Positions 1-64,000 of a DNA stretch of 64,000 nt are shown here, one piece after another. The translations under genes were made by a program, and so were the position numbers. The notes below the pieces were generated by a model that was not told where the DNA came from, did not search any database, and was given only the letters and a program-made list of their open reading frames with translations. The DNA lies in assembly GCF_000739635.1 (NCBI RefSeq), contig NZ_BATQ01000085.1:62001-126000 (forward strand), read 5' to 3'. The stretch comes from Verrucomicrobium sp. BvORR034 (lineage in GTDB: Bacteria > Verrucomicrobiota > Verrucomicrobiia > Verrucomicrobiales > Verrucomicrobiaceae). Position 1 is the first letter of the stretch; every line of letters starts with the position of its first letter.

Positions 1-255
1 AGAGTGCGATAATAGGGGAGCGATGCGACCTCGTGGGAGGCTTGGGGCAGATCAGGACAAGAATGTCTATGCGTCTGTATACGGTCCTCCGCGCCCCACA
101 TCGCAACACCATGTGAATTGGGTGGATAGGGTCTGGATGCTGACAGCATCTCTGAGGCGGCATTGCATTTGGCACCCTGTGCAAGGTCTATGGGTAACGG
201 GATGGCATCTAGCTATGGCCAGAAGAAGGTAAGCCTTTGGGAGCTCGGCCCCGTG
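1..255. other. no gene recognised at window edge
   Basis: No open frame here has a recognisable motif or a credible start. The only frame open on the plus strand encodes 69 residues of low-similarity-looking sequence. The segment lies downstream of the minus-strand glycosyltransferase that ends at 256, so it is probably its 3' untranslated region or the spacer before a gene outside the window. No U-tract hairpin was found. Confidence 0.4.
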
Positions 256-972
256 CTAGCGCTGAGTTGATTGAGGTAAATCAAACCAACTTCCGGCCCA
301 GTGGTGAGCGGCGAAACTATCAGGATGGCACTCAGGATGCCATGCTTCCCCAAGATAGTAGGGGAAAAAGATCCACGGTTCGAAGAGCAAAAAGTTCCCA
401 GGCAGGAGCATGGCCGCTCGTTTTGATGTTCCATCGACGACGACCACCTGTCCTCTCGCGAACTCCCCAAAATATTTCTTTAGCATGTCATTGAGGAACA
501 CCGGGCCTGTTTCAGATAAAATGTCGCCACTGTAGGGTGCGCGAGAAGGGAGTTGGCTAAGCATGTAGGAGAAAAAGGGATGGTTTGCAACGGCTCCCAA
601 AACAGCCTGGCTGGGGCGGCCCGGCAGCTCATTCCCGACAAACGCCTGCGCACCTTCTATGATCGGTTCAATGCATCGCAGGCACTCCATATCCGTGTCG
701 ATATACACCCCACCATGGCGGCAAATCACCTCGATCCTAAGAATGTCTGCTTTCTGGGCAGGTTTCGATGCAGAATAGAACAAGTGGGGATGAGAAAGTG
801 TAGGAAGATTTGAATCGGTCCAGTGGAGGTGACGCCATCCGGGGTGATTTGATATCCAACCCTCAATCCAGGTTGCTTGATCCGCGGGCATCGGTTGCTT
901 GCCCAGCCAGATGGTGTGGAGGATTTTTGGAATCAGATTTGCACCGTCCGACGGCAATCCGGTGGAGATCAT
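256..972 (-). CDS. GT32-type glycosyltransferase (DXD family)
   Basis: This 238-aa protein has the hallmarks of the sugar-binding DXD glycosyltransferases (Gly_transf_sug, OCH1-like, GT32). An N-terminal IPKILHTIWLG strand (residues 14-24) is followed by KADILRIEVICRHGG and then the metal/nucleotide-sugar site YIDTDME, with D92 and D94 as the DXD pair. No signal peptide or membrane helix is apparent, so it probably acts in the cytoplasm, transferring a sugar to a lipid- or surface-glycan precursor. Donor and acceptor cannot be read from sequence. It lies downstream of, and on the same strand as, an uncharacterised exported-protein gene and an SGNH hydrolase gene, so the three may be one operon. 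Family assignment is firm; substrate is unknown. Confidence 0.85.
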   Translation of the reverse strand: MISTGLPSDGANLIPKILHTIWLGKQPMPADQATWIEGWISNHPGWRHLHWTDSNLPTLSHPHLFYSASKPAQKADILRIEVICRHGGVYIDTDMECLRCIEPIIEGAQAFVGNELPGRPSQAVLGAVANHPFFSYMLSQLPSRAPYSGDILSETGPVFLNDMLKKYFGEFARGQVVVVDGTSKRAAMLLPGNFLLFEPWIFFPYYLGEAWHPECHPDSFAAHHWAGSWFDLPQSTQR

Positions 973-998
973 TTTGCAATTTTAGTAAGAGATTTTTT

Positions 999-1616
999 CT
1001 ATTTCGTCATGGCCTGCTCGACCTTGCTCAGTACTTCCAGTGTTTGCCTTCGTCGCTCCAGGTCGCTAGTAGAACCCTGTTGGGTGCGTCTGGCTCTGAG
1101 TTCTTTGAATACCTGAATTCTCTGTGCTTCAGGAAGCGCATCCAATCGTCTTCGAATTTCACTTTCGGCTCCGGCATCACGGCTTTTGGGCGAATCTGAA
1201 AGATCTCTGGCTTGGTTGGCTGCATATCGCACATTGACATTTTCGCCATTTATTGAAATTATCGCGGTTGCACGCAGTGGATTTGAGTTTGCCTTGACCG
1301 ATACAACGCTCCAGCCGCGGGCGTCCTGTGATAAAGATAGCGTATGATTGGATCGGGTGGAGCTGTCGTAGACCGTTACAAAGGGTGCACCGTGGATAAT
1401 TGCCACTCCTGTTAGAAAAATGGTTTCCTGCGGTGAGACCCGCCTGAGAAATGGAGAATCAGTCAGCATTCTCTCTGCCAGCTTCATGTCGAACTTGGAC
1501 GGAGAGTATGCGTCACTGTCGTCAGCGCTCAATGATGCTGCAAGCAGCAGTGAGGCTGCATGGTAAACGAAAAGATGCCAAATTGCTCGGTGACTGGACA
1601 GATCATCTGACCTCAT
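999..1616 (-). CDS. uncharacterised exported protein, paralogue of a T2SS-operon protein
   Basis: I take the ATG at 1616 as the start because it forms an ATGA overlap with the stop of the upstream SGNH hydrolase gene, implying translational coupling; the frame is open further upstream. The ~205-aa product has an N-terminal hydrophobic stretch (HLFVYHAASLLLAAS) ending in ADD, consistent with export. A compact middle domain contains the motifs FLTGVAIIHGAPFVTV, ARGWSVVSV and VNVRYAANQ, followed by a charged helical tail. The same order occurs in the protein at 53964-54620 (LTGIAYIEGKPVATI, AQGWKLAET, VTVRYSNEQ, charged tail), so the two are paralogues. I know no named family for them. The role may be an accessory to export or surface assembly, but that is inference. 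Confidence 0.7.
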   Translation of the reverse strand: MRSDDLSSHRAIWHLFVYHAASLLLAASLSADDSDAYSPSKFDMKLAERMLTDSPFLRRVSPQETIFLTGVAIIHGAPFVTVYDSSTRSNHTLSLSQDARGWSVVSVKANSNPLRATAIISINGENVNVRYAANQARDLSDSPKSRDAGAESEIRRRLDALPEAQRIQVFKELRARRTQQGSTSDLERRRQTLEVLSKVEQAMTK

Positions 1617-2521
1617 TTGCGAGGCAAGGGGTTCGTGGGTTGCTGCTGAAATCCTCGCTGGAAGACGTTCTGGAACTCGTACGTAAGTTTGAGGTTCCAT
1701 GTATGTTGTGAACCTTTTCTAAGTGCTTCCGCAACCACCATTGCAAGCAACGCTGTGCCTTGTGGTGTCAGGTGTAGCCCGTCCTTCTGCATGAGTTCAT
1801 TGGTATGGCCAGCTGGGATTGTGAGGGGGCCGACGTCAATCGACGCATCTCTTTCACAGCGCCTGTGCAAGTCGATGAGGTCCACCACGACTACGTGTGG
1901 GCGCGACTGCGCCCATTTAAGTATGGTGCGGTTTGCCTCTTCCACGTCCTCAAAGGAAGGTCTCTGGTTTGGTCGAATGATCTTGGCATTTGGCAGCCAG
2001 GGAATGTTGCCAATGACAATTGGACAACCAATAGAATCCAGGTCAGTCAATGCAGTGTTCAGAATGTGAATTCTGTCAGTGGGACTATGCTTGCCGTAGC
2101 AATGCCAGAATAGGAAATCAACTGCCAGCACCACGGACGGCTTGGCTGCCATGGCTTTATTCACCATATCATGACCCAGCCGAACAGGATCTTCGTACAT
2201 TGTGCGCGATGCGAAAGACCTGGATCTGCCTGATGCATTCAAAATTGCAGCGTCGAAGTAGGGTGTTATCTTAAGCCCCGGACTTTCTGAGCCCTCCAAT
2301 AGGTCCTTTATAGTAAACCCGTCGGTGAGACTTGCGCCGATTGCTACTACCTCATCAAGATTGAGCCTCGAAGTGTGCTGTATCTCTGAAGGAAGTGCCT
2401 TGGTGGCAATGTTGAAATACAAGGCTAAGAAAAGTATCAAACTGTAGAGAGTTTTCAGTCGGCGCAAAGAGCGGCAAAGAGAACGATCAACTTCACCGCA
2501 TTTGCAAATACTGCTCGACAT
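1613..2521 (-). CDS. secreted SGNH/GDSL-type hydrolase
   Basis: The 302-aa protein has an N-terminal hydrophobic segment around residues 24-40 (LYSLILFLALYFNIAT) that looks like a signal peptide or anchor. The SGNH-hydrolase block I is VAIGASLTDGF, with S64 as probable nucleophile. Block V is DGLHLTPQG, with D247 and H250 completing the catalytic set. The family includes esterases, lipases and glycan O-acyl (de)acetylases. Location beside glycosyltransferases suggests a surface-glycan ester, but the substrate cannot be read. It is the first gene of a minus-strand run and its stop overlaps the next start by 4 nt (ATGA). Confidence 0.82.
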   Translation of the reverse strand: MSSSICKCGEVDRSLCRSLRRLKTLYSLILFLALYFNIATKALPSEIQHTSRLNLDEVVAIGASLTDGFTIKDLLEGSESPGLKITPYFDAAILNASGRSRSFASRTMYEDPVRLGHDMVNKAMAAKPSVVLAVDFLFWHCYGKHSPTDRIHILNTALTDLDSIGCPIVIGNIPWLPNAKIIRPNQRPSFEDVEEANRTILKWAQSRPHVVVVDLIDLHRRCERDASIDVGPLTIPAGHTNELMQKDGLHLTPQGTALLAMVVAEALRKGSQHTWNLKLTYEFQNVFQRGFQQQPTNPLPRK

Positions 2522-2567
2522 GGGCCGCTTCTAACAAAAATGCATGCATTAGGAAAGAGGAAAATAT

Positions 2568-2596
2568 ATTGCATTCGCCATATAAATGAATGCAAT
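2568..2596. promoter_or_regulatory. inverted repeat in the divergent promoter region
   Basis: The AT-rich 193-bp spacer between the divergent SGNH hydrolase and the large transferase gene holds a perfect 9-bp inverted repeat, ATTGCATTC (2568-2576) and GAATGCAAT (2588-2596), separated by 11 bp. Centre-to-centre distance is about two helical turns, typical of a dimeric regulator site. It could control both genes. No regulator is encoded next to it. Confidence 0.4.
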
Positions 2597-2714
2597 TATT
2601 CGAGGTTGTCTCGGGCCAAGATATTGATCTAAACTGCGAATTCGAAGCTTATAGAAGGCAACTGTCCATTCTGAATCGAATATCGAAGGGACGAATCAAA
2701 CGAAGCAATGCCCT

Positions 2715-5700
2715 ATGGAAGACCGCGCTGACAGAGGAATTGTTGTGTGTGCCGGGGGAGTAACTTATCTCACGAATGCCTATATATCGATCCGCCTGTT
2801 GCGGGAAGTCGGTTGCCGAATGCCGATCGAGCTCTGGTATGAAGGCCGCCATGAAGTGGATGACCGCGTAGTTCAGATATTTTCGCCTCTACAAGTCGAA
2901 ATGCGGGATGCCTCCGCTTGGGCAAAGGTCCACGGCCACCCCGCCCCGAAGGGCTGGGCAATGAAACCATTTGCAATTATCAACAGTGCCTTTGCAGAGG
3001 TTCTGTATATGGATAGCGATAATTTTGCCGTTCGCGATCCGGAGTATCTTTTCGAGGAAGAAGAATATAGGCAAAAGGGGGCCATATTTTGGCCAGATAT
3101 CAATAGGGCCGATCCATATGCAGAGATATGGCAAATAATGGGGGTATTTCCAAAAGATGAGCCCGAGTTTGAAAGTGGGCAGATTGTCGTAAACAAAAAT
3201 AAATGTCTTCCTGCGCTTAAGACCGTGATGGAGATGAACTACATGTCATCTTTCTACTACCAGTATTTATGGGGGGACAAGGACACATTTAGATTCGCCT
3301 GGCACAAGCACAACCTTGAGTTTGCCATGCCCAAGTCTCCAATACAGATGTTGAGTGCTGCGGACGCTCCTGACCTTGGGGGCGTCATGTGTCAACATGA
3401 TCTCAGCGGCGACAGAATCTTCCAGCACCGAAACCTTCTGAAATGGCAGTTGTATGGGTTCAATCCCGCCGTTGCAGGCACGCTGCATGACAATCTTTGC
3501 AGAAGTTTTCTTGCTGACCTGACCAGCATGTGGAGTGGTAGGATCAACAGTCCAGCAGCCGAGCCGGATGTCGCTTCAGACGGCAGGTATAGGGCTCTCC
3601 TTAATGTCGATTTGCTCGTGTCAGGGATTAGTGTGCAAAAGGGTGTCAAATGGACGGTGACGGGATGCTCGGAACGCCTTGGTGACAATCTGGCTGGGCT
3701 CATAGTAAGGAAACGAAGGGGGCGCTCTGAGTCTGGTCTTAAGGAAGATTTGGCTCGGATCAGATCCTCTGGAGTCATGCTGAAGCTTCTGGATGATGGA
3801 TTGGTCCGGGGGCTGGAGTCTGCAGGCCTTTGGTACTGGGAGGTTCATTTGGATGGGGCGACCGAAAAGGTCCGCCTTTTTGGTGAGAAGAACAAGGAGG
3901 CCATTTTTGAGCCCAAAACGATCGATGACCTGCCGGTTTGGATCGGGGTAGCTGGCGAAAGTGACAGCTTCTGGCCCGTAGAGATGGCCCGTTTAGACAT
4001 ACTGTTTCCCACGCTCTCAAAACAACCGGGACCTGTTTCGATTGGGCACGTTGACAACCTGTCTCGAGAGGAGGTCGTAATTGTCAATGTCGAGGACGGA
4101 ATTGGGGATCATGTTTTTGGACTCTATGCGGCGGTGGGTGCTGCTTCTCATGCTAGAAGTGTTGTCTATTGCACTCGGTTCGCTGATTGGTTTGATCGGG
4201 TGGTTCACCCGAACCTTAGAATCATCAAGTCCTTCAGAAAAGAGAATCATCTCGGTGCTCGGATTGTAAATTTGTCTGCTCGACCCGACATCAAACTGAG
4301 GAGCGCGAGATCAGCCGCTGCCTGGTACGCGGGATTGGTTGACCATGCGATCAAACCGTGTCGTCCAATGTCGGTTGATGCGACGGTGGATCGGGTGCCG
4401 GTCGATTGTAAACGCTATGTTGTGCTGACCCCCTTCGCCGCACATCGCGGGCGTGATTGGACGCTTTCGCATTGGACGCGACTTGTGCATCTTCTGGAGA
4501 ATGAGGGGTTTCAATGCATAGTCCTCAGCACAGCCAACGACAAGGCTCGTGTGGAGGAGGCGTTCGGGATCACCTGTGCAATCTGGCTATTTGATCTGGA
4601 GCCTCAACTTGTCACCGCTTTCATGCTGGGTGCTGTCGCAGTGGTCGGCCCCGACAGTGGGATGGTCCATATTGCAGGTTTGCTGGGGGTGATTGCGTTC
4701 TGTATTCATGCTCAGCTGCCGGAGGGTTATCTTTTTGATATTGTGCCTAGCGTCAAAAGTCTGCGGCCAAAATCGAGTTGCACTGGTTGCAGGTGGCAAG
4801 TAGGTGCGGGCTACAACAAAGCTTGTGATGTTGCCTGCGCTGCTCTTGGCACTCTTGATCCAGAAGTTGTGGCCCAAGAGGTGAGCCGCCTATGCAAAGC
4901 TGGGGATGGGGCGCCGCTGGGCCGCAATTTGAACGACCGCATACCTACGGTGACACGTTCTGGAGTTCAGACACCGGCCGGTGAAATCCCGGTATTTGCT
5001 GGATTCTACTCTCGCAGTGGAAATCTTGATCACGATTTCGAGACATACGCGATTGAGAAACTGTGTCCGGACTTGAAGGGATACTGTGATATTGACAACA
5101 TTGAACACGAACCGCGCAATTGTGTGTTGTTGTTGAGTGGTGGTTTGAGAGTTGATTTTGACAAGTTGAGCAAAAACAAGAGGGTGGCCGCTGCGTATTT
5201 GGCTGTGCATTTTGAAGCAGATGACAATGAGCTATATCGGGCTCGAGATTATCTGATGGAGTGTGCTCCCATAGGTTGTCAAGATGAAGCCACTGCGCTC
5301 CGATTAGCCAAACTTGGAATCGAGGCGGACGTCATTGGCCCGTTGGTGCTCGGAATCACGTCGCAAATCGAAGAGCGCGTTCGGGAGGGCTCGATCGCCA
5401 TCGATCTTCCGGAAACCGCGGCGCTTCCAAAGTTTGCAAGGCGACTGACTCAGAGTGGGCCAGTCAACAGCCATCCGAACTATATGAGGAAGTACACGCG
5501 GCATCGTCTTGATGAAATTAGGTCTGCGCGACTCGTGTTTGCAACAAGCATGCAGGTTGCAGGCGCTTGTCTGGCGCTTGGGACCCCCGTAGTATTGTCG
5601 GGAGATTCCGCCATGAGAGCGTCAGAAGAATGGAAAGGGATGATACCTTTGCGCGAGCTAAGTGATGGCGGGCCGCTCAAAAGTGTGCTTCTCGACAGCT

Positions 5701-5831
5701 CTGTCCGGGAGCGAATGGTGGCGCTTCAGAAAAATTTTGTGGAGAAGATAGTCAGAAATGCGAAGGTCAGGTTGGGTCGGAAATGTAGCTGTGCCCAAGA
5801 TCGTCATGAATTGTGTAGTATTCAGGTGTGA
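2715..5831 (+). CDS. three-domain glycosyltransferase / GT9-like / pyruvyltransferase-like protein
   Basis: This 1038-aa protein appears to join three modules. Residues ~8-240 resemble MNN1-type (alpha-1,3-mannosyltransferase-like) enzymes, with VVCAGGVTYLTNAYISIRLL, then EVLYMDSDNFAV carrying a DSD metal site near residue 99, and ESGQIVVNK. Residues ~450-720 resemble GT9 ADP-heptose:LPS transferases, with VVLTPFAAHRGRDWTLSHW and VGPDSGMVHIAGLLGV. Residues ~790-1020 resemble polysaccharide pyruvyl transferases, with PIGCQDEATALRLAKLGIEA and a LALGTPVVL segment. In that last module the usual SRLHG motif reads TSMQVAG, so it may be catalytically altered. A linker at ~260-440 is unassigned. The start ATG at 2715 precedes the conserved VVCAGG strand. 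It probably builds a surface polysaccharide. Modules are from motif reading only. Confidence 0.75.
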   Translation: MEDRADRGIVVCAGGVTYLTNAYISIRLLREVGCRMPIELWYEGRHEVDDRVVQIFSPLQVEMRDASAWAKVHGHPAPKGWAMKPFAIINSAFAEVLYMDSDNFAVRDPEYLFEEEEYRQKGAIFWPDINRADPYAEIWQIMGVFPKDEPEFESGQIVVNKNKCLPALKTVMEMNYMSSFYYQYLWGDKDTFRFAWHKHNLEFAMPKSPIQMLSAADAPDLGGVMCQHDLSGDRIFQHRNLLKWQLYGFNPAVAGTLHDNLCRSFLADLTSMWSGRINSPAAEPDVASDGRYRALLNVDLLVSGISVQKGVKWTVTGCSERLGDNLAGLIVRKRRGRSESGLKEDLARIRSSGVMLKLLDDGLVRGLESAGLWYWEVHLDGATEKVRLFGEKNKEAIFEPKTIDDLPVWIGVAGESDSFWPVEMARLDILFPTLSKQPGPVSIGHVDNLSREEVVIVNVEDGIGDHVFGLYAAVGAASHARSVVYCTRFADWFDRVVHPNLRIIKSFRKENHLGARIVNLSARPDIKLRSARSAAAWYAGLVDHAIKPCRPMSVDATVDRVPVDCKRYVVLTPFAAHRGRDWTLSHWTRLVHLLENEGFQCIVLSTANDKARVEEAFGITCAIWLFDLEPQLVTAFMLGAVAVVGPDSGMVHIAGLLGVIAFCIHAQLPEGYLFDIVPSVKSLRPKSSCTGCRWQVGAGYNKACDVACAALGTLDPEVVAQEVSRLCKAGDGAPLGRNLNDRIPTVTRSGVQTPAGEIPVFAGFYSRSGNLDHDFETYAIEKLCPDLKGYCDIDNIEHEPRNCVLLLSGGLRVDFDKLSKNKRVAAAYLAVHFEADDNELYRARDYLMECAPIGCQDEATALRLAKLGIEADVIGPLVLGITSQIEERVREGSIAIDLPETAALPKFARRLTQSGPVNSHPNYMRKYTRHRLDEIRSARLVFATSMQVAGACLALGTPVVLSGDSAMRASEEWKGMIPLRELSDGGPLKSVLLDSSVRERMVALQKNFVEKIVRNAKVRLGRKCSCAQDRHELCSIQV

Positions 5832-6489
5832 CAGAGATACGGCACTCTGGCGCACCAGGTGATCTCAGTTTCAGAAGGGAATGCCTCGTCAGGCGGGTGC
5901 CGTGTGCGCAGGCTAGCAATTGCAGGTCCACTGGTTGTTTCAGTTCTTCGAAGATTTTGAGGGCCTTTTGAGCTCCACTATAGGTGACGATGTAGGCTTC
6001 AGTTCCGCATCCGGGGACCAGCGGGAGGTAGCGATGAGATTGTAGATAGGCTGCTAGTTGAGGTTCTGTTTCAATGTTGGTGGGCAGAAGACCGCTCACC
6101 CTGTCGCCGATGAAAACGAAATCTGTGTCATTAGGCCAAGCGGGCTCAGACCATTTTTTCAGAATTCTGGCGTCATCTTCAAAAACAAATGTGTACGGAA
6201 GTGACTCGAGAAGAATCCTTTTCCAGATCAGGACATGAGAAAGTGCGCAGGCGATATTTCCGGGCGACACGGTGGGGCGGCCGATGGCGTCAACAGTGGT
6301 GCGAATGGATGCGGAAAAATTTGACTGGTCTTGGACGAGGCAGTGCGAAGTATTTGAGGAAATGACCTTTAGGTTGCATTTGTTCACCGCATCAAACTGT
6401 TTGATGTCCCATCCATGATTTCTCGCATTGGAGAAGAAACGTGTGCGTCTTTCAGTGGCGTGGTCGAGGCTGATGACAATACCTTGCAT
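5767..6489 (-). CDS. GT25-family glycosyltransferase
   Basis: With the ATG at 6489 the protein opens MQGIVISLDHATERRTRFF, the usual beginning of family 25 (LPS biosynthesis / collagen-type galactosyltransferase) enzymes. A TTG start at 6531 would add 14 atypical residues. Further family marks are SPGNIACALSHVLIWKRIL and the acidic metal motif in TFVFEDDARIL. The protein is about 240 aa, soluble and presumably cytoplasmic, adding a hexose to a surface glycan. Its 3' end overlaps the 3' end of the convergent three-domain transferase gene by 65 bp, so the last ~21 codons of both genes are antisense to each other. Confidence 0.85.
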   Translation of the reverse strand: MQGIVISLDHATERRTRFFSNARNHGWDIKQFDAVNKCNLKVISSNTSHCLVQDQSNFSASIRTTVDAIGRPTVSPGNIACALSHVLIWKRILLESLPYTFVFEDDARILKKWSEPAWPNDTDFVFIGDRVSGLLPTNIETEPQLAAYLQSHRYLPLVPGCGTEAYIVTYSGAQKALKIFEELKQPVDLQLLACAHGTRLTRHSLLKLRSPGAPECRISVTPEYYTIHDDLGHSYISDPT

Positions 6490-6536
6490 GGAGAAATTGA
6501 TATGAAATTGTTTTGTAACACGCAAGTGCAATCAAT

Positions 6537-7382
6537 GTGCTTGTAAACTATTCCCGCGACATGATCTATTTATCTGCGAATGATCGAAATCTTGGCGAGC
6601 ACATGGATCTCCGTGTTGTCATACGGCGAATGGGTAAGGGGAGGATCTTCTGGCTGGATGAGGCTGTTGCGAATTCTGAGTATCGAAGTCTTGTCTACAA
6701 AGAGATCGATGGTTTGGTGCCAGTTGTTGCCGGTGGAGGGACATTGATGCCCTATTTTGAGCCCTTCTGGAAGGGGTTGCCTTGTGATCAGAAACTTTGG
6801 TTTGTTGGTACTGGGGTGTGTTTGGGCCATGGCCAGAGTGCGTCGTGGTTGCCTGGGGAAAATCAGGTGGACTTGCGTTCCAGGTTCAGGGGGCCTGTGG
6901 CGCCTGGAGTGTTTGAAGATCAGGACTTCCTGCCTCCTCCGGGTCTTCTTTTTAGAGTTCCGCGGTATCAAGGCAAATATGTGCTTTCGGTTGTGCATCC
7001 TGATCTGATTGATGCTGGGTGGCAATACATTCTGGCTGAGAAGGTTGCCAGAAAGTTGGGTTTGGGGGTCGTTCAGTGTGAGAATCAGTTGGAAGACAGA
7101 TCTCGGTACTCTGAGGCTGAACTGGTGATCACAAGCCGGCTCCATGGGGCGGTAATGGCCGCCGGCAACGGAATCCGCTGTTTTGCGTTGTCGCGAGATC
7201 GAAAGATGGACTGGTTTTGTTCGTCGGCAAAGGTTGCTTGCGTTGTGATCGATGATTGCCACCCGGATATTGTACCAGATGATCTGGTAAGTCTTGCAAG
7301 TTCAGCAGAAGTTCCGTCTGCGAGAGAGTTGGAAGCCAGGCTGGGAAAATATTTTGATCAGTATTCCGTTCGGTTCCAATAG
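6537..7382 (+). CDS. polysaccharide pyruvyl transferase family protein
   Basis: This ~281-aa protein carries the family's C-terminal signature YSEAELVITSRLHGAVMAAG, together with VVAGGGTLM and KLWFVGTGVCLG for the N-terminal half. Family members transfer pyruvyl (or related) groups onto sugars of exopolysaccharides. At this length it may be slightly shorter than typical members. The frame opens at a GTG (6537); an ATG at 6561 is an alternative start. It is divergent from the GT25 gene, with only ~50 bp between starts. Its intact SRLHG contrasts with the altered motif in the third domain of the protein at 2715-5831. Confidence 0.8.
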   Translation: MLVNYSRDMIYLSANDRNLGEHMDLRVVIRRMGKGRIFWLDEAVANSEYRSLVYKEIDGLVPVVAGGGTLMPYFEPFWKGLPCDQKLWFVGTGVCLGHGQSASWLPGENQVDLRSRFRGPVAPGVFEDQDFLPPPGLLFRVPRYQGKYVLSVVHPDLIDAGWQYILAEKVARKLGLGVVQCENQLEDRSRYSEAELVITSRLHGAVMAAGNGIRCFALSRDRKMDWFCSSAKVACVVIDDCHPDIVPDDLVSLASSAEVPSARELEARLGKYFDQYSVRFQ

Positions 7383-7567
7383 TCGGCGACCCTTTGGTGA
7401 TCAATTTGCTGCGTGGTGTGTGAATGAACTGAAGGGTGATCGGGGAAATGGGAAATAACCAAAGCTTGCTGCTCTGAATGTTGATCGATGATGTGGATTG
7501 GTGCATGCGAAATTTATTTCAGGTCGTGGAAAAAGAATTGCAGGGGATTGGAGCATTTGAGATATCT

Positions 7568-8071
7568 ATGGCGACTCCGAAACAAAAAAAGAAACAGCTA
7601 ATGAAGAACGAAGCAAATGAGCCTACGAGACGTCAGTTTCTAAAAACGGTAGGGCAGGCGGGATTGGTGTTCGCTTTCGGATCTGGCCTGTCATCGTGCG
7701 CAACTATCGCGGGTCAGCCCGAGGTAGAGGTGAAATATACTGTGAAAGACAACAATGGCACCTCGCAGGGGGAGCTGTCTTTCGGTCTCAAAGTCAAACT
7801 GAACGTTGGTTCGGGAAATCGTCGCGGTAGGACCTCCTACAGCGCCCTAAATGATACGTTGGTTATTGAGAACACGGAGAGCACGGATATCATCCTTGCG
7901 GAGTTCATTGATGATCCAACTTCATTGGTGCTTCTGGCACCGGGGCAGTCCATCGAAATTACCGAGGTGACTTCCGGAGTTGGCACGATTGCCAATACGT
8001 CGTCCACGCAGATTGCTATTGGCGACTATTTCGCAGATCCTGCCACATCTGGTACCTACGAGTTGCTTTAG
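7568..8071 (+). CDS. Tat-exported lipoprotein of unknown function
   Basis: From the ATG at 7568 the protein begins with a basic region, then TRRQFLKTVGQAGLVFAFGS, a twin-arginine signal, and ends the signal with GLSSC, a lipobox. It should therefore be folded in the cytoplasm, exported by Tat and lipidated. The mature part (~115 aa) is beta-rich and Thr/Ser/Asn-rich with no motif I recognise. Other start codons exist upstream (7478) and downstream (7601). The next gene downstream encodes another predicted lipoprotein. Confidence 0.65.
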   Translation: MATPKQKKKQLMKNEANEPTRRQFLKTVGQAGLVFAFGSGLSSCATIAGQPEVEVKYTVKDNNGTSQGELSFGLKVKLNVGSGNRRGRTSYSALNDTLVIENTESTDIILAEFIDDPTSLVLLAPGQSIEITEVTSGVGTIANTSSTQIAIGDYFADPATSGTYELL

Positions 8072-8084
8072 ATCGACACTTGTT

Positions 8085-8118
8085 CCACACTGTCTGATGC
8101 CTCTATCGGGCAGTGTGG
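8085..8118 (+). terminator. hairpin after the Tat lipoprotein gene
   Basis: CCACACTG (8085-8092) and CAGTGTGG (8111-8118) form an 8-bp perfect stem followed by GCTTT, fourteen bases after the upstream stop. The T-run is weak, so this is a possible terminator. The potential GTG start at 8113 for the next gene falls inside its 3' arm, which argues for a later start. Confidence 0.45.
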
Positions 8119-8169
8119 GCTTTGAGAAACCTGAGTCCAGTCAAAGCAGGATTTATTAAGGCATTTGTT

Positions 8170-8991
8170 GTGAACTTTCTAGCGCTGCATCGAAAACTGA
8201 TTATTTGCTCTGTGGCGTTTGCCGGTGCCGCCTGCATGTTCCTGACGGGTTGCACTCATATTGGAACGAGATCGGGTCAAAGTTCTGATCCGGGGTTGGG
8301 TGCAGCAATGAGGGCGGTGCAGATTTGGCAGACCGAGGGTGGGCGAAGTTCGTCGCTTTTGAAGCCAAGCCGCGGCCTGGAAATTACCGGGGGAATGGCT
8401 TTTCCGGTTTCAGAGGACGGCTACTACCTAACGTCCGGGCATGTTGCGAGCGAGAGAGCTGTGATCAAGATGCTTTTGGGTCCGGATGGTGAGGGTTGTC
8501 TGGTTTCAGATTTTACGGGGTCAGGTCAGCCGATAGTTGGTTTGCGCAACCTTGGCGGGGCAGTTGCGACTGGAAATTCGCAGGTTAGAGAAGTCGAATG
8601 CAGTGTTGTTAAGCATTTGGTTTCATCTGACCTGACCATACTAAAAGCTCGGCGCAAGACTCCCGGATATCTTGGCTTCTTTCATCGAGCGCCCACCTCC
8701 AATGTGGGTGTGTATTGGGCGGCTAATCCGCTGCGATATCCGGGACCTTACGTTCACAAATGTGCGGTGAAGAAGGTGGAGATTACGAGTGCGGATACGT
8801 GGTTTGTATGGTTGGATGCTTCAGGAAAGCAGGGGGATAGTGGTAGCCCGATCGTCAATGAGGATGGAAAGTTGATAGGAGTAGTCGTTGGGCAGCAGGT
8901 GGTGGATGGGATGCCGATGCTTCTTGGCTCGGGTGTCTCGCAACGCATTGTCGATGGCATCATAGCAAGACACAGACATAGTTCGCAGTAG
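8170..8991 (+). CDS. trypsin-like serine protease, predicted lipoprotein
   Basis: The catalytic triad of the chymotrypsin clan is visible: His in YYLTSGHVAS, Asp in SSDLTILKA, and Ser in KQGDSGSPIVNEDGKLIGVV. I prefer the GTG at 8170 because it gives a compact lipoprotein signal (hydrophobic run ending in MFLTGC) and has AAGG about 9 nt upstream. The frame is open back to a GTG at 8113, which lies within a hairpin. The enzyme would act in the periplasm or at the outer membrane. The pairing with a Tat lipoprotein suggests a shared envelope role, which is inference. Confidence 0.78.
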   Translation: MNFLALHRKLIICSVAFAGAACMFLTGCTHIGTRSGQSSDPGLGAAMRAVQIWQTEGGRSSSLLKPSRGLEITGGMAFPVSEDGYYLTSGHVASERAVIKMLLGPDGEGCLVSDFTGSGQPIVGLRNLGGAVATGNSQVREVECSVVKHLVSSDLTILKARRKTPGYLGFFHRAPTSNVGVYWAANPLRYPGPYVHKCAVKKVEITSADTWFVWLDASGKQGDSGSPIVNEDGKLIGVVVGQQVVDGMPMLLGSGVSQRIVDGIIARHRHSSQ

Positions 8992-9314
8992 ATGGTTCTG
9001 CGGGTCGTTTTGCTCATCGAGGTGCGTTCGGAGAGAGTGCCTGAGCGAACCTTCCGCTTTGGTGTTTTCGAGACTAGATGGAATAGAGGGGGCTCTGGCT
9101 GCTGCTACAGTGGAGGTGTGTGATCTGCCTGCCTTGTGCCTCATTAATCGGGGTATGTGGTCAATGGGGTAGATGTTTGGCGGTATGCCGCTTTGGGGGG
9201 TGGTTGGGCTTCTTGAAGGCTGTAGGGCGCTGCGGTATTGCCTGTGAGGCGGCATAGCTGATTTCCAGTCTGCGCGGCAGAGTTTCTCAGCCTTCCCTGT
9301 CCCAGCGCATCCGC
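8992..9314. other. intergenic region with short-loop palindromes
   Basis: No credible gene is seen between the protease and the convergent sulfatase. Two small hairpins occur, GCGG-TATG-CCGC (9180-9191) and TCTGC-GCG-GCAGA (9269-9281). The second has a 3-nt loop like other intergenic palindromes in this window. A minus-strand frame crossing this segment is probably a translation of repeat DNA. Confidence 0.35.
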
Positions 9315-10838
9315 TCAAGGCCTCATCAACTCCCGCTGGTCGCGTCTCCAATCATCCAGCTCCGCCCGCAACGTTTTGACGCGCTCAGCTTGCGTCGGGT
9401 CTGCGGCGAGGTTGTTCAACTCAAACGGGTCATTGACCAGATCGTATAGCTCGACGGCGGGACGATGATGGTAGCGATTGACCTTGGCGGCGATGGCGGG
9501 ATCCGTCTCCGCGGCCTTCTCCCAGGTCTCCCAAAAACCGCCCCAATAGCCGGTGCCATTTCCTTTGGGGGCGAGGTCGATGTGAGTCGTGTAGTTGGCT
9601 TCTGGCGTAAGGTTCTGGATCAGTTTCCAGTCTTGCGTGCGGATGCTGCGCATAGGGTAGTTGTTCATCTTGCCGTCCGCACTGTGGGTGGTGAAAATGC
9701 GGTCGCGCGCCACCTGGGTCTCGCCGCGCAGCACCGGTGCAAAGGAGCGTCCATCGATGCCTGCCTCAATCTCCCATTTTCCGGAGTTGTGAACTGGCGG
9801 TGGCTTGCCGCCTCCCAGATCGACTAACGTGGGGAGGATGTCCACCCAGCTAACCATGGCGTCCACCCGTGAACCTGGGGCAATGACGCCCGGCCAGGAC
9901 ACCACCATGGGCACGCGGATGCCGGCGTCATAGCAGTTCCACTTGCCGAAGGGGAACTGAGCACCGTGATCGCTGGTCATCATGAAGGCAACCTGGGTGC
10001 CCAGAGTGTCTTTCACGGTCGACATGACTTGACCCAGTTCATCGTCCATGCGCTTCACGGCTGCCGCGTAGGCAAAGCGGGCCCGGCGAGTTTCCGGTGT
10101 ATCCGCTTGGGAAGGTGGAAGCTCGGCCTTGCTGAGATCCGCATTTGCTGGGGGCGCAGGCCAGGGGACGTGAGGCCAGTTCGAGCCGACAAAGATGCAC
10201 AGCGGCTTGTCACTCTTGCGCTGCTTCAGCCATCGGATCGCCGAGGGAATGCCCTCAGGATCGTGAAATGTGTCATGCTCGAAGTGATCAAACCCATAGT
10301 CGGCCGTGTGCTTGTAGTGGGAAACTTTTCCAAAGGCCACGACCTCGTACCCAATCTCCTTCAGATAGGCGGGCAGCTTTTTGATCGACGCTCCCGGCTT
10401 CGAGTGATTCACCTGAGCACCATTGTGCGCCGGCGTAAGCCCGGTCAGCAGTGCGGCCCGGCTCGGGGCACAACTGGGTGACGCGACAAAGGCATGCGAG
10501 AACGTCATCCCTGCCGCGGCCAGTTTCGTGAGGTTCGGCGTGCTTACATCCTTGGCCCCTTCAGACTCGGAATCGAGGAAGCTATAGTCGTCCGCCAGAA
10601 AGACTACGAGGTGCGGAGGCTTGGAGGAGGGGGAGGGGGCTGAAACGGGCTCCTGGGCGCAGGCAACCTGATTTCCCCCAAGGGCGATCAGGCTAGTCAC
10701 CAGCCCCATGACAATCGCCAACGTGCACCATGCATTCTGTAACGCAGAGTAAACCAGCGGGCCCCGAGTCGCAGCCAGGGAAGGTGAATGTGGACGGAGG
10801 GAGCGATGCATCAAGGCATCCCAGCATGATTCACTCAT
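9315..10838 (-). CDS. formylglycine-dependent sulfatase
   Basis: The ~507-aa protein is a type I sulfatase. The activation motif CAPSR (C123-R127) is the substrate for conversion of Cys to formylglycine, and it is followed by AALLTG. Metal-binding acidic residues are seen in VVFLADDYSF (D83, D84) and MTSDHGAQFP. An N-terminal hydrophobic stretch (IVMGLVTSLIALGG) precedes AQEP, indicating export; the exact start (10838 or the ATG at 10811) is unclear. It would remove sulfate esters from polysaccharides in the periplasm. No formylglycine-generating enzyme is encoded nearby. It is divergent from the hypothetical gene at 11175. Confidence 0.9.
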   Translation of the reverse strand: MSESCWDALMHRSLRPHSPSLAATRGPLVYSALQNAWCTLAIVMGLVTSLIALGGNQVACAQEPVSAPSPSSKPPHLVVFLADDYSFLDSESEGAKDVSTPNLTKLAAAGMTFSHAFVASPSCAPSRAALLTGLTPAHNGAQVNHSKPGASIKKLPAYLKEIGYEVVAFGKVSHYKHTADYGFDHFEHDTFHDPEGIPSAIRWLKQRKSDKPLCIFVGSNWPHVPWPAPPANADLSKAELPPSQADTPETRRARFAYAAAVKRMDDELGQVMSTVKDTLGTQVAFMMTSDHGAQFPFGKWNCYDAGIRVPMVVSWPGVIAPGSRVDAMVSWVDILPTLVDLGGGKPPPVHNSGKWEIEAGIDGRSFAPVLRGETQVARDRIFTTHSADGKMNNYPMRSIRTQDWKLIQNLTPEANYTTHIDLAPKGNGTGYWGGFWETWEKAAETDPAIAAKVNRYHHRPAVELYDLVNDPFELNNLAADPTQAERVKTLRAELDDWRRDQRELMRP

Positions 10839-11174
10839 TCACGCAAGTCAGCGTCATTACGAGAAATGATTAGCCTGACGATGGTCAATGGAACATGAGG
10901 AGCTTTGTAGACCCGAGGCAGCTTCGGAGTGGGGAGGTCGATTGGCGAGGTCCGGGAATGTGTAAGCAGGAGCGAGATTAAAATTGATGGCATTTTGCAG
11001 GTGTGACCGTGTAAGATGATTGCCGTCGCTCTTGCCATTAAAGCTATGGGGATAGACTTTATCGTTTGTGTGCCCAAAATTTCTTGGGTGCAAGTTCTAC
11101 CAACGACTGCGACTAGCATCCTGGAGCTCAGTGCGCGAAGGTCTTCTCAAGCGGTGGCGTGCCATGACAATCCC

Positions 11175-11825
11175 ATGAAACAAATCCAACGAGGCGCTTT
11201 TGCACTGCTGCCAATCTTCGGGTTGGTTTATTTTTCTCTGCCTGATGGGCGAGATCGTCAGCATGACGCCGCATCTGGGAAAGTGGGACTTCAACACGGA
11301 AATCGATCTGCGGAAGTACGGAGCCGGCCACTGCCAAAACCGGTTGAAATGCCCATGGACGTCGATCCTGGTACTGAGGAGGTAACTCAACTGCGGGGAG
11401 CCGAGTTGCGGGAGGCCATCAATGCAAGCATGGCCAAGGTGGCGAGGGCTGCGACTCCTGAAATCCGCCGGGAGGTCGTCAAGACGAAGATGCGTACAAG
11501 GGAGCCAGCATATCGTTCGCTGTTCTCATCTTGGAAGCTTGGATTGGAGGCCTGCGACCAGGTGCTGGAGATCTTGCACGCCCGTGAGAATCAGAAAAAT
11601 GAGGCGCTTCACCAGCATGATCTCAGAGGGATGGAAGGCGGACGGGATTATGTAAAAGCGGTGGCTGCCGAAACTGCGTGGGCCGAGTCACAACTGGTGG
11701 TCCTATTGGGGCCCGACCGCGTTGCTGAATTGTCTCGTCTGGAGGCTGAGTTAGATTCTAGGGCATTTACACACGCCCGACGAATCATTGAGTCAGGATC
11801 GCATCAGCCAGTCCGACCAGAGTAA
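11175..11825 (+). CDS. hypothetical protein with N-terminal anchor
   Basis: From the ATG at 11175 the ~216-aa protein starts MKQIQRGAFALLPIFGLVYF, a short basic-plus-hydrophobic segment acting as signal or anchor. The rest is charged and largely helical (for example LREAINASMAKVARAATPEI and ELSRLEAELDSRAF), perhaps coiled coil. I do not recognise a family. The frame is open upstream to 11016, but the added residues look non-coding and would overlap the sulfatase promoter region. Confidence 0.5.
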   Translation: MKQIQRGAFALLPIFGLVYFSLPDGRDRQHDAASGKVGLQHGNRSAEVRSRPLPKPVEMPMDVDPGTEEVTQLRGAELREAINASMAKVARAATPEIRREVVKTKMRTREPAYRSLFSSWKLGLEACDQVLEILHARENQKNEALHQHDLRGMEGGRDYVKAVAAETAWAESQLVVLLGPDRVAELSRLEAELDSRAFTHARRIIESGSHQPVRPE

Positions 11826-11937
11826 ACGCTGTGGAGCGTTTAAGGTGGTTTTCAGGAGGTGCGACGGCAAGACAGTTGAGGGTAAGATAGGGAACATCGA
11901 GGCGCTTGCGATGCGATTGCGCTATCCTGTATCCTGA

Positions 11938-12030
11938 TTGGAGTGGTCTCCAGCTGCCCCAGCGGCAAAAGGTTCGCACTCGCAACATGCGAGGAGTGGT
12001 TCGATACACCGCGTAAACGCGGAACTCCAA
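11938..12030. repeat. degenerate palindromic element with TTGGAGT/ACTCCAA ends
   Basis: The 93-bp segment begins TTGGAGT and ends ACTCCAA. Inside are GCTG-CCC-CAGC, CTCGCA-ACA-TGCGAG and CCGCGT-AA-ACGCGG hairpins. The end sequence and the paired short-loop hairpins resemble the two longer elements at 23743 and 24720, so I regard it as a decayed relative. The rest of the 368-bp gap (11826-12193) shows nothing else. Confidence 0.4.
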
Positions 12031-12193
12031 CCCTGGCGCGATCGTGCAGTCCTGGCTTGAATGCATCAACGCTCAGGCTGTGCGCGTGATGCCCTGCTGG
12101 TCGATTTTGGGAGATACGGACGCATCATGTGCTCGATCATCGGCTTTCTCCGGTTGTTTCCTCAACTTCTGATTGCTTCAGAGAGGGGAAAAG

Positions 12194-12265
12194 TGCGTGG
12201 GCTGGGGATCGAACCCAGGACCAATTGGTTAAAAGCCAACTGCTCTACCGCTGAGCTACCCACGC
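12194..12265 (-). tRNA. tRNA-Lys (anticodon TTT)
   Basis: Read on the minus strand the cloverleaf is complete. The acceptor GCGTGGG (12265-12259) pairs with CCCACGC (12201-12195), with discriminator A at 12194. The D arm is GCTC-AGCGGTA-GAGC, the anticodon loop is CTTTTAA within TTGGC/CAATT-side pairing, giving TTT, and the T arm has the GTTCGATCC loop. CCA is not encoded. It is located between a hypothetical gene and the HAD hydrolase. Confidence 0.95.
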
Positions 12266-12335
12266 GTTTTGGAAGGGGAGTTTTAGATATGCATTTTGGA
12301 GCTCGGTGCAAGTGGCAAAATCACTTTTTCGCATT

Positions 12336-13043
12336 TTATTTTTCACCGTCCCTGTTGGCCTTCGTGTTGCCATCTAGTTCAGTCACCAGAGTGAGAAGGG
12401 TGGTGCCGGGTCGATCAACGAGCCGGGAGTGCATGCCGGCCTGCTGTGCGCCTTCAAAGTCGCACTTCCGATCATCACCCAGATGCAGGCACTGGCTGGC
12501 GGGAACGCTGGCGGCAGCGAGCGCCCGATGAAAGATGCGCGGGTGGGGTTTGCTGGCACCGACCTCGCTGGAAACAAGGATGCGCTCGAAGCGGGAGGCG
12601 ATGCCGAGATCGTCCAGGATGGTGAGAAGGCGACGGTCGAAGTTGGAGAGGACAAAGAGTCGGTGGGTATCGCGGAGATGTTCCAGGGCGGGGAGGGCGT
12701 CCTCGTAGAGTTCCCAAACGCCTGGCCGGGCGAAGTGGGCGTATAGCTCGGCGAAGAGGGGATCGAGCGTCTCCTCCGGCAGAGGGGCTCCAGTGACGGT
12801 CGCAAAGGTCCGGGCAACCAGCGCTCGCCACCAAGAGGCGTCGTCATCTGCCGGGGGCTGGCCATCGGGGTGGAGGAGGGGAGGCGTCGCCTTCCAGGCT
12901 TGGCGAAAGGCGGTCTCCACTGGCTGAGGATCGACCTCAATCCCGTGCCGCGCGGCAATCCTGGCATAGGACTCGCCCACGGGTTCGCGGAGGCGGATCA
13001 GGGTTCCGGCCGCGTCGAAGAAGACACACGAAACAGGGGGCAT
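12336..13043 (-). CDS. HAD-superfamily hydrolase (HDHD3/REG-2-like)
   Basis: The 235-aa protein shows HAD motif I as CVFFDAAGTLIRL, with D10 as nucleophile and Ala in place of the second Asp. Motif II is FVLSNFD, motif III has the Lys in SSEVGASKPHPRIF, and motif IV is LHLGDDRKCDFEGAQQAG. The substitution after the nucleophile also occurs in the HDHD3/REG-2-like subgroup, whose members are poorly characterised phosphatases or dehalogenase-like enzymes. The substrate is unknown. It is divergent from nusA, with a 216-bp spacer. Confidence 0.85.
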   Translation of the reverse strand: MPPVSCVFFDAAGTLIRLREPVGESYARIAARHGIEVDPQPVETAFRQAWKATPPLLHPDGQPPADDDASWWRALVARTFATVTGAPLPEETLDPLFAELYAHFARPGVWELYEDALPALEHLRDTHRLFVLSNFDRRLLTILDDLGIASRFERILVSSEVGASKPHPRIFHRALAAASVPASQCLHLGDDRKCDFEGAQQAGMHSRLVDRPGTTLLTLVTELDGNTKANRDGEK

Positions 13044-13128
13044 GGGCCGCTTCTCGCACGGGCTATTTCGTTCTGCCAGAGAAAGCTACGGCAGAGTTTG
13101 GTACATGAAGCCATTTTAGAGAAAACAC

Positions 13129-13156
13129 TTGCCACATCTTCACAATCGAGTACTTT
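13129..13156 (+). promoter_or_regulatory. candidate sigma70-type promoter for nusA-infB
   Basis: TTGCCA (13129-13134) and TACTTT (13151-13156) are separated by 16 bp, upstream of the nusA leader hairpin. Sequence match only; transcription start not known. Confidence 0.4.
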
Positions 13157-13204
13157 TATCGTTCCTTTCCGGGGCGAAGACTTGAGAGCGAATCTCCTGA
13201 CGCA

Positions 13205-13230
13205 AGAGTGGGACGAGTCCCGCTCTTTTT
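13205..13230 (+). terminator. rimP-leader-like attenuator hairpin before nusA
   Basis: AGAGTGGGA (13205-13213) and TCCCGCTCT (13218-13226) form a 9-bp stem (one G-U) closing a CGAG tetraloop, followed directly by a T-run to 13230. This is the form of an intrinsic terminator located ~30 nt upstream of the nusA start. Its GUGGG stem resembles the rimP-leader class found before rimP-nusA operons, whose genes commonly autoregulate through NusA. Here nusA follows directly and no rimP is present. Function as an attenuator is inference. Confidence 0.6.
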
Positions 13231-13259
13231 CGTCCAGGACAGGCAGCCCTCAAAGTTTT

Positions 13260-14513
13260 ATGGTCAGCGAACTTAAAGCCCTGTTTGAATATTACGAGAA
13301 GGAGAAGGGAATCGACCGTTCCAAAATGGTCGATGCCCTTCAGAGCGCCTTGCTGGCCGCCTCGAAGAAAAGCATCGGTCCCGCCCGGGAACTGCGCATC
13401 GAGATCGATCCCGACAAGGGATCCATTCGTGCTTTCGCGCGCCTGCTGGTTTCAGAGACCGTTGAGAACCCTTTCGAGCAGCTTTCCGTCAAGCATGCCC
13501 GCAAACTGAAGGCCGACGCCCAGCCAGGCGACGAGGTGGACATCGAAGTCACTCCCAAGGACTTCGGTCGTATCGCCGCCCAGACGGCCAAGCAGACGTG
13601 GATGCAGCGCCTGCGGGAGGCCGAAAAGGCCAACCTGTATGATGAGTTCAAAGATCGCACCGGTGACGTGGTCAGCGGCACGATCCGTCGTTTTGACAAG
13701 TCAGACGTCGTCGTGGACCTCGGCAAGTTCGAGGGCATCATGACCTCCCGTGAGCGTGTGCCCACGGAGGACTACACGTCTGGTGATCGCATGCGTTTCT
13801 ACGTCAAGGCGGTGGAGAAGAGTACTTCCCGGGGTCCGGAAATTATTCTTTCCCGCAGCCACCCGAACTTCGTGCGCCGGTTGTTTGAATTTGAGGTCAG
13901 CGAGATCGCGGACCGCACCGTGGAGATCGTGAGCATCGCCCGTGAGGCGGGCTACCGTACCAAGGTGGCCGTGCACAGCGCGGACGACAAGGTGGACCCA
14001 GTGGGTGCTTGCGTCGGCCTGCGTGGCGCACGCGTGAAGAACATTGTGCGTGAGCTCAACAACGAGAAAGTGGACATCATCCGCTGGAGCAAAGACGTTG
14101 CCGAGTTCACCAAGGAGGCGCTCAAGCCCATCAAGATCCTTTCCATCAAGGTGGATGAGGATCACAAGCGGGTGCTCCTCACCGTCAGTGAGGAAGAGCT
14201 CTCCAAGGCCATTGGCCGCAAGGGGCAAAACGCCCGCCTGACGTCCCGTCTCATCGGTTACGATCTCGTGATCGAGAAGGACGAGCACGCAGCCAAGGTC
14301 TTTGAATCCCATGTGGAGGAGGCGGTGCATCGCATCGCCGCAGACCTCGACATCGACAAGAATATCGCCCGCAAACTGGTGGGTGAGGGCCTCTCTGACC
14401 TTTCCAACTTCGCTGATGCAGACGCCGATGACATCGCCGCCATCCTGGACGGTGATGCGGAGCTTGCCCAGCAAATCGTGGATAAGGTAGCCGCCATCAC
14501 TTCTCGTTCGTAG
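13260..14513 (+). CDS. nusA: transcription termination/antitermination factor NusA
   Basis: I choose the ATG at 13260, giving 417 aa beginning MVSELKALFEYYEKEKGI, as in NusA proteins; the frame runs on upstream but through the leader hairpin. An N-terminal RNA-polymerase-binding domain is followed by an S1 domain (~134-205, GDVVSGTIRRFDKSDVVVDL) and two KH domains (VGACVGLRGARVKNIVREL ~245; AIGRKGQNARLTSRLIGYD ~320). The C-terminal ~60 residues form a helix-hairpin-helix-like segment; the two long acidic repeats of E. coli NusA are absent. It modulates pausing, termination and antitermination. It heads the canonical nusA-infB-rbfA operon and may regulate itself through the upstream hairpin. 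Confidence 0.95.
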   Translation: MVSELKALFEYYEKEKGIDRSKMVDALQSALLAASKKSIGPARELRIEIDPDKGSIRAFARLLVSETVENPFEQLSVKHARKLKADAQPGDEVDIEVTPKDFGRIAAQTAKQTWMQRLREAEKANLYDEFKDRTGDVVSGTIRRFDKSDVVVDLGKFEGIMTSRERVPTEDYTSGDRMRFYVKAVEKSTSRGPEIILSRSHPNFVRRLFEFEVSEIADRTVEIVSIAREAGYRTKVAVHSADDKVDPVGACVGLRGARVKNIVRELNNEKVDIIRWSKDVAEFTKEALKPIKILSIKVDEDHKRVLLTVSEEELSKAIGRKGQNARLTSRLIGYDLVIEKDEHAAKVFESHVEEAVHRIAADLDIDKNIARKLVGEGLSDLSNFADADADDIAAILDGDAELAQQIVDKVAAITSRS

Positions 14514-14594
14514 TCGTTATTTCACCGATCTTTCGCCAATTTTCTCCAGCATCGCTCGTTACTCTTTCAGTTTCTGAACTTTTCCAACTCTCGC

Positions 14595-16904
14595 ATGGCA
14601 AACAAGCCCCCGTCATCTTCCAAGCCCGTCAAGCGCACCTCTTCCACCGAGGAGGCGCAGGGAGCCTCAGCGCCCGCGGCGAAGAGTTCCGGCAAACCCG
14701 GGGCGGTTTCGCTCATCGACGACGAGGGAAGTCCTCGGAAGAAGCGCACGGGTGAACTCAAAACTGGCTCCGCCTTTGCTCCGCTGGGCTCGCGCCCACA
14801 GCAGTCTGCGGCTCCCGCCAAGCCCGCCTCCACCACCCCTGAGCCTCCGAAAAAGACGCTGGACCAAGTGAAGGCCGAGGCGTTGTCCTTGTTTGACGAG
14901 GTGGAAAAGAAGGAAGCCCGCCGTGTGCGTCGTGCTGAGGAGGGGCCGAGTGAGGCTCCCGTCCGCCCCTTCCAGGTGACATCTTCCAAAGTGTTGCCGC
15001 CCATCTCCCTCCTCCGCCATGAGGAGCCCCCGGCACCGCCGGCTCCGGTCAAAGCTCCTGAGCCTGAGGCTCCCGTTGCGGAAGCTCCTGTCCAGCCTGC
15101 CGAAGACAATTCGGAGTCCAAGATCATCCACCTGAAGCCGCCGATCATCGTCAAGGAACTGTGCGAACGCATGGGCCTGAAGGTGTTCCACGTCATCAAG
15201 GACCTCATCGAATTCAAGGTGTTCGCCAAGGCGGACACCGCCATCGAGCCCGATATCGCGGCCAAGGTTTGCGAGAAGCACGGCTTCATCTTCGAGAAGG
15301 AGAAGCGCGAAAAAGGTGCTGGCATCCACAAGGTGGAAGAGAAGATCGAAGAACCGCCGCCGCCGCCGCCTCCCAAGGCTGAGGAGAAGGACGTCTTCGA
15401 GCTTCGCGCGCCCATCATCACCTTCATGGGTCACGTGGACCACGGCAAGACCTCCCTCCTGGATGCGGTCCGCAAGACCAGTGTCACGGCAGGTGAAGCT
15501 GGCGGGATCACCCAGCACATTGGTGCCTACAGCGTCAGCTACAACGACCGGCCCATCACTTTCATCGACACCCCGGGTCACGCCGCCTTCTCTGAGATGC
15601 GCGCTCGCGGCGCCAACGTGACGGACATCGTCGTGCTCGTGGTGGCAGCGGATGACGGCTTCATGCCGCAGACCGTGGAGGCTCTCAACCACGCCAAGGC
15701 GGCGGGAGTCACCATCATGGTGGCGATCAACAAGTGCGATCTGCCCGCAGCCAACTCCATGCGAGTGAAGCAGCAACTCCAGGAAGCCGGTCTCATGCCG
15801 GTGGAGTGGGGTGGCGAAACGGAAGTGTTGGAAGTTTCCGCGACGAAGGGCATCGGCATCGACAACTTGCTGGAGACCATGTCCCTGCAGGCTGAAGTGC
15901 TCGACCTGCGCGCCAATTCCAAGGCTCCAATGCGGGCCACGGTGATCGAGTCCCGTATGGAAGCCGGTCGCGGCCCCATGGCGACAGTCATCGTCCAGAA
16001 CGGCACCCTCAAAGTGGGTGAGCCTTTCATCTGCGGTCCTTACTGGGGCAAGGTGAAGAGCCTCATCAACGATCGCGGTCAGATCATCAAGGAAGTGAAG
16101 CCCGGCATGCCTGCCGAGGTGGTTGGCTTCAGTGGTCTGCCCAATGTGGGTGACGAAGTGGTGGAGATGGACAATGAGCGTACCGCCAAGCGCCTGAGCG
16201 AAGAGCGGCAGGAAGAGATCCGCCAGAAGAAGCTCGCCGCCCCGCGTCGCAGCACTCTGGAGGCCCTCTTTGCCAACCTCGAAGCGGGTGCGAAGAAGAC
16301 GCTCAAGATCATTCTCAAGACGGACGTGCAGGGCTCTATGGAGGCCATCACGAAAACCCTCATGGAGATCAAGAGCGACAAGGCGAAGGTGCAGATCCTG
16401 CACAGCGCCGCCGGTCCCATCTCTGAGAGCGACATCCTTCTTGCCAGTGCCTCTGACGCCGTCGTCATCGGCTTCAACGTGAAGGTGGAGTCCACTGCTG
16501 TGGCCGTCGCCAGACGCGAGGGCGTGCAGGTGAAGCTCTTCAGCATCATCTACGAACTGCTCGACCAGATGAAGGAGGCCCTCCTTGGCCTGCTTGATCC
16601 GGAGACCCGCGAGAAGATCCTGGGCCACGCCAAGGTGAAGGTTGTCTTCAAGCTGACCCGTGGTCGCGTAGCCGGTTGTGTGGTCACGGACGGACGTCTG
16701 GACCGCAAGGCCCGGGCCCGCGTGATTCGTGGCAACCAGCCTGTGTATGACGGTTCCATGGACACGCTTCGCCGCTTCCACGAGGAAGTGCCGGAAGTGC
16801 GCAATGGTCTCGAGTGCGGTGTCCGCCTCGGCGGCTACCAGGAGTATGAAGAGGACGATGTCATCGAGTGCTACGAGCTCGAGAAGATCCAGCAGACGCT
16901 CTAA
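14595..16904 (+). CDS. infB: translation initiation factor IF-2
   Basis: This 769-aa GTPase delivers initiator tRNA to the 30S subunit. After a ~170-aa Pro/Ala/Lys-rich N-terminal region comes an IF2-N type segment ([20 protein letters not shown]). The G domain has G1 [10 protein letters not shown] (~278-287), G3 [10 protein letters not shown] (~324) and G4 NKCD (~379). Beta-barrel domain II and the C-terminal fMet-tRNA-binding domain follow ([23 protein letters not shown]). The polyproline run just before the G domain (~255-261) is unusual and may need EF-P. It is 81 bp downstream of nusA. A long open frame on the opposite strand is a codon-bias shadow. Confidence 0.97.
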
Positions 16905-16967
16905 ACGGTCGCCCTCTCTACGATCCATCCCGGGGTTCGGGAGTGCCGATGGGCTTCAGGCCCGGGC

Positions 16968-17453
16968 ATGCCCGACCCCACAAACCTCTTTTCAAATACC
17001 GACATGAACCACCGCCTCGCGCGCGTCCGTGAGCTCATCAAGCGCGAGTTGGGGCCCATTGTGGACCGCAACTTCACTTTTGCGGGCTCCGTGGTGACCA
17101 TTCACGAGGTCGATGTCACCCCTGACCTGAAGCAGTGCTTCATCTATGTGGGTGTCCTCGGCAAGGAACACGCTGCGCCCAACATCCTGCGCAAGCTCAA
17201 TGAGAACCGCGGTCTGATCCAGCGGGAGCTCTTTAAGCGCGTGATTCTTAAGAATTCTCCGTCTCTCACTTTCAAGTACGACACCTCCATCGAGCGTGGC
17301 GTGAGGGTGTTGGCCCTCATTGAAAACCTCCCAGAGCCGCTCCCTGACGAGGAGCCCGTTGCTGAGGAGGGGGCTGACAAGGCCGCCGCCGCTGAAGAAG
17401 GCGATGAGGTGATCGAGGATGCTGGCGACGACGGCTCAGGCAAATCCCGCTGA
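16968..17453 (+). CDS. rbfA: ribosome-binding factor A
   Basis: The protein matures the 30S subunit (16S rRNA 5' helix) during ribosome assembly. Family features are the early RVRELIKRELGPIV helix, the VTIHEVDVTPDLKQCFIYV beta strand with the conserved D-x-x-P-D-L pattern, and SLTFKYDTSIERGVRV near the end of the KH-like fold. The typical fold ends near residue 125; a further ~35-residue acidic tail (Glu/Asp/Ala rich) is an addition. The start at 16968 or the ATG at 17004 (MNHRLARVREL) are both possible; the latter matches the family start better. Confidence 0.92.
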   Translation: MPDPTNLFSNTDMNHRLARVRELIKRELGPIVDRNFTFAGSVVTIHEVDVTPDLKQCFIYVGVLGKEHAAPNILRKLNENRGLIQRELFKRVILKNSPSLTFKYDTSIERGVRVLALIENLPEPLPDEEPVAEEGADKAAAAEEGDEVIEDAGDDGSGKSR

Positions 17454-17597
17454 TCTCCGCTGCCATTTGGGTCCACTTCGGTCAGAACAGATCGGTCGCC
17501 ACGGCACACTCAGCGAGGCTGCCCCTTGATCCGGCGGCCTTCCTGAGTTCTGTGCGTCCCGATCTCCTGCTCCAACCTTCTCCCATTCCCTCCAGCT

Positions 17598-18578
17598 ATG
17601 AATGACAGCCTGTCCCATCTGGGTGCCCTGCTTCGCGATGCGTCGAGGATTGGCATCGCCTGTCACGTGCGGCCTGATGGCGATGCCATTGGCAGCATTG
17701 TGGGGTTGGGTCGCAGCCTGCAGCTGATGGGCAAGGCAGTTTCGATCCTGTCTGAGGACGGCGTCCCACCCAATCTGACTTTTCTGGCGGGGTCGGACCT
17801 CGTGCAGGTTTCCCAAGCCGTGCCGCTGGAGCTGGACGTGGCCGTGGCTCTGGACACCGCAGCGAAAGACCGCTTGGGCGAGCGCACGCTGACCGCCTTT
17901 CAGAATGCACCCGTGCTCATCAATGTGGATCATCACGGCACAAATCCGCGCTACGGCCATTTCAACCATATCGATAGTGCCTCGCCTGCTGCGGGTCAGC
18001 TCGTCTATGAACTGCTGCAGGTCAGCCAGTTCCCCATGGATGCGATGGTGCGGGAGAATCTCTTCGCCGCCATCAGTACGGACACCGGATCCTTCCAATA
18101 CAGCAGCACCAATCCGCGCACGCATCGCATCGTGGCGGAGATGATGGAGGCAGGGCTGGATACGGCCGCTCTCGCGACCCAACTCTACCAGACCCATCCC
18201 CTGCGCCGGGTGCTGTTGCAGAAGGCGCTGCTCAACGAGATGAAGTTCACCTGCGGGCAGCGGGTGGCAAGCTGGGCGTTGAGCCAGGCCCTGCAGCAGG
18301 AGATCCAGATCCAGCCCGGGGATACCGAGGGTCTCATCGACATCATGCGCTCCATCGAGGGCGTGGTGGCCGCTGTCATTTTTGAAGAACTGCCCGACGG
18401 GCGCATCCGTGTGAGTGCCCGGTCTAAAGATTCACGCGTCAATGTCTCTCGCGTCTGCGGTGAGTTTGGCGGTGGGGGCCATGTCATGGCTGCCGGGGCA
18501 CGTCTGCCCGGCCCGGTGGCAGAAGCAGAGTCACGTTTCCTTGAAGTATTAAAGAATGAAATCGAACGAACCGATTAG
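17598..18578 (+). CDS. nrnA: DHH/DHHA1 phosphoesterase, NrnA-like
   Basis: The 326-aa protein matches bifunctional oligoribonuclease / 3'-phosphoadenosine 5'-phosphate phosphatase. Metal-binding motifs are ACHVRPDGDAIGS (~20-32), VALDTAAKDR, and the DHH in NVDHHGTNPRYG (~112). The C-terminal DHHA1 domain has FGGGGHVMAAGA (~290-301). It would degrade 2-5-nt RNAs and recycle pAp in the cytoplasm. Position between rbfA and truB is the usual one. Its last 23 bp overlap the start of truB. Confidence 0.92.
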   Translation: MNDSLSHLGALLRDASRIGIACHVRPDGDAIGSIVGLGRSLQLMGKAVSILSEDGVPPNLTFLAGSDLVQVSQAVPLELDVAVALDTAAKDRLGERTLTAFQNAPVLINVDHHGTNPRYGHFNHIDSASPAAGQLVYELLQVSQFPMDAMVRENLFAAISTDTGSFQYSSTNPRTHRIVAEMMEAGLDTAALATQLYQTHPLRRVLLQKALLNEMKFTCGQRVASWALSQALQQEIQIQPGDTEGLIDIMRSIEGVVAAVIFEELPDGRIRVSARSKDSRVNVSRVCGEFGGGGHVMAAGARLPGPVAEAESRFLEVLKNEIERTD

Positions 18579-19284
18579 TGGAGTCCTCCTGGTAGATAAG
18601 TCGCCTGACATGACGTCTCACGACGTGGTGGCGGTGGCCCGCCGATGCCTGAACACGAAAAAGATCGGCCACTGCGGCACACTGGACCCCATGGCCACCG
18701 GGATGCTCATCCTGGTCATTGGCAATGCCACGCGCATCCAGGATCTCCTGATGAGTGAGGACAAGGAGTACACCGGCACGGCGCGGCTGGGTGCCACCAC
18801 TTCCACCCAGGATCGGGAAGGGGAGATCATCGAAGAAAGGGAAGTGTCCGCATTCACGGATGAACAGATCAAGGGTGCCTTCGACACCATGCGTGGGGAT
18901 TTCTACCAGATTCCGCCCATGGTCTCCGCCATCAAGAAAGACGGCGTGCCTCTCTACAAGCTGGCCCGACAGGGGAAGGTGATCGAGCGCGAGCCCCGGT
19001 TGGTCCACGTGTTCGACTACGAACTCACCCGGGTGGAGGTCCCTGAGATCGACTTCCGCGTGGTCTGCAGCAAGGGGTTCTATGTACGCACCTACGCGCA
19101 TGACGTGGGCCAGCACCTCGGCTGCGGAGCCCACTTGAGCGCGCTGCGCCGCACTCGCTCCGGCCACTTCACTTTCCAGCCCGGCAAGTTCACGACCTTC
19201 GATGTGCTCAAAGAAGGCCGTCGTGACGAAGCTCTGGCGGCCATGTACTCCCTGTACGATGTGTCCAAGCTGAGGGGAGCGTAG
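18556..19284 (+). CDS. truB: tRNA pseudouridine55 synthase
   Basis: TruB makes the universal pseudouridine in the T loop of tRNAs. Motif I GTLDPMATGML carries the catalytic D44, preceded by KKIGHCG. The N-terminal SGVLLVDKSPDMTSHDVV and the later YTGTARLGATTSTQD and GFYVRTYAHDVG are also typical. At 242 aa it lacks the long C-terminal PUA domain of E. coli TruB, as many bacterial homologues do. It overlaps the nrnA gene by 23 bp, suggesting coupled translation. Confidence 0.95.
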   Translation: MKSNEPISGVLLVDKSPDMTSHDVVAVARRCLNTKKIGHCGTLDPMATGMLILVIGNATRIQDLLMSEDKEYTGTARLGATTSTQDREGEIIEEREVSAFTDEQIKGAFDTMRGDFYQIPPMVSAIKKDGVPLYKLARQGKVIEREPRLVHVFDYELTRVEVPEIDFRVVCSKGFYVRTYAHDVGQHLGCGAHLSALRRTRSGHFTFQPGKFTTFDVLKEGRRDEALAAMYSLYDVSKLRGA

Positions 19285-19396
19285 TGCACCGATGAGTGGT
19301 AAATGGTCTAGCATCTGAGGCCTGACTCTTAACAAGGTGTTGTCATCCGCTTCCATTCTCATTGCGTGCGGCGTATGACCCATACTGTCTAATCCC

Positions 19397-20329
19397 ATGC
19401 GGACTCACACTTCCATCGGCGATCTCCGGACCCTTCGCGGTCCGGTGGCGCTGGCCATTGGGGTGTTTGACGGGGTGCATCTGGGGCACCAGGAGGTGAT
19501 CCGGGCGGCCATGGACCACGCCGCCACCCATCATGGGACGGCGGTGGTCATGACGTTTGATCCCCATCCGCTGCGGGTGTTGCGTCCGGAGTCGGCCCCC
19601 CGACTCTTGTGCAGCACCCGGCACAAGCTTCAAATCTTGGAGCAGCTCGGCGTGACGGATGTGCTCATTTGCAAGTTCACGCCAGACTTCGCCAAAACAG
19701 ATGCGGCCACCTTCGTCGGGGCCCTGAGCCAGAGCTGTCAGCCGCTGGGCTTCATCTCGGTGGGATACACTTGGAGTTTTGGGAAAGGGCGAGGAGGCAA
19801 CATTCACCAGCTCATGGAGCTGGGGCGCGAGCTTGGATTCGGCGTCTATGGAGTGCCGGAGGTAAAGCTGGGTGAGGAGGTTGTCAGCAGCACACTCATC
19901 CGTGAAGCCGTGCGCGGGGCCGATTTCTCGCGGGCGGCCGAACTCCTCGGGCGACCCTACACAGTCCTGGGGGAGGTGGTGGTGGGGCGTCAGCTCGGCC
20001 GCACCCTGGGCTTCCCCACGGCAAATGTCCGGGTGGAGAATGAAGAACTGCCGCCCACCGGTGTCTATGCCGTGCGGGCTCAGTTGGATGGACGGGACCT
20101 TCCCGGCGTGGCCAATCTGGGGGTTCGACCCACCGTGGACTCCAGTGGGGAGCGCTCGCTGGAGGTGCATCTTTTTGACCAGAGTGGTGACTTCTACGGG
20201 CACCAGATGGAGGTGACCTTTGTCCAGAAGCTCCGGGATGAACGGAAGTTCGACGGGCTGGACGCTCTGAAGGCACAGATCGCCAAGGATGCGACAGAGG
20301 CGCGGAACGTGCTGCAGGCGGTGGCTTGA
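19397..20329 (+). CDS. ribF: bifunctional riboflavin kinase / FAD synthetase
   Basis: This 310-aa enzyme converts riboflavin to FMN and FAD. The N-terminal nucleotidyltransferase domain has AIGVFDGVHLGHQEVIR (Val replaces the common Asn of GNFDGVH) and VVMTFDPHP, with VSSTLIREAV before the linker. The C-terminal kinase domain has GRTLGFPTANVRVENEELPP and GVANLGVRPTV, then LEVHLFD. It ends the nusA-to-ribF block, 112 bp after truB. No riboswitch-like structure was recognised upstream. Confidence 0.95.
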   Translation: MRTHTSIGDLRTLRGPVALAIGVFDGVHLGHQEVIRAAMDHAATHHGTAVVMTFDPHPLRVLRPESAPRLLCSTRHKLQILEQLGVTDVLICKFTPDFAKTDAATFVGALSQSCQPLGFISVGYTWSFGKGRGGNIHQLMELGRELGFGVYGVPEVKLGEEVVSSTLIREAVRGADFSRAAELLGRPYTVLGEVVVGRQLGRTLGFPTANVRVENEELPPTGVYAVRAQLDGRDLPGVANLGVRPTVDSSGERSLEVHLFDQSGDFYGHQMEVTFVQKLRDERKFDGLDALKAQIAKDATEARNVLQAVA

Positions 20330-20409
20330 GGCATTCGGGTGGACTGTCCTCCCGGTCAGCGGGTGGCAACTCCCCTTGACCCATGGGCATTCCCGCTTAA
20401 GTCCAGCGC

Positions 20410-21876
20410 GTGGTTTTTAGTTCGCACATCTTCATTTTCTATTTCCTGCCCCTGGTAGTGTCTGGCTACTACCTGCTGCTGGGCCTGAAGACCAACACCA
20501 CCCTGCGACACCTGTATCTCACCATCGCGGGGATGATCTTCTATGGCTGGTGGAATCCCTGGTTTGTGCTGCTCATGCTGGGCACCACCGCGCTTGACTA
20601 CAATCTGGGCCTGATGATCGCGAATGCGGACAAGCTCAAGGAGCGGGGAGGGACGGATGAGGATGTGAGGCGACGAAAGAAGCTGGGGGTGGTGCTCTCC
20701 GTCACCTCAAACCTCGCCGCGCTCGCCTTTTTCAAGTACACCGCGTTCGCCGTGGATTCGGTCCAGGGCATCTCTTCCGCCATGGGGTGGGGCAGCGTGG
20801 CCGTGCCCGCCTTCTTCCAGAACATCATCCTGCCGGCGGGCATCTCGTTCTACGTCTTCCAGAGTTTGAGCTACTGCGTGGATCTCTATCGTGGCCACGC
20901 CAAGCCAGCGCACTCTTTCCTGGACTTCACCTGTTTCGTCTCGCTCTTCCCGCACCTGGTCGCGGGTCCCATTGTGCGCTATGGCATCATCGACCACCAG
21001 ATGCGCCACCGCGTGCACACGGTGGAGGGGTTTGCCCTCGGGCTCACCCGTTTCAGCTTCGGTCTCGCGAAGAAGATCCTGCTGGCCGATCCCATGGGAG
21101 CCATTGCCGACAGCGCCTTTGGCAGCGGAGCGGGCTCTCTCACTACTTTTGCGGCCTGGATCGGCATCGTGGCCTACGCTTTCCAGATCTACTTTGACTT
21201 CAGCGCGTACTCAGACATGGCCGTGGGTTTGGCCCGGTTGCTCGGCTTCTACTTCATCGAGAACTTCAACTCGCCGTACAAGAGCGTCAGCATTACCGAC
21301 TTCTGGCGGCGCTGGCACATCTCCCTCTCCACCTTCCTGCGGGACTACCTCTACATCCCTCTGGGGGGCAACCGGAAAGGCCGAGGGCGCACGTATGTCA
21401 ATCTCATGCTGACGATGGTGATCGGCGGGCTCTGGCATGGCGCGTCGTGGAACTTTGTCATCTGGGGGGCCATCCATGGCGGCATGCTGGCGCTGGAGCG
21501 GCTCATGGGGAAAAACTCCTTCTATGGCAGGGCTCCCGCCGTGGTGAAGATCCCGCTGACGTTCTTCATCCTGCTGATTACCTGGGTGTTCTTCCGTGCG
21601 GAGAACTTCGATGTCGCCTGGCGCTACCTCGGCACCATGTTCGGCCAGGGCCATGCGGGGGCCACCTCGCTGCTGCTGGAGTCGGAACTGCTTCGGGGGT
21701 TCAATCTCTTCCAGTTTGTCATCTGCGCCTTCGCGGTCTGGTTTATGCCCAATACGCAGACCATGCTGCAGCGATTCACCTTGTGGAAGGCGCTCATCGG
21801 CGTGCCGCTCTTCCTGATTGCCGTCACGATCATGGTCACCCGTGGCCACAGTCCGTTCCTCTACTTCCAGTTCTAG
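20410..21876 (+). CDS. MBOAT O-acyltransferase, AlgI-like
   Basis: The 488-aa multi-pass membrane protein starts at a GTG (20410) giving MVFSSHIFIFYFLPLVVSGY, the typical opening of alginate O-acetylation AlgI-type MBOAT proteins. The conserved middle motif SDMAVGLARLLGF and FWRRWHISLSTFLRDYLYIP is present, as is the active-site His in IGGLWHGASWNFVIWG (~342). AlgI-type proteins move acetyl groups across the inner membrane to a periplasmic transferase. The following gene encodes a matching AlgJ/AlgX-like partner. Alginate genes are not present, so another envelope or extracellular glycan is the likely acceptor. Confidence 0.93.
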   Translation: MVFSSHIFIFYFLPLVVSGYYLLLGLKTNTTLRHLYLTIAGMIFYGWWNPWFVLLMLGTTALDYNLGLMIANADKLKERGGTDEDVRRRKKLGVVLSVTSNLAALAFFKYTAFAVDSVQGISSAMGWGSVAVPAFFQNIILPAGISFYVFQSLSYCVDLYRGHAKPAHSFLDFTCFVSLFPHLVAGPIVRYGIIDHQMRHRVHTVEGFALGLTRFSFGLAKKILLADPMGAIADSAFGSGAGSLTTFAAWIGIVAYAFQIYFDFSAYSDMAVGLARLLGFYFIENFNSPYKSVSITDFWRRWHISLSTFLRDYLYIPLGGNRKGRGRTYVNLMLTMVIGGLWHGASWNFVIWGAIHGGMLALERLMGKNSFYGRAPAVVKIPLTFFILLITWVFFRAENFDVAWRYLGTMFGQGHAGATSLLLESELLRGFNLFQFVICAFAVWFMPNTQTMLQRFTLWKALIGVPLFLIAVTIMVTRGHSPFLYFQF

Positions 21877-21930
21877 TCTCCTCGTCGGAGTTTCTCCGGG
21901 TTCGATTTCCCATTCTGCCCCACTTCTGCC

Positions 21931-23673
21931 ATGTCCCAGATGCACAACCCCTTCGCGGAGGAACGCTGTCGTACGGTCTTTGAGATCGGTAAAGGCGTCG
22001 CCACGATCTTCATTGCAGGCTTCATGCTCATGCTCATTCTGCCCGCGCTGGGCTGGCATGTGTACCTTGCCAGTCAGGGGCAGTGGAAGGAATCGCCTGC
22101 AGCCCGCTTGCTGAGCTGGCGCCCCGGGCAGCAGGACATCGTCCACCATCTGCGTGAGGTGGAGAAGGTCACCGACAAGGCAGGCTACAGCGTCGCGCTG
22201 CGGCAGAAGGCCCAGAGCATGCTGCTGGAGTACGCTGATGAAGGCAATCTCAAGACCTACCTGGGTTGGGAGGGGTGGCTCTTCTACCACCCGGACTTGA
22301 AGGCACTCACCGGTTATGGCCCCATCAAGCCGGAGCCCTTCAGCGTGATGAAGGACCCAGAGCTGGGCAAGGTGCCAGAGACCCGCGAGCTCATCATCGA
22401 GTACGCCGCCCAGCTCAAGGAGCGGGGCATCGACCTCCTCCTGGTGCCTGTGCCGCTGAAGCCGATGATTTACAACGAGCAGGTGGCCCCGCAGTCAACG
22501 CCCTCCTGGGTGACCCATCCCGATGCACCTGCGTTCTACAGCCTGCTCCGAAAGAATGGGGTGGACGTGCTGGACCTCACGCAGGATCTCTCGAAGCTGC
22601 GCGGCGAGCGCAAGCGGGTGTATTACCTCGAAGCCAACTCACAGAACCGCGAGATCGCCAAGGAGAGTGAGGAGGCGCTCAAGCTGAAGAAGGACGCGTT
22701 CTTGAAGCAGGACACCCACTGGACGCCAGACGCCATGCGACTGGCTGCAGAGAAGGTGGCAGATCATGTGAAGACCAAGTACCCGCAGGCTCTGGGCCCC
22801 GGCTTCCAGACCATCCGTGCCGTGGATGGCGTGCATCGCAGCAGCCTGGGAGATCTGGTGAAGCTGCTGGATCTCAAGGACCCCTACCGGTTCTTTGAGG
22901 AGGAAGAAGTGTTTCTTAGCGTCATTGGCGACGGCACCCAGAACACCCGCTCACCACTGGTGCTGCTGGGGGACAGTTTCGTGAATATCTATGATGATCC
23001 CTCGTTGGGCTTTGAGAATCCGGAGAAGCCTGAACAGCCCATTCGTGCTGGTTTCGCCCAGCACCTGAGCCTTCTTTTGCAGCGTCCTCTGGATGTGATA
23101 GCCAAGAACGGCCAGGGCTCTACTGAGGTGCGCCGTGAACTGGCCCGCCGCCCCGACGATGAAGTGCGCGAGAAGAAGCTCGTCATCTGGGTGATCGCCG
23201 CTCGTGACGTGCTGCTTTCCACGAACGCCGCGCGCGCTGCCAATATCACCTGGGCCCGGGTGAAGTTCAGTGAGAAGACCTCCTCCGGTGCGGCGGTCGA
23301 TGTTGCGCCGGGTCTCTCTGCCCCTGCAGAGGATGTGGTGGTCGAGGCCACGCTGACCGAGAAGTCCGCCAACCAGGATCCCAACGGCACGCCCTATACA
23401 AACGCCCTCCACACCGCCACCTATGAGGTGGGCAAGGTCGTGACCGGCGCGATGGAGGCCAAGCAGATCCTTGGTGTGCAGTGGACCTTCAAAGAGAAGC
23501 AGATGCAACCCACCGCCGCCTTTGCCCAAGGCAAGCGCTACCGACTGACGGTCGTGCCGTGGGACGTGAAGAAGGGGAAGGAGCCTGCCTTTGGGAACTA
23601 CAATTTGAGTGATGAAAGCACCGCGTTTGATGCGGAACGCTGGTTCGTGGAAAAAGCGGAGGAGATTCCGTAA
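21931..23673 (+). CDS. AlgJ/AlgX-like SGNH O-acetyltransferase
   Basis: This 580-aa protein has one N-terminal membrane helix (TIFIAGFMLMLILPALGWHV) and a periplasmic AlgX/AlgJ-type SGNH hydrolase-like domain. Family marks are WLFYHPDLKALTGYGP, IDLLLVPVPLKPMIYNEQ, FLKQDTHWTPDAMRLAAEKV (Asp and His) and LLGDSFVNIYDD with the probable nucleophile Ser. The C-terminal ~170 residues form an additional beta-rich region beyond the usual AlgJ length, perhaps carbohydrate-binding. It follows the AlgI-like gene by 54 bp and should form the acetyl-transfer pair with it. Confidence 0.88.
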   Translation: MSQMHNPFAEERCRTVFEIGKGVATIFIAGFMLMLILPALGWHVYLASQGQWKESPAARLLSWRPGQQDIVHHLREVEKVTDKAGYSVALRQKAQSMLLEYADEGNLKTYLGWEGWLFYHPDLKALTGYGPIKPEPFSVMKDPELGKVPETRELIIEYAAQLKERGIDLLLVPVPLKPMIYNEQVAPQSTPSWVTHPDAPAFYSLLRKNGVDVLDLTQDLSKLRGERKRVYYLEANSQNREIAKESEEALKLKKDAFLKQDTHWTPDAMRLAAEKVADHVKTKYPQALGPGFQTIRAVDGVHRSSLGDLVKLLDLKDPYRFFEEEEVFLSVIGDGTQNTRSPLVLLGDSFVNIYDDPSLGFENPEKPEQPIRAGFAQHLSLLLQRPLDVIAKNGQGSTEVRRELARRPDDEVREKKLVIWVIAARDVLLSTNAARAANITWARVKFSEKTSSGAAVDVAPGLSAPAEDVVVEATLTEKSANQDPNGTPYTNALHTATYEVGKVVTGAMEAKQILGVQWTFKEKQMQPTAAFAQGKRYRLTVVPWDVKKGKEPAFGNYNLSDESTAFDAERWFVEKAEEIP

Positions 23674-23742
23674 GGGCGGGAGATATTATGCCTTCGATGT
23701 CGAAGGGCGAATTCGTGTCCGGGTGAGCATTCGCATTCATCA

Positions 23743-23940
23743 CCTGGATGCGAAGCATCTTTGGAGTACGCGAGAATCGCCGCTTTTTCGGCCCTTGTGA
23801 GTTCCTGAAATCTTGGGGTGTGAGCAGGGGTGGCGGTTGGGGGACAATTACCCTGCTCGACCGCGATCGTGGAGTGGACCTCACAAGCTCCGCTAAAGCG
23901 GCGGTTCCCGCGCGCACTCCAAAGCGACTTCGTCGCCAGG
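23743..23940. repeat. intergenic palindromic element, copy A
   Basis: The 198-bp element is ~80% similar by eye to copy B at 24720-24928. Its ends are imperfect inverted repeats: CTTTGGAGT (23759-23767) and ACTCCAAAG (23916-23924) lie inside flanking hairpins GATGC-GAA-GCATC on the left and GCGAC-TTC-GTCGC on the right, with GC-rich second hairpins (CGCCGC / GCGGCG) further in. This is a MITE/BIME-like structure. The rest of the 23674-24040 gap holds only a CCTTCGA/TCGAAGG palindrome (23691-23706). Confidence 0.7.
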
Positions 23941-24040
23941 TGTTGAGCGTAGAGTGGTGGTATGGGAATTTGCGATGCTTGCGACGTCGGAGGGGCAGAT
24001 GGCGTGCAGGTGACGCCCGAGCGTCAATGTACGCCCGGAT

Positions 24041-24460
24041 CTATGGATTCGTTTGCATGCGGCTCACCAACTTTGGGATCGTCAGCAACTCGGGCCGATC
24101 ATAAGTGTCGCAGGTTTCGTCTTTAAAGGTCGCTTGGGAAACCGTCTTGGTGCCAGACTTGACCTGCAGGCTGATCGTGTCGCTGGTGGTGCAGCCCCCT
24201 GCGCGTACGTGGCGGTAGAACTCGAAGAGTCGATCCAGTTTGACCGCATCGCTTTGCGTCAGCCTGATGTCGTGGAGTTTGGATGCCTTCGCGCGCTCGT
24301 TTTTGGGTTGGCGTGGGCTTGAAGTCTGAGGGCTGGTGCCCGTCGCAAGATAGCCGTCACCTTGAGGAATGATCTTGAGGTGATGTTTAGCGTAGTGGAA
24401 ACAGCCGGACGATTGGAATTGCACCTCGATCGACTGCCCTGGTGTCAACTTGCTCACCAT
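24041..24460 (-). CDS. small lipoprotein paralogue with a probable lost start codon
   Basis: The 139 aa from the ATG at 24460 are clearly homologous to the lipoprotein at 25954-26490: shared LTPGQ, FQSS, KLDRLFEFYRHV/RLDRLFEYYRSI, GGC and PELLTIPKL/PELLSIPAI motifs. Reading in frame upstream of 24460 continues the similarity with IALPSLAFCISLALPLLVASC, a good lipoprotein signal, back to an ATC codon at 24581-24583 (IKPIAL...), where the paralogue has ATG (MKQHL). No ATG, GTG or TTG is present before the stop further upstream. The gene either uses a rare AUC start or is a recent pseudogene. Function unknown. Confidence 0.6.
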   Translation of the reverse strand: MVSKLTPGQSIEVQFQSSGCFHYAKHHLKIIPQGDGYLATGTSPQTSSPRQPKNERAKASKLHDIRLTQSDAVKLDRLFEFYRHVRAGGCTTSDTISLQVKSGTKTVSQATFKDETCDTYDRPELLTIPKLVSRMQTNP

Positions 24461-24719
24461 CGGAGTGGGATCCTTGTCCTTGTTCTTGGAGGTTGATGTG
24501 GCGAGGCTGGAACAGGAGGCAACCAGGAGCGGAAGTGCCAGAGAAATGCAAAAGGCGAGGGAAGGGAGAGCGATGGGCTTGATGGGCTTTGGGTATTTGA
24601 TCGGGCGGGGAAGTTTTTGTCAATGGGTTGTTTTGGTAGGTGGCGATGGATCCGGCGGGCTGCTCTGCGTGAGACATCGGAGGCCTGTTGGGCGTACAGA
24701 CTATTGATCGGAAGCAACC

Positions 24720-24928
24720 CCTGGATGCGAAGCATCTTTGGAGTGCGGCGAGAATCGCCGCTTTCATGCCCCTTGTGACTTCCTGAAACCTTGGGGTGTG
24801 AGCAGGGGCTGGCGGCGGTTGGGGGACAACGGCCCCGCTCAGCCTCTATCGTGGTGGTGCCTCACAAGCTCCACCAAAGCGGCAGTTCCCCCGCGCACTC
24901 CATCCCGACGCGTCGGGACGTCGCCAGG
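24720..24928. repeat. intergenic palindromic element, copy B
   Basis: The 209-bp second copy is better preserved at its left end, where GCGGCGA-GAA-TCGCCGC is a perfect 7-bp stem next to GATGC-GAA-GCATC. The right end has GCGCACTCC and a TCCCGACG/CGTCGGGA palindrome. It is in the same orientation as copy A; together they flank the lipoprotein paralogue, so recombination between them could delete that gene. The remaining parts of the gap 24461-25004 show nothing else. Confidence 0.7.
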
Positions 24929-25004
24929 TGGAGCAAGTGTCCTATTGGTTGAGAAAGGTGGAACCTTCCATTGTCGAAGGCCGATGCCTGTCGGGTGTCT
25001 CCCG

Positions 25005-25910
25005 CTACACCTTAAACTTCAACGTTTCCCTGATCCTGAGCCACTCACTTGGAATGCTCGCTGCACCTGAGTAGGCTGCCGCCAAACTTCCTACGATGGC
25101 CGCGTTGGTATCGCAGTCGCCACCCACTTCGACAGTGCTCAAGATCGCCTCTTTGTAATCTCCCAAGTTCCGACAGGCATTCCAGAGGCAGAACGGCACG
25201 GTGTCCTGTGCAGAGATCTCATAGCCGCAGCCCAGTTCACGGGCCACGGTGTCTGCTGTGGCGTCCTTCATCTCACGTGCCAGGCGGACTTTGCGCCGGA
25301 CCTCTCCCTCGGGTGTGAGATCTAGAACTGTCTGCCAGACTCTTTCGACGGCCTCCGGTTCCGTTTCGCCTCGGGCGTTGTACGCTGCGGCCGTGGCCGC
25401 CGCTACAGCGATAGCCCCCGCGATCCCTTCCGGGTGAAAGTGGGTGACTCGAGCGGATTTGGCTGCTGCTTGGACAAGTTCTGGCAAATCATCGGCATAA
25501 TAGCCTCCCAAAGGGCCTGCTCTCATGGCAGCCCCATTGCCGAACGATCCTCCCCCGAAAGCCTTGGGGGACACGTCCCTCCACCCCGAGCCGTCGGCAA
25601 GCTCGTTGAGGATCCGACGGGCCATCTTGCCATAGCCCCGGTCAGGGTCGCGACGGAATCTCGCGGTGAAGGCCCATGCAACAGTATCTTCATCGATGCC
25701 CTTCATGAGGCTCAAGATGTCGTAGATGCCAAGGGCCATCTCCGTATCATCTGTGTAGATGACGGATCCATCACGATAGAAGGAGAAGTCGGTTATCTCT
25801 CTCACCCGATAGTGCTGGTAGGAGAAGGCTTCGCCCAACGCATCCCCAACGGACAATCCATCCAGAACTTCGCGTGCTGTGGCAAGGCGTTCGTTGTGAT
25901 TCCGAGTCAT
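25005..25910 (-). CDS. ADP-ribosylglycohydrolase family protein
   Basis: The 301-aa protein has the paired metal motifs of the ARH/DraG family: VIYTDDTEMALGIYDIL near the N terminus and VGGDCDTNAAIVGSLAAAYSG near the C terminus, plus GLSVGDALGEAF at the start and SFGNGAAMRAGPLG in the middle. Such enzymes remove ADP-ribose from proteins or small molecules with bound Mg2+. No ADP-ribosyltransferase gene is seen nearby. It is cytoplasmic and transcribed with the neighbouring minus-strand genes. Confidence 0.93.
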   Translation of the reverse strand: MTRNHNERLATAREVLDGLSVGDALGEAFSYQHYRVREITDFSFYRDGSVIYTDDTEMALGIYDILSLMKGIDEDTVAWAFTARFRRDPDRGYGKMARRILNELADGSGWRDVSPKAFGGGSFGNGAAMRAGPLGGYYADDLPELVQAAAKSARVTHFHPEGIAGAIAVAAATAAAYNARGETEPEAVERVWQTVLDLTPEGEVRRKVRLAREMKDATADTVARELGCGYEISAQDTVPFCLWNACRNLGDYKEAILSTVEVGGDCDTNAAIVGSLAAAYSGAASIPSEWLRIRETLKFKV

Positions 25911-25953
25911 CTTGATTCTTGGTAACCGTAGGTGACTTCAATTCCCGGCACTC

Positions 25954-26490
25954 CTATCGCAGTGGATTCTCCGGCCTCATGCTGTAGACAATGGCCGGGA
26001 TGGACAGGAGCTCGGGCATGTAAAGGTTGTCGCAGGGGTCGCACGAATTGTCCATGAAGTATTCCTGATAGAGCGTCCGGGAGCCGGATCTGATGGTCAC
26101 GTGGGTGGAGTCAACGGTGAGGCATCCTCCACAGGAGATGCTGCGGTAGTATTCGAACAGACGGTCCAGCCTGGCGCCGTCTTCGTGGGTCAGGTCCACC
26201 GGTAGGAGGGGCTTGTGGTTGAAGATCACTTTGGTGTCTGTGACGGTGCGGGAAGGGGAACGCTCCACTCCCGTCACGCGGTAACCTCCGCGGCGAGGAG
26301 TGATGGTCAGATCATAGACCAGATAGTGGTAGCGGCTTGAGGACTGAAAATTGAGATCAAGCTTCTGTCCGGGAGCGAGCCGGGTCACCACCGGGTAGGG
26401 GACTTGAGAGGGGTTGTAGTTGCAGCAACAGCTGGAGAGCAGTGCAAGCGACGCGAGAGCCAGGCAAAAGACAAATAGATGTTGTTTCAT
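25954..26490 (-). CDS. small Cys-rich lipoprotein of unknown function
   Basis: From the ATG at 26490 the ~178-aa protein begins MKQHLFVFCLALASLALLSS followed by CCC, a lipobox signal. The mature part has LAPGQKLDLNFQSSSRYHYL, RLDRLFEYYRSISCGGC and a second Cys pair in MDNSCDPC, then PELLSIPAIVYSM. The GGC and C-x-x-C cysteines could form disulfides. It is paralogous to the gene at 24041. The frame is open upstream to 26607 but the added part is not signal-like. The role is unknown. Confidence 0.72.
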   Translation of the reverse strand: MKQHLFVFCLALASLALLSSCCCNYNPSQVPYPVVTRLAPGQKLDLNFQSSSRYHYLVYDLTITPRRGGYRVTGVERSPSRTVTDTKVIFNHKPLLPVDLTHEDGARLDRLFEYYRSISCGGCLTVDSTHVTIRSGSRTLYQEYFMDNSCDPCDNLYMPELLSIPAIVYSMRPENPLR

Positions 26491-26593
26491 GGTGGTTGTT
26501 CTTGTTGGCGGCGCAGTGAAGAGGTGGGGGAAGGTGATCGGCAACGATGAGGTGGCGGTGTATTGGGTGAAATTCAGGAGCGGCGGGACGGAA

Positions 26594-27304
26594 TCAACAC
26601 TTCGCACTCTTCCTCTTTTTCCCGATCGCTCCCCGCGCTTCCACCTTGCGGATGTAGTCAGGAGCGGAGAACACCTGGCACTGATTGTTTCCTAAATCAG
26701 CGCTGACCGGGCCGATGGCTTCGGCATGGCGGAGGGCGGTGTCCTTGAGCGGGGCGACGAAGCTGCCCACGGCGATGACAAACTGGTTCATCTGATAGCG
26801 CGGCAAATCGGGTGCTTCATGAATCTCTCTCTCCACCCGTTTGAGCAGCGACCTCAATTCATCGAGGTCCAATTGGGTATCCGGGGTGATTGAAACCATC
26901 GCGCTTAGGGTGGCCCAACCTGCGGCGGCAATAAGAGGCTGCGGGGATTCGATCCATTGCAATGCCAGTGCATGCCCGTGAGGACTGCCAGCGGCTACGG
27001 ACGGCACCGTCGTGCCATGCAGTCCTCCTCCATAAGCCTGCTCCGCCCAGTGTTGCAGATCCTCTTTGGTCATGGCGGCATCATCGGCGATGAGGCCAGC
27101 CAGATACATCGCGTCGTAGTTGCCGGTGTCGTAGAGCTCCTTGGCGAGCTGGTAGTCTTTCTTGATGCGCTTGCGGATCTTTTGCAGTTCGGATATCGCC
27201 ACCCCATAGCAGGGCTCCTTCACGCCATGGTTCTTCATCAGCGTGCGTTTGTAGCTCTCCTTTCCGAGAGGCTTCAACTCCTCGAGGACCTGTGCGGCAT
27301 TCAT
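26594..27304 (-). CDS. AlkD-like DNA alkylation repair protein
   Basis: With the ATG at 27304 the protein starts MNAAQVLEELKPLGKESYKR, as in AlkD-type HEAT-repeat proteins. It continues HGVKEPCYGVAISELQKIRK, LAKELYDTGNYDAMYLAGLI and a series of helical repeats. The C-terminal half carries YQMNQFVIAVGSFV. Many such proteins are poorly characterised relatives of the alkylpurine glycosylase AlkD; catalytic residues cannot be assigned safely here. The C terminus ends in a basic cluster (GKKRKSAKC). Confidence 0.8.
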   Translation of the reverse strand: MNAAQVLEELKPLGKESYKRTLMKNHGVKEPCYGVAISELQKIRKRIKKDYQLAKELYDTGNYDAMYLAGLIADDAAMTKEDLQHWAEQAYGGGLHGTTVPSVAAGSPHGHALALQWIESPQPLIAAAGWATLSAMVSITPDTQLDLDELRSLLKRVEREIHEAPDLPRYQMNQFVIAVGSFVAPLKDTALRHAEAIGPVSADLGNNQCQVFSAPDYIRKVEARGAIGKKRKSAKC

Positions 27305-27603
27305 GGTGAGGCTGAGACGAGTTTGGGAGGTGAGGGCCTGATCCATTCTCCTTTGAGGAGGAGGGGCGCCGTGATCCAGGCAAACTGTCGGATGGTAGGC
27401 ATCGGTGTTTTGAGATCGGCAGGGGGGCGGACAAAACCATATTACTTAACCAGCTGGTTTTTGTCCTCAAGAATGCTGGGGGACGGGATCGCAAACCTTC
27501 CCGTAGGGGAATGCGACGGAACATTCATGGTGCGCGCGGCACGATCAGGCGTAAGAGCTTCCAGAGTTCACGTTTCCGCTGCCGATTCCGCCCCACCTGC
27601 TCC

Positions 27604-28932
27604 ATGCCCCGCAACGCCGCGCTTTTTGTCTGGTTCCGCCTGTTGTTCAACTGCCGGTTTTACTACCCGGTGTACACCATCTTGTTCCTCGATTTCGGGC
27701 TGAACCTTTCGCAGTTCGCAGCCCTGAACGTGATTTGGGCTTTGAGCATCGTGCTGCTGGAGGTGCCAAGCGGGGCGATGGCGGACATCATTGGCCGGCG
27801 CAATCTGGTGGTGCTGTCGGCAGTGCTCATGGTGGTGGAGATGACAGTGTTCGCCCTGCTGCCGGTAGGTGGGCCGTGGGTCTTCTGGGTCTTTGCCGTC
27901 AACCGGGTGCTCAGCGGTGCGGCGGAGGCGTTCTCCAGTGGGGCAGATGAGGCGCTGGCCTATGACAGCATTCCCGAAAAGGACCGGTCAACGGTCTGGC
28001 CGGCGGTCATCGGCAGGCTGAGCCGGTGGATGGCCCTGGGATTCATCGTGACCTCTCTATTGGGTGCCTATGTCTATGACGTCCACCAGATGAACCGGCT
28101 TCTTGCCTGGTTGGGGGCAGGGGAGGGCGTGCTGGCCAAGGCGGATACCATCAAGTTTCCCGTGTACCTGTGCGTCTTTACCGCTGTGGCTTGCCTGGCC
28201 GTCACTCTGGCGATGAAAGAGCCGGCTTCCAATCGGGCCAAAGAGCCCTTCTGGGCCACGGTACGAGAGAGCTGGCAAGGCATTCAACATGCGGGGGCGT
28301 GGATCTGGCGCACCCCTGAGCCCTTCCTCCTGGTGGTGTTGGGCTTCCTTCTGGACAGCACCATCCGGTTGTTTCTCACCGTTTCCAGCAACTACTACCG
28401 GCTCATTGGGATCGCCGAGGCGTCGTTTGGTGTCATCTCTGTGGCAGGCTCCGTGGCCGCCTTCTTCACCACGAGCTGGATGGAGTGGTTGGTCAAGCAT
28501 CGCTCCTCGGCCTTCAACTTCGGCGTCGTCATTGCCATGGCCCTCTGGGGCTTGGTCGTCTTGGCCATTCAGATCCCGGGGTGGTGGGGAGTCCTGGCGC
28601 TGGCTCCGTTGATCCTGGCCATCCGGTTCCTCCAGTTCTTCCAGTCGCACTATTTGAATGAGGTCACGCCGTCGTCTCATCGGGCAACCGTTCTGAGCTT
28701 CAAGGGTATGACCATCAACCTGGCTTACGGCGCGGTGACCCTGCTCTTTGGCTGGCAGACGGCGTGGCTGGCGGGACGCCTCCAGCTGCCCAATGAAGCA
28801 CCTCAAGTGTTTGGAGCAGCGCTCACATGGTGGCCATGGTATTTTGGGGCGACTTTGCTGGCCTATTCGCTCATCAGAAAGTGGCGGTTGCGACCTTCCA
28901 AAGTCCAAGCTCCATCGGACTCGCAATTCTGA
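27604..28932 (+). CDS. MFS transporter
   Basis: I choose the ATG at 27604 (MPRNAALFVWFRLLFNCRF); the frame is open upstream but the added 31 residues are highly basic. The ~442-aa protein has about 12 hydrophobic helices and the MFS loop 2-3 motif GAMADIIGRRNLVVLS. It looks like the drug/metabolite efflux type of the major facilitator superfamily, but the substrate cannot be predicted. It is divergent from the AlkD-like gene; the ~300-bp spacer (27305-27603) shows no other feature. Confidence 0.87.
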   Translation: MPRNAALFVWFRLLFNCRFYYPVYTILFLDFGLNLSQFAALNVIWALSIVLLEVPSGAMADIIGRRNLVVLSAVLMVVEMTVFALLPVGGPWVFWVFAVNRVLSGAAEAFSSGADEALAYDSIPEKDRSTVWPAVIGRLSRWMALGFIVTSLLGAYVYDVHQMNRLLAWLGAGEGVLAKADTIKFPVYLCVFTAVACLAVTLAMKEPASNRAKEPFWATVRESWQGIQHAGAWIWRTPEPFLLVVLGFLLDSTIRLFLTVSSNYYRLIGIAEASFGVISVAGSVAAFFTTSWMEWLVKHRSSAFNFGVVIAMALWGLVVLAIQIPGWWGVLALAPLILAIRFLQFFQSHYLNEVTPSSHRATVLSFKGMTINLAYGAVTLLFGWQTAWLAGRLQLPNEAPQVFGAALTWWPWYFGATLLAYSLIRKWRLRPSKVQAPSDSQF

Positions 28933-29045
28933 GTGTCAGCAGTGACCCCCTAGGGGTTGTGTTGCACCACTGTTCAAATGAGGATATATGGTATCTGCGT
29001 GGGCCTGCGAGCCAAAAATGAGTGTCCTAAATTAGTTAGAATATC

Positions 29046-29073
29046 TTGATTTTTAACGTGCTGGCTTTACACT
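29046..29073 (+). promoter_or_regulatory. candidate promoter for ddl-ftsQ-ftsA
   Basis: TTGATT (29046-29051) and TACACT (29068-29073) lie 16 bp apart, about 50 bp before the ddl start, within a locally AT-rich 192-bp spacer. Sequence match only. Confidence 0.35.
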
Positions 29074-29124
29074 CGGACCATAATTCCCAGCATTTAACCC
29101 ACAATACTGACCGGCGCGATTCCC

Positions 29125-30048
29125 ATGGCTCTAGCAAATCACAAAATCGCAGTCTTGAAAGGCGGACCAGGCTCTGAGAGGGCAGTGTCGCTGAAGTCTG
29201 CCGAGAGTGTGGTTGAGGCGTTGAAATCCCTTGGGGCAGAGGTGGTTGAAATTGATGTGACCTCCACCGACTTCACGGTGCCTGGCGATGTGGTGGTTGC
29301 GGTGAATATGATTCACGGCACCTTCGGCGAAGATGGCGAATTGCAGGCCATCCTGGAGAAGCAGGGTGTGGCCTACACCGGTGCCGGTGTGGAGACCAGC
29401 CGCGTGGCCTTCGATAAAAATCTCAGCAAGGACAAATTTGTGGCTGGTGGGGTGCCCACGCCGCAAAGCCAGATCCTCAAGCTCGATGGTGTGGATCAGC
29501 TGCGCCTCTCTCTCCCCGTGGTGGTGAAGCCGCCGCGCGAAGGCTCCAGTGTGGGCGTGCACATCGTGCACACGGATGAAGAGCTCGCCGCAGCGCTGGC
29601 CGATGCGAAGCAGTACGGCGCAGACACGCTGGTGGAAGAATTTGTGGATGGCAAGGAACTCACCGTGGGGGTGATTGGTGGCGAAGCACTGCCCATCATT
29701 CACATCGAGCCTGTGAGCGGGTTCTATGACATCAACAACAAATATCCGTGGATGTCAGGCACGGGCAAGACCAACTACCATTGCCCCGCAGATCTGGACA
29801 TCGAGACAACCCAACGGGTTCAGGAAGCTGCGCTGGCCGCGATGAAAGCGGTGGGCGTGGAAGTGTACGGTCGCGTGGATGTGATGCTGCGGAAGGACGG
29901 TCAGCCGTTCGTTCTGGAGATCAACACCATCCCCGGTATGACTGTCAGCAGTCTTTTGCCCAAGGCCGCACGCGTGGCCGGGCTGGAGTTTCCGCAATTG
30001 ATGGAGCGCATTATCGAGCTATCGCTTGAGGTGCGGAGGGCAGGCTAA
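29125..30048 (+). CDS. ddl: D-alanine--D-alanine ligase
   Basis: The 307-aa ATP-grasp enzyme joins two D-Ala for peptidoglycan precursors. Typical marks are HKIAVLKGGPGSERAVSLKS at the N terminus, MIHGTFGEDGELQAILE, the ATP-grasp loop KPPREGSSVGVHIV, LVEEFVDGKELTVGVI, and the metal-binding C-terminal PFVLEINTIPGMT. It has the short DdlB-like length. It starts the ddl-ftsQ-ftsA-ftsZ group, as in many dcw clusters. The next gene starts 20 bp downstream. Confidence 0.96.
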   Translation: MALANHKIAVLKGGPGSERAVSLKSAESVVEALKSLGAEVVEIDVTSTDFTVPGDVVVAVNMIHGTFGEDGELQAILEKQGVAYTGAGVETSRVAFDKNLSKDKFVAGGVPTPQSQILKLDGVDQLRLSLPVVVKPPREGSSVGVHIVHTDEELAAALADAKQYGADTLVEEFVDGKELTVGVIGGEALPIIHIEPVSGFYDINNKYPWMSGTGKTNYHCPADLDIETTQRVQEAALAAMKAVGVEVYGRVDVMLRKDGQPFVLEINTIPGMTVSSLLPKAARVAGLEFPQLMERIIELSLEVRRAG

Positions 30049-30067
30049 CCACCGACTTCTCATCAAC

Positions 30068-31081
30068 ATGTTCTTTGCCAAAAACACCCGACGCAAGCCT
30101 GGGGCGGCGAAAGGTAATTACGCGTTCCGTCGCCGCCGCAAGGTGGTGCGACTGGAAGTGCATCGTCTGGAATTGAATCCAGAGACGGCTGCCACACGCC
30201 GCGAATCCCGCCGCAAGACGGCGCGCCTGGGTTTCAAGCTGGCCGTGGGTCTGCTAGCTGCCATGGGCATTTTCAGCGCCGGCAAGATCGTGGTCAAGGA
30301 GGCGTTCGTGGACAACTCCCGCTTCCATCTGCAGCACTTCTCTGTGGTGACGGATGGCGAGATCACGCCATCGCAGATCGTCACTGCCACCGGGCTGCAT
30401 GAAGGCATGAACATGCTGGGCATTTCGCTCGTCCAGGTGAAGGAGCGTCTCGAGGCCATGCCTCAGGTGCGCAGCGCTAAAGTCACCCGTGGTTATCCCG
30501 GGATGATGTTCCTGGACGTCGAACAGCGTCACCCTGTGGCATGGCTGGAGTCTCCTGAGCAGAAGTTGGAGGCCAAGGTCTCCGGCTATGGCTGCCTGCT
30601 GGATGCAGAAGGAGTCGTGATTCCTAGTGGGGAGCTGACAGAATCTCGTCGCAAGCTGCCCGTTATTCGCGTAGGTCGTGTCCATCGTCTGGTGCCCGGG
30701 CAGAAAATTGAATCCGCTCCTGCACTCGCCGCGCTCACGATGCTGAAGATGCATGACAACACCCTTGCCTCCCGCACGCTGGGCGTGAAGTGGGTGGACG
30801 CGACCCGCGCTCATGTGCTAGGAGTTACCTATGATTCCCGCATCCATGTCACCCTCCCAGTGGACGGCATGGAAAAAGAGCTTGCCCGATTCGACCGAGT
30901 TCTTGCAGAATCGGAACGTCAGAAATGGCAGCTTGCCACCGTTGACCTGCTGGTTGCCCAAAACGTGCCCGTGACCCTTCGTGGAACGGCGATTGCTCCA
31001 GAGAATCTCGCACCTGAGCCTCCTTCCACTCCCGCCAAGCGCACTCCCGCCGGACGACGTACACTCGCCCGGGCGCAATAA
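30068..31081 (+). CDS. ftsQ: cell division protein FtsQ
   Basis: From the ATG at 30068 the ~337-aa protein has a basic N-terminal tail (RRKPGAAKGNYAFRRRRKVV), one membrane helix (LAVGLLAAMGIFSAGKIVV) and a periplasmic POTRA domain (FHLQHFSVVTDGEITPSQIV ... VRSAKVTRGYPGMMFLDVEQ) followed by the FtsQ/DivIB beta domain. It links early and late divisome proteins. The assignment rests on this topology and on location between ddl and ftsA. The C-terminal Pro/Thr/Ala-rich tail is not conserved. Confidence 0.88.
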   Translation: MFFAKNTRRKPGAAKGNYAFRRRRKVVRLEVHRLELNPETAATRRESRRKTARLGFKLAVGLLAAMGIFSAGKIVVKEAFVDNSRFHLQHFSVVTDGEITPSQIVTATGLHEGMNMLGISLVQVKERLEAMPQVRSAKVTRGYPGMMFLDVEQRHPVAWLESPEQKLEAKVSGYGCLLDAEGVVIPSGELTESRRKLPVIRVGRVHRLVPGQKIESAPALAALTMLKMHDNTLASRTLGVKWVDATRAHVLGVTYDSRIHVTLPVDGMEKELARFDRVLAESERQKWQLATVDLLVAQNVPVTLRGTAIAPENLAPEPPSTPAKRTPAGRRTLARAQ

Positions 31082-31122
31082 CACCCAAGATCATTTCCTA
31101 CAACCTCAACACGTTCACCACC

Positions 31123-32340
31123 ATGGCCAAGAGCACCATCTATGCAGGACTAGAGATCGGCACGTCCAAGATCTGCGTCGTTGTCGGCGAGGTGAAGAAG
31201 GACGGTGCCATCAAGATTCTGGGCGTAGGTCAGGCTCCTGCCCGTGGCATTCGCAAAGGCGAGATCACGGATTTTGACATCGCCCAGACCTGCCTCAATG
31301 ACGCCCTTCTGCGGGCGGAAGACCGCAGTGATGTGATGATCCGCAACGTCTTCCTTGGTGTGAGTGGCACGCACATTGAGAGCTTGAACCACGCTGGCGT
31401 GTACCGCCTGCCCTCCGATCAGAACACCATCACTGAGGATGACCTTGAGGATGTTCGCGAGATCGCCTGCAATGTGGATATCGCTCAGAATCACGTGTTT
31501 CTGCATCGCATTGCGCGCAAGTACAGCGTGGACGGTCAGGAGCAGGTGCGCTCCTTGATCGGGCGTCCCGCAGAGAAGCTTGAGGCTGAGTTTCACATCA
31601 TTCACGGCGTGCGCAGTCGCGTTCAGAATTCCATCCGCCTTGTCCGCCAGATCCCGCTGGAGGTGGAGGACGTGGTGTTCCTGCCTCTCGCGGCTGCCCA
31701 GGTTGTGCTTAATAAAGAGGCCAAGCAGCATGGGGCTCTCATGATCGACTTTGGCGGCGGCACTGCCGACTACGTTCTCTACATCGATGGCATGCTTACC
31801 GCCTCTGGGTGTGTGCCATTGGGTGGTGATCATATCACCAACGACATCTCCCTTTGCTTCCAGATCCCGCACGGTCGTGCAGAGCGTCTGAAGGTGGAGG
31901 AGGGGAGTGCTGTCTATGAAGACGTGGCCCCTGGCGAGATGATCCGTGTGGAGGATGAGAACGGCATGTTCGTCGGCGAGGTGGAGCGCGCCTTGCTGAA
32001 TGAAGTCATCAGCCTGCGCACGCAGGAGATTCTGGGTCAGATTCGTGACCGGTGTGAGGAGCACGTCGGCCGCCTCGGCGCGGGTGTGTATCTCACAGGC
32101 GGCGTGAGCATGATGCGTGGCATCGAGCACGTTGCGAAGGAGATCTTTGGCGTTCGCGTCACCCGTGCGGGTTCGTCCCAGATGGGTGGAGTCACCGCCA
32201 CCTATGAAAATCCCTGCTACTCGGCTCCGATCGGTTTGATCCGGTACGCGCAGCTCATGGATGCAGAAAAACCCTGGCTCTCACCTCTGGCAAAACTGGG
32301 CCGCCGGATGGCGGAGGTGTTCAGCACCTGGACTATTTAA
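31123..32340 (+). CDS. ftsA: cell division protein FtsA
   Basis: The 405-aa actin-fold ATPase anchors FtsZ to the membrane. The phosphate-1 segment IYAGLEIGTSKICVVVGEV, the phosphate-2 segment MIDFGGGTADYVLYIDG, and the adenosine motif VYLTGGVSMMRGIEHVA are all clear; the 1C domain is represented by VFLGVSGTHIESLNHAGVY. The C terminus (KLGRRMAEVFSTWTI) is a plausible membrane-targeting amphipathic helix. It lies 42 bp after ftsQ and 183 bp before ftsZ. Confidence 0.96.
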   Translation: MAKSTIYAGLEIGTSKICVVVGEVKKDGAIKILGVGQAPARGIRKGEITDFDIAQTCLNDALLRAEDRSDVMIRNVFLGVSGTHIESLNHAGVYRLPSDQNTITEDDLEDVREIACNVDIAQNHVFLHRIARKYSVDGQEQVRSLIGRPAEKLEAEFHIIHGVRSRVQNSIRLVRQIPLEVEDVVFLPLAAAQVVLNKEAKQHGALMIDFGGGTADYVLYIDGMLTASGCVPLGGDHITNDISLCFQIPHGRAERLKVEEGSAVYEDVAPGEMIRVEDENGMFVGEVERALLNEVISLRTQEILGQIRDRCEEHVGRLGAGVYLTGGVSMMRGIEHVAKEIFGVRVTRAGSSQMGGVTATYENPCYSAPIGLIRYAQLMDAEKPWLSPLAKLGRRMAEVFSTWTI

Positions 32341-32523
32341 GAAATTGCTCCTTGGGGGCGTGGAATTAGGCCCGGTATTTTTAAAATAGTATCCCTGCTT
32401 AACCTGCTGGGATTCAACTTTCTTTCCAGACTCGATTCGTCTTGGAGTTTTGCCCGGTTTGTGGTTTATGTAATCACGGCCCATAACCCCGTTTTCCAAC
32501 CCAATTTTTAACCACTCCGGCTT

Positions 32524-34593
32524 ATGGTAGAATTTGAACGCACTGACGAACGCGAACTGGCTCCCAGTATGCGCATGAAGATCTGTGTGGCTGGCGTGGG
32601 TGGCGGCGGCTTGAACGTCCTGGACCGCATCTCGCTGGATCGGATGATGGATGCAACGCTGGTCTCCATGCATACCGATGTGCGGGTGCTGGGTCATGCG
32701 ATGACGCCGGTGAAGATTCAGCTCGGCTCCGAGCGCATGCGCGGCATTGGTAGCGGCGGTGATCCGGAGAACGGCTACGCGGCGGCGATCGACACGCGCG
32801 AGCAGATCCGCGCCGCGTTGCAGGGGCATGACATGGTTTTTGTTTGTTGCGGTCTCGGCGGTGGCACCGGTTCTGGTGCAGCTCCCGTGGTGGCAGAGGT
32901 TGCCAAGGAAATCGGGGCCATGGTGTTTGTGTTTGCCACGATGCCGTTCTCCTTTGAGGGGCGCCGTCGCATCCAGCAGGCCGAGGTGGCGCTGGAGCAT
33001 CTGGGCCAGGTGGCCGATGCACTCATTCTCTTTGAGAACAACCGCATGGGCGAGCTCACGCTGCCCAAGGAAGGCATTCAAAAGGCCTTCAGCCAGGCGG
33101 ATCAGTTGATCGGTCACAGCGTGCGTGCGATCGCCACCATGGTCATGCAGCCCGGCATCGTCCGCATGGGCATTGCAGACCTCCTTACGGCGCTGCGTGG
33201 TCCCAACTCCCGCTGCTTGTTTGGCTTCGGTGAAGCGCGTGGTACGAACCGCGTGGCAGATGCCCTCAAGCGTGCGCTCAAGAGCCCGCTGGTGAACCAG
33301 GGCATGCTGCTGCAGAACGCGCGCAACCTGCTCGTGCATGTGGCAGGCGGCGAGAGCCTGACGCTGGCCGAGGTGGAAAGTTTGATGAAACAACTCGGCA
33401 AGTATGTGCCCGAGGATACGCAGATCATGTTCGGCCTTGCCGTGGAGCCCAAGCTGGGCGACATGATCTCTGTCACGCTCGTCAGCTCGCTGAGTGTGTA
33501 TGAGATGTCGCCGGACTCCGTGCTGGGGCGCACCGAGCGCTCCGCTCCTGTGGAGTCTCTGCCCGCGCTTCCTGCGGTGGAAGTGCCCGTGGCTGAGACT
33601 TACGTTGCTCCGCAGCCCCAGCCGCAACCAGCTCCGGTAGCCGCGCCTGTGCCGGTGCAGGCCGCTGAACCTGTTTACTATCAGAACGGGCAGAATGGCC
33701 AGAATGGTCATGCTCCGCAGCCTGTTGTTCAGACGGCAGTGGCTGCAGCGCCGACACCTGCGCCGGTCCAGGCACCCGCGCCTGCACCCGTGGCAGAGTT
33801 GGCTCCTCAACCCGTTTTCACAGCACCGGTGCAGGTTCAGGCACCGGCCCCACAGCCAGCTCCCCAGCCTGAACCTCAGCTCTTCCAACTAGAGTCTCCT
33901 GCTGTGGTTGAGCCTGATCTGTTCTTCATGGATGCGCCCGCACCTGCCCCGGTCCAGAATCTGGCATCGGCACCTGCGCCCGCACCTGTAGTCGTTTCGC
34001 AGCCGCAACAGGCTCCGCAGCCTCAGCCCCAAGCCGAGCCGATCAAGTCATCCTTCTTTATCGCGGACGACATGCCGGATGAAGAAGAGGTGGAGGCCCA
34101 GGCACCTGAGCCTCAAGTCAACTACTCCGCTCCTGCCGAAGTGCCGGCTGAGGAGAATGAAGACGTGCTCCGCGCAGAGGAACAGTTCTACCAGCCGCAG
34201 CCCCAGGCTCCTGTCGAGGCTCCAGCACCCGCACCGGCTCCTGCCAAGTCCTCCATTTTCTCCATCATCGAAGATGAAGAAGACGATGGGGACAGTGCTC
34301 CGGCGAACTATCCTGACACTCCCGGCGGTCATTGGTCTGACAAATATGCCAACCAGGCTCCGTCGCGTCCTGAGAGTGCTGCCACAGCGGTCGCTTCTGC
34401 CGTGGTCGCAGCGGCCCCTCAGCAGGCGGCCCCCGGAGGTCCTGGCAAGCCCGGCTCGGACTTCAAGCAGAGCACCTTTGACTTGAGCCAGGAAGAAGTC
34501 GCCCGATTCAAGGGTACGGACAAAACGATCGTGGAAGGGGAGGACCTCGACGTCCCGACCTGGATGCGGATGCGTCAAAAGCTCAAGCGATAG
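32524..34593 (+). CDS. ftsZ: divergent cell division GTPase FtsZ with long linker
   Basis: The 689-aa protein has the tubulin/FtsZ signature GGGTGSGAAP (112-121) and an opening nucleotide loop CVAGVGGGGLNVL. The core is divergent: the usual NTD reads HTD, and the T7 loop, NxDxxD in E. coli (N207, D209, D212), reads R214-M-G216-I-A-D219, so two of the three hydrolysis-activating residues are missing. After the ~330-aa core comes a ~340-residue linker rich in Pro, Gln, Ala and Val with an NGQNGQNGHA run, then a recognisable C-terminal peptide LDVPTWMRMRQKLKR that would bind FtsA. It could form filaments with reduced GTP turnover, or work with a second FtsZ elsewhere. The gene context (ftsQ-ftsA-ftsZ) supports the identity. 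Confidence 0.93.
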   Translation: MVEFERTDERELAPSMRMKICVAGVGGGGLNVLDRISLDRMMDATLVSMHTDVRVLGHAMTPVKIQLGSERMRGIGSGGDPENGYAAAIDTREQIRAALQGHDMVFVCCGLGGGTGSGAAPVVAEVAKEIGAMVFVFATMPFSFEGRRRIQQAEVALEHLGQVADALILFENNRMGELTLPKEGIQKAFSQADQLIGHSVRAIATMVMQPGIVRMGIADLLTALRGPNSRCLFGFGEARGTNRVADALKRALKSPLVNQGMLLQNARNLLVHVAGGESLTLAEVESLMKQLGKYVPEDTQIMFGLAVEPKLGDMISVTLVSSLSVYEMSPDSVLGRTERSAPVESLPALPAVEVPVAETYVAPQPQPQPAPVAAPVPVQAAEPVYYQNGQNGQNGHAPQPVVQTAVAAAPTPAPVQAPAPAPVAELAPQPVFTAPVQVQAPAPQPAPQPEPQLFQLESPAVVEPDLFFMDAPAPAPVQNLASAPAPAPVVVSQPQQAPQPQPQAEPIKSSFFIADDMPDEEEVEAQAPEPQVNYSAPAEVPAEENEDVLRAEEQFYQPQPQAPVEAPAPAPAPAKSSIFSIIEDEEDDGDSAPANYPDTPGGHWSDKYANQAPSRPESAATAVASAVVAAAPQQAAPGGPGKPGSDFKQSTFDLSQEEVARFKGTDKTIVEGEDLDVPTWMRMRQKLKR

Positions 34594-34660
34594 AATTGCC
34601 CAAAATTGAACATTTCGGCAGTGGAGATCTCTCATTTGTAGCGTATCTTGTCTTGTTGAA

Positions 34661-35059
34661 ATGAATCTTCGCGCTCTGGCCCTACTGCTCCTGTTCCTGC
34701 TCACGCAGGCAGGGTCTGTTGTAGCCGGAGCCTGCGAGAAAGCGGCCCCTGCCCAGCAGTGTCCGCATGAGTGCTGTGTCTCTGTGGCCAGCGCTGAGCC
34801 TTCGCTTCAAACGACCGGATGTGCCTGCCTGCAGAGTTCGCAGGAAAGTCAGCCTCCGGCCCAAGCTCCGGTGGTGCCTGCATCTTCCAGCCGGGATCTT
34901 GCATCCCAGCAGTCGGTGTGGCTCTACATGGCGTTGGCCGATCTCTGGCTGAGCCAGTCACCGCGTGAGTTTCATCCGGTGGAAGCGGGCCGTATGGAGG
35001 TGGTGAAGCCTCTTTATGCGGTGCCCGTTCAGGTGCTGCATTGCGCCTTTTTGATCTGA
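34661..35059 (+). CDS. small exported Cys-rich protein, copper block
   Basis: The 132-aa protein has a clear signal peptide (MNLRALALLLLFLLTQAGSV ending near VAGA). The mature N-terminal part is Cys-rich: ACEK, QCPHECCVS, GCACLQ, together with a His, suggesting soft-metal binding. No family name is known to me. It is 134 bp upstream of the copper oxidase fusion gene and on the same strand, so it is probably a periplasmic accessory for copper handling. Confidence 0.6.
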   Translation: MNLRALALLLLFLLTQAGSVVAGACEKAAPAQQCPHECCVSVASAEPSLQTTGCACLQSSQESQPPAQAPVVPASSSRDLASQQSVWLYMALADLWLSQSPREFHPVEAGRMEVVKPLYAVPVQVLHCAFLI

Positions 35060-35193
35060 GTTGTCCTCCTCCAAGGATGGATTGTGCCCTCGCTCCGCCT
35101 TGATGGCGTGTTCAGGGACGTGTGGGAGCCTCCCCCCACCTACAGCGTGCCTCGCGAAATCTCGCGCAACGCAACTCAACTCAGATTCAACTC

Positions 35194-37368
35194 ATGTTCT
35201 CTTTCTCCCGTCGTCTGGCGGCGTGCCTTGGCGCAGCCGTGTTCCTTTCCTCCAGCCTGCAGGCCGCGCCGCTCGCCGCCCTGTGCGATTCCTGCAAGTC
35301 GGCCCGCCCTCTGGCGACTGACAAGGTGGTCGAGTACGACCTCTACATCACTGAACAAAAGGTCAGTCCCGCCGGCAAGTCCGTGCGTGCCCTGATGATC
35401 AACGGCTCCCTCCCAGGACCGACCCTGCGATTTCGTGAAGGCGAGTGGGCCCGCATTCGTGTCCACAATCAGCTGAAGAAGGAGGAGACCTCCACTCACT
35501 GGCATGGCCTGTTGCTGCCCAATGAGCAGGACGGTGTGCCCCACATCACCACGCCTCCCATCAAGCCCGGCACCACCCATACCTTTGAGTTTCAACTCCG
35601 GCATGCCGGGACGTACTGGTACCATTCGCACACGCATCTGCAGGAGCAGATCGGCGTGATTGGCTCCATCGTCGTCACCCCCAAAGGAGGCGAGCGGGAG
35701 AAGGTGGATCGGGACCAGGTCTTGGTCCTCTCTGACTGGACCAATGAGAAGCCCGAAGAAGTGCATCGCACCCTGGCGCGTGGCAGTGACTACTACGCGC
35801 TCAAGCGCGGCAATGCCCAGTCCATCGTCGGCGCATGGCAGCATGGTGCATCGAAGGAATACTGGGAGCGGGAATGGGGGCGCATGAGCCCCATGGACGT
35901 GTCCGATGTGGGCTACGACGCCTTCTTGATCAATGGCCGGAAGGAGTCGCAGATCGAAGGCCGTCCTGGCGAGCGGGTGAGACTGCGTTTGATCAATGCG
36001 GCGGCGGCCAGCTACTTCTATGTGACGTCTTCCACCGGGCCCATGACGATTGTGGCTGCGGACGGTCCCGCCGTGCAGCCAGTGAAGGTGGACCGTCTCT
36101 TCATCGCGATCGCCGAGACCTATGACGTGATCATCACCATCCCCAAATCGGGTCGTTGGGAATTGCGGGCCACCGCCCAGGATGGGACCGGTCACGCCTC
36201 TGCCTACATGGGGGCGGGGGAGGAACATCCCGCGACCGACCCACCCCGGCCGAACGTGTACACCATGGATGAGATGCTGAGCCTGACGCTGGAGGAGCAG
36301 GAGGACGATCCACGTGCTTCCTTGAACCTGCCCCGTCCCGGCTCACCCTACCGGTTGCTGAAGGCCGTGGAGGACACCACGCTGCCCACGGGGCGGCCAC
36401 AGCGCAAGATCACGATGCGACTGACGGGCGACATGACCCGGTATGTCTGGTCCTTCGACGACAAGACCATGGCGGAGGATCCCTATGTGCGCCTGCATCA
36501 TGGCGAGGTGATCCAGCTTGAGCTGGTGAATGACACGATGATGCATCACCCCATTCACCTGCACGGGCACTTTGTGCGGTTGATCAACGGGCAGGGCCAG
36601 CGTTCACCGCTCAAGCACACGGTGGATGTGCCGCCCATGAGCCGTCGCACAGTCGAGTTCGAGGCCAATGAGGAAAAGGACTGGATGTTCCACTGCCACA
36701 TCCTCTATCACATGATGTCCGGCATGGCCCGGGTGTTCAGCTATGACAAGCCTGTTAACCCTGCCGACGGCAGTCCCGCAGAGCCTCAGATGGTTCATGC
36801 CTCTCACACAGCCTCCTCGGCAGCTGCCGGATCTTCCAGTGGTCACCATGGTGGGAGCCTGGGAGAGCATGCTCACGATATGTGGTTCCTCTTCGGCGCA
36901 GCCTCGGCCCAGTCGCACATGAGCGAGGGGAACATCACCCTCATGAATGCCAGGAATGACTTGATCCTCGGCTGGGAGGTGGGCTGGCAAGATGTGGATG
37001 ACACCGAGTATGAGATCGAGGCCCTCTACCAGCGCTATCTCTCACCTGACTGGCAGGTCTTCGTCGGCGCCCGCCTCACCAATGATGAGGATGCGGAAAA
37101 CCGTGCGGTTGCCGGTGTGAACTATCGCCTGCCGCTGATTATCTGGGCCAGTGCCAGTGTGGACAGCGAGGGTGACTTCCGGCTCGCCCTGGCGAAACGC
37201 TTCCAGGTGACTTCCCGTCTTGGAGCCTTTGGCGAGGTGCAGTACGACACCAACACCGAGTGGGAATGGACGGCAGGGGTGGACTACACCCTGACCAAGG
37301 AATTTTCCCTCATCGGCCAGTACCACTCCGAGTACGGCCTGGGCGGCGGGCTGCAAATTCGATTTTGA
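35194..37368 (+). CDS. CopA-type multicopper oxidase fused to a CopB-like outer-membrane domain
   Basis: From the ATG at 35194 (signal MFSFSRRLAACLGAAVFLSS) the protein has ~724 aa. The N-terminal ~530 residues are a multicopper oxidase of CopA/PcoA type with the four copper motifs HWHG (~102), YHSHTHLQ (~145), HHPIHLHGHF (~451) and HCHILYHMMSGM (~500). After a His/Ser linker (SSGHHGGSLGEHAHDMW) the last ~180 residues resemble the CopB/PcoB outer-membrane domain: ILGWEVGWQDVDDTEYEIEA, LSPDWQVFVGARL and a C-terminal beta-barrel end GGGLQIRF. CopA and CopB are normally separate neighbours, so this is a fusion. It would oxidise Cu(I) and export or bind copper at the outer membrane. Confidence 0.85.
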   Translation: MFSFSRRLAACLGAAVFLSSSLQAAPLAALCDSCKSARPLATDKVVEYDLYITEQKVSPAGKSVRALMINGSLPGPTLRFREGEWARIRVHNQLKKEETSTHWHGLLLPNEQDGVPHITTPPIKPGTTHTFEFQLRHAGTYWYHSHTHLQEQIGVIGSIVVTPKGGEREKVDRDQVLVLSDWTNEKPEEVHRTLARGSDYYALKRGNAQSIVGAWQHGASKEYWEREWGRMSPMDVSDVGYDAFLINGRKESQIEGRPGERVRLRLINAAAASYFYVTSSTGPMTIVAADGPAVQPVKVDRLFIAIAETYDVIITIPKSGRWELRATAQDGTGHASAYMGAGEEHPATDPPRPNVYTMDEMLSLTLEEQEDDPRASLNLPRPGSPYRLLKAVEDTTLPTGRPQRKITMRLTGDMTRYVWSFDDKTMAEDPYVRLHHGEVIQLELVNDTMMHHPIHLHGHFVRLINGQGQRSPLKHTVDVPPMSRRTVEFEANEEKDWMFHCHILYHMMSGMARVFSYDKPVNPADGSPAEPQMVHASHTASSAAAGSSSGHHGGSLGEHAHDMWFLFGAASAQSHMSEGNITLMNARNDLILGWEVGWQDVDDTEYEIEALYQRYLSPDWQVFVGARLTNDEDAENRAVAGVNYRLPLIIWASASVDSEGDFRLALAKRFQVTSRLGAFGEVQYDTNTEWEWTAGVDYTLTKEFSLIGQYHSEYGLGGGLQIRF

Positions 37369-37429
37369 GGGTGAACACCCTCCCTAAAACACCACACAAA
37401 CCTAACAGAACAGAAAGAACCCTAATATT

Positions 37430-37684
37430 ATGAAAACGAAGATGACCCTGATCAGTACCCTCGCAGCGGTGGCTCTGGCTTTGACCGTGGGCGTGCCTGC
37501 GGCTTCTGCGGCTCCTGTGAAACCGTATCCGTCCAAGGAATGCATCGTCAGTGGCAATGAACTGGGCAGCATGGGGAAGGTCGTCACCAAGTCCCATGAA
37601 GGGCAAGAGGTGAAATTCTGCTGCAAGCCTTGTGTGAAGAAGTTCGACAAGGCCCCTGCCAAGTATCTTGGCAAGCTCAAGTAA
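37430..37684 (+). CDS. small exported YHS/TRASH-like metal-binding protein
   Basis: The 84-aa product has a signal peptide (MTLISTLAAVALALTVGV, cleaved near ASAAPV). The mature part, KECIVSGNELGSMGK followed by KFCCKPCVKKFDKAPAKYL, has the Cys and Phe/Pro pattern of YHS/TRASH-type metal-binding domains, with four cysteines. It is 61 bp downstream of the copper oxidase fusion, so probably binds copper in the periplasm. Too small for firm assignment. Confidence 0.65.
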   Translation: MKTKMTLISTLAAVALALTVGVPAASAAPVKPYPSKECIVSGNELGSMGKVVTKSHEGQEVKFCCKPCVKKFDKAPAKYLGKLK

Positions 37685-37711
37685 GTTGGGCTGTTGAGAA
37701 CTGACTCCTTT

Positions 37712-37739
37712 GGTGCCAGCCGGACCTTCGGCTGGCACC
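37712..37739. terminator. hairpin between convergent genes
   Basis: GGTGCCAGCCG (37712-37722) and CGGCTGGCACC (37729-37739) form an 11-bp perfect stem with a GACCTT loop, located between the ends of the convergent YHS-like and Cys-x-x-Cys genes. It lacks a T-run on either side. It may act as a bidirectional terminator or RNA stabiliser. Confidence 0.5.
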
Positions 37740-37755
37740 CGGGACCGTCGATTGA

Positions 37756-37992
37756 CTACTTGAGGTCCGACAGAGCCGCTCCGAAGTTGATGTGGAACGG
37801 CTGACCGGACAGCACGAGAGCAGGCACGGATTGCACGCCAGCCTGCTCAGCCTCGGGGATCCTACCTTTGGCTTCGCCCAGATGCACCACCTCCACATCA
37901 TAGCGAGAGGGATCAAGGGCCTGGGCGACGGTTTGTTCTGCGGCAACGCAGACAGGGCAACCGGCGTGGAAGAAAATGGCTTTGGATTTCAT
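37756..37992 (-). CDS. small glutaredoxin/thioredoxin-like CPVC protein
   Basis: With the ATG at 37992 this 78-aa protein begins MKSKAIFFHAGCPVCVAAEQ, with the redox motif C-P-V-C at the end of the first strand, and has the cis-Pro segment VQSVPALVLSGQPF. Length and layout fit a minimal thioredoxin-fold protein. No signal peptide is present, so it is cytoplasmic. It is divergent from the HxlR regulator, whose family often controls thiol/electrophile responses; a functional link is inferred from context. Confidence 0.72.
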   Translation of the reverse strand: MKSKAIFFHAGCPVCVAAEQTVAQALDPSRYDVEVVHLGEAKGRIPEAEQAGVQSVPALVLSGQPFHINFGAALSDLK

Positions 37993-38121
37993 GGCAGTAG
38001 TCGTTGTTAGAGTTGGCTTGTTTTGATTTGGCTTCACCGGTTCCACTGGGTGGATGATCGGCGCTTGTAGAGGAAACGACTCCTGCGCCAGACCCGCGAG
38101 GGGGCACTATTTGGGAGGGAG

Positions 38122-38137
38122 GGTACCGAAAAGTACC
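38122..38137. promoter_or_regulatory. GTAC-N6-GTAC palindrome, candidate HxlR operator
   Basis: GGTAC (38122-38126) and GTACC (38133-38137) form an inverted repeat 47 bp before the HxlR start, in the divergent spacer shared with the CPVC protein gene. GTAC-containing inverted repeats near autoregulated HxlR genes are plausible operators. Binding is inferred. Confidence 0.45.
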
Positions 38138-38183
38138 TGCATGACACCCGGAGGCTCATCTGCCATGGTGATGAAACCTCATC

Positions 38184-38543
38184 ATGCCTGCCAAGCCCAA
38201 AAAGTTTCTCACTTTGAGCGAGCGTTCGGCCTACCACAGTCTGGAGGACGTGGTGGGATGCAAATGGAGCGCAGGTGTTGTCGCCGCCCTTTCCCAAGGG
38301 GTGCACCGACCCGGTGCCCTGGAGCGTTACATTCCCGGCATCTCCACCAAGGTGCTCAATGAACGGCTGCGCAAATTGCTGGCCTACGGGCTCATCACCC
38401 GCGAGGAGAGCGCCGGTCTGCCCGCGCATGTGGAGTATCACCTGAGTCCCTCTGGCGTTCGGCTGGCAGAGATCCTAGGGCAGTTGCGCGTGCTCAATGG
38501 GGAGCATCAGGCCAGTTTGGACGGACAGGAGGGCGGAGCATGA
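38184..38543 (+). CDS. HxlR-family transcriptional regulator
   Basis: The 119-aa winged-helix protein shows HxlR family features: DVVGCKWSAGVVAALSQGVH, the recognition region YIPGISTKVLNERLRKLLAYG, and the wing/LI segment LITREES...VEYHLSPSGVRLAEIL. In the family, an N-terminal Cys often senses electrophiles or thiol stress; here the only Cys is in VGCKWS. It overlaps the MOSC gene by 4 nt (ATGA), so the two are probably co-translated, and a palindrome lies in its promoter. Confidence 0.88.
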   Translation: MPAKPKKFLTLSERSAYHSLEDVVGCKWSAGVVAALSQGVHRPGALERYIPGISTKVLNERLRKLLAYGLITREESAGLPAHVEYHLSPSGVRLAEILGQLRVLNGEHQASLDGQEGGA

Positions 38544-39250
38544 AGGTCCTGTCTCTACACACCGGAGCAGCGCGTGACATCACGGCGACGGGAACGGGCG
38601 AGTGGTGGGACAAGGACTGGCGGTCCGGGTTTGTGAAGGCTTCGCAGTCGGGATCCGTCTGGCTGGGGTACGAGGGATTCAGCGGGGATGAGCAGGCGGA
38701 CCGTAAGCACCACGGTGGGGTGGAAAAAGCCGTCTGCGTGTATCCCGTGGAGCACTACCTCTACTGGCAGGAAGTGTTGCCAGATTTGGACCTTCCTCAC
38801 GGAGCTTTTGGCGAAAACTTGACCACCAGCGGACTGTTGGAATCGGGAGTGTCAGTGGGCGATGTGTACCAACTCGGAGAGGCCATGGTCCAGGTGTCCC
38901 AACCGCGGCAGCCGTGCTGGAAACTGGCCCGCCGCTGGAGGGTGAAAGACCTGAGCGCGCAGGTGGAGCGCACGGGGTACACGGGATTTTACTTCCGGGT
39001 GCTGCGGCACGGACATGTCGCGGCCGGGAATGAGCTGGAGTTGAAGGATCGTCCCTGGCCACAGTGGACTGTGCAACGATGCAACGAGATCATGCACCAC
39101 CAGCGGCAGGATGCGGAAAGCGCCCGACAGCTCGCGGAGTGTCCCGCTTTGTCCGGCAGTTGGAAGGACAATCTCTGGCGGCGGGCGCAATCAGCCGGTG
39201 CAGGAGGGGCAGGGGAAGCGGCCCGTCGTACGGCGAGGCTGGAGGGGTGA
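38540..39250 (+). CDS. MOSC domain protein (YiiM-like)
   Basis: The 236-aa protein has the YiiM/MOSC features: EGFSGDEQADRKHHGGVEKA with the conserved His pair, AVCVYPVEHYLYW, FGENLTTSGL, and the invariant sulfur-carrier Cys in QPRQPCWKLARRW. The 3-alpha domain TGYTGFYFRVLRHGHV follows. MOSC proteins handle molybdenum-cofactor sulfur or reduce N-hydroxylated bases; YiiM acts on 6-N-hydroxylaminopurine-type substrates. The ATGA overlap with the HxlR gene suggests regulation by the same protein. Its C-terminal ~15 residues are Gly/Ala-rich and probably unstructured. Confidence 0.88.
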   Translation: MKVLSLHTGAARDITATGTGEWWDKDWRSGFVKASQSGSVWLGYEGFSGDEQADRKHHGGVEKAVCVYPVEHYLYWQEVLPDLDLPHGAFGENLTTSGLLESGVSVGDVYQLGEAMVQVSQPRQPCWKLARRWRVKDLSAQVERTGYTGFYFRVLRHGHVAAGNELELKDRPWPQWTVQRCNEIMHHQRQDAESARQLAECPALSGSWKDNLWRRAQSAGAGGAGEAARRTARLEG

Positions 39251-39270
39251 GGAGGCTTTCAGCGAAGGAA

Positions 39271-39475
39271 GCTTGGGGAGCGCACGCATCTTGCGTGCTG
39301 CCTTCTGCATCTTGCAGAAGGCCCTTCCGGGGGGGGGATGAGGGGTTTGAGTGCGCGTAGGACAGCCATGCGTGCAAGGCTGACGGTTGCTCACCCACCA
39401 CGAACGCCCTTCCTGAGTTCCCGGCAAGATGCCGAGAACGGTACGCAGGATGCGTGCGGTCCCCGCTGAGCTTGG
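39271..39475. repeat. cluster of four inverted short-loop hairpins
   Basis: Two hairpins on the left, GCACGCA-TCT-TGCGTGC (39282-39298) and CCTTCTGCA-TCT-TGCAGAAGG (39301-39321), face two on the right with the complementary loop class, CGGCA-AGA-TGCCG within GTTC/GAAC (39417-39439) and ACGCA-GGA-TGCGT (39443-39455). Left and right ends repeat GGGGA.CGCACGCATC in inverted orientation. This resembles a BIME, fills most of the 333-bp gap before murC-murB, and shows no coding sequence. Confidence 0.65.
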
Positions 39476-39583
39476 GGCGACGCGGCTGGGAAGCTTCGGG
39501 AATGCGTCCAACATCCCGCCACCCCGCCCGTGATTTTTGCTCTTTGTCATTCGGGCATTCCATTGTAATGCACGGCACTAAGC

Positions 39584-41896
39584 ATGAATCACGCCGTCGT
39601 CAGTTTGTTGAAGGAAGGTCGCCACAAGATGCACGTGCACCTCATTGGGGTGGCGGGCTCTGGCATGAGCGGACTCGCCCTGTTGCTCATGGAGCTCGGG
39701 CACAAGGTCAGCGGCTCGGACAAGGTGACGACTCTGGAAACAGAGCGGATGGAGAAGAAAGGGCTCATCTTCCATTGCCCGCAGAGCGAGCGCGAGGTGG
39801 AGGGGGCGGACATGGTCATCTACTCCAGCGCAGTGAAGCCGGGTAATCCTGCATATGAAGCAGCCTATCGACACGGCATCCCGCTCGTCCGCCGGGCGGA
39901 GGCTCTCGCCGCCATCATGGCGCGCAAGCACGGCGTGGTGGTGGCCGGTACCCACGGGAAGACAACCACGTCCTCCATGGCGGCCCACGTGCTGCGGGTG
40001 GGCGGGGCCAAGCCCTCGCACTATGTCGGGGCAGAGATTCCCATTCTGGGGAGCAATGCCCACTGGGATGAAGCCGGCGAGCTTTTCGTGGCAGAAGGGG
40101 ATGAAAGCGACGGCACCCTCGTGAAATTTGAGCCGCGGCATGCCATCATTCTGAACATCGAGGCTGAGCACCTCGACTACTATGAGGATCTCAATGAGAT
40201 CAAGCTCGTCTTCCGCCAGCTCCTTGAGAAGACCAGCGGTTACAGCGTGTATTGCGCGGAGGATCCCGTAGCCACGGAACTCTGCCAGGGTCGGAAGAAC
40301 GGCATCAGCTATGGCTGGAGCCGTGAGCACGAATTCTCGGCGAACATCCTGGAACTGCGCCCGGCTCAGACCCGCTATGAGGTTTTCCAGAAAGGGGAGC
40401 TCATCGGGGAGGTGCTTTTGGGCATTCCTGGGCGGCACAATGTTTTGAACTCACTGGCTGCCATCAGCCTCGCCATCAGCGTCGGGGTGCCGTTTGCCAG
40501 CATCAAGCAGGCCCTGGAGTCCTTTCGCGGAGCTCGTCGGCGTTTTGAGGTCAAGTACTCCGGGGCTCACTACCAGATCATCGACGACTACGGTCACCAT
40601 CCCACGGAGATCAAAGCCACGCTGGCCACGGCGAAGGCGCTCAATCCCAAGCGCATCGTCTGCCTCTTTCAGCCGCACCGCTACTCCCGCACGCAGCTCC
40701 TGAAGCAGGAGTTCGGCGGTGCCTTTAACGATGTGGATGTGCTCTGCGTGACGGATGTGTACGCAGCCAGTGAGAAACCGCTGCCCGGTGTGTCTGGCGA
40801 AACCATTCTCGAAGAGGTGAAGCTCCAGGCCCCTGGAGTGGAGTGCCATAGCACGCCCAAGCTTCTGGACGCCCGCGATCTCATTGGCAGCAAGCTGCGC
40901 CCTGGAGATCTCCTCATCACCCTGGGAGCGGGAAACGTGCATGAAGTGGGCAGTGCCCTGGCCAAGGACCTGAAGGTGGCCGAGCAACTCACCACGGTGC
41001 TCAATCGTGAAGGCGGCGGTACGGTGAAGCTCTATGAGCCGATGGCCAACCACACCACCATCCGTCTGGGAGGGCCTGCGCAGTATTGGATCGAACCCAT
41101 GACCATCCAGGGTTTTGCCGAGGTGGTGAAGGCACTGCGTGCCGCGTTGATTCCGATTCGTGTCATTGGCCGGGGCTCGAACCTGCTCGTGCGTGATGGC
41201 GGCATCAAAGGGGCGGTCCTGCACCCGAGCAAGGGTGAGTTCGATGAAGTACGTGTCGAAGGCAATTTCATCTTTGCCGCCACCGGCGTCCGTCTCAAGA
41301 AGATCGCCAGCGCCGCCCGCGCAGCGGGGTTGGGTGGGTTCGAATGGATGGAAGGCATCCCCGGCAACCTCGGCGGAGCCCTGCGCATGAACGCCGGGGC
41401 CATGGGCCTGCAGACCTTTGACCAGGTGGTGAGCGTCCGTTTCCTGGATGGCAATGGAGAGCTTCGCGAGAAGATGAAGCATGAGATCGACCATCAGTAC
41501 CGGAGTGTTCCGGAGCTGGACCGGCACTTCGCCGTGAGCGCGGTGCTGCAAGGACGGCCCGCGGAAGCTGCGGAGATTGACGAGAAGCTGGCGGCCTCTC
41601 ATCAGAAGCGCCGGGGATCGCAGCCCATCGGGGCCAGTGCAGGCTGCATCTTCAAGAATCCGGGACCGGTGCCTGCGGGCAAGCTGGTGGACGAGCTCGG
41701 CCTCAAGGGGCGCTCGTTTGGCAAGGCCATCGTCTCAGATGTGCATGGGAACTTCATCCTGAACTCCGGTGGTGGCACAGCCCGGGAGGTGCAGGATCTC
41801 ATCGCCGACATCAAGCAGGTGGCGCTACAGGAGCGGGGCATCATGCTGGAGACTGAGGTCCAGATCATTGGTGAAGAGGAACCCATCCCGCTGTAA
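39584..41896 (+). CDS. murC-murB: fused UDP-MurNAc--L-Ala ligase / UDP-MurNAc dehydrogenase (MurC-MurB)
   Basis: The 770-aa protein joins two successive peptidoglycan enzymes. MurC (residues ~16-470): HVHLIGVAGSGMSGLALLL, the ATP loop VVVAGTHGKTTTSSMAAHV (~120), EIPILGSNAHWD and DDYGHHPTEIKATL. MurB (~480-765): flavin-binding VIGRGSNLLVRDGGIKGAVL (~525), EWMEGIPGNLGGALRMNAGA, and the C-terminal GASAGCIFKNP followed by MLETEVQIIG with the catalytic Glu. At the position of the usual Ser general acid the MurB motif has Cys (GCIF). It lies away from ddl-ftsQAZ, with the copper block between. The start at 39584 or the ATG at 39629 (MHVHLIG) are alternatives. Confidence 0.95.
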   Translation: MNHAVVSLLKEGRHKMHVHLIGVAGSGMSGLALLLMELGHKVSGSDKVTTLETERMEKKGLIFHCPQSEREVEGADMVIYSSAVKPGNPAYEAAYRHGIPLVRRAEALAAIMARKHGVVVAGTHGKTTTSSMAAHVLRVGGAKPSHYVGAEIPILGSNAHWDEAGELFVAEGDESDGTLVKFEPRHAIILNIEAEHLDYYEDLNEIKLVFRQLLEKTSGYSVYCAEDPVATELCQGRKNGISYGWSREHEFSANILELRPAQTRYEVFQKGELIGEVLLGIPGRHNVLNSLAAISLAISVGVPFASIKQALESFRGARRRFEVKYSGAHYQIIDDYGHHPTEIKATLATAKALNPKRIVCLFQPHRYSRTQLLKQEFGGAFNDVDVLCVTDVYAASEKPLPGVSGETILEEVKLQAPGVECHSTPKLLDARDLIGSKLRPGDLLITLGAGNVHEVGSALAKDLKVAEQLTTVLNREGGGTVKLYEPMANHTTIRLGGPAQYWIEPMTIQGFAEVVKALRAALIPIRVIGRGSNLLVRDGGIKGAVLHPSKGEFDEVRVEGNFIFAATGVRLKKIASAARAAGLGGFEWMEGIPGNLGGALRMNAGAMGLQTFDQVVSVRFLDGNGELREKMKHEIDHQYRSVPELDRHFAVSAVLQGRPAEAAEIDEKLAASHQKRRGSQPIGASAGCIFKNPGPVPAGKLVDELGLKGRSFGKAIVSDVHGNFILNSGGGTAREVQDLIADIKQVALQERGIMLETEVQIIGEEEPIPL

Positions 41897-42091
41897 CCGC
41901 ATGGCATCAGGGGTGGTGTTCAATACGGTTTTGCAACCCGTGGTGCCGCTTGGCAATCAACCTGCTAGTGGCGGGGTGGAATCTCATTTCACCGATGGAA
42001 TCGCCCCCGCCTCAACAGACTGAAGATTTTTTTGCCAGAAGCTTCCCGGAGGCGGCCGGATGCTCTAGGGTGTGATTTGCAAAGGTAAATC

Positions 42092-45000
42092 ATGCCCTAC
42101 GGACGCCCGAACTTGATCGGCAACGATCCCGCGCCATCTGGCGTGGATCGGTACCGGAGCGTCTTCAATCTCCAGCACCAGTTTCTGGCGGTGCTTGCTC
42201 CGGACGGCATCGTTCTGGAGATCAATGATCTGCCCCTCCGGGTAGGGGGCGTACGCCGGGAGGCGGTGGTGGGCAGGCCTTTGTGGGAAGGCGGATGGTG
42301 GCGGGACCACCCAGAGATGCGCGCAGCGTGGCCGGTGCGTTTGAAGGCGGCCGCTGCTGAGGAGGGGCCGGTGCATCATGAGGGCCCCTTCAAGACGGCA
42401 TCGGGAGACTTGCGTTATGCCCTCGATACCATCACGGCGGTGCGCGACGAACTGGGCCGGTTGGATTATTTCATCGTCCAGGGGCACGACATCACGGATC
42501 GGGTCCGGGCCGAACTGGCGCTGCGGGAGAAGGATGCCCTCCTGGAGATGGCGGGCCAGATGTCCCACATGGGGGCGTGGACGGTGGATTTCCCCGGGGC
42601 GCAGCTTACCTGGTCGGACGAAGTCTGCCGCATTCATGACATGCCGTTGGGGAGCCGCCCCACGCCGGAGGAGGCGCTGGAGTTCTACCATCCAGAGGCA
42701 CGGCCGGAGATTGTGGCGGCCATTCAGGCATGCCATGAGCACGGCACTTCGTTCGACAAGGAGCTGCAGATCACAACGCGGAAGGGCTGCGCGATCTGGG
42801 TGCGGGTGATGGGGGAGGCCGTGCGGGCGCTGGATGGCACGGTGACGCGCATTCAGGGTGCCATTCAGGATATCACCCTGCCCAAGCTGGCACGTGATGC
42901 GGTGATTGCGGGTGAGGAGCGCTTCAAGTTTGTGGCCCAGGCGACGAATGATGCCATCTGGGACTGGGACGTCGTGCAGAACAAGCTTTGGTGGAGTGAA
43001 GGCTTCACACGCCTCTTCGGATTTGAGCCCCACGAGGTGGCGGAGGGTATTGAGTCCTGGACGGGCCTGATCCATCCAGATGACCGTGCGACGGTGGTGC
43101 GCGACTTCTACCGTGCGGTGGAAGGCGACGGGGACAGCTGGGTGGCAGAGTACCGGTTTCTCTGCAAGGACGGCCACGTGGCTCAGGTGCTGGACCGCGG
43201 TCGCATCATCCGTGATTCTGGCGGCCGGTGTGTGCGCATGGTGGGTGGGATGACCGACTTCACCGCCTACAAGCAGGCGGAAATGGAGCTGGCCCGGTCC
43301 AACCGCGCACTCAAGATGCTCTCGGACTGCAACGAGAGACTGATTCATGCCGCTGATGAACACGAACTGGTGGCAGAGATCTGCCGGCTGGCAGTGGAGA
43401 AAGGCGGCTACCGCATGGCCTGGGTTGGCTATGCGCAGAACGATGCGGAGAAGACCATCAAACCCATGGCGCACGCCGGGGCAGAACTGGGCTACCTGAA
43501 AGAGATCACGCTCACATGGTCGGACATCGAACCCCGCGGGCTCGGACCCGCTGGTCAGGCCATCCGCAGTGGCACGGCGGTGGTGGCCAAGAACATCCAG
43601 GACTCGGGCTCAGGCTTCCACTGGCTGGAACCTGCGCTGAGGCGCGGATACCAGAGCGTCATCTGTCTGCCGCTCAAGGAGGAGACGCGCACCTTTGGCA
43701 TCCTCGCCCTCTACTCCGGGGAGGTGCAGCCGTTTGCTCCGGAAGAGGTTCATCTGCTCCAGGAACTGGCGGACGACCTGGCGTTTGGCATTCACCACCT
43801 GCGCTCACAAGGGGAGCGCCGTCAGTTGGAGGCCACGGTGCTAAAGGTGGCCTCCAGCATCTCATCGAGCACGGGCCGGGAGTTCTTTGAGCAACTGGCG
43901 CGGAACATGGCGGAGGCCCTGGGGGCGCATGCGGGATTCGTCGCCAGATTGCTGTCCGGAGAGACCAAGCGCGTGCGCACGATTGCGGCGGTGGTGGGCG
44001 GGGAGGTGCTGCCGAACTTTGAGTACTCTCTGGTTGGCACCCCTTGCGAGAATCTCGCTGAGAAGGATGAATGGGTGGTGCCCTCGGGCATGGCCCAGCA
44101 GTTCCCGAATGTGAAGTTGCTGCAGGGGATGAAGGCAGAGGGCTACGTGGGCTGCCGTCTCTCCAATGCGGCGGATCAGTTCGTCGGGCTGTTGTTTGTG
44201 ATCTTCCAGCAGCCGCTGGAGAAGACGGAGTTCGTCACCACCACGCTCAAGATCTTTGCCACGCGTGCGGCGGCGGAACTGGAGCGCCAGGAGTCCGACC
44301 GCCGCATTCGTCAGCAGGCCTCCCTGCTGGATCACGCCCGGGATGCCATTGTGGTTCGAGACCTGGACAACAAGATCATCTACTGGAACAAGGGGGCGGA
44401 ACGTATCTACGGATGGGGGGAGGAGGAGGTCTTGGGGCGGGACGTGGCTGGTGTGCTCTACCGGGACACCTTTGTGCTCAACCAGGCGATGAAGTCCGTG
44501 TTGGATACGGGTGACTGGTCTGGCGAGCTCCACCACGTGGGCAAGGACGGACGCCAGTTGATCATGGAAGGGCGCTGGACGCTCATGCGGGACAAGACGG
44601 GCCAGCCCCAGAGCATTCTGGCCATCAACACGGATGTGACGGAGAAGAAAAAGCTGGAGCAGCAGTTCCTGCGAGCCCAGCGGATGGAGAGCATCGGCAC
44701 CCTGGCCGGAGGCATCGCGCATGACCTCAACAACGTGCTCTCGCCCATCACGATGGCGATTGATCTGCTCAAGATGAGCAACAACAACCCGGAGAATCAG
44801 GAGCTCTTTGCCACCATCGCCGACAGTGCCCGACGTGGGGCGGACATGGTGCGGCAGGTGCTTTCCTTTGCCCGGGGCATGGAGGGGCAGCGCATCCAGA
44901 TCCAGGTGAAACATCTGATCAGGGAGATTGAAAAAATCACCCGCGACACCTTCCCCAAGAGCATCCGGGTGTGTACCAAGATCGCGCCGGATCTCCTGGC

Positions 45001-45802
45001 GCTGCATGGCGATCCCACGCAGCTTCATCAGGTGCTGCTGAATCTGTGCGTGAATGCCCGGGATGCCCTGCCCGATGGCGGCGACATCACCCTCTCGGCC
45101 CGGAACATCATGGTGCACCGTGAGGACATCACGGCCGACTTTGATGCCCATGCCGGACCGCATGTGCTGATCGAGGTGGTGGACACCGGCACCGGTATTC
45201 CGCAGTCCATCATCGAGAAGGTGTTCGACCCGTTCTTCACCACCAAGGAGATCGGCAAGGGAACCGGGCTGGGACTTTCCACCTCGCTTGCCATTGTGAA
45301 GAGCCATGAGGGCTTCATGCGGCTCGAGAGCCAGCCGGGTGTGGGCACGCACTTCAGCATCTTTCTCCCCGCCTGGGCAGAGGACGGCCGACCTCTGCTG
45401 GATCCTACGGAAGGGGAGTCGCCGCGGGGTGCAGGAGAGTGGATTCTGGTCGTGGATGACGAGGAACTCATTCGTCAGATCGCCCGCCAGACGCTGCAGG
45501 CCTACGGCTACCACGTGCTGGTGGCCTGTGACGGGGTCGAGGCCCTGGCCCTGTATCGGCAGAATCGCGACCGCATCGCTGCGGTGGTGACGGACATGAT
45601 GATGCCCGTCATGGACGGGGCGACGACCATCCGGCGGCTCATGGAGATGAACCCGGCGGTGAAAATCATTGCCGCAAGCGGCATTGCCACGAATGACCAA
45701 CTGGCCCGGGCTTCGGGTACAGGAGTGAAACGATTCCTGGCCAAGCCGTACAGTGTGGAGGCCCTGCTGGCCGCGCTGCGGGAGACTTTGGACTCCGACT
45801 GA
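42092..45802 (+). CDS. hybrid sensor histidine kinase with multiple PAS and GAF domains
   Basis: The 1236-aa protein looks wholly cytoplasmic. Several PAS-type modules occupy the first ~410 residues (SVFNLQHQFLAVLAPDGIVL; a PAS/PAC region near WDWDVVQNKLWWSEG). Two GAF-like modules follow (~420-720), then a PAS module (ARDAIVVRDLDNKIIYWNKG). The HisKA domain has GTLAGGIAHDLNNVLSPITM with the phospho-His (~876), and the HATPase domain has NLCVNARDALPDGG (N box) and GKGTGLGLSTSLAIV (G2). A C-terminal receiver follows (VVDDEELIRQIA with phospho-Asp in VVTDMMMPVMDG, Lys in FLAKPYS). It has no neighbouring DNA-binding regulator; its signal and output are unknown. Confidence 0.93.
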   Translation: MPYGRPNLIGNDPAPSGVDRYRSVFNLQHQFLAVLAPDGIVLEINDLPLRVGGVRREAVVGRPLWEGGWWRDHPEMRAAWPVRLKAAAAEEGPVHHEGPFKTASGDLRYALDTITAVRDELGRLDYFIVQGHDITDRVRAELALREKDALLEMAGQMSHMGAWTVDFPGAQLTWSDEVCRIHDMPLGSRPTPEEALEFYHPEARPEIVAAIQACHEHGTSFDKELQITTRKGCAIWVRVMGEAVRALDGTVTRIQGAIQDITLPKLARDAVIAGEERFKFVAQATNDAIWDWDVVQNKLWWSEGFTRLFGFEPHEVAEGIESWTGLIHPDDRATVVRDFYRAVEGDGDSWVAEYRFLCKDGHVAQVLDRGRIIRDSGGRCVRMVGGMTDFTAYKQAEMELARSNRALKMLSDCNERLIHAADEHELVAEICRLAVEKGGYRMAWVGYAQNDAEKTIKPMAHAGAELGYLKEITLTWSDIEPRGLGPAGQAIRSGTAVVAKNIQDSGSGFHWLEPALRRGYQSVICLPLKEETRTFGILALYSGEVQPFAPEEVHLLQELADDLAFGIHHLRSQGERRQLEATVLKVASSISSSTGREFFEQLARNMAEALGAHAGFVARLLSGETKRVRTIAAVVGGEVLPNFEYSLVGTPCENLAEKDEWVVPSGMAQQFPNVKLLQGMKAEGYVGCRLSNAADQFVGLLFVIFQQPLEKTEFVTTTLKIFATRAAAELERQESDRRIRQQASLLDHARDAIVVRDLDNKIIYWNKGAERIYGWGEEEVLGRDVAGVLYRDTFVLNQAMKSVLDTGDWSGELHHVGKDGRQLIMEGRWTLMRDKTGQPQSILAINTDVTEKKKLEQQFLRAQRMESIGTLAGGIAHDLNNVLSPITMAIDLLKMSNNNPENQELFATIADSARRGADMVRQVLSFARGMEGQRIQIQVKHLIREIEKITRDTFPKSIRVCTKIAPDLLALHGDPTQLHQVLLNLCVNARDALPDGGDITLSARNIMVHREDITADFDAHAGPHVLIEVVDTGTGIPQSIIEKVFDPFFTTKEIGKGTGLGLSTSLAIVKSHEGFMRLESQPGVGTHFSIFLPAWAEDGRPLLDPTEGESPRGAGEWILVVDDEELIRQIARQTLQAYGYHVLVACDGVEALALYRQNRDRIAAVVTDMMMPVMDGATTIRRLMEMNPAVKIIAASGIATNDQLARASGTGVKRFLAKPYSVEALLAALRETLDSD

Positions 45803-45872
45803 GAGGCTTTGCACTTGCCCGCGCCCGGTTCATCCCGCTACCATGAGCGCGGTTTTTGCATTTGTTTCCTCC

Positions 45873-47312
45873 ATGAACGCCACACGCCCTGATACCACCG
45901 CCCCCACCACGTCTCGTCGTCGGTTCCTTTTCCAGAGTGCTGCGGCGCTCGGATTTCCCGCCATCATCCCCGCCACTGCCCTGGGAAAAGCTGGTCGCCC
46001 GGCTCCGTCAGAGCGCATCACGGTGGCCGTGCTGGGCTGGGGCACCATCGCCACCCACTGGACTCCCAGCTTCCTGAACAACGAGAAGTGCCAGGTCGTG
46101 GCCGTGGCGGACCCCATGAAAGAGGGTTCGAACTACGGGTACAGTGGTGAACTCAAAGGAGGCCGCGAAGTGGGGCGCCAGTTCATCGACAAGTTCTACT
46201 CCGAGAACGCAAAGACCAAGGTCAAGGTCTGTTCGGCTTACACCGACTTCCGCGAACTACTGGAGAAGGAAGACATTGATGCCGTGCAGATCTGCACGCC
46301 GGACCACTGGCACGGCTACCAGACGATCTACAGCGCGCGGAAGGGCAAGCACCTCTACGGGCAGAAACCGCTGTCGCTGAACATCGGCGAAGGCCGCCAG
46401 ATGGTGAATGCCATCAATGAAGCCGGCATCACCTGGCAGACCGGCAGCCAGCAGCGCAGCGATGCCTACTTCCGCATGGCGTGCGAGTTCGTCCGCAACG
46501 GCCGCATCGGCAAGGTCAAACGTGTGCGCATTGGCCTCCCCGGCGGTCACAAGAACTGGAGCAAGCTGGGTGACAAGACGGACCCCGCACCTGTGCCGGC
46601 TGATTTCGACTATGACATGTGGCTGGGCCCGGCCGAGCAGATGGAGTATCGCCCGGCGCTGCTGCCGCTGAACTGGCGTCACAACTTCAATTTCTCCGGT
46701 GGGATGATCACCGACTTCGGTGCCCACCACATCGACATCGCCCAGTGGGCCATGGATCTGGAGAGCACCGGTCCAGTGGAGATCAACAACATCCATGGGG
46801 AGCTTCCAGACAAGAAGGCGCTCTACAACACGGCCTCCAAGTTCCACTATGAGTGCACGTTCGAGAACGGCACCCAGTACATCATCGCGGATGAAAGCGA
46901 AAAACTGATGCCGGAGCTCGAAGCGTTGCAGAAGGACAAGAGCAAGCCTGCGGATCAGACGGGCATCTTCTTTGAAGGCGAGGGTGGCAAGTGGATCTGG
47001 GTGAACCGCGGCAAGTTGCTGGCGAGCGATCCCAACCTCTTCCGCGACAAGATCCGCCCTGAGGAAGTGCATCTCTACGAGAGCAAGGATCACACCGACA
47101 ACTTCCTGGACTGCGTGTACTCCGGTAAGCCGCCCGTGGCTCCGGTGGAGACGGCGCATCGCACCATCAGCATCTCCCATCTGGGCAACATCGGCCTGCG
47201 TCTGGGTCGCACTTCTCTGAAGTGGGATCCCAAGGCGGAATCCTTTACAGGTGACGAGGAGGCGAACGGCCTGCGGAATCGCGAGTGGCGCAAGCCTTGG
47301 GTGCTGGCATAA
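45873..47312 (+). CDS. Tat-exported Gfo/Idh/MocA-family oxidoreductase
   Basis: The ATG at 45873 gives a twin-arginine signal TSRRRFLFQSAAALGFPAII, so the enzyme is exported folded with its cofactor. The Rossmann domain begins ITVAVLGWGTIATHW; family motifs are VQICTPDHWHGYQTIY, GKHLYGQKPLSLN and the dimer/catalytic region GGMITDFGAHHIDIAQWAMD. It is ~479 aa, in the range of secreted sugar dehydrogenases common in Planctomycetes and Verrucomicrobia. It would oxidise a sugar or sugar acid with NAD(P). A start at 45843 is possible. The next gene overlaps its end by 28 bp if the earliest start is used. Confidence 0.9.
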   Translation: MNATRPDTTAPTTSRRRFLFQSAAALGFPAIIPATALGKAGRPAPSERITVAVLGWGTIATHWTPSFLNNEKCQVVAVADPMKEGSNYGYSGELKGGREVGRQFIDKFYSENAKTKVKVCSAYTDFRELLEKEDIDAVQICTPDHWHGYQTIYSARKGKHLYGQKPLSLNIGEGRQMVNAINEAGITWQTGSQQRSDAYFRMACEFVRNGRIGKVKRVRIGLPGGHKNWSKLGDKTDPAPVPADFDYDMWLGPAEQMEYRPALLPLNWRHNFNFSGGMITDFGAHHIDIAQWAMDLESTGPVEINNIHGELPDKKALYNTASKFHYECTFENGTQYIIADESEKLMPELEALQKDKSKPADQTGIFFEGEGGKWIWVNRGKLLASDPNLFRDKIRPEEVHLYESKDHTDNFLDCVYSGKPPVAPVETAHRTISISHLGNIGLRLGRTSLKWDPKAESFTGDEEANGLRNREWRKPWVLA

Positions 47313-48598
47313 TCAGCACGGTGAGAGGAAAAACTCAGAATCAGGAAACTACTGGATCCGGCAGAAGCTGGATCCGGTGGGTCGTGTGCACCTGGCTGGT
47401 ACTGGCGGGAACCGCCCTGGCCCATCCCTTCGATGGGGATGGGGCGGGCGAAGCGGCCGATGCCAGCCGGAACACCCAGGTGTATCTTTATCTGGAGCCT
47501 GGTCTGGCCCGGGTGGAGTGCTTGATGTGGCTGCCCGCCGCGCTGGAGCGGCTGGGGCAACCGGGTGTGAAGGATCTCCTGCTTCCGGATGAGGCGAGAG
47601 CGCGATTGATTGGGACCGCCCGGGAGGTAGCCCCGTCTTGGTGCCGTCTGCGGGTGAATCGCGTGAATCAGCAGGGCGGTATTGTCTCGGCCACGGTGCT
47701 CAAGGGCATGCCGGGGCGGAGCGAGACGATTGGAACGAAGGATGCCACCCCGGTGATTGAGGGGATGATGGGCCTGATCTGGCAGTTTGAACTGCCTCCC
47801 CATGTGGAGAGTGTGGAGCTGGAGTGGGCGGGTTTTGACGGAACCATCACCAAGGTGCCGGTCACGATTTTCTTTGGCTCCCAGGCGGAGTCGGGGCAGG
47901 AACTCACGGCAGCTGGACCGATGTTGCTTTGGAAGAATGAAGGCCTGCTACCGGACCCGCCGCCCCTGGCGGAAGTCCCCAAGCTGCCGGGGAAAGCCGC
48001 CTATCCGTTGCCTGCGGGGGCGATCGTGTGGATGGTGCTGGGAGTTGGAATCGTGTTGATTATGGGACGTTCATTGCGTCAGAAGCCTGCGGTCTTTGCC
48101 GGGGTGGTGCTCATGCTCGGGGCGGGTGCCTGGCTGCTGTGGCCAGTTTGGCGGGTCCCAGTGCCGGTTCCAGGAGCCAAAGCGCCTGAGATCACCACCG
48201 CACAGGCGACGGGTGTACTTTCCAGTCTGGTGGAGAACGTTTACCGGTCGTTTGATCAGAACAGCGAGTCAGCGATCTACGACGTGCTTGAGCGCAGCGT
48301 GAACGGTCCGCTGTTGCAGAATCTGTATTTGCAGACCTCTCAGGCCCTCACCTTGGACGGTCAGGATGGTACGCGTGTGAAGGTAAACGATTTGTATGTG
48401 CATGTGGACAACGTGACGCCGCTGCAAGGTCGCGAAGGCTTTGTGGCGGATTGCCAGTGGACCGCGCGCGGCACGGTGGGGCATTGGGGCCACCTTCATC
48501 AACGGCTCAACCGCTACACGGCCAAGATCGATGTCGAGCCGGTGGAGGGCGCCTGGAAGATGACCGGCCTGGAGGTTCTGGAAGAACGGCGGTTGTAA
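47285..48598 (+). CDS. hypothetical membrane protein
   Basis: The 437-aa protein has a signal-like segment (WIRWVVCTWLVLAGTALAHP) and two further membrane helices (AIVWMVLGVGIVLIMG; AGVVLMLGAGAWLLWPVW), with a ~200-aa N-terminal region outside and a ~150-aa C-terminal region. No family is recognised. The C-terminal part (TAQATGVLSSLVENVYRSFD...) is mixed alpha/beta. The GTG at 47321 is an alternative start, removing the overlap with the upstream gene. Context gives no clear function. Confidence 0.6.
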   Translation: MAQALGAGIISTVRGKTQNQETTGSGRSWIRWVVCTWLVLAGTALAHPFDGDGAGEAADASRNTQVYLYLEPGLARVECLMWLPAALERLGQPGVKDLLLPDEARARLIGTAREVAPSWCRLRVNRVNQQGGIVSATVLKGMPGRSETIGTKDATPVIEGMMGLIWQFELPPHVESVELEWAGFDGTITKVPVTIFFGSQAESGQELTAAGPMLLWKNEGLLPDPPPLAEVPKLPGKAAYPLPAGAIVWMVLGVGIVLIMGRSLRQKPAVFAGVVLMLGAGAWLLWPVWRVPVPVPGAKAPEITTAQATGVLSSLVENVYRSFDQNSESAIYDVLERSVNGPLLQNLYLQTSQALTLDGQDGTRVKVNDLYVHVDNVTPLQGREGFVADCQWTARGTVGHWGHLHQRLNRYTAKIDVEPVEGAWKMTGLEVLEERRL

Positions 48599-48633
48599 GG
48601 CTCCCCGTGATAGGGCGGTTGTTCCAGAGGCGT

Positions 48634-49854
48634 ATGGTCTCGTCCATGCTCTCGAGAAATCCCCTCCTTTTGCCCTTTGTCGCTGTTTGTGCCTTCGCCG
48701 GTTTTGGTGGCGGTCTTTCCGCTGCTGAGTCCAAGCTGCTGCCTGCGGGTTGGGATGCCAAGGCAGAGGCGGACAAGGTGCTGGGTCGTCTCATCAATGT
48801 GACCAAACCTCAGGTGAAGGGGGCTCACGATGCGGAGTTCGTGATCGTAGGGGACAAGGCGTATATCGTGGCCGAAGCCAACGACGAAAAGCCGGGTGAG
48901 GCTGCGGCATGGCCCTTTGTCTATGTCACGCTGACCGTGGTGGATGTGCCCACCTTGAAGGTGGAAACGCAGCATGACTTCGCCCGGGGTGGGCAGGCTT
49001 TTGGCAATGTGACCCTGCCGGTAGGAGCCTGCTTTGTGCCGCGAATCTTGAAACTGAACGAGAGCACTCTGCGACTTTATTTCGCGAGCGAAGAACCGGC
49101 GAAACGGCAGTCGGTGACCTGGTATTTGGACTATGATGTGAAGACGGGAAAGTTTGCGAGTGAGCTTCACAAAACGAAGATCAAGACCGCAGCCGGGACC
49201 TTTGACATGGAGCCTCTGTACTTCCATGCCGATGCTGTGGCGGCGGGTTTTACGCGGAAGCCGGTGGATTTCGGTTTGTACATCTTTGATTCGTTCAAGT
49301 GGATCGACGGCCAGTGGCATGTGACACTGAACAACTACCCCGGCGGGCAGAACGCCCTCGGGCGGTTGAACGCCGCAGGCGATACCTTTGAGGTGCTGGG
49401 GCACTACAATCAGCCGGCGGAACTGAAGCTCACGGAGTCCTCGGCGAACCGGTTGCCCGATGGAAGCTGGCTGGCCATCTGCCGGCAGGAGGGGGGCAAT
49501 GGAAATTACACGTTCAGCACGAGCCCGGATGGACGGACGTGGAGTGTGAATGAGTGCCGCCCGCTGGTGCCGAATGGGGCGAGTTCCAAGCCGACGTTGG
49601 ACAAGTTCGGGGACATCTATTACCTCGGCTGGCAGGAAAGCACGAGGATCAACAACGTGTCCCGCAGTGTTTTCAACATCGAGGTGTCCAAGGATGGTAA
49701 AGGGTGGGAGAGAAAGTACCGGTTTGAAACAGAGAAGTCGTTTCAGTATCCGGCCTTTCATGATGATGGTGCAGGCAAGATCTATGTGTCAGTGACGCAG
49801 GGGGACAGCGATGCGAGTCGCAAGGAGCGGATCATGTTTGGAAGATTGGAGTAG
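48634..49854 (+). CDS. secreted sialidase-fold (beta-propeller) protein
   Basis: The ~406-aa protein has a signal peptide (MLSRNPLLLPFVAVCAFAGF; start at 48634 or 48646) ending near SAAES. Repeated W/D/G-rich segments suggest a beta-propeller: STSPDGRTWS is an Asp-box-like turn, and DGSWLAICRQEGGNGNY and SKDGKGWERKYRFET are similar. This fits the sialidase/BNR superfamily of secreted proteins, but the catalytic Arg triad cannot be confirmed. It probably binds or cleaves carbohydrate outside the cytoplasm. It overlaps no other gene; the following 600 bp are repeats. Confidence 0.6.
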   Translation: MVSSMLSRNPLLLPFVAVCAFAGFGGGLSAAESKLLPAGWDAKAEADKVLGRLINVTKPQVKGAHDAEFVIVGDKAYIVAEANDEKPGEAAAWPFVYVTLTVVDVPTLKVETQHDFARGGQAFGNVTLPVGACFVPRILKLNESTLRLYFASEEPAKRQSVTWYLDYDVKTGKFASELHKTKIKTAAGTFDMEPLYFHADAVAAGFTRKPVDFGLYIFDSFKWIDGQWHVTLNNYPGGQNALGRLNAAGDTFEVLGHYNQPAELKLTESSANRLPDGSWLAICRQEGGNGNYTFSTSPDGRTWSVNECRPLVPNGASSKPTLDKFGDIYYLGWQESTRINNVSRSVFNIEVSKDGKGWERKYRFETEKSFQYPAFHDDGAGKIYVSVTQGDSDASRKERIMFGRLE

Positions 49855-49879
49855 GGGGGCGGTGGGTCAGTAGGCAGTG

Positions 49880-50227
49880 GGCGGCGAAGTTGTACGGAGT
49901 ACAGGCTTTAGCCTGCGGAAGCTCGATGTTAGATGTTAGATGTGGGTGGCGAAGCTCTTTCTCGAAGAGGATGCGGCTACAAGCCCAACGTTGACGAGCT
50001 TCCAGCGAGTCTGCGCTGGGTTGAGGGGATATAGGCAACTACTCCGAAGGAGTTGCGGCGGTCAGGGAGGGTGTGGGCATCTCTGGCATCCCTTCAGGAT
50101 GCAAATTTTCTCTGCTTTTCCAGGGGCAGGGCTCGTCAGACTCGCCCGGCCCCTGGCTACCGTCTGGGATGCCTTCGGCATGGCTGGATGGCCGTGGCTA
50201 CGAACGAGATTAGGCGGACGGATGCTC
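49880..50227. repeat. scattered short-loop palindromes
   Basis: This part of the 630-bp gap has no credible gene. Small palindromes occur: GTAC-GGA-GTAC (49892-49902), AGGCT-TT-AGCCT (49903-49914), ACTCC-GAA-GGAGT (50041-50053) and ATGCC-TTC-GGCAT (50169-50181). The 3-nt loops match those of the other elements in the window, suggesting decayed copies of a repeat family. Confidence 0.45.
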
Positions 50228-50340
50228 GTGGCTGAGTTCGTAAGAACTTGGTCAGTAAGGGTGGCTTGGGCGAATGAAGGACCAAGCATCGCGCAGATGG
50301 CTTGACTCCTTCCGCGTTCTCACAAACGCAGCCACGACTG
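50228..50340. repeat. 113-bp palindromic repeat, first copy
   Basis: Near-identical to 50362-50474 (about 8 mismatches by eye). Its ends are inverted: GTGGCTGAGTTCGTAAGAAC on the left and GTTCTCACAAACGCAGCCAC on the right pair over about 20 nt with a few mismatches. The unit therefore looks like a miniature terminal-inverted-repeat element. It has no coding content. Confidence 0.75.
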
Positions 50341-50361
50341 AGGTGAGACAAGGAGAAGCTT

Positions 50362-50474
50362 GTGGCTGAGCTCGTAAGAACTTGGTCAGTAGAGGTGGCT
50401 CGGGCGAATGAAGGATCAAGCATCGAGCAGATGGCTTGACTCCTTCCGCGTTCTCACAAACGCAGCTACGACTG
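50362..50474. repeat. 113-bp palindromic repeat, second copy
   Basis: Same sequence and orientation as 50228-50340, with a 21-bp spacer (period 134). The left end reads GTGGCTGAGCTCGTAAGAAC, the right end GTTCTCACAAACGCAGCTAC. Tandem arrangement and similar divergence suggest one duplication after insertion. Confidence 0.75.
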
Positions 50475-50485
50475 ACTGGGCCGCC

Positions 50486-51025
50486 TCACGGGATCGCTGC
50501 ATCCATCAACTGCTGGAACCGCATCTCGATCGCGGCTTCATTACCGGACCGCACGAGGTCATAGAGGGCCAGGATCTCGGCGTCGTTGGCAGTTTCCATG
50601 AACTTGTCGATGCAGAAACCGGGCAGCTCGAAGAACCCCTTGGGCGACGGCCCGATGCCATACGGCGTCCCCAACCAGTTGCGCGAGATCCGGGAGTAGC
50701 TTTTCCATCGGTGCTCCAGCTTGTCGGGATGGTGCTTGGCGAGATGGAACTCCAGGGCGGAGGGGGCGTAAACTACGCTTGTATGGACTCCGAGAGGATA
50801 GGCGATGTAGTCGCGTCTCGACCCCGTCCATTCGCACATCTCCCGCACCTCCCAGCGGAATGCCCCCAATGCAACCAGGGACAGAAGGAACCCGAGTACG
50901 ATGGCGAGCAGGAAATACAGCAATGGGAACCGCAGGCGCGGACGGGGGGCCTGCTGGGCGTCCGACGCAGAGGTGCCACGAAGTTCGGAAGTCGCCGAAG
51001 ATGAGGTTGAAACCGGTGTGTCCAT
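50486..51025 (-). CDS. hypothetical single-pass membrane protein
   Basis: The 179-aa protein has a Ser/Thr/Ala-rich N-terminal ~33 residues, one membrane helix (LLYFLLAIVLGFLLSLVALG) and a ~120-aa C-terminal domain with WNLGTPYGIGPS-like Trp/Gly motifs and several charged residues. No family is recognised. It lies downstream of the T2SS terminator, so is a separate unit. Confidence 0.6.
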   Translation of the reverse strand: MDTPVSTSSSATSELRGTSASDAQQAPRPRLRFPLLYFLLAIVLGFLLSLVALGAFRWEVREMCEWTGSRRDYIAYPLGVHTSVVYAPSALEFHLAKHHPDKLEHRWKSYSRISRNWLGTPYGIGPSPKGFFELPGFCIDKFMETANDAEILALYDLVRSGNEAAIEMRFQQLMDAAIP

Positions 51026-51130
51026 AGTGCGGCCAGGAGGCGTGTGGCACCGTAGACTCCGGCCCGGGAGTGGCCAGCAGGGAAGGATGAATTCGAGGTG
51101 AAGCCTCTGTGAAGGTCCTGCGAACGCTCG

Positions 51131-51170
51131 AAAACGAAAAGCCCCGCTGGCTTGGCAACCAGCGGGGCTT
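51131..51170 (-). terminator. intrinsic terminator of the T2SS operon
   Basis: On the minus strand AAGCCCCGCTGG (51170-51159) pairs perfectly over 12 bp with CCAGCGGGGCTT (51150-51139) around an 8-nt loop, followed by TTTTCGTTTT (to 51131). It lies 30 bp after the gspD stop, so it ends the secretion operon. Confidence 0.88.
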
Positions 51171-51199
51171 GGAATGAAAATGGCGGGTGGGCTCCGGCG

Positions 51200-53866
51200 T
51201 TACTTGGCCGCAGGCTTGCGGTTGAAGTTAAACCATTTGCGCTTTTCGTCCCGATGAGGCTCGGGATCCACGAGGGTAGCCTTGGGCACGACGCGGTCTG
51301 GAAAGACCTTGTACGCATCTTCGCCCACCTTGGTGCGAAGGTCTTCGCGCAGGCTGGCTCGCTGGAGGGAGCCGTCATCATTCACCACCATGGGCTGGAT
51401 GAAGATGACCAGTTCCTTGCGCTCCTTGCTGGTGACATCTTCGCGGAAAAGACGGCCAAGCCCGGGGATGCGGCTGAGAACGGGGATGCCCTCGGTGTCC
51501 TTTTTCTCGGTCTCGGTAATGAGCCCACCGAGTACAACGGTGTTACCGGTGGGAACCGTGACGGTGGTGGCGATCTGTTCCGTGCCGATGATAGGCACAT
51601 TGTTCTGGGCCACGATCTGGTTGCCGACCACGGTGTCGTTCACCTGGGCCACGCGGAGGGTCACATCGCCATCGGGATTGATGAGCGGAATGACTTCCAG
51701 CTTCAACACCACATCTTTGTAAGTGATGGTGGTCGTGACGTTGCCGGTGCCGTTGTTGTTGCTGCTGGCGTTGGCGAGGCTGGACTCCGGCACGGGAATG
51801 CTCTGGCCGCTAGTGATCACGGCGCGCTTGTTGTTTAAGGCAAACACACTGGGGCGGGAGAGCACCTTGAAGTTGTTGGTGGTCTCCAGGGCGGACACGA
51901 AGACGTCGAGGGACTGACCGAGCTGGCCATAGATGTTGAAGCCCTTCGCGTTGGCCAGTGCAGTCGTGATCAAGTTGTCGCGCATGTCGGCGACGTTGTT
52001 GTTCGTGATGATGTCTTCACGACCGGCAATGAAAGCGCTGGCCAGACCGCTGTTGCTGCCGGTGCTGACAAACTTCTGGAGGTAATCGACTCCCATTTGC
52101 ATGCCATCGCCCAGCGTGAGCTGGCCGATCACAGTCGCGAGGTACACCTGGGGGGACTTGCGGTCGAGTTTGTCGAGGAGCAGGTCCACCTTGTCCTGGT
52201 TTTCCTTGGGGCCGATGACGATGATCGCATTGGCCAGCGGGTCGGCGATAATGCGCGTCTTGTTGATCATGATCGAGATGGGGGCGTTGTCCTCTTCGGA
52301 CTCGATCAACTGGTCTGGACGGCTGCCCACGCCGGTAGAAGTGCCCGTGGTCGATGCGGAGGAGGAGGCACCGCTGAAAGTGCCGCCGCGGGCGGTGGTG
52401 TTGCTCCGGCCGGTGAGAAACTGGTTGCTGCTGGTGGTGAGGGCCTGGTTCTGCTGGGTGAGCGTGCCCCCCCCTGGGAGCTGGGTGGAGCCGCTGGTGG
52501 ATTCGCGCAACAGATCGGCCAGCACGGAAATCACGTCCACAGAGTAGATGTTCTTCAGCTTGCGCTCGTAGGGTGTGGGCACCTCCACGGGCTTGTCGAA
52601 CTCCAGGATGAGGCTGGTGATGTAAGTGTAGTCATCGGGCTCCGCGACGATGAGCACCTGGTTCAAGCGGGTGTCCGCCACCACTTGGGAGCTGGCGCGC
52701 ACCTTCTGGGCGTTCGGGTCGTTGGGGTTGTTGCGATTGCCCTGGGTGATCTGGATCTGCGGCTGCGCTTGCTGTTGGGGCTGCTGGTTGTTTCCTCCCA
52801 GATTGATGGCCTGACCACGGATGGTGGTGATGCCCTTGGTCTGCGAATCCGTGGCCTGGGCATCCAGTGTGGCCTGCACGATCTGTGCGACGGTGGCGGC
52901 ATCAGCATACTTCAGAGCCACGAACTTCGTCACCAGGGCGCTGGAGGTGGCGGGGGCGTCGATGACCTCACGAATGGCCACCAGCTGTTTCACGATGTTG
53001 GCGTTCTCCGTGATGAGCAGTCCGGCGGGAGCCAGCACCGGAGTGATGCGACCGTACGGGTTGAGCCCCACATGGCCACCGAGCATGGTCGCTGCCTCGG
53101 TGGGGTTCAGGAACGTGAGGGGCATGAAATAACTCACGATCGTCTCGTTGCTGGGGAGGTCCGAGGCGCTCTGATAAAAGCGCACCCCCTGGGAGAACTG
53201 GGCACCAGAGGTGCCCTGGGCCTTGGTCGAGAGGATGCGGGAACTGGTGCCGCCGGGCTCTGCCACAATGGCGTAGCCGTTGGTGAGCAGGGCGGCCTCG
53301 ATCAGCTTGATGGCCTCAGCTTTGTCCACCGGCTTGGGCGTAACGAGGCTGATGGTCTGACCTTCGAAGATGGCCGTGTCCTTGATCAGCGTCTTCTCCG
53401 TCAGACGCTCATAGATACCGAGAATGTCGGTGATCGTGTTGTTGGGGAACTGCAGGGAAACCTTGTCGCCCTCGATGCGGAAGGTTTCCACCTCCGAGCT
53501 GCTGCCGGGGCCAGAGCCGCCGCGGAAGCTGCCCCGCCCGCCAAAACCACCGCCGCCACTGAATGGCGAACCACCGCCGGGACCTCCGGGGCCTCCAGGA
53601 GCGCCCGGGCCCCCTGGGGCACTGGGAGGGGGACCGCCGGGTTGCGGAGCAGGCGCATCGTTCTGCACCACCAAGCCTTTGGTTTCCAGGCGATCTCCGG
53701 CGGGCACGCTTTGCAGCGCCCGGAACTGGGAAGGGCTGGTGGAGGTGCTGGGGTTCGAGGTGTTGCCGCGAATCTGCGCTTGGGCCGCAGTGCTCAGGAG
53801 ACATCCTGCCAGAAGGGGCAGGCAATGCTTCAGGCTGGGACTATGCGAGAGGATGGGGAGACGCAT
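51200..53866 (-). CDS. gspD: type II secretion secretin GspD
   Basis: The 888-aa outer-membrane secretin has a signal peptide (PLLAGCLLSTAAQA), then ~120 residues of Pro/Gly-rich low-complexity (GGPPPSAPGGPGAPGGPGGP, GGGGFGGRGSFRGGSG) before the N0-like region (IEGDKVSLQFPNNTITDIL). N1-N3-type ring-building repeats follow (~210-570), with inserts rich in Gly, Gln and Ser. The secretin domain includes VYLATVIGQLTLGDGMQMGV, RPSVFALNNKRAVITSGQSI and the end VTVPTGNTVVLGGLITETEK, PVLSRIPGLGRLF. It is the last gene of the operon, before the terminator. The low-complexity head is unusual for GspD. Confidence 0.93.
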   Translation of the reverse strand: MRLPILSHSPSLKHCLPLLAGCLLSTAAQAQIRGNTSNPSTSTSPSQFRALQSVPAGDRLETKGLVVQNDAPAPQPGGPPPSAPGGPGAPGGPGGPGGGSPFSGGGGFGGRGSFRGGSGPGSSSEVETFRIEGDKVSLQFPNNTITDILGIYERLTEKTLIKDTAIFEGQTISLVTPKPVDKAEAIKLIEAALLTNGYAIVAEPGGTSSRILSTKAQGTSGAQFSQGVRFYQSASDLPSNETIVSYFMPLTFLNPTEAATMLGGHVGLNPYGRITPVLAPAGLLITENANIVKQLVAIREVIDAPATSSALVTKFVALKYADAATVAQIVQATLDAQATDSQTKGITTIRGQAINLGGNNQQPQQQAQPQIQITQGNRNNPNDPNAQKVRASSQVVADTRLNQVLIVAEPDDYTYITSLILEFDKPVEVPTPYERKLKNIYSVDVISVLADLLRESTSGSTQLPGGGTLTQQNQALTTSSNQFLTGRSNTTARGGTFSGASSSASTTGTSTGVGSRPDQLIESEEDNAPISIMINKTRIIADPLANAIIVIGPKENQDKVDLLLDKLDRKSPQVYLATVIGQLTLGDGMQMGVDYLQKFVSTGSNSGLASAFIAGREDIITNNNVADMRDNLITTALANAKGFNIYGQLGQSLDVFVSALETTNNFKVLSRPSVFALNNKRAVITSGQSIPVPESSLANASSNNNGTGNVTTTITYKDVVLKLEVIPLINPDGDVTLRVAQVNDTVVGNQIVAQNNVPIIGTEQIATTVTVPTGNTVVLGGLITETEKKDTEGIPVLSRIPGLGRLFREDVTSKERKELVIFIQPMVVNDDGSLQRASLREDLRTKVGEDAYKVFPDRVVPKATLVDPEPHRDEKRKWFNFNRKPAAK

Positions 53867-53963
53867 GAGGAAGTGAGAAGAGTGAAAAGGGAGTCGGTCG
53901 ATGCGATGGCAGAGTGGAAGGGGGAGGCTGGGAGTGCTCGTTCAGACGAGGGCGGCGTGGTGG

Positions 53964-54620
53964 TCAACGTCCGCCTTTGTCCTCCCGTTCCACGCGTTCG
54001 AAGATCTTTTTGGCGTAGGAGGTCCGTTCTTCCGGGGTGGCGTTCTGCATTTTCTCGCGGGAGTCGCGCATCTCATGGATGAACTTCTCGCGTGCTTTCT
54101 CAGAGAGGGACATGAAACGCTGGCGATCTTCCTCGCTGGGCCCGCGGCGTTCGCGGCTCGGACCATCGCCGCCTCCGCGATGTTCGGAACCGCCGGGGCG
54201 ATAGCCGCCTTTTTTCATGGACTCGGGGGAAAGTTGCTCGTTGCTGTAGCGCACGGTGACCATTTCCGCTCCGACCATGATCTTGGCCTGGGTACGGCTG
54301 AGCTGCACTGTGGCGCTGGTTTCTGCCAGCTTCCAGCCTTGGGCATTGGGCGTCTCACTGACCACGAAGTTTTCCTTGGTCTGCTTGTTCAGAATGGTGG
54401 CCACAGGCTTGCCCTCAATATAGGCGATGCCGGTGAGCACCAGGGAATCGGAGAGATCGAGCGAGCGGGTGAATGGCGGTGCCGCCAGCAATCCGTCGGC
54501 GACGCTGGGATCAAACGACTTGGGAAGATCCGGATCGGTGGCCGGCTGATCCACAGCCATGACCCACGCAGGTGCCAGGCCGAGGACGGCGGCGAGTCGA
54601 AGGAAAAAGGAAGCTTTCAT
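53964..54620 (-). CDS. uncharacterised exported protein in the T2SS operon, paralogue of 999-1616
   Basis: The 218-aa protein has a signal peptide (MKASFFLRLAAVLGLAPAWV, cleaved near VMAVDQ). The middle domain carries LVLTGIAYIEGKPVATI, NAQGWKLAETSATVQL and VTVRYSNEQLSPES, matching the protein at 999-1616. A Gly/Arg-rich link (GGYRPGGSEHRGGGDGPSRE) and a charged, helical tail (RQRFMSLSEKAREKFIHEMR) follow. It lies between gspM and gspD, where a GspC/N-like or secretin-linker role would be expected; no gspC is seen in the operon. That position makes it a candidate accessory, which is inference. Confidence 0.7.
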   Translation of the reverse strand: MKASFFLRLAAVLGLAPAWVMAVDQPATDPDLPKSFDPSVADGLLAAPPFTRSLDLSDSLVLTGIAYIEGKPVATILNKQTKENFVVSETPNAQGWKLAETSATVQLSRTQAKIMVGAEMVTVRYSNEQLSPESMKKGGYRPGGSEHRGGGDGPSRERRGPSEEDRQRFMSLSEKAREKFIHEMRDSREKMQNATPEERTSYAKKIFERVEREDKGGR

Positions 54621-54634
54621 GGCAGGGTTTTGGT

Positions 54635-55327
54635 TTAGCTGGCGAGGGGATTGGGAACCTCCAGGGGCGATGTCATTTCCAAAGGATTGTCCACCGGAAC
54701 CGGGGCCGGAGCGGGAACTGGCGCAGGAGCAGGTTCAGCGGCTGGCTGGGGCTGGATGTGGGGTTCTGGCGGTGCGGCATTCGGGGGTGGATTAGGATTG
54801 AACCACCGCGCCACCGTGATGTTGCACTGAGCTTGCGGAGTCTTTTCGCGAGAGCGGGCGTCCAGCTCCAGCTCGATGTTTTTCACCGCGGTGAATTTCT
54901 CTGGAGACTGCAGGGTCAGCAGCCAGCGCAGCATGATCTCCTGGTCGCCCTTGAGGCGGAGGTTGACGGCCACTTCATTGGCGTGGTCGAGCGCAAGGGC
55001 CTCCAGCAGGGTTTCGTTCTCCACCTTCAAGCCGAGGTCCAGGGCCTGGTTGCGCAGATCCTCCAGCAGCTGACCTTGCGACTTTCCGGCGGAGTTCGTG
55101 TAGGGCATGGACTTGTTCAACCATGCCAGCCTCTTGGTCCAGAAGGGGCGGTCGTTGAGCAACATGCTGTCACCCACTGTCTGTTTCTTGAGCGTGTCCA
55201 GGTTCGAGGTCAAAGCTTTGCGGCGGGAGTTGAACTCCTGAAACGCGTAGGCATTGACGCCCAGAACGATGGTGACGACGCACAGCGTGAGCAGGCGTTT
55301 TTCACGGGTGTTGAGGCTTCGTTTCAC
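54635..55327 (-). CDS. type II secretion GspM/PilO-like protein
   Basis: The GTG at 55327 gives VKRSLNTREKRLLTLCVVTI, the usual short basic tail plus single membrane helix of GspM-type proteins. A TTG start at 55393 would add a non-conserved stretch overlapping the upstream gene. A coiled-coil segment (QEFNSRRKALTSNLDTLKKQ) leads to a ferredoxin-like periplasmic domain (LEALALDHANEVAVNLRLKG). The C-terminal ~50 residues are Pro/Ala-rich (PAPVPAPAPVPVDNP). It should couple with the GspL-like protein in the inner-membrane platform. Confidence 0.75.
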   Translation of the reverse strand: MKRSLNTREKRLLTLCVVTIVLGVNAYAFQEFNSRRKALTSNLDTLKKQTVGDSMLLNDRPFWTKRLAWLNKSMPYTNSAGKSQGQLLEDLRNQALDLGLKVENETLLEALALDHANEVAVNLRLKGDQEIMLRWLLTLQSPEKFTAVKNIELELDARSREKTPQAQCNITVARWFNPNPPPNAAPPEPHIQPQPAAEPAPAPVPAPAPVPVDNPLEMTSPLEVPNPLAS

Positions 55328-55379
55328 AAGTGGAGAAAAAGGGGAAAAGGAATGGGGGGGAGGTCTCGCGTGCCGGGTA

Positions 55380-56597
55380 CTAGGCGCCTTCAAGCTTCCC
55401 CTGGATGCGGAAGGAGGCGACCTTGTCCTTCATGGTAGGGGTGGGCATGGACCAGGTGTACCGGCTCAACGTGGGGTGCTTCTTCAAGTCCTCCAGAAAC
55501 TGGGAGGCGGTTTGCGCATCGCGGGCTTCCCCGCGGAGTTCGACCTCAGCCAGTTTGGCTTCGAACCGCTTCAACACGATGCCGCTGGGGGGCATGAGGT
55601 TGGTGATGTGGCTGAGCTGCACCATGGGGTAGCGCTGCACGTCTGTGGCTGCCTCCAGAGTTCTCCAGCGTTGCGCGGTCGAGCGCACATCCGCAGCGGG
55701 CTGCTTGATCACGGCTGCCTGGTTTTCCAGGGTGGCAGCGTCTTTCTGCAACTGCTGCAGGTACCACCAGGCCATGGCGCAGATCACGGCGTAGATCAGC
55801 GCCAGCAGCATGAGCACCGACATGAGGCGACGGCGCGTCTCCTTGCTGGCCTGAGCCTGGTACACCGCCACGGGCAGCAGCTTGGGGAAGGCTTCGAGAC
55901 TCTGCGTGCGATTGGGCTGAAGCGTGGGCACATGCTCCAGGGCGATGGGGGTGTGCTTGCGCAGTTCCGTGCGCAGGGAGCCCAGATGAGCCCCTACCAG
56001 GGTGGCACCACGCAGGACGCCGAAGCCCTCCTGAGCCTCCAGACTGAGTCTTGCGATCTCCAGTTCCCGCGCCAGATCGACGGGTGCCATATCGCTGGTG
56101 CCCAGAATGTGGCAGTGCCAGAGCTTGCCCGACTGGCTGGCCGCGAGGACCAGATGGCCCTGCTCCTCCATGACCACGAGCTCTCCCGGCGGCAGGGCCA
56201 GCAGGCGGAGGGCGGCAGTGTACTTGGCGGCATGCTTCACCGCCAGTTCAGCAGGGAAGGGCTGGAGCAGCACATCCACGCTCACCAACATCTGGCCGCC
56301 TTGATTGCCCAGCACATGCCATGCAAAATTGGGCACAGGAGCTTTCTCCACCAATATGCCACGGCGCTCCAACTGGGCTTCCACCATCGAGCCGAACAGG
56401 GCAGGCTCCACCTGCGGGAGGATGAGACCGACCGTGCGGCAGGCGGTGGCGGGAAGGCCAACCACGATGGGCTTGGAGGTTTCCCGGCATTCCGCCGGTG
56501 CCTCCACCTGTTCAGAGGTGGTTGCAGAGGTGGATTTCCAAAGTCTCCAAGTGAGCTCGGAATCGGGAAGGAGGAAGCTGGCGGCGCCTGAGGACAT
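55380..56597 (-). CDS. type II secretion GspL-like (PilM/PilN-type) protein
   Basis: The 405-aa protein has an N-terminal cytoplasmic actin-like region (IVVGLPATACRTVGLILPQV; ELVVMEEQGHLVLAASQS), then a membrane helix near residues 255-275 (LMSVLMLLALIYAVICAMAW), a coiled coil (LQQLQKDAATLENQAAVIK) and a periplasmic PilN-like domain (VLKRFEAKLAEVELRGEARD). This is the GspL layout: GspE-binding in the cytoplasm and GspM-binding outside. Sequence is divergent from E. coli/Pseudomonas GspL; assignment rests on topology and operon position between gspK and gspM. Confidence 0.75.
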   Translation of the reverse strand: MSSGAASFLLPDSELTWRLWKSTSATTSEQVEAPAECRETSKPIVVGLPATACRTVGLILPQVEPALFGSMVEAQLERRGILVEKAPVPNFAWHVLGNQGGQMLVSVDVLLQPFPAELAVKHAAKYTAALRLLALPPGELVVMEEQGHLVLAASQSGKLWHCHILGTSDMAPVDLARELEIARLSLEAQEGFGVLRGATLVGAHLGSLRTELRKHTPIALEHVPTLQPNRTQSLEAFPKLLPVAVYQAQASKETRRRLMSVLMLLALIYAVICAMAWWYLQQLQKDAATLENQAAVIKQPAADVRSTAQRWRTLEAATDVQRYPMVQLSHITNLMPPSGIVLKRFEAKLAEVELRGEARDAQTASQFLEDLKKHPTLSRYTWSMPTPTMKDKVASFRIQGKLEGA

Positions 56598-56607
56598 GTG
56601 AGAAGGG

Positions 56608-57555
56608 CTACTCTTCGGTGCGTGCGAGATAGTTCAACGAACCGTCTTCCTGCCGTCTGGCAATCACGACGATTTTGTACCGTTGTTCACCGACCCGGCC
56701 CGTGCTTTCCACGCGGCGAGTGAGGTGATCGGTGGTGATGTAAGAGGCCAGGGAGGTGGACGTGGCAGAGTCCATGCCCAGGAGTTGTTCGGCCTTGGAG
56801 GTGGTCAGGGTGACGTCGTCCTCCGTGCCGGCCACGCCATCGGGACCGCTGCGTTCGCGGATGAGCGTGTCGGCATCGCCCTGCTCGGCATCGGCCACGG
56901 CCATGAGCACATCGGCCGGGGCGTAGTTGAGATCGATCAAGCCATCGCCGTAGATGCTGAAGTAGTTCCGCCAGTCGGGCTTGGCCCGCTCCACGGCATC
57001 CATGCCGCGCACCAGCAGCATCTCCTCCAGGGAGGTGAAGCCCTGCTGACGGGGGAAGTCGGCGAAACCACGGGACTCGTAGTAGTCCTTCTCCGCCCCC
57101 TGGGAGCGCAGGTCCTCATTGGTATCCACCCAGTCCGCCAGGGAGTCGGCGGCCACGTTGGCCTCCTCCGGCGTGAGTTTCCAGAGGATGAAGAGATTGT
57201 AGATTATTTCCCGATACTTGACGTCGGTGATGTAGTTGATGGGGATGCGGGAGCCTTCTGAGGAAATAACCACCTCGAAACCGCTGTCCGTGCCGGTCTG
57301 CTGCTTCAGCACCGGATCGCCGGGCTTGATCTGCGGGTGCAGCCCGACCGCGATGCCGCACTCTGCCAGATTCAGCGCGCGGAAGGCCTGGGATTCCTGG
57401 CCGTTTTCCGCCTGGCTGTAGTGCATCAACTCCACCGTGCCCATGACCGTGATGGACATCATGATGATGGCGGCAAGCACAAGCATGAGGGCGGAGCCGC
57501 GAGGCCTGTGCCCGCGTTTTCCCGCTGCTGTGCTGTCATGTGCAAGTGTCACCAT
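56608..57555 (-). CDS. gspK: type II secretion minor pseudopilin GspK
   Basis: The 315-aa protein starts with a prepilin-like region: basic GKRGHRPRGSA then LMLVLAAIIMMSITVMGTV, with Ala-Leu rather than the classic FTLIE. GspK's diagnostic alpha domain is present: ADSLADWVDTNEDLRSQGAE, YYESRGFADFPRQQGFTSLE, EEMLLVRGMD and LIDLNYAPADVLMAV. It caps the pseudopilus tip with GspI and GspJ. It is between gspJ and the gspL-like gene. Confidence 0.88.
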   Translation of the reverse strand: MVTLAHDSTAAGKRGHRPRGSALMLVLAAIIMMSITVMGTVELMHYSQAENGQESQAFRALNLAECGIAVGLHPQIKPGDPVLKQQTGTDSGFEVVISSEGSRIPINYITDVKYREIIYNLFILWKLTPEEANVAADSLADWVDTNEDLRSQGAEKDYYESRGFADFPRQQGFTSLEEMLLVRGMDAVERAKPDWRNYFSIYGDGLIDLNYAPADVLMAVADAEQGDADTLIRERSGPDGVAGTEDDVTLTTSKAEQLLGMDSATSTSLASYITTDHLTRRVESTGRVGEQRYKIVVIARRQEDGSLNYLARTEE

Positions 57556-57566
57556 TTGAGGAACTT

Positions 57567-58622
57567 CTACCTGCCGCCTCCGGTTGAACCACCGCCGCCG
57601 CCACTTGGTTGCGCGCCGCCACCAGAATTTCCGGAGCCGCCACCGCCCCCGCCGCGGGGACCGCCGCCACCGCCACCGCGCTGGCCACCCTGACCTTGGC
57701 CGCCTTGGCCTTGACCCTGGCCGCCGCCGTCGCGTCCGCCACCGTTTCCACGTCCACCCCGGTCGCCGCCGCCGCCGCGTCCACCGCGATCACCACCACC
57801 TTGATTGTTGTTCCCACCGCCGCCAGCGTTGTTGTTGCCGCCACCGGTCTGGGTGGAACTGGAGCTGCTCGTGCTGGGCCGGAGGGCCGCATTGGCCTCG
57901 GTCAGCTTCGTGGTAGGCAGGGCAAAGACAGCGCGCAGGGGCAGGGTGCGATCCTTCAGAAGAAGGTTCATCTCCACCAGCGGGGGGAGATCGGTGTCTT
58001 CCCATTCTTCTTCCCAGACGTCTTCATCCTGTTTGTAGAAGCGCCAGTTCAGGCTCACCACGTCACTGAGCAGAGGCATCCAGTAGCGGCCCTGATCGTC
58101 CGGAGCGGCCAGCCCATCGCCAGCGGCCCGGGTGACGCCGGCGGACTGGCCCACCTGGGTGGGGATGATGTCCTCCCGGCTGATGCCCAGATAATAGAGG
58201 CGGGTGCCCTGGGGATTGGACTCGGCGGACTCTGTGGCGGCATAGTCCGGCCGGATGCCCAGAATGGTGTCCTTGTAGCTCATGGGCGAGTAGCCATAGC
58301 TAAAGGCCTCCGGTGCGCCGCTAATGGTTAGCTCCTGAATCGGGGGCGTGGCCGTCTCTGTCACCTTGAGGGTCAGAATGGCGGTGACTGGCAGGTTCTG
58401 AAACATGTGGCGGCACAGGGCGACGTAACGGTTCACCTCGTCGTTCTCCTGCTGAATCTGCCGGGTGTCCACGGCGGTGCGGACGGAGACGCGCACGATG
58501 CCAAAGACCATGCCGCTCAGCAGGGCGAGCAGGGTGAGCGCCATGATCATCTCCAGCAGGGTGAACCCGCCAGCAGATGCGCGGCTAGTTGTTGCTGGAT
58601 TGGGTCTGTTTCTTGTAAACAT
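57567..58622 (-). CDS. gspJ: type II secretion minor pseudopilin GspJ with Gly-rich tail
   Basis: From the ATG at 58622 the ~351-aa protein has the prepilin signal GGFTLLEMIMALTLLALLSG, with cleavage after Gly, and a GspJ-type beta domain (VSVRTAVDTRQIQQENDEVN; WRFYKQDEDVWEEEWEDTDL). The final ~95 residues are low-complexity Gly/Arg/Asn/Gln (for example GGDRGGRGGGGDRGGRGNGG) ending in GGGGGSTGGGR, an extension not usual in GspJ. Start overlaps the end of gspI by 38 bp. Typical GspJ proteins are ~200 aa, so this is long. Confidence 0.85.
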   Translation of the reverse strand: MFTRNRPNPATTSRASAGGFTLLEMIMALTLLALLSGMVFGIVRVSVRTAVDTRQIQQENDEVNRYVALCRHMFQNLPVTAILTLKVTETATPPIQELTISGAPEAFSYGYSPMSYKDTILGIRPDYAATESAESNPQGTRLYYLGISREDIIPTQVGQSAGVTRAAGDGLAAPDDQGRYWMPLLSDVVSLNWRFYKQDEDVWEEEWEDTDLPPLVEMNLLLKDRTLPLRAVFALPTTKLTEANAALRPSTSSSSSTQTGGGNNNAGGGGNNNQGGGDRGGRGGGGDRGGRGNGGGRDGGGQGQGQGGQGQGGQRGGGGGGPRGGGGGGSGNSGGGAQPSGGGGGSTGGGR

Positions 58623-59022
58623 AGATGTCCAGCGCCTCCTCCCGCTGCTCGGCCCCGACGTCATAAGTCACTGCGACCCGCAGGGTGTAGAGGTCGCTGA
58701 GCACGGTGCCATTGCGGTCTTTCAAAGTAAGGGGCTCGGCCGCGCTGTTGTAAGTCACGCCCAGGCGTGGATCGGTGTAAGTCTGCGTCAGCTCGGACAG
58801 GGGCTTGCGCCGGACCTCCTCCAGGAAAGAGCGCAGACCCATGCGGATGTCGTTCTCGCGGTTCAGCACCGAGGACGTCTGGATGGCCATCTGCAATGTG
58901 CGGGCCAGGCTCATGACCGCGATGGAGAAGATGATGAGGGCAAGAATGAGTTCCAGCAGCACATAGCCGCCGGGCCGACGGCGCGAACCGGGGGCGGAGG
59001 AGGGGGCGGCGTGCGTCTTCAT
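58585..59022 (-). CDS. gspI: type II secretion minor pseudopilin GspI
   Basis: With the ATG at 59022 the protein is ~145 aa and carries a prepilin segment RPGGYVLLELILALIIFSIA (Gly-Tyr in place of Gly-Phe, Glu at +5). The rest fits a small GspI-type pseudopilin (LRSFLEEVRRKPLSELTQTY; EPLTLKDRNGTVLSDLYTLR). It lies between gspH and gspJ, overlapping gspJ. It should join GspJ and GspK at the pseudopilus tip. Confidence 0.8.
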   Translation of the reverse strand: MKTHAAPSSAPGSRRRPGGYVLLELILALIIFSIAVMSLARTLQMAIQTSSVLNRENDIRMGLRSFLEEVRRKPLSELTQTYTDPRLGVTYNSAAEPLTLKDRNGTVLSDLYTLRVAVTYDVGAEQREEALDIYVYKKQTQSSNN

Positions 59023-59030
59023 GGCGGAGA

Positions 59031-59735
59031 TCAAAGTGTGGTGGCGGTCTCCTTCACAATGTCGGCGGTCAGGGCGCTGAAGTCGGCCGTAAAGACGTTG
59101 TTCTGCAATTGCAAGGTCACGGTAATAGGGGTGACCATGCCGCTGGGTTGAAAGACCCATAGCTTGACCGCGTCGGCCGCGATGGGCACGGGTTCGGACT
59201 CATGCCACTCCCGCACGCTTACCGTCATGCCCTCTGGCAATGGGACGGACTCCACCCAATCTTTGAAGACGGGGGCTGGGGCGGCGTCCCCAGGGTTGAG
59301 CGGGGAGGAGGCCACGGGCGACTGGTCGTTGGGCAGCAGACCAGCTTCTTCCTTCTGCTGCGTCTCAATGGCGGAGCGCTGGATGAACTCCTCGATCTGC
59401 GCGGCCTGTAGATAAGGGCTGATGTAACGGGTGGCCTTGAACCCGGTGCTGGTGAAGGCGATCTGATAGGGGCGACGGTCCTTCATCGCCCGCAGGCGGG
59501 TCTCTTTGGCCAGCTTGGCCAGGGAGTTGAGCGGTTCGCGGGCCTGGGCGGCCTCACGCAGCCCGTACACACTGGGGATGGCGGCCGCCATGAGCAGGGC
59601 CAGCAGGGTGAGCACCAGCACCAGCTCCAGCAGCGTGAAGGCCGGGGAGGCACCGGCACGATTGCCCCACCGGATGCCGCTCTTGAAAAGAGGGCCTCCA
59701 GTGGTCTGGTCGTGCCTGGTGATCCGGGGATCCAT
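59031..59735 (-). CDS. gspH: type II secretion minor pseudopilin GspH
   Basis: The 234-aa protein has the prepilin methylation motif PAFTLLELVLVLTLLALLMA preceded by a ~30-aa leader that is longer than usual (Ala-Phe at the cleavage site instead of Gly-Phe). After it comes a GspH-like beta domain (LAKETRLRAMKDRRPYQIAF; VKLWVFQPSGMVTPITVTLQ). It is between gspG and gspI in the usual order. Confidence 0.82.
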   Translation of the reverse strand: MDPRITRHDQTTGGPLFKSGIRWGNRAGASPAFTLLELVLVLTLLALLMAAAIPSVYGLREAAQAREPLNSLAKLAKETRLRAMKDRRPYQIAFTSTGFKATRYISPYLQAAQIEEFIQRSAIETQQKEEAGLLPNDQSPVASSPLNPGDAAPAPVFKDWVESVPLPEGMTVSVREWHESEPVPIAADAVKLWVFQPSGMVTPITVTLQLQNNVFTADFSALTADIVKETATTL

Positions 59736-59765
59736 GGGGGTGTTATTCCAGAGGATGCGAAAGCC

Positions 59766-60230
59766 TTACTTGGCCTCTACGGCCTTCCAGTTGCCGATGT
59801 CATCGGCCGTGTTTTCCTGGCCGTCCTTGCCCACGGAGTACACGTCATAGGGGTCCTTGGACTTCTGGGCGGGATAGCGGTACTTGTAGGGCTGCTTCCA
59901 CGGATCGCTGGGGATCTCGTTCATGTAGCGGTTCCAGCGCTCAGGCAGCGGCGCGGTGGTGGGCTTTTCCGTGAGGGCCATGATACCCTGCTCGGTGGTG
60001 GGGTAGCGGCCTGCGCCATAGGAGTAGGCGTCCAGCGCGGTGCTGATGGTCTGAATGTCGCCCTTCACGCGATCTGCTTGGGCTCCTTCCACGAGGCCAC
60101 CGCGATTGAGCACGGTGATGGCGGCGCCCATGATGAGCGCGAGCAACGTGAGCACGAGCACGAGTTCAATGAGGGTGAAGCCTCGCGCAGATCGGCGGTG
60201 GCGCAGAGGGGTGATAGAGGTCGTATTCAT
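59766..60230 (-). CDS. gspG: type II secretion major pseudopilin GspG
   Basis: The 154-aa major pseudopilin has the classic signal RRSARGFTLIELVLVLTLLA, then the GspG body: DRVKGDIQTISTALDAYSYG, GRYPTTEQGIMALTEKP and the C-terminal loop SDPWKQPYKYRYP with YSVGKDGQENTADDIGNW, which contains the Asp/Asn residues that bind Ca2+ in GspG. Cleavage by a prepilin peptidase is expected; that gene is not in the window. Confidence 0.95.
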   Translation of the reverse strand: MNTTSITPLRHRRSARGFTLIELVLVLTLLALIMGAAITVLNRGGLVEGAQADRVKGDIQTISTALDAYSYGAGRYPTTEQGIMALTEKPTTAPLPERWNRYMNEIPSDPWKQPYKYRYPAQKSKDPYDVYSVGKDGQENTADDIGNWKAVEAK

Positions 60231-60294
60231 GCGGGTGGGTGTAGGTTGGAGGGGTCGTGGGTTGCGGTTGTGTTGAGGAGAAAGGAAAGGGGAA

Positions 60295-61530
60295 TCAGGA
60301 ATGCGCGCGGACGCTGGTCATGGTTTCGAAGATGGCGGTGACGATGGAGATGGCGACGACGCCCACCACCACGAACAAGATGACCAGAACGATCGGCGTG
60401 ATGAGAGCTGTCACCCGTTTGACCCTGCCATCCAGCTCCTTGTCATAACGGGCGGCAATCTTTTCCAGCGATTTGCCTAGGCGACCGGTTTGCTCGCCCA
60501 TGGCGACCATGTCCACCAGCAACACCGGCAGGTGCCCGACCTTCCGCAGCGCAGAGGAGAGGGACACCCCTTCACCGATGATGCCAGCAGCCTGATTGAG
60601 CAGACCGCGCAGGAAGACATTGGCCGTGGACTTCGCGGTGAGCTTGAGCGCGTTGAGCAGGGGAATGCCGTTGTTCACCAGGTTCCCCAGAGAGGCGGCG
60701 AACTGGGCGTTGAAACGGGCCGTCAGCACAGGACCGAAGAGGGGGATCTTCAGTTTCGCACGGTCCCACCACATCCGGCCAGACTCTTTGGCGATGTAGG
60801 CGCGGAAGAGCAGCACCGAGGAGACGATGACCGCCAGGGCCAGCCACCACCAGTGTTTGACCAGGTCGGAGAAGGTCCCCAGCATCTCCATGACGAAGGG
60901 GAGCTTCGTGCGGCTTTTTGAGAGCATGTCCACAAAGCCGGGCAGCAGCACCGTGCTGAACACGATCAGCAGCATGATGAGCGCGCCGAACATGAAGGCG
61001 GGGTACACCAGAGCGGCAACCACGCGGCTCTGCAGGTCGTGCATCTGGGTGATGCTGGCGGAGAGCCGCCGCAAGATCTGGGGAAGGGAGCCTGACACCT
61101 CACCGGCGGTGGCGAGGTTGCAATACATTTCATCAAAGCTGGGCGAGGCCTGCAGCAGCGCCTTGGAGAATGTGGCGCCTTCCCGCAACTGCTCGCGGAT
61201 GCGGCCGCTCACCTTGCGCAGCACGGGAGACTCCTGGCGCTCATGCATCACGCGCAACGCCTGTTCCAGTTGCAACCCACCATCCATGAGGTCGGCCAAC
61301 TCCTCGGTGAAGAGAATCAACTGGGCCCGCTTCAGCACCGGGGCAGGGGAGGTGTCTTTCGCCTCCTCCTTGGCTGCCTTTGCCTCCGCAGTCGTTTCCT
61401 CTGCCACCTTGATCGGTGTCAGCCGCTGCGACTCCAGTTGACGATAAACTTCCGCCCGGGTCGAGACGGCAAGCGATCCCGTGACCTGTTTGCCAGAGGT
61501 GTCGAGAGCAGTGTAGGCGAAAGCAGGCAT
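60295..61530 (-). CDS. gspF: type II secretion inner-membrane protein GspF
   Basis: The 411-aa polytopic protein begins MPAFAYTALDTSGKQVTGSL, as GspF does. Two repeated cytoplasmic domains with PilC/GspF motifs (FTEELADLMDGGLQLEQALR, FNAQFAASLGNLVNNGIPLL and MGEQTGRLGKSLEKIAARYD) are separated by membrane helices near 170-195, 220-240 and 370-400. It forms the platform core contacting GspE and GspL. Its translation start lies directly after the left 8-bp repeat array that borders the inserted four-helix-bundle gene. Confidence 0.95.
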   Translation of the reverse strand: MPAFAYTALDTSGKQVTGSLAVSTRAEVYRQLESQRLTPIKVAEETTAEAKAAKEEAKDTSPAPVLKRAQLILFTEELADLMDGGLQLEQALRVMHERQESPVLRKVSGRIREQLREGATFSKALLQASPSFDEMYCNLATAGEVSGSLPQILRRLSASITQMHDLQSRVVAALVYPAFMFGALIMLLIVFSTVLLPGFVDMLSKSRTKLPFVMEMLGTFSDLVKHWWWLALAVIVSSVLLFRAYIAKESGRMWWDRAKLKIPLFGPVLTARFNAQFAASLGNLVNNGIPLLNALKLTAKSTANVFLRGLLNQAAGIIGEGVSLSSALRKVGHLPVLLVDMVAMGEQTGRLGKSLEKIAARYDKELDGRVKRVTALITPIVLVILFVVVGVVAISIVTAIFETMTSVRAHS

Positions 61531-61534
61531 GTTC

Positions 61535-61574
61535 GGTAAAACAGTAATTCAGTAATTCGGTAAAACAGTGGTTC
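61535..61574. repeat. left 8-bp repeat array (five units)
   Basis: On the plus strand five 8-mers follow without gap: GGTAAAAC, AGTAATTC, AGTAATTC, GGTAAAAC, AGTGGTTC (consensus RGTAAWWC). They lie between the gspF start and the end of the four-helix-bundle gene and are the inverse of the right array. Confidence 0.9.
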
Positions 61575-61586
61575 GCCCAATGGGCA

Positions 61587-62012
61587 TCAATTGCTTCTGG
61601 AACGTTTTGGGAAGGAGAATCCTCCGTTCGGGCTCATCATCTTGTTCAACATCTTGCCAATCGCTTTGGAACGTTCCGCAAGCTGCTCTGACGTTTCCAG
61701 GTCAAGGTACTGGCAGGCATAGGCGGTGCGCAGCCAGTGAAGCGTTTCCAGGTTTTCAGCATCAGCATCCGTCAGTTTCATTACGAAGTGAGCATCGTAT
61801 TGTCGTTTGCCCCAGGCTTCGGCGATGTTCGCTCCTACTGCCCGGCTGCTACGACGAATTTGATCTGTGAGAGAGTAAGACTCTTCGCGGGGCCAGAGCT
61901 TGCTAATACGGAAAACTTCCTGCTGCAGCTGAAAGGCAAATTTGTAAACGGTCAATTCGGTGAAATTTTGGACAAAACCTTGGGGTTGGGGATTTGATGC
62001 TTCGTCGCTCAT
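61587..62012 (-). CDS. four-helix bundle protein (S23 / 23S rRNA IVS family)
   Basis: From the ATG at 62012 the ~141-aa protein has the S23/IVS four-helix-bundle pattern: FTELTVYKFAFQLQQEVFRI, LTDQIRRSSRAVGANIAEAW, GKRQYDAHFVMKLTDADAEN and LEQ-type helix ETLHWLRTAYACQYLDLETS. Relatives are often encoded in 23S rRNA intervening sequences and in diversity-generating retroelement accessory (Avd) proteins; their function is mostly unknown. Here the gene interrupts the gspE-gspF junction and is bordered on both sides by inverted 8-bp repeat arrays. It shares the operon's strand. Alternative starts are at 62042 and 62030. Confidence 0.88.
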   Translation of the reverse strand: MSDEASNPQPQGFVQNFTELTVYKFAFQLQQEVFRISKLWPREESYSLTDQIRRSSRAVGANIAEAWGKRQYDAHFVMKLTDADAENLETLHWLRTAYACQYLDLETSEQLAERSKAIGKMLNKMMSPNGGFSFPKRSRSN

Positions 62013-62055
62013 AGGAAACCATCGCTCCATTCCTTGGTGCATCTAGTGAATTGAT

Positions 62056-62103
62056 GAACTCCTGGTTTACTGGGTTACCGAATTACTGAATTACCGGGTT
62101 ACT
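62056..62103. repeat. right 8-bp repeat array (six units, inverted)
   Basis: Read on the minus strand from 62103: AGTAACCC, GGTAATTC, AGTAATTC, GGTAACCC, AGTAAACC, AGGAGTTC. Same consensus as the left array, in inverted orientation. The first unit supplies the last two bases (AG) of the gspE TAG stop, so the array abuts the gspE coding end. Confidence 0.9.
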
Positions 62104-63796
62104 AATCTGAGCTTGCCGTAACCGTCATCACCTCCTCCACGGTCGTGACGCCCTGGATGGCTTTCATGAAGCCGTACTGGCGCATGGGGATCATGCCGTC
62201 CTTGAAGGCCTGGGCCTTGAGTTCGGCGATGGGCGCGCGAAGGTTGATCTTCTCACCCATCTGGGAGGTGACTTCACAGATCTCCATGATGGCGAGACGG
62301 CCCTGGAAGCCGGTGCCACGGCACTGGCGGCAGCCTTCGGGACGGCGGAGTTTGTCTGCTTCAGAGAGGGGGAATCCGATGGCTTCGAGGTAGCTCTTTT
62401 CAAGCTGGGTGGGCTGCTTGCAGAAGGGGCAGAGCGTGCGCACGAGCCGCTGGGCCTGGAAGGCGCGGACGGAAGAGGAAATAAGAAAGGGCTCGATGCC
62501 CATGTCCAGCAGACGGCTGATGCCGCCCACGGCATCGTTCGTGTGCAGGGTGGAGAAGACAAGGTGACCGGTGAGGGCGGCGCGGATGGCGATCTCGGTG
62601 GTCTCAAGGTCACGCATTTCCCCCACCATCACGACGTTGGGGTCGCCACGCAGGATGCTGCGCAGACCCGCGGCGAAGGTGAGGTTGATCTCCGGCTTCA
62701 CGGCGATCTGGATCACGCCATCCAGCTTGTTTTCCACCGGATCCTCGATGGTGACGATGCGGCGTTCTTTGGTGTTGAGTTGCCGGAGGAAGGTGTAGAG
62801 CGTGGTGCTCTTCCCGCTTCCCGTGGGGCCCGTCACAAGGATGATGCCGTTGGGGGAGCCGAGCAGGCGACGAATGCTGGTCTCGATGTGGGGTGTGAGT
62901 CCCAGCTTCTCAAAGTCGAACTTCTGGCGGGTGAGCAGACGAAGGCTCACGCTCTCGCCATTGACGGAGGGGATGGTGGCCACGCGGACGTCGATGGGGT
63001 CACCATCGAGTTCGAGGTTGATACGACCATCCTGTGGCAGCCGGCGCTCGGCGATGTCCAGATGCGCCATGATCTTGAGGCGCGAGATGAGAGAGGCCTG
63101 CAGCAGCCGCATGTTGGGCGGCACTGGGACCTCTTGCAGCTTGCCGTCGATGCGGTAGCGAATGCGCAGATCGCGCTCCAGCGGCTCTACGTGAATGTCG
63201 GTGGCCCGTTCCTTCAAGGCTTCGCGGAAGATCTGGTTCACGAAGTTCATGACCGTGGCCTCCTCGTCCGCCTCGTCGAGGACGTTCACTTCCTGCTTCA
63301 TGTCATCGTGGCTGGAGTCGCCGTCGCGGCCTTCCAGCAACTCCTCGAAGTTCTCTGCCCCCACGCCATAGCCCTGGTGCAGGGCTTCCAGGATGCGTCG
63401 GCGGGTGGCCAGACCCCAGGTGATGCGCTTGCGCACCTCCTGGCCCACAGCTTGGCGGGCATCCAGGTTGAAGGGGTCGTACGTGAGCAGCGTCAGGTCC
63501 GCTCCGCTCAGATGGGCGGGGTACACCCGGTGGCGCAGGGCTAGCTTGGCCGGGAAGCGATTGTGGAGATTGTCCGCGGGCTCCAGACTTTCGTCCGAAG
63601 TGAACGGCAGGCTCAGCGAGCGGCCGAGGTGCTCGATAAAGAGGTCTTCATCGACCAGATTGGAGTCCAGCAGGGCTTCCACCAGGGAGCCACGACGGGA
63701 AACTGCCTCCTCCAAGGTCTGGCGGCAGAGTTGGGACTGGGTGCATCCAGCTTCGGAAGCTGTCTGGGCCAGGAGATCGGTAAGGGAAAAGGACAT
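62102..63796 (-). CDS. gspE: type II secretion ATPase GspE
   Basis: The 564-aa ATPase powers pseudopilus assembly. After N-terminal GspE-N domains come Walker A GPTGSGKSTTLYTF (~322), the Asp box IVTIEDPVENKLDGVIQIAV, Walker B VVMVGEMRDLETTEIA (Met for the usual Ile) and the His box LVFSTLHTNDAVGGISRL. The zinc-binding loop has CPFC and CRQC. It is the first gene of the minus-strand operon; the promoter should lie in the 158-bp spacer before the divergent gene at 63955. Confidence 0.96.
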   Translation of the reverse strand: MSFSLTDLLAQTASEAGCTQSQLCRQTLEEAVSRRGSLVEALLDSNLVDEDLFIEHLGRSLSLPFTSDESLEPADNLHNRFPAKLALRHRVYPAHLSGADLTLLTYDPFNLDARQAVGQEVRKRITWGLATRRRILEALHQGYGVGAENFEELLEGRDGDSSHDDMKQEVNVLDEADEEATVMNFVNQIFREALKERATDIHVEPLERDLRIRYRIDGKLQEVPVPPNMRLLQASLISRLKIMAHLDIAERRLPQDGRINLELDGDPIDVRVATIPSVNGESVSLRLLTRQKFDFEKLGLTPHIETSIRRLLGSPNGIILVTGPTGSGKSTTLYTFLRQLNTKERRIVTIEDPVENKLDGVIQIAVKPEINLTFAAGLRSILRGDPNVVMVGEMRDLETTEIAIRAALTGHLVFSTLHTNDAVGGISRLLDMGIEPFLISSSVRAFQAQRLVRTLCPFCKQPTQLEKSYLEAIGFPLSEADKLRRPEGCRQCRGTGFQGRLAIMEICEVTSQMGEKINLRAPIAELKAQAFKDGMIPMRQYGFMKAIQGVTTVEEVMTVTASSD

Positions 63797-63954
63797 CGGG
63801 ACAGAACGCTAAACGCAGCAAGCAGTCAGGAATTGCGAAAAACAGAGTCAGCCAAACAAGCTTCAACTCCCCGGCCGCGAACAGGTTGCGGGGGAATTTG
63901 AACTTGATGCTGCGACTCCGGGTCGCTAGGCTTCGAATTACATAGGAGCCTGCG

Positions 63955-64000
63955 ATGAAACTCAAGCCTGCACTCGGAGTCGTCCTGGTTTTTCTTGTTG
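63955..64000 (+). CDS. start of an exported protein, truncated by window end
   Basis: An ATG at 63955 with AGGAG 7 nt upstream (63943-63947) opens a frame beginning MKLKPALGVVLVFLV, the start of a signal peptide. Only 15 codons are in the window. It is divergent from gspE. TTGATG (63904-63909) and TAGGCT (63927-63932), 17 bp apart, may be its promoter. Confidence 0.55.
   Translation, partial: MKLKPALGVVLVFLV

Follow-up and report, generated by a model that had tools for sequence, protein, structure and literature searches.

An S23 gene between inward-facing octamer arrays in a type II secretion operon: an IVS-like cassette that may belong to a wider class of mobile elements

S23-encoding intervening sequences (IVSs) are found in the 23S rRNA genes of Coxiella, Leptospira and Brucella, and the Coxiella insert is excised by RNase III; the same paper treats S23 as a protein without known function and reports a pentamer for the Xanthomonas protein (PDB 2gsc) (Warrier 2016, PMC4990558). 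S23 is also related to Avd (PMC10053308). In an IVS the S23 gene lies between complementary ends inside a host transcript and has a sporadic distribution, and both features recur at the locus described here.

Dispersed intergenic short repeats form another described system, and the STRR sequences of cyanobacteria are of a comparable kind. Heptamer arrays of this type have been reported with the unit TAACTGA, mostly directly upstream of start codons (MacGregor 2015, PMC4679880), and with the units GGGAATC and GGGGA(C/T)T (Rehm 2015, PMC4692102). Thus, dispersed heptamer arrays are already known. Their link to S23 genes was not found in print: a connection between an S23 gene and short tandem arrays was not found among the matches listed in the open-access literature, which leaves subscription papers mostly outside, and S23 has no occurrence in the main texts of PMC4679880 and PMC4692102.

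The S23 cassette between gspE and gspF

The DNA analysed here (the window) is a 64 kb stretch of Verrucomicrobium sp. BvORR034. In it, the gene for an S23 (23S rRNA IVP) four-helix-bundle protein of 151 aa (minus strand, 61587..62042; alternative ATG at 62012) lies between two genes of a type II secretion operon: the ATPase gene gspE upstream (minus strand, 62102..63796; T2SSE 435.5 bits; TIGR02533 555.8 bits, under the equivalog cut-off of 630.25) and gspF downstream (minus strand, 60295..61530; T2SSF 166.9 bits). The protein matches PF05635 (98.9 bits, cut-off 33.8) and TIGR02436 (94.4 bits, cut-off 24), and its PDB relatives are 2rld and 2gsc; PF05635 is matched by 21 of 21 members of our alignment of S23 proteins (A1). 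S23 is the sole gene recognised between gspE and gspF. No transposase, integrase or reverse transcriptase was found within the cassette, the S23 protein had no match in PADLOC, and an Rfam search of positions 60000-64000 gave no match at the gathering score.

Two octamer arrays face inward, in inverted orientation, around the S23 gene. The downstream arm (plus strand, 61535..61574) is made of the five octamers GGTAAAAC AGTAATTC AGTAATTC GGTAAAAC AGTGGTTC and stops four bases ahead of the gspF ATG. The upstream arm (minus strand, 62064..62103) reads into the cassette as AGTAACCC GGTAATTC AGTAATTC GGTAACCC AGTAAACC, with two decayed units that extend it to 62048, and its outer edge overlaps the gspE stop codon. 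The PF05635 match and the array scan thus bear out the preliminary description of this DNA, which had proposed an S23 gene between gspE and gspF with inverted flanking octamer arrays and an array edge at the gspE stop codon. Its count of five units on one side also stands; the other side holds five good and two decayed units rather than six. With the scanner threshold used, the window holds no other array of this octamer, and the same scanner gave one match in total in five mononucleotide shuffles of the window and none in the reversed sequence.

Complementarity between the arms is 78% across 41 nt and 85% across 34 nt, and they can form a stem. Folding of the whole cassette in the mRNA sense (minus strand, 61531..62106) gave −173.7 kcal/mol (z −3.29), lower than each of 100 shuffles, and the arms are predicted to pair in the RNA as a terminal stem that encloses the S23 frame. 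This stem potential adds to the likeness to an IVS. By contrast, the host of the window cassette is a protein operon, the cassette sitting between gspE and gspF and not inside an rRNA gene, and its ends are arrays of a repeated unit.

The cassette also resembles the dispersed heptamer arrays, as these too have tandem units of 7-8 bp, lie mostly between genes near gene ends and vary in unit number at conserved sites; the octamer of the own genome likewise forms many tandem sets, most of them next to gene ends (see below), and TAACTGA, read on the other strand, is a CAGT-containing heptamer. It differs in that the window unit is 8 bp, although heptamers occupy the gspE-gspF junctions of genomes G002 and G003, and in that the accounts consulted of the TAACTGA and GGGNATC arrays do not describe them as paired ends of a gene cassette (PMC4679880, PMC4692102). 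Avd of the diversity-generating retroelements belongs to a related family, and the window S23 protein matches the bAvd (32.7 bits) and DivGenRetAVD (27.7 bits) models weakly; however, both scores are under the cut-offs (40 and 80, respectively) and the cassette is without a reverse transcriptase. Inverted ends and the existence of array-only versions at gspE-gspF recall MITEs and insertion sequences, but here there is no transposase, the ends are tandem arrays, and the unit varies between elements instead of forming a single conserved terminal repeat.

Inverted arrays around other S23 genes

A scan for RGTAAWWC around the other S23 genes of the own genome found no arrays, because it covered this unit only and the flanks hold others; unit-free measures were therefore used. 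Flanks of further S23 genes carry inverted arrays whose unit changes from gene to gene, with AGTGGGC next to an ABC transporter gene, AGTNAAA or AGGGNNA at ilvB-ilvN, and AAGACNN and others elsewhere (the names ilvB-ilvN and ABC rest on our reading of the translated flanks). The RGTAAWWC-like octamer of the preliminary description is thus right for this locus, but it is merely a local version of a unit that varies from locus to locus.

In six genomes (G000, G002, G003, G007, G016 and G071), an inverted arm score of at least 17 was reached in 27 of the 35 PF05635 loci analysed (8 below threshold) and a direct score of at least 17 in 5 of 35, with 1 of 32 control windows scoring. The 35 comprise all 7 own-genome matches and 28 of the 33 from the other five genomes. 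The five left aside are L287 and L291 in G016 and another three matches, two in G007 and one in G002, that have no locus. Matching inverted arms are present in 6 of the 7 own-genome loci, the exception being a match below the family cut-off. At four loci of the set (L040, L297, L298 and L300) the arms are inverted without being plain 7-8 bp arrays.

To look across phyla we used the best 80 of 579 relatives, all retrieved by one peptide pattern, which favours one subfamily; 76 of the 80 loci have 200 bp or more on each side, and control windows were taken 1 kb out. Inverted arm scores of at least 20 were found in 41 of the 76 loci (35 fell below) and in 4 of 66 control windows, which, as in the six-genome test, were not selected as intergenic. 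Direct scores reached 20 in 8 of 76, and at seven of these eight the direct score exceeds the inverted one, far so at L201, L184 and L124. Tandem repeats mark 62 of 156 S23 flanks as against 10 of 282 control windows; 53 of the 62 have a period of 7, and the criterion is satisfied on at least one side in 44 of the 76 loci and on both sides in 15. The arrays are oriented: upstream ones were called RGT in 28 cases and ACY in none, with neither called in 5, and downstream ones ACY in 23 and RGT in 4, with neither called in 2. Gene direction could be scored at 65 of the 80 loci, and at 55 of these the S23 gene runs the same way as the genes on both sides.

On average, an arm resembles its own partner more closely than it resembles the arms of other cassettes. 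Across the 76 loci, own-partner arms average 21.1 versus 13.7 for arms of different loci, a value reached by 0 of 5000 permutations; the own partner ranks first in 12 loci and first or second in 22. Together, these data support the S23 gene between inverted short-tandem arrays as a recurrent unit.

S23 relatives occur in 32 of 72,556 plasmid records, 16 of the 32 being Nostoc. All are cyanobacterial by name save one Azospirillum. Inspection of 16 of the 32 loci by eye revealed inward arrays on both sides in 13, for example of GCAGGGGA or GGTGTAG; the inward arrays are not clear at L264 and L274, and those at L271 look direct. Among the 13, with heptamer-type arms, is the locus of Azospirillum lipoferum plasmid AZO_p2 (L278), where a large-subunit rRNA gene, identified by Rfam RF02541 at 2529 bits, contains the S23 gene. 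In this single example, rRNA insert and operon cassette share one architecture. In a type III-B CRISPR operon on a Picosynechococcus plasmid (L276), cas10 is separated from a cmr3-family gene by an S23 gene (1492-1848), around which inverted arrays can be seen by eye. The mention of the 23S rRNA IVP in a figure legend of the FLSHclust paper, on CRISPR adaptation modules, may bear on this locus.

The gspE-gspF junction and exchange between congeners

A GspF match was present in 67 genomes; in the best 30 of these, own included, the locus shows gspE in 23. Their junctions hold S23 between arrays in 5, inverted arrays without S23 in 2 (L237 and L246), a gap of 19-68 bp in 6 and another insert in 10, and G029, outside these 23, is a further S23 case. 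Empty, array-only and full states of the junction thus exist among relatives, and the junction is a hot spot for small inserts. The preliminary description had suggested looking for an empty site in sister strains; the empty junctions seen here belong to other genera. That description had also named S23 conserved here in all relatives without arrays as evidence against itself; in the five relatives found with S23 at this junction the gene has arrays of other units, heptamers in G002 and G003.

Arm scores separate these states, with 6-14 for the other inserts (10 of 10), 18-26 for the S23 cassettes (5 of 5) and 18 and 24 for the array-only junctions; 200 shuffles of one junction gave at most 16. 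Own arms are best or tied best in 7 of 8 gspE-gspF cassettes, with G024 the exception, and in 8 of 11 of a second cassette set. The G000 cassette scores 24 with its own arm and at most 12 with other partners. One of the other inserts (L238), a DUF6036 nucleotidyltransferase gene, has short RGT-repeat-like edges by eye, which count against S23 specificity of the arms. Nine relatives (L243, L245, L247, L249, L253, L254, L257, L259 and L261) carry at this junction an insert of 561-607 bp that encodes small proteins; a RelE/ParE-like toxin identity for these genes was dropped, as a Pfam search of the proteins of two of the nine gave no supported match.

Three junctions were compared in the congeners G000, G002 and G003, with values given below in the pair order G000-G002, G000-G003, G002-G003. 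The flanks at gspEF, ilvBN and ABC are 84-97% identical in every pair. The S23 proteins, however, are 60, 60 and 100% identical at gspEF, 91, 65 and 66% at ilvBN and 77, 95 and 76% at ABC, so that the odd species is G000, G003 and G002, respectively. The upstream arm scores follow the same pattern (gspEF 31, 30 and 115; ilvBN 111, 44 and 46; ABC 12, 120 and 18). Downstream windows (gspEF 76, 76 and 124; ilvBN 107, 96 and 76; ABC 37, 51 and 79) include the start of the next gene and track S23 less cleanly than the upstream arrays. Thus, S23 and the upstream array switch together at three junctions while the flanks stay steady, which shows that the two are exchanged as one block whose place in the operon is fixed. 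Of the idea of a self-contained cassette with tandem-array ends, the recurrent pairing of S23 with inverted arrays and the exchange of gene plus upstream array stand; the octamer is not supported as a marker of S23.

Dispersed arrays, rival explanations and a proposed mechanism

The own genome has 147 places that match the 20-base unit pattern with up to 3 mismatches, and 1 that matches the reversed pattern. Beyond the window cassette, the matches listed gave at least 37 sites with at least 42 arrays, and the seven PF05635 matches that the genome contains all lie outside the stretches of these 37 sites. The preliminary description had proposed to test whether the octamer arrays always border S23 genes and had named arrays at many unrelated sites without S23 as contrary evidence; 37 further sites in the own genome are exactly that. 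Its interpretation overall is partly supported: it picked the right object and a sound test but bound the cassette too tightly to one octamer.

Gene calls by reading-frame length and GC3, which are crude, put the 5' side of the array against a gene end in 35 of 40 dispersed arrays (31 at a stop, 4 at a start) and the 3' side in 1 of 38, counting arrays outside reading frames for which a gene was called on the side in question; the abutment to stop codons is partly built in, because the octamer contains TAA, which stops any frame within 24 bp. Three inverted array pairs without S23 (L026, L052 and L062) were considered as cassettes; each lies between convergent genes and can be accounted for by two stop-codon arrays. 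A related octamer pattern matches in 7 of 96 genomes searched: three belong to this genus (own included) and two to a second one, while the remaining two include a genome with a single match. In the complete relative G003, 26 of the 37 sites could be placed and 21 of the 26 carry arrays (scanner score of at least 12), often differing from ours in 8 bp steps, so the solo arrays are not recent insertions; the remaining five are heptamer-like or degenerate, and none is a clean empty site.

At two orthologous S23-less sites (L202 and L220 in G003; L033 and L060 in the own genome) one species has octamers and the other mainly GGTAAGN-type heptamers by eye; unit switching therefore happens without S23 too. 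In a 19-genome test of unit sharing between dispersed arrays and S23 cassettes, AGTAATC had 64, 33 and 29 matches in genomes that own the cassette as against 0-8 elsewhere, and CAGTCAR 104 as against at most 1. Sharing failed for CAGTAGR (10 in the owner, 8 of them in one array, by position that adjoining its S23 gene, versus 23 and 11 in non-owners) and for GGTGAGC (6 and 10 in owners versus 16, 7, 3 and 2), and the idea that dispersed arrays always share the cassette unit had a mixed outcome. Several further features were seen. At L010, L021, L049, L056 and L062 of the own genome, runs of the octamer AGTGCGTC, also the unit next to the ABC-junction S23 gene of G002, adjoin or continue degenerate RGTAAWTC arrays, and the flank of the L049 array is a dispersed repeat with about 16 places in G003. 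In G144 (contig C71, 16-30 kb), S23-unit arrays recur along 14 kb, nearly all in the same orientation, and in L129 of that genome further tandem repeats occupy 2188-2284 and 6509-6551 and flank a 123-aa frame (7939-8310) on either side.

These observations could be read without any mobility. S23 may be an old, vertically kept junction gene, its arrays turning over by slippage and gene conversion, and the sharp differences between species arising when a donor of a divergent allele recombines homologously across gspE and gspF. S23 occupies gspE-gspF in genera g1 and g2 as well as in g8, and the variation of dispersed arrays at fixed sites, often by 8 bp steps, fits such turnover. In trees of a hand-picked set that includes 9 of the 80 cross-phylum loci, the AU test does not reject a single clade that unites the six S23 genes found at gspE-gspF (p-AU 0.141), and the four g1 and g2 rows group with support 66/84 (L072 and L083, with a branch length of 10 and probably a wrong reading frame, were left out of the second of the two trees). 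One arrival at this junction and two are both compatible with these trees, so that long residence with replacement by homologous recombination may have occurred. Yet the S23 proteins of G002 and G003 are identical over 132 columns and that of G000 is 40% different, whereas the upstream flanks are about equidistant in all pairs; the rate of S23 is therefore not generally fast. Related S23 genes also stand at other junctions and in 23S rRNA, and on balance we judge this account unlikely, though it deserves weight.

Coincidence is a different matter, since short tandem repeats might simply gather in intergenic gaps in which S23 happens to lie. Dispersed arrays that lack an S23 gene are frequent, other bacteria also have intergenic heptamer arrays (PMC4679880, PMC4692102), and the L238 insert has RGT-like edges. 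The low arm scores of all ten other inserts at gspE-gspF, the few scoring control windows (which were not selected as intergenic) and the permutation result for same-locus arms make chance very improbable. The arrays might instead be a translational or transcript-stability device of operons, with S23 as its dedicated RNA-binding regulator and nothing selfish about it. Arms that terminate at stop and start codons fit such a device, as do the 5' abutment of dispersed arrays, albeit by crude calls and partly built in through TAA, and the post-transcriptional role proposed for TAACTGA arrays (MacGregor 2015, PMC4679880). But the unit varies from cassette to cassette within a genome and switches from one sister species to the next, which a shared regulator could hardly tolerate, and gspE-gspF junctions without S23 are common; we hold a regulatory device to be improbable.

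We consider it probable that the window element belongs to a widespread kind of S23 cassette that has inward arrays of a short unit, is IVS-like and selfish, is exchangeable and has arms that pair in RNA. Such a cassette would consist of a PF05635 gene between inward arrays, with a unit usually of 7 bp and here of 8 bp, placed in sense orientation in a gap of an operon. Pairing of the arms in the transcript would give a long hairpin whose loop holds the S23 frame, an arrangement like that of a 23S rRNA IVS. The insert may be tolerated either because RNase III cuts the hairpin out or because both neighbours stay translatable, the arms ending at stop and start codons. We infer that S23 binds the RNA or DNA of the arrays and helps cassette and arrays to spread, presumably assisted by an enzyme (for reverse transcription or recombination) supplied by the host rather than by the cassette.

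There is a fair chance that this IVS-like S23 cassette with array ends in a protein operon represents a wider class of mobile elements. More tentatively, and with doubt somewhat outweighing belief, S23 cassettes may form a new cross-phylum class with self-matching tandem-array ends and an RNA hairpin stage helped by the S23 pentamer, which would seed the dispersed heptamer and octamer arrays and of which the 23S rRNA IVS would be the best-known special case. The association of S23 genes with arrays joins two puzzles: S23, known from rRNA inserts and without an assigned function, and the dispersed heptamer arrays, described with neither a mechanism nor a partner protein. S23 becomes a candidate for the protein of the arrays, and the rRNA insert becomes one case of a general operon cassette. 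If the cassette does move via RNA without an enzyme of its own, it would be unusual among mobile elements.
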